DNA of 22,750 nt from a virus: positions 1 to 22,750 of the IMG/VR virus record IMGVR_UViG_3300045999_012326; one strand, 5' to 3'. The notes under the pieces are model-generated. The model saw nothing but the letters and a program-made list of their open reading frames with translations. It had not been told where the DNA came from and did no database searches. Position 1 is the stretch's first letter; each line of letters starts with the position of its first letter. A program made the position numbers and the translations under genes. Below, in pieces: positions 1-22,750 of the stretch.

Positions 1-1
1 A

Positions 2-1759
2 CTCAAGTATAATGACGTAGGGCTTCCTATCATCATCAAGGAGAATCCTTCTAAGACAGATTCTGTCACGAAGGCTCCTGAAGTTGCATACGGTATTCCT
101 TCTTTCATTAACCCTTATGCATTACTGGCTTTTCCTACAGTTGGAGCAAAATTTAATCAAGTCATAGACGATCCTAGCTCTAACATGAAGTTTTCTTCAC
201 CGTTTGCAAAAGTAGCAGGCAGTGATGGAAATGCACTTTCTTCAAATCTAGAACCTTCTGTTTACAACTTAGTCAATACACCGCCAGACGGTAGCGCTAA
301 TGCTTGGAAGAGTAAAATGCCGTACCGATACACAGACTTTCTCTATTGCAAATACTACGGCAAGATACCGAATAACCACATGGTAACATTGAGACGATAT
401 CCTGCTCCTACATATGACAATTTAGCGATTCCTCTTGCACAAGATGAATCTACTGGAGATTTCAAAGCAATTTCTAGTGGCCAAGGAAATTTCAAACCGA
501 TAGCACAAGCTGTCACATATTTAGGTGAAGATCCAGCAAACAAGCTAGCTGACATTCTAGGTTTTGAAGTTTCGATGGCTTGGAAGAAGCACGAATCTAA
601 CGTGGAAAACGTTTACGGTAACGAACAAGATGCTGATCAAGGTCCTAGTGTTCTCTCTGGTGCTGCTAAATTCTTAACTGTTACATCGGGTCTTTTCGGA
701 GGCAATATGACTTCTCCTACACAAGAACAAAATTCCAGATATGACCCATACGCTAACGGTCCTTATTCTCATAGAGTCTACGGCCCAGTTAACGTAATCG
801 CTTCAACTTACAAGAGAGACAGAGGGTTAGATTTTAAGCAATCTTTCACTCTTAACTTTGATTATGAGCTAAAGTCAATCGGAAGCATCAACCCTAAAGC
901 GGCAATGCTAGACATAATGTCAAACATGCTTCAGCTTACGTATAACAATGCAGCATTTTGGGGTGGAGCAAATCGTTACTTTGGAAATAAGCCGATCTAT
1001 CCATTTTTAGGAGGTAGAGACGGTATGAACGCGTGGTACAGAGGAGATCCTACTGGCTTCTTGAAAGCAGTAGGAAATCAGGTAAAAAATGTTGCAAATG
1101 AAATTGCAGGATTTTTTACAGACCTCATGTCAGATCCTATAAGTGCATTGAAACAACTTGCCACTAACGGAATTTCTACCGTGATGAAAGTTATGGGAAG
1201 AGGCAGGGCTCCGGATATTGTGGCAATGAAAGCTCTTCTGACAGGTGAACCCGTTGGAGAATGGCATTTAGTAGTCGGAAATCCTTACTCTCCGATATTA
1301 ATGATCGGAAACTTGATATGCACTGGAGCTAAATTCCAATTTGGTGAAGTCCTTGGAGCAGATAACTTTCCTACAGAAATGAAAGTTTCCATTACTCTTG
1401 AACACGGAAGACCGAGAGATAAAGGCGACATAGAATCGATGTTTAATGCTGGAGAAGGCAGAATCTATTATGCTCCAATGGGGCAAGCCAATTTATTCAA
1501 GAGTTCTGCGCAAGAGAATTCTGTTAATGACACTACCGGTGGAAACAGCGGAATAGGACAACAAGTAGAAGTCAGTAGAAACAATGCATATACAAGTGCC
1601 AGAAGATCAAAGACTAGATTTAATTCAACTGGTGGAAATAGACCAGGGACAGCAGAATTTGATAGATTAGTCAATGAGCTTGGAAATATAGTCGAAACTG
1701 GCCACGATTTGGCTATGAAAATGGGCTTAATGTCAGCCGGTGAACCAAAACTTAGATAA
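2..1759 (+). CDS. Virion structural protein, probable baseplate/tail-tube junction component (5' end outside window)
   Basis: The frame is open from base 2, so the gene begins upstream; the ATG at 185 is internal and has no ribosome binding site. About 585 residues are visible. A conserved-looking segment near the ATG at 185 (RYTDFLYCKYYGKIPNNH, then TLRRYP) precedes a long middle region. Residues encoded by about 1255-1475 read like a tube-type domain: W-LVVGNP, IGNLI, GEVLGADNFPTE, then LEHGRPRDKGDIESMF. I recall this 'GNP...FPTE...LE-GRPRD' pattern from structural proteins of large myoviruses. T4 gp48 and gp54, which cap the tail tube at the baseplate, are possible functional counterparts, but I cannot verify homology. 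The C-terminus is Ser/Asn/Gly-rich. It lies 5 bases before a gp53-like gene, which supports a baseplate role. The CDS is certain; the function is inferred. Confidence 0.8.
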   Translation, partial: LKYNDVGLPIIIKENPSKTDSVTKAPEVAYGIPSFINPYALLAFPTVGAKFNQVIDDPSSNMKFSSPFAKVAGSDGNALSSNLEPSVYNLVNTPPDGSANAWKSKMPYRYTDFLYCKYYGKIPNNHMVTLRRYPAPTYDNLAIPLAQDESTGDFKAISSGQGNFKPIAQAVTYLGEDPANKLADILGFEVSMAWKKHESNVENVYGNEQDADQGPSVLSGAAKFLTVTSGLFGGNMTSPTQEQNSRYDPYANGPYSHRVYGPVNVIASTYKRDRGLDFKQSFTLNFDYELKSIGSINPKAAMLDIMSNMLQLTYNNAAFWGGANRYFGNKPIYPFLGGRDGMNAWYRGDPTGFLKAVGNQVKNVANEIAGFFTDLMSDPISALKQLATNGISTVMKVMGRGRAPDIVAMKALLTGEPVGEWHLVVGNPYSPILMIGNLICTGAKFQFGEVLGADNFPTEMKVSITLEHGRPRDKGDIESMFNAGEGRIYYAPMGQANLFKSSAQENSVNDTTGGNSGIGQQVEVSRNNAYTSARRSKTRFNSTGGNRPGTAEFDRLVNELGNIVETGHDLAMKMGLMSAGEPKLR

Positions 1760-1764
1760 CGATA

Positions 1765-2460
1765 GTGACGCCAACAACCGTATCAACAGTACTGAATAAC
1801 AAACCCGTAATTGGGACTACTGAAGAAGATCTCAGATTAGATCTCTTGTATCCCTCTAGAGATATCAAGAACGACTACGAAAATTCTCTTGCAGTAGTTA
1901 TACAGGAAGGTGAACAGATGCGGCCAGACATACTTTCTGCAAACTTTTTTGCTTCTCCGAACTATTATGACATGATACTCAAACATAATGGAATTTCAAA
2001 CCCGTTCAGTATTGATGTAGGAGAACTATATCTAGCACCGGAATTGACGTTCCTGTTAGACAATAATGCTCCTTCTGGTAGACAAGTTCAGTCTACAGAA
2101 AGTGTCAGAAATCAGTACATAAATCCTGAGAAAACATCTGTAACTGACAATAGACTGGCTATGATAGATGCACAGAGAATGGAAGCAATGAAGAAAAGAG
2201 CAGAATCTTCTCCTTCTCCCGGTTCTCTCCTTCCTCCTAATATAGCAGACGTAGGAGACAGAGAAATTTCTGTTATCGGAGGTAAAGTTTATTTCGGTAG
2301 AGACGTTACTAGAGGAAAAGCCGAATGTGCTGAACCTATCAGCAAAAGTGAGTTCTTGGCCAGACTCATTAAAAACAGGACATCAGTTCCAAATTCTTCT
2401 GCGAATGGAACTACGAACGTTCTAAGCCCAAATACTAATTCAAATGCTACAAATAGATAA
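1765..2460 (+). CDS. Baseplate wedge protein, gp53-like with LysM-like domain
   Basis: This 231-residue protein starts at a GTG: an in-frame TAG at 1753-1755 excludes an upstream ATG, and the next ATG (1918) would remove the start of the conserved region. Residues 55-93 form a LysM-like module, with RPDILSANFF, YYDMILKHNGISNPF and then a GELYLAP strand. This is the 'W..I...N-I-NP..I..G..L.IP' arrangement seen in the T4 baseplate wedge protein gp53 and related LysM-bearing tail proteins. In T4, gp53 binds gp6/gp25/gp7 wedges and allows wedges to join around the hub. The C-terminal third is low-complexity (Ser, Asn, Thr, Pro). It sits between a structural gene and the hub gene and shares 1 base (TAATG) with the hub start, suggesting translational coupling. 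The family call is moderate because only the short module is diagnostic. Confidence 0.75.
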   Translation: MTPTTVSTVLNNKPVIGTTEEDLRLDLLYPSRDIKNDYENSLAVVIQEGEQMRPDILSANFFASPNYYDMILKHNGISNPFSIDVGELYLAPELTFLLDNNAPSGRQVQSTESVRNQYINPEKTSVTDNRLAMIDAQRMEAMKKRAESSPSPGSLLPPNIADVGDREISVIGGKVYFGRDVTRGKAECAEPISKSEFLARLIKNRTSVPNSSANGTTNVLSPNTNSNATNR

Positions 2461-4001
2461 TGGCCGCAGTAAGTTCTACAACTAATAACGGGAATGCAGC
2501 TCCAGTTAATCAGCTGCAAGTCATCAAGCAGATTGTAAAACCTACGATTGTTCTTGACGACATAGCAGTGCAAGACTTAGAAACAGGCCAAGCGAATACT
2601 GGGGCTGACAATCAGGGGAAAGAATACCCTACGAAGTACACTAAAGCAGTTGCTTATGACGTTCCCATGTTTCAGATAAATGACATCATATATCGAGACA
2701 AGGACATAGACTCGATGACTATTTATTCTATAGACTTTTTACCGACTATAAGAGTAAGACTTTTAGTCAGAGCTAAGTTCACTTATTCAAAGTCCTTTCC
2801 TAAAGATGGAGATCTCTTATCAGTCTTCATCAGGTCTAAAGACGATAGTCTAAAGCCAATTAGAAATGATTATGAGATAACTAGTGTTAACGTAGACTCA
2901 TCGGGAAATGAACTGGGAATAGACTATATGACGATAACAGGAATTCTTAACGTTCCTGTTACTCCGATGGCATGTTTCACTAAAAAGGGAACTAGTCTAG
3001 ATGTGCTACAGAGCATCGCAGAAGATTACAGTTTAGGGTTCGCTACAAACGAAACTGCTACCAAAGATGAACAAAACTGGATTTGTCCTTTCAAGAGACC
3101 ACAAGAATTTATCAACGAAGTCACAGATGCAGCATGGAAAGATGAAAATTCATTTTTTACGTCTTTCATAGATATTTTCTATCACTTGAACTTTGTCAAC
3201 ATAGAACCTATGTTTTCGGCAAAACCTGGATTTGAAAAAGGGTTGAACATAGAGTCATTCAGCATGGACTTTGACGTAGATACTGCAGATTATGCAGAAT
3301 TGATGAAAAATTTACAGGGAATAGTTTTCACTAATCATAGTTCTGCTCAGTATTCTCAGTTTCAGATTGGAAAATACCAGCAAGTAAATTTGGCCAACCA
3401 GAAGAACATAGCAGATGGATACATGAAATACATGCACTACTATGATGCGCTTCTTAAACAAAAGAAGACTGTATTTTCTGACCCTAAAGTTACAGAAGGA
3501 GCTTCAGAATCAATGTTCACATTCAAAGGTAGAAATTCTGACAACCAGCAAAGATACATTCAAGTTACTCATCGCTGGATGGGAACAATGTATGGGACTA
3601 ACGGAGAAAATTGTCATTCCAAGTATCTGTATGCACAAGTCTGGAATTACCAGAACAGAGTTCACATGGACAAACTATATCTCGAAATGGAATTAGTAGG
3701 AGTCAACATGAATCTGAGAAGATATCAGACTATACCTCTGATCATCACAGTACAAGATGATTTGCAAAGGAGACAAGCAAATCCACCTGAAGATCCTACA
3801 AATTCAAGCACACCGCCTACTACAGAGACTGCTAATAGAACTCCTTCTTCTATGGATCAAGATGAGGTACCGTTTGTAGTAGACAAATTTTATACAGGCT
3901 TCTACGTGGTAGACTCTATAGAATACATCTATGAGCAAGGAAAAATGAAACAAAAATGCAAACTGTTGAGAAGAGAATGGCCAGCTCCACCACAGCCTTG
4001 A
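2460..4001 (+). CDS. Baseplate hub protein, gp27/gpD-like
   Basis: This 513-residue protein would form the trimeric hub that joins the tail tube to the central spike. After a polar N-terminal arm (1-65) comes a first beta-rich hub domain (FQINDIIYRD, TIRVRLLVRAKF). The typical late-control-D/gp27 middle follows: GTSLDVLQSIAEDYSLGF at 177-194, then a WICPFKRPQEFINEV helix and a TSFIDIFYHLNFV segment at about 205-250, which in this family probes for a short residence domain after 'd-vL..ia...gl'. A final beta domain (474-508: VDKFYTGFYVVDSIEY, KLLRREW) follows a Pro/Thr-rich linker at about 440-470. It is longer than T4 gp27 (391 residues). The start overlaps the upstream stop by one base. The nearby spike gene (5943) supports the hub assignment. 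Confidence 0.82.
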   Translation: MAAVSSTTNNGNAAPVNQLQVIKQIVKPTIVLDDIAVQDLETGQANTGADNQGKEYPTKYTKAVAYDVPMFQINDIIYRDKDIDSMTIYSIDFLPTIRVRLLVRAKFTYSKSFPKDGDLLSVFIRSKDDSLKPIRNDYEITSVNVDSSGNELGIDYMTITGILNVPVTPMACFTKKGTSLDVLQSIAEDYSLGFATNETATKDEQNWICPFKRPQEFINEVTDAAWKDENSFFTSFIDIFYHLNFVNIEPMFSAKPGFEKGLNIESFSMDFDVDTADYAELMKNLQGIVFTNHSSAQYSQFQIGKYQQVNLANQKNIADGYMKYMHYYDALLKQKKTVFSDPKVTEGASESMFTFKGRNSDNQQRYIQVTHRWMGTMYGTNGENCHSKYLYAQVWNYQNRVHMDKLYLEMELVGVNMNLRRYQTIPLIITVQDDLQRRQANPPEDPTNSSTPPTTETANRTPSSMDQDEVPFVVDKFYTGFYVVDSIEYIYEQGKMKQKCKLLRREWPAPPQP

Positions 4002-4009
4002 TAAATATG
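4000..4009 (+). promoter_or_regulatory. Putative late promoter, variant GATAAATATG
   Basis: The sequence TTGATAAATATG overlaps the TGA stop of the hub gene and lies 14 bases before the next ATG. It contains ATAAATA, close to the T4 late consensus TATAAATA, and matches the spacing of three GATATATAG elements elsewhere in the window. If transcription starts about 12 bases from the first base, as at T4 late promoters, this mRNA would be almost leaderless. AGG directly abuts the ATG and is too close to be a normal Shine-Dalgarno sequence. This is the weakest of the four copies. Confidence 0.45.
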
Positions 4010-4013
4010 TAGG

Positions 4014-5921
4014 ATGATAAACTTAATAGACAAATACAAAGGAGAGTTTTTACGCGGAGGTTTAGTGTACAGCCCGGACACACTGAACCCGATCAGCTTT
4101 GCTCAGGATCCTACATATCTAAGCTTTCACGTAGAATTTTTCTATGCTGATGACATTCCAAGCCCTGATACCGCAGCTTCTGCACATTCTTATTATGTCA
4201 CAGATGACTTCTTAGTTCATGAATTTTCACATAACGGGTTGTTTCAACCGCCAAAGTATAACATAGGCGCTGGAACAGGAGCTCAGGCCTCTGCTAACAC
4301 TTCTACTAATTCTCCAAATTTAGTCTCAAAACCTAATGTTGGTGACTACAATTTTACAGATTCTGCAGAAGACTATCTCTATGCTATTGGTGCAGTTAAC
4401 AAACTGGCAAGTCTCAGAAGCTTTAAGAGAATGTTGTATTCTCTTCAAAAGGACACTCCTTGGTATTTTCAAAAGATTACAGGAGGAGAATCTCTTTACA
4501 CTCTAGATCCGAAGATCAATACTAAAAAAGACGGAGTCCTTACATTTGAATGCTTAGAGAGTATAGACCAAAGAGTCTCATTGCTAGCAGACTTGTATAG
4601 ACTTTCTGCATGGGACTTTGAACGCCACAGAGAAGTTCTCCCTTACAATCTCAGGACTTTTAAGATGAGAATTCACGTGTTTGAGATGAGAAATTTCAAC
4701 ACATATTCTGGAACTATAGCAAATTTCATCAAGAATACCGGTTCAGTTGCATATGAGTCACAGCTCAAAGCATATTGGGAGCTTACTGACGCACAAAGAC
4801 AAGACATACTCAATCCAATCACTAACCAGGGGCTAGGTGGAAATTCTAGAGCTAGAGGAGCAGGAGGAAACCAAAATGGTGGAAATCCTACCGCATATGT
4901 AGATCTAAAAAGCGCATTCAATGCAATCTCTGTTAGAACATACGAACTTAGTCATTGTGAATTTGACTTTTTTAGCACTGCACCAAATTATTTAAGCGAA
5001 TTGACTGTTGGAGAAGTTCCAATGGCCAATTTCACTTTTAAGATCAAATATGGTACAGTTAGAAACATTTCTGACTACCCATTCTACAGATTTGTTTTAG
5101 ACAGTGTCATAGCAGACTCTAAATGGCCTACAGAGTCAGGAGTTTTTCCAAATACTGTTTCACCAGGAAACATAAAAACTCTGAACTCTTTCTATGAACC
5201 GGGAGGGACAACGCAACTTTCTCCTTATGACAACACTGCAATACCTCCAGGAGCAGTAAACCAGGAAGCTAATTTTAATGCTGCAAATAATGGAAAGTTT
5301 CAAGCAGAAAAGAACATTAGAGAACAGTTTCCTCCTAATTTTAGGCTAGGAGGAATTGGCGGAAGAGTTCTTGGTGCACTAGAATCCAGACTCAATACTG
5401 CTGTACAAGGAGTAGTCTCCAGAGTCAATTCTGCACTACTAGGAAACGTCTTTGACAGAATTCCTTCTCCAGCAGAAGTAGCAGGTGTTTTGAGAGGATT
5501 TTTGGCTGGAGACAGAACTATAGATTCAGGTGGATTGCCTACCACCGTAGACCCTGATAACATTGGGTTAGAACCTTTGACAACAGATCAAAGCATTGTG
5601 GATAGCCCTATTGTAAATCTGCCCGTAGATTCTGCGATCACTCAGTCTGGACTTGATAGCCTATCTGTTGACAATACTATCACTGGTTCTGGTCTTGATC
5701 CTCTTTCTACCGACAGTAACGTTATACAAGATTCGTTCGTTAATCTTCCAGTAGATTCTTCTATCGCCGAAGACAGTTTTACACCGCTAAGTACTGATAC
5801 ACAGATTTCTCAAAGCGGTTTCGATTCACTAAGTGCAGACAGCGGAATTTCAAACAGTGAAATGACACCGCCTCCTGTACAACCGAAGATTTCTCCCAAG
5901 AACATCTTCGGCAGAGGTTGA
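4014..5921 (+). CDS. Virion structural protein with C-terminal tandem repeats, probable baseplate/tail component
   Basis: This 635-residue protein has a globular N-terminal two thirds and a repetitive tail. The recognisable core is at about 145-235: W-Y-F-QKITGGESLYTLDP, then LTFECLESIDQRVSLLADLYRLSAWDFERHREVLPYNLRTF, followed by a beta strand MRIHVFEMR. I recall this 'esiD-R...LadLYR.a.yD..rReVLP.NLR.F' pattern from conserved but unnamed tail or baseplate proteins of large myoviruses. An insert at about 270-300 is Gly/Asn-rich (GLGGNSRARGAGGNQNGGN). Residues 521-618 are seven units of 13-15 residues, described separately. The gene sits between the hub and spike genes and has its own late-type promoter. 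A tube-initiator or hub-associated role fits the position, but the molecular function is unknown. Confidence 0.78.
   Translation: MINLIDKYKGEFLRGGLVYSPDTLNPISFAQDPTYLSFHVEFFYADDIPSPDTAASAHSYYVTDDFLVHEFSHNGLFQPPKYNIGAGTGAQASANTSTNSPNLVSKPNVGDYNFTDSAEDYLYAIGAVNKLASLRSFKRMLYSLQKDTPWYFQKITGGESLYTLDPKINTKKDGVLTFECLESIDQRVSLLADLYRLSAWDFERHREVLPYNLRTFKMRIHVFEMRNFNTYSGTIANFIKNTGSVAYESQLKAYWELTDAQRQDILNPITNQGLGGNSRARGAGGNQNGGNPTAYVDLKSAFNAISVRTYELSHCEFDFFSTAPNYLSELTVGEVPMANFTFKIKYGTVRNISDYPFYRFVLDSVIADSKWPTESGVFPNTVSPGNIKTLNSFYEPGGTTQLSPYDNTAIPPGAVNQEANFNAANNGKFQAEKNIREQFPPNFRLGGIGGRVLGALESRLNTAVQGVVSRVNSALLGNVFDRIPSPAEVAGVLRGFLAGDRTIDSGGLPTTVDPDNIGLEPLTTDQSIVDSPIVNLPVDSAITQSGLDSLSVDNTITGSGLDPLSTDSNVIQDSFVNLPVDSSIAEDSFTPLSTDTQISQSGFDSLSADSGISNSEMTPPPVQPKISPKNIFGRG
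5574..5867 (+). repeat. Seven tandem ~14-residue repeats, consensus (P/S)LS.D..I..SG.D
   Basis: Residues 521-618 of the preceding structural protein contain units beginning PLTTDQ, LPVDSAI, SLSVDNTI, PLSTDSNV, LPVDSSI, PLSTDTQI and SLSADSGI, each 13-15 residues long. The Leu, Asp and Ile positions are periodic. Nucleotide copies have diverged, with different codons for the same residues, so this is an old protein-level repeat and not a recent DNA duplication. The regular hydrophobic spacing and Ser/Asp content would suit a beta-solenoid or an extended fibrous tail. The last unit is followed by a Pro-rich terminus (PPPVQPKISPK). Confidence 0.8.
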
Positions 5922-5928
5922 TATATAG
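5920..5928 (+). promoter_or_regulatory. Putative late promoter GATATATAG
   Basis: GATATATAG begins inside the TGA stop of the repeat-bearing gene and lies 23 bases before the spike ATG. The identical 9-mer occurs before two other units (11254 and 14555). It resembles the T4-type late promoter, which is a single TATA-like element without a conserved -35. The leader (AAAGATTAGATT) has no purine-rich ribosome binding site at the usual spacing. Confidence 0.6.
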
Positions 5929-5942
5929 ACAAAGATTAGATT

Positions 5943-6770
5943 ATGGGATTCGATTTTTTCGGTAACATTGCTGCACAGAATTTGCGAGGAACAGAATGGA
6001 TGGGAATAGTAGAAGAAAATTCCGATCCTGAGTTTGTCGGAAGATGTAAAGTGAGAATTTTCGGTCTATTTGACGGAAGACAAGATGATAGAGTAGACAA
6101 TTCTCCGTATAAAATTTCTACGAACGATCTCCCATGGTGTTATCCGGCAAACGGATCGTTTTTTTCTAGTAGTGGTGAAAATAGAGGAGCAGGAAATCTT
6201 TCTGTTCCAAAAAAGAACTCAGTAGTAAAAATACGTTTTAACGGCGGAAATCTCTACTCGCCTGAATACTTTTCGATACAAGATGTCAACACTGATCTTT
6301 CAGCGGAGATAAAAGACTCTTATATAGATTCTCATGTCATCTTATATGACAAAGATCAGCAGCTTAAAATCTTATATAAGCCAGCACTAGGAGTACAGAT
6401 TTTTCATAAAGATTCTAATCTTACTATCAATCCTGACTCTAGCATAACTATAGAGCATAAAGATACACAGAGCATTATAGAGCTAGTCGGAGGCACAATA
6501 AACATTGTGGCCAATTCTACAATAAATGTTACTTCTAATACAAAAATACAAGCAGAATCTAGCGAAAGTATTTTTAACGGTAGTACAGTTACTAAATTAG
6601 GTCCTTCTCCTCAGTATTCAGCAGTTTTAGCTGAACCTCTTTGGACATTCTTGAAAATACTTTCAACTGCAGTGGACGCTAAGTTTCCACCTACGCCGAG
6701 CGCCATGTCTTCACAAGCAGAAGCATTTGAAGCTCTTTCTACATCAAAAAACGTTAAAATTTCACCCTGA
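5943..6770 (+). CDS. Baseplate central spike protein, gp5/gpV-like, without lysozyme domain
   Basis: This 275-residue protein has the layout of a membrane-piercing tail spike. An N-terminal OB-fold (about 15-115) opens with WMGIVEENSDPEFVGRCKVR, the usual 'G.V....DP...GR..Vri.g' start, and closes with VPKKNSVVKIRF, the 'vP..g..V.v.F' strand. Residues 130-220 are short alternating strands (LTINPDSSITIEH, GTINIVANSTINVT, KIQAESSESIF), as expected of the intertwined triple-stranded beta-helix. A helical tail (about 232-275) follows. T4 gp5 carries a lysozyme domain between the OB-fold and the helix; none is present here. It sits downstream of the hub gene, its expected partner, and its stop overlaps the next start by one base (TGATG). 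Confidence 0.85.
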   Translation: MGFDFFGNIAAQNLRGTEWMGIVEENSDPEFVGRCKVRIFGLFDGRQDDRVDNSPYKISTNDLPWCYPANGSFFSSSGENRGAGNLSVPKKNSVVKIRFNGGNLYSPEYFSIQDVNTDLSAEIKDSYIDSHVILYDKDQQLKILYKPALGVQIFHKDSNLTINPDSSITIEHKDTQSIIELVGGTINIVANSTINVTSNTKIQAESSESIFNGSTVTKLGPSPQYSAVLAEPLWTFLKILSTAVDAKFPPTPSAMSSQAEAFEALSTSKNVKISP

Positions 6771-9700
6771 TGAATGAGAAGAGCAAATCTAGAGCCGAAC
6801 TCTTACAACTCCCACACTGCGAAAAGGTATACGACGTAGAGGGAGTAGGTGAAGTGATTTTTCCACCAGGTGTAAACTTAGTAGAAAAATCAGTTGACGT
6901 AGAAATAGATCTTGAAGAAATATCAGAAGAAGAAATATCTTCGATTACTGCAGCCACAGCTCTTGCGATACAAGCTATCGAAGAAGCTTATGATCCTTCC
7001 ACAGCAAAGAAAATAAAGGAGAATTTTTCTTCTTCTCTCAATTGGAAAGGGAAAAAGAAATTGAATCTCAAATTACCGTTCAACATCATTCTTTCTGAAG
7101 ATTTTTTCGGCGTAAAAATATCAGTTCTTCCGAATTTTTCCAAGCTTAAAGTCAGTTATGATATACAAAAATTTCTGACAGACAAGCTGGCTGCATTAGA
7201 TTTCTTAAAGAAACACCCTATTCAGCCGTTAGCTAAGAGCAAGAGACAAGTTCCTCTTGACACGGAAAAGAGTAAAGCGGAGATACTTTCTCTCATCACA
7301 GATGAAATTTCTCCGACTCTTAAAGAGAAACTTGATTCTGCAGAAAGTGTCTACGATGTCATAACTATTGCCAGAGAAAACGGCGTCTCTTTAGAAGAAA
7401 ACTACAATCCGACTTCTGAACTCGAAGAATTGGTCAATAATGAATCTATTCCCGAAGAGCTTCCGATAGACGATTGTGCAGAGCCACAGACTGCAATTTC
7501 TGACTTTAGAGGAGAAGAAGTAAATACTGTTGCAACCCAGTGTTGTGAACCTCTTCCAGAAGAAGAAATTGAAGAGCCTATTCCAGAGATAGTAGAGCCT
7601 GAATTACAGACAGAAGAAGAAATACTCGAATTCATAGCGAATGTAGAAGACATAACAGACACGTTGAAGAAGTGTAGTGAAGAAAAAGCGTACGCAGACT
7701 CTTACATTCTGAGAATCTATCAGGTGAGAGAAGACTTGTATCCACTCACTTTTTACATGAAAAAACGGCAAGAAATTTTTCAGACCTACCAGCAAGCAAT
7801 ATCTATCAGAGAAACTATACAGAAGAATGTAGAAGACAATAGAAAAATACTCCAGACTATTGCCAAAAAAGGAAGTGAGACATCAGGAACTCTATTTTCT
7901 GCTGCAATACAGGGAACTAATTTGACCGCCAAAATAAACAGCATAGAGGCAAAAGACTCTTGGAATTTTGATTCAAATGTAGCAGAAAAAGCACAGAAAA
8001 AACTCAAAGAGAGTTATGACATTCTGACAGGCACTACCACACTCAACAAACTCGGTGGAACTGCAAATTCTTACAAGGCTGCAATCACTACTGAAGTTAC
8101 CGCGTATCAGAAAAATAATGATGCGCTAACAGCTCTTTCTGCTTCTCTTTCTGCATTAGAAACTTCTGTGAAATTTAAGCCGACTCTTGACACGTTAGAA
8201 ATAATCGCATTGAAAGCAGCAGGAGCCAACGCACTCACTGTTTTTACTCCTAACACTCTTCTGTTACCCACAGGCAATGGAAATTATAGTAACCAGTCTG
8301 GAGTGAATCCTGTTAACAAGAAAAAATTCTATTTGCTGATAGACGGAGAAAAAAAGATGTTTGATGAGCTTAAAACTATCTATGAGCTCAATCAATTCTC
8401 TGTCGACATGCAAGTTCTCTACCGTCCTTCTAACCCTGGAATTCCTGCCACAGAAAACTTAAGAGGTCTCATTAATGAAAGAGTTTGGAATAAATTCAAT
8501 TCTACCGAAAGAGTAGACTTCCTGTTTACTGCTAAAGAGCAGGGATACATTAGTCCAAAACCTTCAAATTCTGAATTGCAAGACACTACAAAGTCTGTAG
8601 CAGCAGAAGTGAAAATTGATGACGACAAAGCCACAGAATTTTTAAGCAATTATGATGTCAACGAGGAAATAAAACTTTTGCAAAAAATTGCAGAAACTAG
8701 AACATCGGCATCAGAGTACTTTGCTAAGTTAGAAATTGTGGCAAAACAAGATGCTTCTAAAATTTACGAGGGAGAAATCTATGCCATCCAGTGGAATAAT
8801 TCTTCATTGAGCAAGGATTTTAAGGATCTGAAAGAGAAGTATCAGAAAGAATACGAATCTATAATTAAATTTGACGAAGAGCTTGCAAAAAAGATTGATT
8901 CTCTCAAGAAATTTTCTGCACAGAAGAAGCAATGTTTTGCAGATCAAGAAGAAGCTCTAAATAAACTTTCACCGTCAAAAGAGACACCTCAGCCTATCGA
9001 ACCTCCTTGCTCTGATCCATTCGGATCTAAACCGATAAAGAGTTCGAATCCTGGGCCTCAGAAGAACTGTTATTGGAAAGAATACACTAAAAATCTTCAG
9101 ACAGTCGCATTTATGCCAATACCCGACATTTTGGCATTAAATAAACGACTTTTTAGATACTATCCAGTAGGTCTTCAAATACCGGTTCCTGCGCCTCCTG
9201 GAGTTTTACCAACTTTAGCTTTAGGGATACCAGATCCTAAAATCAGCATCCCATTTCCCATACTCTGGAAGCACATACTCACTTTGACTACACCGGCTGG
9301 ACAATTCGTTCTTTGGCTCACAATTTGTCCTCCGTTCACTGTTGCACCTTATTTGCTATTTTTAGATGAACAGCAGAATGCAGCATTTCTTACTTCTCCG
9401 AAAGGCAAAGTCACGGTTCCTGCTCCTTCCCTAAAGTGGAAAAAATTCCTCGAGAAGTCACTATTAGAGAGAATTCCAGGCTTAAAAATTCCGATGGCTG
9501 CTTTACCTCAAATAGATTCCAATGTGAACAATAAAAAGCCAGATTCTACCAAAAATTTCTTGGAAGATCTGAGAAAGAAAGTAAAAGCTCAGATAGACAA
9601 AATTGACAGCCAAGAAAATAATCTTAGCGCAGAGAGAATAGAAAAAAGAACTAAGCTCAAAGATTTTAGAGAAAAACTCAATAAAGCTCTAGACACAAAT

Positions 9701-11254
9701 TCTCCAGAGCTCCCGAAACTGATGTTAGATTTCATTTCAGAAATTAAAAATCAAGTTTCTGACACTGCTGTCAAGATGATAGACTTTGAGCCTTTCACTA
9801 TTCCAAAGACCAACGAGAAAAAGCTAGGAAGTGAAACACTCAATGACTTACAGTCACTTAAAGATAAAGTGAAAGCTCTCAAGAAAGCTGGAGCTAAGAT
9901 ACAAATTAGCACAGTAAATGTAGGAGAAATAATAAAACGTGAGACTCTCTCAGTTTTAGATACACCCGAAGGAAAAGAGCTTTTGAAGTCGATGGATAAA
10001 GAAATCCAGGCCCTAGAAGATAGACTTGCTAGAACCGGAGTGAATAAAGATTTGACATTAGTTTCTAAGGAAAGAGCAAAAGTCATAACTAAATCCTTGA
10101 AGAAAGTTTTAGAGAAGTCAGTCAAAAAGATTACACCGAAAAAACTAGGCTGGATCGAAGATCCGATAACTTTGATTCCAGCTGTTCTACCCTTTCCTTG
10201 TCGGAGCAACATCGCAGTAGAGCCAATTCCGCCTTGGATGCTTCTAGTCATTGCAGGTGTAGCAAGCTTGTCTTCTCTGTTAGATTCTCCAGATGTAGAA
10301 GAAAAATTTGAAAAGTCTTTTTCTCTTCGGATAAATCTGAAGACTAGATTACCGAGATCGAAAGATTTGATGACGCAAGCCATCTCTTCTGGTCTAGATA
10401 TTGTATTAAAATTGGCAGGATCTGCTATTCCAGTTCCAGGGTGGCCAAATGCGATACCTTATCCCAAAGCAGTTTCTCCGTTGAAACAGATCATAAAAGA
10501 AGCTAAAAATTCTGTCTTTAAGAAGAAGCTTAGACTTCCGCCTCTCCCACCTGGGATACCGCCCGTTCCTATAACGCCAGAAGCAGTCCAAAAAGTTGCA
10601 AAACCGATCATAGGAGCAGCCATAGACTTGACGTTTGCGATTATTTTAGAAGAATTATTAACGTACGCTGAAAAAAAGAGTGAACAACTCGATCCGCAAA
10701 CTATAAACAAAGTAAGAAACAGTTTAGCACTGATGAAAGCCGTATTAGGAACAGACATTTGGGATATCAGAGAACAGGACATTAAGTCAGCAGCTTCTGC
10801 ATATGCAAAAAATGCTCTTCTCGGCGCTGAAAATGCTATAAAAGCGGTCATGGCCGTCGTAGATTCTGCACCAACTAAGGAATTTAAGTCAATTTTTTCA
10901 AAATTGACTATGAAGCCTGAAATAAAGCTTCCTCCGGGAACTCCTACATATGACATCGGCCAAGACATTGCATTCGCTCTGTTCAAAACATTCATATTGG
11001 GATACGTGACTGGTAAAAAGACGCCCATCCCTTATCCCGTGGTTCTGTTAGGAGCTTCTACTGGACTTCCTGGATGGGCACTTTCGACGCTTGTCAATCC
11101 ACTTTCAGCAATACAAAAAACTCCGCCGTGGGAAGGTCTTTGCCTAAAAAATGTTCCCTATGTACTATTTTTAGACATGATAGCAGCCTCAGCTCAAAGA
11201 TATGGAGGCATAGGTAACAGTTATTTAGTGCCTTACTTTACTCCGGAGCCATAG
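6770..11254 (+). CDS. Giant virion structural protein (1494 residues), function unknown
   Basis: The start ATG shares one base with the spike stop. The protein is modular: an N-terminal mixed domain (1-200); a Glu-rich acidic stretch with a Cys-Cys pair (about 213-283, including QCCEPLPEEEIEEP); coiled-coil-like charged helices (about 306-413, 623-730 and 923-1120); and four separated Pro-rich hydrophobic blocks at about 780-890, 1127-1177, 1217-1270 and 1387-1494. Motifs in these blocks include RYYPVGLQIPVPAPPG, ISIPFPILWKHI, GWPNAIPYP and TPIPYPVVLLGAS. I recall similar 'RYYPVGL.IP.P' blocks in unnamed structural proteins of T4-like environmental phages. The large size and coiled coils also suit a tape measure, but the repeated Pro-rich blocks, the Cys residues and the position directly after the spike are not typical. 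A hub- or spike-associated or DNA-ejection role is possible. The CDS is secure. Confidence 0.8.
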   Translation: MNEKSKSRAELLQLPHCEKVYDVEGVGEVIFPPGVNLVEKSVDVEIDLEEISEEEISSITAATALAIQAIEEAYDPSTAKKIKENFSSSLNWKGKKKLNLKLPFNIILSEDFFGVKISVLPNFSKLKVSYDIQKFLTDKLAALDFLKKHPIQPLAKSKRQVPLDTEKSKAEILSLITDEISPTLKEKLDSAESVYDVITIARENGVSLEENYNPTSELEELVNNESIPEELPIDDCAEPQTAISDFRGEEVNTVATQCCEPLPEEEIEEPIPEIVEPELQTEEEILEFIANVEDITDTLKKCSEEKAYADSYILRIYQVREDLYPLTFYMKKRQEIFQTYQQAISIRETIQKNVEDNRKILQTIAKKGSETSGTLFSAAIQGTNLTAKINSIEAKDSWNFDSNVAEKAQKKLKESYDILTGTTTLNKLGGTANSYKAAITTEVTAYQKNNDALTALSASLSALETSVKFKPTLDTLEIIALKAAGANALTVFTPNTLLLPTGNGNYSNQSGVNPVNKKKFYLLIDGEKKMFDELKTIYELNQFSVDMQVLYRPSNPGIPATENLRGLINERVWNKFNSTERVDFLFTAKEQGYISPKPSNSELQDTTKSVAAEVKIDDDKATEFLSNYDVNEEIKLLQKIAETRTSASEYFAKLEIVAKQDASKIYEGEIYAIQWNNSSLSKDFKDLKEKYQKEYESIIKFDEELAKKIDSLKKFSAQKKQCFADQEEALNKLSPSKETPQPIEPPCSDPFGSKPIKSSNPGPQKNCYWKEYTKNLQTVAFMPIPDILALNKRLFRYYPVGLQIPVPAPPGVLPTLALGIPDPKISIPFPILWKHILTLTTPAGQFVLWLTICPPFTVAPYLLFLDEQQNAAFLTSPKGKVTVPAPSLKWKKFLEKSLLERIPGLKIPMAALPQIDSNVNNKKPDSTKNFLEDLRKKVKAQIDKIDSQENNLSAERIEKRTKLKDFREKLNKALDTNSPELPKLMLDFISEIKNQVSDTAVKMIDFEPFTIPKTNEKKLGSETLNDLQSLKDKVKALKKAGAKIQISTVNVGEIIKRETLSVLDTPEGKELLKSMDKEIQALEDRLARTGVNKDLTLVSKERAKVITKSLKKVLEKSVKKITPKKLGWIEDPITLIPAVLPFPCRSNIAVEPIPPWMLLVIAGVASLSSLLDSPDVEEKFEKSFSLRINLKTRLPRSKDLMTQAISSGLDIVLKLAGSAIPVPGWPNAIPYPKAVSPLKQIIKEAKNSVFKKKLRLPPLPPGIPPVPITPEAVQKVAKPIIGAAIDLTFAIILEELLTYAEKKSEQLDPQTINKVRNSLALMKAVLGTDIWDIREQDIKSAASAYAKNALLGAENAIKAVMAVVDSAPTKEFKSIFSKLTMKPEIKLPPGTPTYDIGQDIAFALFKTFILGYVTGKKTPIPYPVVLLGASTGLPGWALSTLVNPLSAIQKTPPWEGLCLKNVPYVLFLDMIAASAQRYGGIGNSYLVPYFTPEP
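10887..10909 (+). repeat. AT-rich perfect inverted repeat (10-bp arms, 3-base loop)
   Basis: AGTCAATTTT, a TTC loop and AAAATTGACT form perfect arms inside the coding sequence of the 1494-residue protein (around FKSIFSKLTM). No T-run follows the second arm, and the gene continues for about 340 bases. In AT-rich DNA such a repeat may arise by chance. Confidence 0.5.
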
Positions 11255-11262
11255 ATATATAG
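11254..11262 (+). promoter_or_regulatory. Putative late promoter GATATATAG
   Basis: The G of the TAG stop of the 1494-residue gene is the first base of GATATATAG. The element lies 30 bases before the ATG of the S1-domain gene. It is identical to the copies at 5920 and 14555. The downstream leader (AACGGACCTAAAACATCTAAT) has no clear Shine-Dalgarno motif. It would head a unit of S1-domain protein, amidoligase and neck protein genes. Confidence 0.6.
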
Positions 11263-11283
11263 AACGGACCTAAAACATCTAAT

Positions 11284-12459
11284 ATGCCAAAATCATTAAA
11301 AGAAAACAAAACAATCAAAAAACAAGACAGAAAAGACAAAGTTTACTGTCATGAACCCTATGCTCAAGAGCTCTACGATCTTCTCTGTGGCATAGAAGCA
11401 CCTTGTAAAGACGTAGAAGTTGGACAAACACTCAAAGCCATTGATCTTAGAGTCTCTAAGTCTGGAGAAGTAGAAGTACACACAGACGCTGGAATAGCGG
11501 TGTACTTAGACATGAGAAAAGAGAAGAGGTATTTCGAAGCATTCGGTTTCGAAGACTACAGTTTGGAACACTTTGCAGAGCTTTCAAAAGCTGGCTGGTT
11601 CAGAGAACTTTTTTCTTCACGCGAAGAAAAAATCACAGTCGAAGGAAAACTTGGTGCTTTGAGAGGATCTCTTTACGAGTCTCACATCAACAATGTTAGA
11701 CAAGAATTCTTTGATCAAGTCAAGAAGCAATCTACTGCTTACGTAGCCAAAGTCATTTCTAAGAATCAAGGAGGATTTTTCATCAAAGTTCAAGGAATTG
11801 AAGCTTTCCTTCCCGGATCTCTTGCTGCAGCAAATAAGATTATCGACTTTGACTCTTATATTGGCAAAGAAATTCCTGTGATGGTAGAAGACTATCTTGT
11901 CAACTCTGACACATTCATTTTCTCTTACAAAAAATATCTGGAGAAAATACTTCCTTCTAAGCTAGCAGAAGTCAAAAAATTCTCTAGGCTTATTGGAAAC
12001 GTAACAGGAACAAGCAAGTATGGAATTTTCGTGGAATTCGAAGACATTTTCACTGGATTGCTCCACACTTCAGAAATGCTTCCTGAAACACTAGACAAAT
12101 TCAATTCTAGAAGCTATCGTCCTGGTCAAGAGTTGGAGCTATGGGTAAAAGACATTAAAGAAGAGAAGTTAATTTTGACAGAAATTGATCCTTCAGAAAA
12201 GATATCTGAGATGGAAAATTTCAGAAGCAAGATTGAAGGAACAGTGAGATCGTTAAAAGTCATCTCTGTTAAACCGTTCGGAGCATTCTGTGAAATAGAA
12301 GAAAATAGAGTCGGTCTTCTTCCTGTGAAGGAAATTAAGAGGATCACTAAAAAAATGGAAGTAGGGGAATTTTATCAACTTTGCATATCAAAAGTTGATC
12401 CCGAAACCGGAAAAATATACCTGAGCGCCACAAATGAAAGGGTTGCAAACGAAGTATAA
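11284..12459 (+). CDS. Ribosomal protein S1-like RNA-binding protein with three S1 domains
   Basis: This 391-residue protein has a Lys-rich N-terminus, a possible degenerate fourth OB unit at about 45-90 (EVGQTLKAIDLRV), and three S1 (OB-fold) domains. Domain A (150-220) has TAYVAKVISKNQGGFFIKVQ, IEAFLPGSLA. Domain B (232-302) is the most canonical: LIGNVTGTSKYGIFVEFEDI, TGLLHTSEM, then PGQELELWVKDI. Domain C (315-387) has IEGTVRSLKVISVKPFGAFC, GLLPVKEI and a final strand KIYLSATNER. The order 'G.V.....fG.FV......GL.h.s', 'G..v...v..id', 'i.LS' is the S1 signature. S1 domains bind single-stranded RNA; bacterial bS1 helps ribosomes load mRNAs. It follows a late-type promoter and overlaps the amidoligase gene by 26 bases. 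Translational control of late mRNA, or interference with host S1, are inferences. The enclosure within virion genes is unusual. Confidence 0.88.
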   Translation: MPKSLKENKTIKKQDRKDKVYCHEPYAQELYDLLCGIEAPCKDVEVGQTLKAIDLRVSKSGEVEVHTDAGIAVYLDMRKEKRYFEAFGFEDYSLEHFAELSKAGWFRELFSSREEKITVEGKLGALRGSLYESHINNVRQEFFDQVKKQSTAYVAKVISKNQGGFFIKVQGIEAFLPGSLAAANKIIDFDSYIGKEIPVMVEDYLVNSDTFIFSYKKYLEKILPSKLAEVKKFSRLIGNVTGTSKYGIFVEFEDIFTGLLHTSEMLPETLDKFNSRSYRPGQELELWVKDIKEEKLILTEIDPSEKISEMENFRSKIEGTVRSLKVISVKPFGAFCEIEENRVGLLPVKEIKRITKKMEVGEFYQLCISKVDPETGKIYLSATNERVANEV

Positions 12460-13807
12460 CATCCTTACAGCAGCAAAAGTTGGAATTGAATTTGAGTTCT
12501 ACACTGAAAAGACTCCTTCCGCTGCAGCAAAAGAGCTGGGAAGAGCACTCAACAAGAAAATTGTTGTTCCCAAGTCTACTGTTGCGTTTAACAAGGAGGA
12601 GAAAGGAACATATCACAGTGAACTAGAACCGACTTCTACAGTTTTCAAACTGGAGAAAGACTTCAGTGGCGGCAAAGATATGAAAGAATTGATAACTGGG
12701 CCTCTTCCCTATGAAGAGGCCCGGATTGTCATAATCAAGACGCTCGACTGGATAAAGAGCAATGGGTGGACTGACAAGAAATGTGCTATACATCTCAATG
12801 TCAGTTTCAATCCATTCTTGATTAAGCTCAAGAATGAAATTTCACACTTGAATCCACTCAAATTGATTCTCTCTTACGATGAAAATTACATATACGAAAG
12901 ATTTCCAGAAAGGAAAGACAGCGTCTATGCTCAGAGCATCAATCAAGTCATACCGATCAACAAGTTTACTTTTCAGAGCACTCCGGAAAATGTAGATTCT
13001 TCTAATTTCATTGTTCCAGATGAAAAGTACTACGGGATCAATTTCACCAAGAGAACTAAGAACTACTTGGAAATAAGATACCTTGGAGGAAAAGATTACG
13101 AATTTAAGACTGCAAAAATCTTAGAAATTTTAGACTACTCTATACTCAAAATTTATGAGAGTTTACAGACTCCGCAATTCACCACTTCAGAGATAGAAAA
13201 ACTCAAGACGATAGTTGTGAACATGAGAAAAGTCGGAGAGTCTTTTTCTAGCCCAGAGAGATTCTTTGTAGATTTTCCTAAGATCAACGTCTTCATAGAC
13301 ATGAAAGGAAATAAAGAAATCTTGAAAAGCTACTGGACTAGCATAAGAGAACAGCTTTTCAACCTGATAGTGAGCGGAGGTCTCAAGGAGGGAATCTTTA
13401 ACTTTGACACTGACATTTCAGTTTCGCAACTCAGATATGCAAAATTGAATAATGCACACGGAATAGAAAATTTTGAAATGTTTGACTGTGAATTTAATGG
13501 AGCAGGAGAAAACATTGCATTTTTTAGGTGTAAGATCAAGAATAGCCGTCTAAAAAGATGCAAGTTAGTAGAATTTAATGAGATAGAAGACTCTAAAGTA
13601 GAACACACTTCTTCGTTTCCCACTAACACATTTCTTAACTGTTACATAAATAGCCCTGATGATATCGTAGAAGGAAAGATCGAAGGTGGAGTAATCAGAA
13701 ACGCTATCATAGGACAAAGAGCTGAAATATCTTCGACTGCGCTCATGGTTGATCACACACCTGAAGCCGAAAGTAAAAAAATTCAATTGAGGAATGACAA
13801 GAAATGA
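12434..13807 (+). CDS. Amidoligase-like enzyme (GCS/glutamine-synthetase-type fold) fused to a beta-helix-like tail
   Basis: The N-terminal ~240 residues of this 457-residue protein match the pattern of the putative amidoligase (COOH-NH2 ligase) family: G17-IEFEF with acidic E19 and E21; a KELITGPLPYEEA segment (about 83-96) like the family's 'E.vTgPl.y.eA'; H120-LNVSF in place of the usual 'HvHv', with Asn at the second His; and Y211-LEIRYLGGKDYE with E213 and R215. Such enzymes use ATP to join a carboxylate to an amine. Residues 250-315 are helical. Residues 322-445 show short periodic strands (FEMFDCEFNG, IAFFRCKIKNSRLKRCKLVE, GGVIRNAIIG) typical of a right-handed beta-helix. It overlaps the S1 gene by 26 bases and the neck gene by 14. 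Substrate unknown: phage structural proteins or cell-wall peptides are possible. The key residues suggest it is active. Confidence 0.75.
   Translation: MKGLQTKYNILTAAKVGIEFEFYTEKTPSAAAKELGRALNKKIVVPKSTVAFNKEEKGTYHSELEPTSTVFKLEKDFSGGKDMKELITGPLPYEEARIVIIKTLDWIKSNGWTDKKCAIHLNVSFNPFLIKLKNEISHLNPLKLILSYDENYIYERFPERKDSVYAQSINQVIPINKFTFQSTPENVDSSNFIVPDEKYYGINFTKRTKNYLEIRYLGGKDYEFKTAKILEILDYSILKIYESLQTPQFTTSEIEKLKTIVVNMRKVGESFSSPERFFVDFPKINVFIDMKGNKEILKSYWTSIREQLFNLIVSGGLKEGIFNFDTDISVSQLRYAKLNNAHGIENFEMFDCEFNGAGENIAFFRCKIKNSRLKRCKLVEFNEIEDSKVEHTSSFPTNTFLNCYINSPDDIVEGKIEGGVIRNAIIGQRAEISSTALMVDHTPEAESKKIQLRNDKK
12696..12724 (+). repeat. GC-rich intragenic hairpin (10 perfect bp plus two more in RNA)
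   Basis: GGGCCTCTTC (12698-12707), a CCTAT loop and GAAGAGGCCC (12713-12722) form a perfect stem. In RNA it extends by U12697-G12723 and C12696-G12724. It lies within the amidoligase reading frame and encodes TGPLPYEEAR. The stem uses GGG, CCC, GCC and CGG codons, which stand out in a gene set that mostly uses GGA and AGA. No T-run follows, so it is not a standard intrinsic terminator. Confidence 0.75.
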
Positions 13808-14525
13808 TCTAGTTCAGATGGTTCTTAGAGAGCTAGACAGCTCTTTTGCTCTACCTGTTCAAATACAACCTCAGGAAATAGAGAGAAACATAGACCAGTC
13901 TGCATTGTGGTTTTATGAAAATTACAGAGATTCGGTAGAAACTCAATACTTCATAATCAAGTTAGAAGAGTTCCAGAAACCTGCATGGAAAGAGTGTAGA
14001 GTGATCAATATGCCAGAGGGAGTAGTCTCAGTTTTCGAAGTACGAGAAATTACAGGTGCTGGATTGCTAGGTACCGTTGACCGAGATTTCGCCGACAACA
14101 AGCTTATTGCTTCAGAAATTTATCTTTCTCCGTTCTTAGGAGACGGTCTAGTCTACAGGATTGCACAGTACCAGTTTTTTGATCTGACAAAAGCGTTCTT
14201 CATGGACTTGATAAGATTTGACTTCAACAGAAGGACACTCAAACTTAAAATCTTGGGTAGAGATCCACGTAGAGATCTTTTCATACAAACTTACGTCAAG
14301 ATACCTGCAGACAAACTTTACGACGACTATTATTTTTACAGATACGTCACTGCAAAGTCTAAACTGTCTTTGGCCAGACAGTTGAGCTTCTTTGACTTTA
14401 ACTTGATGGGTGGAATCAAAATAAATGTTTCCGATCTTCGTTCTGAGGCAACTGAAGAGATAGCAAAGGTCGAACAAGAAATAAAGGATCAAGACACTCC
14501 AGATTACTTCATGGTTTGGCACTAA
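13794..14525 (+). CDS. Probable neck/head-completion protein (gp13/gp14-like)
   Basis: This 243-residue protein starts inside the end of the amidoligase gene (14-base overlap; GAGG at 13789-13792 is only one base from the ATG). The N-terminus has the helix pattern IERNIDQSALWFYENYRDSV, like the 'I...Id.Al..f..yH.d' start of neck and connector proteins of T4-like phages. A beta domain follows (MPEGVVSVFEVREITG). The C-terminal part has a helical LSLARQLSFFDFNLMGGIKI segment, a 'SDLRSEATEEIAKVEQEI' helix and a DTPDYFMVW terminus, which I associate with phage neck or virion structural proteins. T4 gp13 and gp14 (309 and 256 residues) close the portal after packaging and receive the tail. Homology is judged from pattern only; a baseplate or adaptor role is the alternative. 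Confidence 0.72.
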   Translation: MTRNDLVQMVLRELDSSFALPVQIQPQEIERNIDQSALWFYENYRDSVETQYFIIKLEEFQKPAWKECRVINMPEGVVSVFEVREITGAGLLGTVDRDFADNKLIASEIYLSPFLGDGLVYRIAQYQFFDLTKAFFMDLIRFDFNRRTLKLKILGRDPRRDLFIQTYVKIPADKLYDDYYFYRYVTAKSKLSLARQLSFFDFNLMGGIKINVSDLRSEATEEIAKVEQEIKDQDTPDYFMVWH

Positions 14526-14554
14526 AATTGACTTCTCACATATCTGCCGGTAGA

Positions 14555-14563
14555 GATATATAG
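14555..14563 (+). promoter_or_regulatory. Putative late promoter GATATATAG of the wedge operon
   Basis: This exact GATATATAG lies in the longest intergenic gap of the window (14526-14580), 26 bases before the gp25 ATG. Unlike the other copies it is not fused to a stop codon. A short inverted repeat, CCGGT (14547-14551) and ACCGG (14576-14580, touching the ATG), flanks it. No Shine-Dalgarno sequence is visible. It would drive gp25, gp6, the 79-residue gene, the gp7-like gene and the fibre-like gene. Confidence 0.6.
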
Positions 14564-14580
14564 TTAAAATCTGAAACCGG

Positions 14581-14943
14581 ATGCTAAAAGAGATTTACAC
14601 TAGAGACCCTTCTGATCCATTCTACCGTCCTGACGTTTTTGAGATTGAAAGCGATCTAGAAAATCTGCTTGGACAAATCAGAATGGTCATGTTTACTAGG
14701 CCAGCAGAGGTCATTGGAATGATCCCTTTTGGCCTTGATCTGGAATCTCTGGTCTTTTCTACGAATCTCACTAACTCTGCGATCGAAGAAAGAGTTAGAA
14801 CTGCTATTTACACATATTGTCCAGATGCAGACGCATTTGACGTTCAAATACTAGTACAGTTTTATTATGGCACTACGAGAGACATCTGCGTTATAGATAT
14901 ATTGATAGATGGCACAAAATACCTTGGAATTTTACTGAAATGA
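14581..14943 (+). CDS. 25: Baseplate wedge protein gp25
   Basis: This 120-residue protein is the right size for T4 gp25 (132 residues), the sheath-initiating wedge subunit with a lysozyme-like but non-enzymatic fold shared with type VI secretion TssE. Diagnostic segments are the N-terminal helix region (FEIESDLENLLGQIRMVMFT), the core EVIGMIPFGLDLESLVF (43-59, the family's 'e..g.p.fG.dl...lf' with the conserved Glu preceding it), IEERVRTAIYTYCPDA, and the final strands QFYYGTTRDICVIDI and GTKYLGILLK. It heads the wedge operon, and its TGA overlaps the gp6 ATG (ATGA), so gp25 and gp6, which contact each other in the wedge, are probably co-translated. No enzymatic activity is expected. Confidence 0.93.
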   Translation: MLKEIYTRDPSDPFYRPDVFEIESDLENLLGQIRMVMFTRPAEVIGMIPFGLDLESLVFSTNLTNSAIEERVRTAIYTYCPDADAFDVQILVQFYYGTTRDICVIDILIDGTKYLGILLK

Positions 14944-16592
14944 GTACTTCTAATTCAAACCTACCCAATTTTCTCAATAAAGCTAGAGTAGAATCCAATG
15001 CTCTTTTCGAGCAGATACAGCTCTACATGCAAGAGAAATACCAGCAGGCAGGAAAAGTCTTTTCCATCTCTAGCGCATACGGACAGATTATTCATGCTCT
15101 TTCGCAAATAAGCAACATGATACTCTTCTACATAGAAGATGCCATAACAGAGCTCAATATCTATTCAGCTTCACGGACTAGCAGCATACAGGGTTTGGCT
15201 AGACTTGCAGGTCATAACATTACGAGAAGTATTTCTTCTACCGGAGAAGTTCAAATTTCTCTAATTTCAAATCCGCAAGTCAATGGAAATCAGATACTCA
15301 TCCCCAGATATTCCAGATTGAGATGCATAAATAACTCTGTCACATATCTGATAAATTTTCCAGAGAGTGACATACGCATTCCTTTTGGTTCAAAAGTGCC
15401 TATTTACAGTGCTGTGATACAGGGAGAGTTGCAAAATCAAGTTTACACTGCAAATGGAGAAATTTTACAGTCATATTCTATCCAAGAGAGAAGTTTTAAC
15501 TTCATTGAGAATTTTTTCACTAAAGTTTATGTCAATGGAGTAGAGTGGAAAAAATATGATTCTCTATATGACATCCCTAGAGAGTATGAAGGATTTGTAG
15601 CAAAGACAGGAATTTCAGGAGGCCTTGACATCTACTTTGGAAATGGTGCATTCGGAAAAGTTCCAACGCTGGGAAGCTCTATCACTATTGAATACATCAG
15701 ATCTGCCGGAAGTGGCGGAAACCTTAGAGAAGGCCAAGAAGTTTATTTCCAGTGGCTAGATTCTGGATACAGCGTTTTCGGTGAAGAGATTGACTTGAAT
15801 GAGATCACCACAGTAAAAATGTCTAAAGTGATATCGTTTGGTGCAAATTCTGAAGACATCGAACTTACAAAACTTTTAGCTCCTAAGACTTCACGTTCTT
15901 ACGTTTTTGCTACTCCTGAAAATTACCGAGTCTTCTTAGAAAAATTCAACTATTTTTCAGTTATAGACGCATTTACAACTTATGATGACGAGTACTTGGA
16001 CGATGACAATGTCATTTATCTGTTCTTGATACCCGATATTACGAAGAGAATGACAGACGGTGAAAACTATTTCACTGTTCCTATCACGTTCTTCACACTC
16101 ACAGAACAAGAGCAAGAAAAAGTTCTTAATCTGATTGAAGATAGCGGATCAAAAATAGTCACTACCGTAGTAAAGATCTTAGACCCTATCATCACTAAAT
16201 ACGTTCTCAACGTTAGTTTGGTGACTTACGAAGGATATTCGACCATGACTATTAGAGAAAAAGTTATACAAGCAGTCTCTGACTATTTCTTACAAAACAA
16301 GAGAACTGATAGAATTCCAAAGTCTGATTTGATAAGAGTAATCGAATCTGTGGAAGGAGTAGATTCTGTGAACGTTTCGTTTATTTCTGAGCTCAATGAA
16401 CAAAAACTTAACTCCACAGATCCACTCATCGGTTTAGATGAGTTTGGAGATATCATAATAGGAAGAGATGAGCTACCTCTTATCAGAGGAGGCTGGAAAG
16501 ACAAGAATGGTCTATATTACGAAGATGGAATTTCTTCTGATAAGCCTTGCTCATTGAACATAAATTTCAAAAAAGTTTCAGTTAAGCAATAA
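14940..16592 (+). CDS. 6: Baseplate wedge protein gp6 (gpJ-like)
   Basis: This 550-residue protein would dimerise around the baseplate ring and clamp wedges together, the role of T4 gp6 (660 residues), P2 gpJ and TssF. The N-terminal helices (1-75) include YGQIIHALSQISNMILFYIE. Residues 75-130 have LARLAGHNITRSISSTGEVQ and a strand-rich 'IP..srL' part. The signature YFGNGAFGKVPTLGSSITIEY followed by GSGGNL lies at 232-262. The C-terminal gpJ region (407-487) has KILDPIITKYVLNVSLVTY, then IREKVIQAVSDYF and RVIESVEGVDSVNV. Start and stop are both overlapped: ATGA with gp25 and TAATG with the 79-residue gene. All hallmarks are intact. Confidence 0.92.
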   Translation: MSTSNSNLPNFLNKARVESNALFEQIQLYMQEKYQQAGKVFSISSAYGQIIHALSQISNMILFYIEDAITELNIYSASRTSSIQGLARLAGHNITRSISSTGEVQISLISNPQVNGNQILIPRYSRLRCINNSVTYLINFPESDIRIPFGSKVPIYSAVIQGELQNQVYTANGEILQSYSIQERSFNFIENFFTKVYVNGVEWKKYDSLYDIPREYEGFVAKTGISGGLDIYFGNGAFGKVPTLGSSITIEYIRSAGSGGNLREGQEVYFQWLDSGYSVFGEEIDLNEITTVKMSKVISFGANSEDIELTKLLAPKTSRSYVFATPENYRVFLEKFNYFSVIDAFTTYDDEYLDDDNVIYLFLIPDITKRMTDGENYFTVPITFFTLTEQEQEKVLNLIEDSGSKIVTTVVKILDPIITKYVLNVSLVTYEGYSTMTIREKVIQAVSDYFLQNKRTDRIPKSDLIRVIESVEGVDSVNVSFISELNEQKLNSTDPLIGLDEFGDIIIGRDELPLIRGGWKDKNGLYYEDGISSDKPCSLNINFKKVSVKQ

Positions 16593-16831
16593 TGAAAAAG
16601 AGTCTCTATGATGCTGCTACTTCTAGAGTAGAGAAAATTAACTACTTGGGGTTCAATTATGAAGGGAAGATACTCAAGCGCTCGCTTTCATCGTATCTTT
16701 TCAAGGATCCAACTAGAGCAGAAATCTTGAACAAGTTTGAAGAGATCATCTTTTTCCTTGTAGAAAAGGTGAAAACTGTAAAGACTTTTTACAATTACAC
16801 AGTACCAAAGGACTATAAGAAGATTAACTAA
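16592..16831 (+). CDS. Small protein of unknown function between gp6 and the gp7-like gene
   Basis: This 79-residue, Lys-rich, basic protein has no signal peptide or membrane segment. It contains a helical stretch (AEILNKFEEIIFFLVEKV) followed by TFYNYTVPKDYKKIN. Both ends are fused to neighbours by one-base TAATG overlaps, so it is almost certainly translated with gp6 and the gp7-like protein. This makes it more than a random open frame. A small wedge component or an assembly chaperone for its neighbours would fit the location. I do not recognise the family. Confidence 0.75.
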   Translation: MKKSLYDAATSRVEKINYLGFNYEGKILKRSLSSYLFKDPTRAEILNKFEEIIFFLVEKVKTVKTFYNYTVPKDYKKIN

Positions 16832-19800
16832 TGGCTCAAACTACATTCGTAAGATTTTTTAACAAGAAAGGAGAAGACTTTAACTTCTCTCATATTGACA
16901 GTGACTTTGGAAATAAATTTGAAGGAGCAATTTATTTTCCCAAAGTTTCAGTGAATCTGATTGAGTCAGAAAACATTTTTCTCTTACAAGAAGTCACGGT
17001 TCCCACTGTGCAGCCAAATCTCAAAAAACTTTCTGGGATAGCTTCAACTACTGCAGGAAATCCAACTGTGACAGTCCAAGATGGAAAATTAACTTCTGAG
17101 CTTAATTATACAGGACTCACAGGAGATCTTTTTCAAATAGCAGGAACTGTTTATGGGATAACTGGTGGAACAGGAACGTTTGGCCCAACGTCAATGAACG
17201 TATCACTGGCTCCTCTGATGACAAATCCGCCTGTTTCTACTGTCACTTCAGAAGATTTTTACCTGTTAGATTTCGTCGGTTACAATCGACTAATAGCTTC
17301 TTCCGATGTAGTTTCAGAGAGCTTATATGCTGAGTTTCCTGATGAGACAGGAAAATTTTTCTTCTATGAAATAGACTATCAGGAAAATCTTCCACTGATT
17401 TCTAAGAAGAGAACTGTTGAAATACCCATTCTAGCAGGTCCAACTGTTCAGGATCTCAATACAGGCAGAATCATAGTTTCTGCAACTGCGCAAAATGTTA
17501 CACCTTCACAGTTGAACATCGGTTTTTCTTCTACTGAAGAAGGAGTTTTTGAAGAACCTCTCAACCTCTATCTAAAAAAGAGCATCAACTTTGAAGGATC
17601 TCAGTGGCAAGGCGCTACAGCAGCAGCACTTCCTGTAGACAATGGAGATGGAACTTGGACAATTGACATCGGTTACATAGGATATTCTGCTGAATTAGAC
17701 GCTATCCAGACTCTCTATCTTTCTAGATCTGTTCCTGGCGGTGGATATCAGTACTTTGAGCTTAAGTTAGTATCATATCAGGAATTCACTCTTTACACTT
17801 CGTTGGTAGTAAGAGAAGTTAACACTTCTTTGATCAGCTCTATAAACTCTTCGAACGTCTCTTCTTTTGGCCTCTATTTGGTCTGGAGAGAATTTCTTTT
17901 GCAGAGTCTAGTATATGGTGAAGCTGAGTCTGAAGATGAAAGATTCAAGCTTACGCTAGAAAACTTTGGAAGAAAAATTGACGAAGAAAATGAATACATT
18001 TTTAGAGATTCGGCAATTGATGAAGAGCTCACTGACTATCGTCTTCTCAACAAGAAGAGAAAAGAGCTTCTTTTAGAAGGAGACAAGATTTATCCGTACA
18101 TGGGATCTTACAAGGCTCTCATAAACGTGCTCAATCTCTTTGGATACAATGACGTAGAAATCAAAGAATACTTTTTGAACGTAGACACTACTTCTCTCGA
18201 CAATGGAAAGTTCATTTCTGTTCCGATAGCCAAGTCTGCAGCTCAAAACAACATCGTCAAAAAAGCCTGGAAAGTTTTACCTTCTAAGATTTACAAGAAA
18301 ACTTCACTTTTCGGTCTTTACTATAAGCTCAATAAAGTGAGCGGAGATTACGACGAATTTGGAGTTCCTCTAGTCACGGAAGACTATCAGTTTACTGCAG
18401 AAGAAGTTCTCATCAAGTTATTCGGTCTCAAAGAAGTTCTCAAGAAGGACTATCTTCCTCTCAATGCAAGAATATATGACATAACAGGAGAAGGAATTTA
18501 TTTTGAAAGATACCGACTGAACAACTGGTCAGATTCTCTAGATGTAAGAGTTCTTGACATTGGAAAAGTTCCTGATTTAGTCCTGTATCCACAGGGAGAT
18601 ACGTACATAAGAGATCTCAGGTATATTGACTATTTTTACGAAAAGAAATTTAGTGAACAAGGACTTACTGGATTCTTAGGACCCACGGCTACAAATCCGG
18701 GCGTTACTGCCACTTCTACTCCGCTCAACTCTATTTACACGAATTGGGTAGGAAGTTTTGAACTGTATAAGCAGGATGATTGGACATACAGAGATCAGTT
18801 CTGGGACAGCATGCCTCCTGGAATTTCAAACCCAGAATTCAACTTGTATGCATCTTATCAGAAGCAGTTACCGGATGACGTCAACATAGTTTCGGGTGCA
18901 CCTGTTTTATCAGAAGTAAACTTCACTCTTACATGGGATGAATCTACGTTTTCTTGGAATCAGTGCTATTTTCTTTCTTCATTCGCTGGAAATTTTACAG
19001 CTTCAATAGGAGCTACCGGAGGAACTGTAAGCATAACGGATCTGACTTCGACTATTCAGGACAGAGGATTTTCAGTAGGATCTACAGTCACTATAGGAAA
19101 TTCTGAATTTGATGGAAATTATTCAATATTGTCAATCTCTGGAAACACTTTTGACATCAACATAAATGTGGTTCCTATCCTCTCTACAGGATCTCTCAGT
19201 TATAGCACAGACATCAATCAAGTCTCCAGCAGCATAAATAGACTCTCTTGGGACACTATTGCCAGAGGAGAATATATTGACATGCGAATCATGATGAAAA
19301 TTGCAGGAGAAAAGACATTTTTCTATGATTCAGGCAGACAACCGATCGAAAATTTCACAGTAGATTATACAGACACAAAGGGAATAACTTACAAGCGAAT
19401 TTTACATGCTGTTAGTTTGCCTTATACTGGAGTATACGACATATCTGTGTACGTTTATGACATCACCAACAATTTCACTATGCAATACGTGAAAAAAGAA
19501 GTGAAGACTCCTGAAGTTGTCATTGCAGCATCTTATCAAGCACAAGAAATCTTTGACAACTTCGATGACATCAATCTGAAATGGAAAGAGGCCACGTTTG
19601 ACTGGTATTACCCTTCGAAACCTTTTACTACTTGGGAACAAGCAAATCTCAACTGGGATAGTGTAGAGCTCTATGCATACAAAAATCAAGACTTGGTAGA
19701 AGACAAAACTCTTGTAGACATATTAGAAATAGACAGAGCAGCTTCTAGCATTCTCATCCAGGGAGATGTCACAGACAATCCTCTTGCAGTAGCAGGAGAA

Positions 19801-21660
19801 TACTTGTATTTTGTTAGACTAGATTCTGCATTAGAAATTGAAAACGCTATAATTTCGCCTGCTGCTTTCTTGAATAACTCCAATGGGACGTTTGAAATGC
19901 AAATGAATCCTACAGATTTTGCAAAATTGCAACTGTATTCTAAAGTCATCATCAAGAATACTGACACGGCATTCAATTCTCTCTCTGCTCAAGACTTTTT
20001 CTATGCAGACGTCATAGGACTCACAGGAACTCTGTATAACACTACTTTCAAAGCTTACCAGCCTTCGATTGACATTTTTGAAGCTTACAATTTACTGAAT
20101 CCGCTTTATTTAGATTCTGGATTTTATGCTGGAACTTACGCAATAGAAATAGCATCACTTAAAGCTGTTTCTGGAAATACTCTTTTCTTCCTAAAAGATA
20201 CACAGAAAGAGCTCTATAAGATTGACGGATATTTCCAACCGTATCTGACTTCTTACGACGTAGATTTTGCAGAAACTCATATTGGAATTGAAGCCGAGAC
20301 TTATGAGAATTCTACTGACACCACATGGAATTCGCTGGACGAAAAAGCTTGGTGGTCAAAAGAAAGACACGCAGTACTCAATTCTGGATTCTTGATCACT
20401 AGAGTTTCTCCGGGCGGAACAATACAAGTCAGCGATTTTGACGAATTCACTTTCAGCGGAACATCAGTTTTGAACCAGTACGGTTATACTGCAATGAATC
20501 AGGGCCTCACGGAAATTCTTTCTACTGCGAACGAAGGAATGAATCACTATGAGTATCAACTCATCCCTCTAGAACCTAAGATTCTAAAAGGCTCGAATGG
20601 AGCTACAGTTTCTCTGAGCTCTACTGCTTCTGGAGGATCTCTTTCTATTGTGTTAGGAAGCATGCCTTATGACATCAAAGTTCCAGCAGAATTGTCAATC
20701 GGTCTTTCCGGAAGTTCACTTACATTTTCAATATCTTCGAACGGTAGCGGATACGTCTTGCCGCCAAACGTGACTTTGCAAGGCGGTGGAGGAACTGGAG
20801 CTTCAATTGCTCTTTCACTCAACGCATATGGAGCAGTAGGTAGCTTCACAGCAGTCGGAGGAACTGGTTACACTTCTGTTCCTACTTACACGATCGAAAA
20901 TCCGCTCGGTTATGAAGATGGGCTGACTAACTACGCATGGACAGGTCTAGAGTGGATAAAGATCAATTCAGTGGCTTATTCTTCTCCGACTTCTTCGACT
21001 TTGACGTTAGACTCTTCTCTTTCGTATCCAGTACCTAGCGGCTCAATCTTGTATATGCCATATGCATGGCACCAAGTTCAATACATGTCTTCTCCGGCAA
21101 TTCAGAACAGTTTTTATGTAGCTATACACGGCTCATCAAAAACTCCTTCTCTTAAAGATTTGCGAGAAATTGTGTTCACTAACGGAACAGAAGGTGAATG
21201 GATAAATGTACTAGACACAAATTCTTATCCGCTTGGAAATTCTCTGCTATTTAACGTTCTAGGCAAGAATTACAAGAGCGCACAATATGATTATTGGCAA
21301 TCAAACGGAAAAGATTTTCCGGTCGTTGGGAATAACGAAGACGACAGCAGAGCTCTTTATGCAGGAGCATACTCCGAAGGATTTTCATTCTCTGACATTA
21401 ACATGACTGACAACTCATTTCAAATAACTAGATCTACTACCGTCATTTTTCATGATGACGCTTCCAGACTTCCTACGAAAAAAGAAAGAGTTTGGAAAAT
21501 CATCAATGCGGAAACAGGTCAAGAAGAAGTAGTTTCAAATTCTAATAAATTAGTTTGGAAATTTACGAGGTCAGGTGAATTTTCTGTTGAGCTTTCTATA
21601 ACTGACAAATATGGAAATGTTGCTAACAATACCAAGAAATCCTTTGTTCACGTAGTATGA
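16831..21660 (+). CDS. Giant baseplate wedge protein, gp7/gpI-like, with Ig/PKD-like modules
   Basis: This 1609-residue protein is longer than T4 gp7 (1032). The N-terminal part (1-380) is beta-rich (MAQTTFVRFFNKKGEDF). Residues about 400-445 (YRLLNKKRKELLLEGDKIYP, then MGSYKALINVLNLFGYNDV) resemble the tail protein I/gp7 helical region that anchors a wedge arm. Next come paired Trp-rich segments (WTYRDQFWD; FTWDESTFSWNQ), a beta insert at about 720-785, an Ig-like domain at about 796-890 (INRLSWDTIARGEYIDMRIM, YTGVYDISVYVYDITNN), a WKEATFDWYYPSKP segment, GxGY..PP repeats at 1305-1351, and a C-terminal PKD-like domain at 1530-1609 (FTRSGEFSVELSITDKYGNV). Position after gp6 supports a gp7-type role. 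The extra modules suggest fibre attachment or surface adhesion. It overlaps the next gene by ATGA. Confidence 0.8.
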   Translation: MAQTTFVRFFNKKGEDFNFSHIDSDFGNKFEGAIYFPKVSVNLIESENIFLLQEVTVPTVQPNLKKLSGIASTTAGNPTVTVQDGKLTSELNYTGLTGDLFQIAGTVYGITGGTGTFGPTSMNVSLAPLMTNPPVSTVTSEDFYLLDFVGYNRLIASSDVVSESLYAEFPDETGKFFFYEIDYQENLPLISKKRTVEIPILAGPTVQDLNTGRIIVSATAQNVTPSQLNIGFSSTEEGVFEEPLNLYLKKSINFEGSQWQGATAAALPVDNGDGTWTIDIGYIGYSAELDAIQTLYLSRSVPGGGYQYFELKLVSYQEFTLYTSLVVREVNTSLISSINSSNVSSFGLYLVWREFLLQSLVYGEAESEDERFKLTLENFGRKIDEENEYIFRDSAIDEELTDYRLLNKKRKELLLEGDKIYPYMGSYKALINVLNLFGYNDVEIKEYFLNVDTTSLDNGKFISVPIAKSAAQNNIVKKAWKVLPSKIYKKTSLFGLYYKLNKVSGDYDEFGVPLVTEDYQFTAEEVLIKLFGLKEVLKKDYLPLNARIYDITGEGIYFERYRLNNWSDSLDVRVLDIGKVPDLVLYPQGDTYIRDLRYIDYFYEKKFSEQGLTGFLGPTATNPGVTATSTPLNSIYTNWVGSFELYKQDDWTYRDQFWDSMPPGISNPEFNLYASYQKQLPDDVNIVSGAPVLSEVNFTLTWDESTFSWNQCYFLSSFAGNFTASIGATGGTVSITDLTSTIQDRGFSVGSTVTIGNSEFDGNYSILSISGNTFDININVVPILSTGSLSYSTDINQVSSSINRLSWDTIARGEYIDMRIMMKIAGEKTFFYDSGRQPIENFTVDYTDTKGITYKRILHAVSLPYTGVYDISVYVYDITNNFTMQYVKKEVKTPEVVIAASYQAQEIFDNFDDINLKWKEATFDWYYPSKPFTTWEQANLNWDSVELYAYKNQDLVEDKTLVDILEIDRAASSILIQGDVTDNPLAVAGEYLYFVRLDSALEIENAIISPAAFLNNSNGTFEMQMNPTDFAKLQLYSKVIIKNTDTAFNSLSAQDFFYADVIGLTGTLYNTTFKAYQPSIDIFEAYNLLNPLYLDSGFYAGTYAIEIASLKAVSGNTLFFLKDTQKELYKIDGYFQPYLTSYDVDFAETHIGIEAETYENSTDTTWNSLDEKAWWSKERHAVLNSGFLITRVSPGGTIQVSDFDEFTFSGTSVLNQYGYTAMNQGLTEILSTANEGMNHYEYQLIPLEPKILKGSNGATVSLSSTASGGSLSIVLGSMPYDIKVPAELSIGLSGSSLTFSISSNGSGYVLPPNVTLQGGGGTGASIALSLNAYGAVGSFTAVGGTGYTSVPTYTIENPLGYEDGLTNYAWTGLEWIKINSVAYSSPTSSTLTLDSSLSYPVPSGSILYMPYAWHQVQYMSSPAIQNSFYVAIHGSSKTPSLKDLREIVFTNGTEGEWINVLDTNSYPLGNSLLFNVLGKNYKSAQYDYWQSNGKDFPVVGNNEDDSRALYAGAYSEGFSFSDINMTDNSFQITRSTTVIFHDDASRLPTKKERVWKIINAETGQEEVVSNSNKLVWKFTRSGEFSVELSITDKYGNVANNTKKSFVHVV
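20743..20910 (+). repeat. Two GxGY..PP beta modules in the gp7-like protein
   Basis: Residues 1305-1312 (GSGYVLPP, followed by VTLQGGGGTGAS) and 1343-1351 (GGTGYTSVP, followed by TYTIENP) are two copies of a short glycine-rich beta repeat. The same pattern recurs twice in the next gene. The repeats are related at protein level only. Similar 'G.GY..pP.v.i.GGgG.GA' repeats are common in phage fibre and surface proteins. Confidence 0.7.
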
Positions 21661-22750
21661 CAAATTTTGATAAAATAGAAAATGGCACAGTTCCAGCAGG
21701 ACTAACTTCTTCTTCCGAGTTTGCGTTTCCAATCAATTCAGGAAACGTAGTCGAAGAAGTTCCAGGTTCTACTTCTTCAACTTATTACGACGAAGGAGTA
21801 GAGTTAGTTAGCATTGACTTAGCAACACTGAGCATAGTAGTAGAAGGAGATTGGACAAATCGTAGAATTTTACAAAACGATAACTATCTCTACATCAGAA
21901 AAAATTCTATCAACCGAAAATTTTTCTATACTACTGTTAGGCCAGACTACAGCATGTTAGTTCCTACTACTAAAATAATTCTTGATTCTGCCACAACTCT
22001 CGGCTCTGATCTATACGATTTCATAGGCACAGCTGGTGTGCCAGATGCTAACGCTAAAGTTCTGCTAAGTGACAAGATTCAAAATCCCTTGGAAGAGAAT
22101 CCCATATCTTATGATTTCAAGGTGACAAAAGCTTTTGATGATCAGGCATTTGGAATTTTCAATGTGAATTTCTCTTGGAAAAATTCTCCTTATGTGTCTA
22201 AAAATGTGCTCCGATGGAGACCTGTTCCAAAACAGAACAGGTATACTGAGCTTTCATTCAATGTTTTGGCATCAGGTGCATACGATTCACAGATAGTTCT
22301 AGGCTTAAATTCTTCTTATGGATCTGGCGCAGCTATTCTCCCTATAAATTCGGTTACAAAGGTGGAAGTCATATCTGGAGGAACTTATGGAGCTACTGTC
22401 TCGGTAGTTGCTACTTCTCCTTATGGTTCTGGAGCTTCGTTCTCTGTTTCTATGAGTGGAACAGCTCCTTCACTTTCTATCGGAAGTGTCACCGTGGTAG
22501 CAGGCGGAACAGGTTATTCTTTGCCTCCTACACTTGTCATTCAAGACTCTCTGGGATCTACTTCTCCAGGCGAGCTCAAATCTTACATAGGAATAACTGG
22601 CGTTGAAATAGTTTCACAAGGGATAAACTATGTCAATCCACCTTCTATCACAGTTTCTGGAGCAACCGGAGCATCTGGATCATTAGCAAGTTTGACATCT
22701 ACCACGACAGTTTACAACACAGGAAGAGTAGATTTTGTGCAAGTAGTAGT
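21657..22750 (+). CDS. Fibre-like or wedge-associated structural protein (3' end outside window)
   Basis: The ATG at 21657 overlaps the upstream TGA (ATGA), and the frame stays open to the window end, giving 364 complete codons. The N-terminal 240 residues are mixed beta (LVSIDLATLSIVVEGDWTNR; YLYIRKNSINRKFFYTTVRP) with an FNVNFSWKNSPYVSKNVLRW segment. From about 225 the sequence becomes Gly/Ser/Thr-rich with repeats: TKVEVISGGTYGATVSV, GGTGYSLPPTLVI at 283-295 and QGINYVNPPSITVSGATGAS at 321-340. The repeats match those in the gp7-like protein, suggesting a shared fibrous element. Its place after gp7 corresponds to T4 gp8 or a short fibre gene, but no gp8 signature is visible. Codon usage matches its neighbours. 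Confidence 0.78.
   Translation, partial: MTNFDKIENGTVPAGLTSSSEFAFPINSGNVVEEVPGSTSSTYYDEGVELVSIDLATLSIVVEGDWTNRRILQNDNYLYIRKNSINRKFFYTTVRPDYSMLVPTTKIILDSATTLGSDLYDFIGTAGVPDANAKVLLSDKIQNPLEENPISYDFKVTKAFDDQAFGIFNVNFSWKNSPYVSKNVLRWRPVPKQNRYTELSFNVLASGAYDSQIVLGLNSSYGSGAAILPINSVTKVEVISGGTYGATVSVVATSPYGSGASFSVSMSGTAPSLSIGSVTVVAGGTGYSLPPTLVIQDSLGSTSPGELKSYIGITGVEIVSQGINYVNPPSITVSGATGASGSLASLTSTTTVYNTGRVDFVQVV
22375..22680 (+). repeat. GxGY..PP beta modules in the fibre-like protein
   Basis: Residues 283-291 (GGTGYSLPP) and 321-329 (QGINYVNPP) each precede a beta strand and then a Gly/Ala/Ser-rich turn (SGATGAS). A partial unit (SGGTYGATVSV, then SPYGSGAS) lies just upstream. These are the same modules as those at 20743-20910, with different codons. 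The array may continue beyond the window. Confidence 0.65.

Follow-up and report, generated by a model that had tools for sequence, protein, structure and literature searches.

A predicted amidoligase with a pentapeptide-repeat-like beta-helix tail encoded in a phage baseplate operon

The window, by which we mean the whole 22.75-kb IMG/VR virus record analysed here, carries the genes and features listed in Table 1. An initial annotation of this DNA had placed an amidoligase-like enzyme with a beta-helix tail inside a phage tail cassette, and the gp5-, gp25- and gp6-like neighbours around the amidoligase gene bear out this tail and baseplate setting. The amidoligase ORF begins with an ATG at position 12434, a start backed by alignment with homologues, and shares 26 nt with the 3' end of the S1 gene; all motifs formerly quoted for it are found in its translation. 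The S1-domain protein itself (11284-12459) comprises about three S1 repeats in addition to an N-terminal domain, and the presence of a translation-type S1 gene within the baseplate operon of nearly all relatives is itself odd. The large gene at 6770-11254 is swapped for unrelated families of very different lengths in related phages, and its counterpart in LR756500 displays likeness to a tape-measure protein; as a candidate RiPP-like substrate it was rejected, the respective Nif11 match (E 0.026) being regarded as chance. Towards the 3' end, PHROG 460 is matched weakly both by the C-terminal region of the 1609-aa product and by the cut-off ORF 21657-22748, which suggests a domain common to successive baseplate or fibre genes.

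Table 1. Genes of the window and features of the amidoligase protein (positions refer to the window).
Feature	Position	Strand	Basis or remark
gp5-like baseplate hub protein	5943..6770	+	phrog_430 / phrog_37871
Large variable gene flanked by gp5 and S1	6770..11254	+	unrelated families elsewhere
S1-domain protein	11284..12459	+	PF00575 2.4e-20, 3 stretches; rpsA-like
Amidoligase + beta-helix protein, 457 aa	12434..13807	+	ORF, translation, PF12224 over cut-off, AF2 model
Catalytic domain + helical linker, residues 14-313, glutamine synthetase/GCS-type fold	12473..13372	+	
G17-x-E19-x-E21 motif, predicted metal ligands	12482..12496	+	invariant in 52/52
E85, predicted third acidic ligand	12686..12688	+	invariant in 52/52
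H120-x-N122-x-S124 motif; H->Q in one clade	12791..12805	+	H 32, Q 20 among 52
E213-x-R215 motif, predicted metal + ATP-phosphate contacts	13070..13078	+	invariant in 52/52
Pentapeptide-repeat-like beta-helix, residues 316-440	13379..13753	+	profile, fold, periodicity
PHROG 211-like structural protein (head-tail adaptor Ad2 in PHROGs)	13794..14525	+	4.6e-15
gp25-like baseplate wedge protein	14581..14943	+	PF04965 1.2e-5, 25.5 bits, just under cut-off 27.2
gp6-like baseplate wedge protein	14940..16592	+	phrog_219 2e-31
Large conserved gene 3' of gp6, product of 1609 aa, probably a baseplate or fibre component	16831..21660	+	in 67/86 loci

The assignment of the N-terminal part to the amidoligases, as proposed earlier, is upheld by both profile and fold. 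In a Pfam profile search, Amidoligase_2 (PF12224) matched residues 14-170 of the protein with 23.9 bits (E 4.5e-5), above the curated cut-off of 22 bits, and no match of the N-terminal domain to an unrelated non-enzymatic family arose. The profile is likewise matched at E<=0.01 by 29 of the 52 non-redundant homologues, several family members scoring under the curated cut-off. AlphaFold2, supplied with the 52-sequence alignment, yielded a confident full-length model (mean pLDDT 89.5, pTM 0.85), while the predicted catalytic-domain model of residues 1-315 alone reached a pLDDT of 90.0. The top fold matches of the protein are glutamine synthetase and gamma-glutamylcysteine ligase (8fbp, 3ln7, 1va6): in a Foldseek search of the full-length model against the PDB, glutamine synthetases ranked first (E 2.9e-5, probability 1.0), with the gamma-glutamylcysteine ligases 3ln7 and 1va6 and then QnrB1, MfpA and AlbG among the other matches, and the top 50 matches of the catalytic domain alone consisted only of glutamine-synthetase/GCS-fold entries. 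The glutamine-synthetase matches combine a probability of ~1.0 and E values of 3e-5 to 1e-4 with TM-scores of ~0.2-0.4 and an identity of ~7-15%, and hence denote a fold class for the catalytic domain and no close similarity. In the BFVD, the best fold match is an unnamed phage protein that aligns over the full length (TM 0.86), so that the two-domain architecture is already deposited without a name, and the next matches include many phage proteins labelled amidoligase. Judging from the model and these comparisons, the catalytic domain very probably adopts the amidoligase fold.

Conservation of the predicted active site points in the same direction. G17, E19, E21, E85, E213 and R215 are unchanged in 52/52 non-redundant homologues, the Glu and Arg residues staying invariant even though these homologues share no more than 37-54% identity with the window protein; moreover, GxExE and ExRYxG occur in 70/70 amidoligase ORFs of a second set of loci, which was anchored on gp6 (see below). 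ExE and ExR elements are typical of the glutamine synthetase/GCS fold, from which the roles of E19, E21, E85, E213 and R215 as metal ligands or contacts of the ATP phosphate are presumed. On the other hand, of the catalytic residues put forward by the initial annotation, the Glu and Arg residues stand, but H120 is no invariant of the family: the position is occupied by His in 32 homologues, as in the window protein, and by Gln in 20, the latter forming one side of a single tree branch (support 97/90; recovered in 100% of bootstrap trees). The amidoligase protein is predicted to be an active ATP-dependent ligase, which we regard as likely. Its opposite, a repurposing of the enzyme-derived fold as a part of the baseplate or of an assembly chaperone without catalysis, would be in keeping with the baseplate synteny described below and with the loss of H120 in one clade; since a purely structural role requires neither the invariant acidic ligands and R215 nor the two universally retained motifs, this alternative appears very improbable.

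The beta-helix tail, for which about 120 residues had been estimated, is recovered in the AlphaFold2 model, where short strands are stacked regularly in a ladder spanning ~125 residues (316-440). This domain matches pentapeptide-repeat proteins by profile as well as by fold, and hydrophobic autocorrelation at lag 5 amounts to 0.168 in the beta-helix vs -0.020 in the catalytic domain, i.e. a five-residue hydrophobic period is present in the former and missing from the latter. PF13599 was found in 12/52 homologues, the window protein itself being devoid of a Pfam pentapeptide match. The C-terminal domain thereby resembles MfpA, AlbG and QnrB1 in profile, fold and five-residue period; it differs from them in its fusion to an enzyme domain and in not being strongly acidic, the mean net charge of the family being near neutral (~-1 over 125 residues). 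DNA mimicry, a function prompted by the MfpA/Qnr matches, is therefore not indicated. The initial annotation had envisaged that the beta-helix could tether the enzyme to the virion or to a glycan; its fold matches are cytoplasmic pentapeptide-repeat proteins, and glycan-binding tail spikes are not among them.

Homologues of the same architecture were detected in at least 496 related IMG/VR stretches by means of an alignment query, whereas a single-sequence scan of IMG/VR had found no relatives. Hundreds of huge-phage sequences constitute a large coherent set carrying the amidoligase. The closest annotated phage records are six LR7* entries from huge phages that have not been cultured (462-735 kb, 31-38% identity), which represent five distinct genomes, as LR756501 and LR756503 are equal in length and give identical matches. 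With one exception, their homologues align over >90% of the length, so that the C-terminal part is conserved too. The same records provide the best phage-record matches for both the amidoligase and gp6, the best record being LR756500. In the 'Clades of huge phages' study, the genomes of greatest size are assigned to the Mahaphage clade, for which Bacteroidetes are the predicted hosts (PMC7162821), and the amidoligase carriers are probably very large phages related to these 'Mahaphages'. No detectable copy was found in the Lak phages, PAU, pT24 and MaF61. An origin from a host-encoded gene was rejected, the sole match in genome contigs being a contig of 5.9 kb that looks phage-like, although it forms part of a bacterial MAG. 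Similarly, the suspicion that the amidoligase of L187 is a pseudogene was dismissed, its ORF being open over 455 codons. In L088, a phage-like contig filed under a Deltaproteobacteria MAG, an ORF at 919-1560 that reads as a GIY-YIG-like homing endonuclease lies as an insertion between S1 and the amidoligase.

The genomic place of the amidoligase is nearly fixed among relatives. In 86 loci chosen via the amidoligase, the S1 gene is located immediately upstream in 77, often overlapping or within ~60 nt, while the PHROG 211-like gene follows directly downstream in 65 and is present somewhere in 83. Moreover, gp25-, gp6- and gp5-like genes occur in 81, 80 and 69 of these loci, respectively. Because the loci had been picked by the amidoligase itself, the synteny test was repeated with gp6 as anchor, using 71 loci that extend for 4.5 kb or more upstream; the amidoligase was retained in 67/71, without exception in the order S1 < amidoligase < gp6. 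The two sets have some contigs in common and both consist of nearest relatives, so the synteny describes one lineage and not all huge phages. In the remaining 4/71 loci, the amidoligase is missing from its place. One of them is also devoid of an S1 match and is perhaps cut or rearranged, and in the other three (L137, L150, L173) the S1 gene is directly followed by gp25. One of these three is a 200-kb contig in which the amidoligase has moved to a site ~130-140 kb from gp6, adjoining gp32-, UvsW- and primase-like genes. In L197, the gene directly 3' of the relocated amidoligase (7709-9100) encodes 473 aa resembling leucine-rich repeats, and its relatives likewise neighbour the amidoligase of L004 and L005.

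Beyond this lineage, the amidoligase of four distant huge phages of Mahaphage size is situated within ~20 kb of genes of the window tail set: it adjoins the 185/1765/2460/4014/gp5 set in LR745206 and LR756502, gp25 and PHROG 211 lie nearby in LR756504, and the family of the gene at 16831 is ~10 kb off in LR756501. As two of the four phages are closely related, these cases perhaps amount to two or three independent observations. In these genomes, the amidoligase is encoded on the strand opposite to most nearby tail genes.

The regular pairing with S1 gives rise to another interpretation, according to which the amidoligase cooperates with the adjacent S1-like protein in translation takeover, its substrate being either a ribosomal protein or S1 of the phage itself, so that ribosomes would be directed to phage mRNA. 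Modification of a ribosomal protein has a parallel in RimK, an unrelated ATP-grasp enzyme that acts on ribosomal protein S6. The direct 5' position of S1 in 77 of 86 loci is consistent with such a pair, as is the delivery of mRNA to the ribosome that has been proposed for S1-domain proteins of huge phages (PMC7162821). In the four distant huge phages, however, a window-related three-repeat S1 gene resides ~50-440 kb away from the amidoligase, a separation that counts against the pair. In addition, L137, L150 and L173 keep S1 together with gp25/gp6 with the amidoligase missing from the locus, and Lak phages possess an S1 homologue without a detectable amidoligase of this family. Taken together, translation takeover is considered unlikely.

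Phage members of PF12224 such as tf_21 of Pseudomonas phage tf and AUZ94978 of Agrobacterium phage Atu_ph07 belong to the same domain family, whereas the window protein features an additional C-terminal beta-helix, is encoded in a baseplate operon and is devoid of GATase and ATP-grasp partners; a profile comparison of the window family with tf_21 gave no match. The cassette of phage tf comprises genes for a glutamine amidotransferase, an ATP-grasp protein, a COOH-NH2 ligase and an AIG2-like protein, and lies 5' of the replication genes, apart from the virion genes. No partner of the tf/LUZ24 type was found in the window or adjoining the amidoligase gene in other loci, and ATP-grasp_4 and GATase_6 gave zero matches in those complete genomes of huge phages that were tested. 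Three of the huge phages do possess GGACT (AIG2-like) genes, at least 50 kb from the amidoligase, apart from one copy in LR745206 at ~24 kb. Matches to GATase_6 (PF13522) in three contigs were discounted as a glutamine-amidotransferase partner, as they reflect an asparagine-synthetase-like gene ~17 kb away. In the H120Q clade, large contigs carry a conserved asparagine-synthetase-like gene on the upstream side of the tail genes (L199 4134-5540, L200 10551-11954).

For phiEco32-like and other small-phage amidoligases, a role in envelope or metabolite chemistry has been suggested (PMC10580990, PMC11318856). Transferred to the present family, this would imply an enzyme that introduces an amide into peptidoglycan, a different envelope component or a small metabolite, for instance in superinfection exclusion. 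Such a role is rendered less likely by the missing partner genes of phage tf and is further opposed by the location of the amidoligase in a baseplate operon, and we assign it a low probability. A function-tested phage amidoligase was not found in the literature searched, though the annotation is widespread. The domain family and each half of the protein are already known; nevertheless, no paper on an amidoligase in huge phages, or on an amidoligase joined to a pentapeptide repeat in one protein, was found in the open-licence literature, and the same holds true for the fixed fusion, its place in the baseplate operon and its scale.

The family, the fold, the conserved Glu and Arg ligands, the fusion of the two domains and the conserved position within the baseplate operon are computed properties of the protein, to which the favoured interpretation adds catalytic activity, docking and a virion target. 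According to this reading, co-expression of the amidoligase with the baseplate proteins is probable, the beta-helix would dock on a partner protein and thereby position the ligase, and the ligase would use ATP to form an amide or peptide bond on a tail or baseplate protein during virion assembly, possibly adding an amino acid or a short peptide or cross-linking side chains. An intact, beta-helix-docked, ATP-dependent carboxylate-amine ligase that modifies a tail or baseplate protein in assembly is given about even chances. For the more specific point that the enzyme acts on a virion protein, which we infer from the baseplate-operon place of its gene, the chances fall slightly short of even. 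Counted against this interpretation are the relocation beside replication genes in the 200-kb contig, the strand orientation in the distant huge phages, the translation-type S1 partner, the clade with H120 replaced by Gln, the low TM-scores and the non-match to phage tf.

Its place and conservation nonetheless render the amidoligase a good candidate for the chemical modification of a phage particle. Given the fixed two-domain architecture and the near-fixed genomic place, virion proteins or the translation apparatus constitute the candidate substrates, a choice that can be tested by proteomics. In broader terms, huge phages with a dedicated baseplate-operon amidoligase might, in the course of assembly, furnish their own tail with peptide or isopeptide bonds, a generalisation that we regard as tentative and rather doubtful. 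No description of an enzymatic covalent-modification step in the morphogenesis of contractile tails was found in the searched papers. Polyglutamyl folate was at one time reported as a component of T4 baseplates, and its gamma-glutamyl chain is of a kind that could be made by a ligase of this fold; a literature search on folylpolyglutamate in the T4 baseplate yielded no relevant paper. Irrespective of its substrate, the amidoligase adds an annotated marker gene to a lineage with mostly unnamed proteins.

Divergent relatives of the domain exist in other phages. Salicola phage SCTP-2 encodes gp124 and gp125, which contain a homologous domain (hhalign probability 96.6%, E 6e-10) and occur as tandem copies of 606-647 aa without a recognisable beta-helix tail, a long insert separating the first strand from the remaining domain; these paralogues (gp125 and gp124, L007 18930-22690) are annotated as hypothetical. 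The Amidoligase_2 gene of Atu_ph07 (AUZ94978, L112 15930-17432), likewise annotated as hypothetical, is located 2.7 kb from the portal gene and hence represents a further link between amidoligase and virion genes in giant phages.
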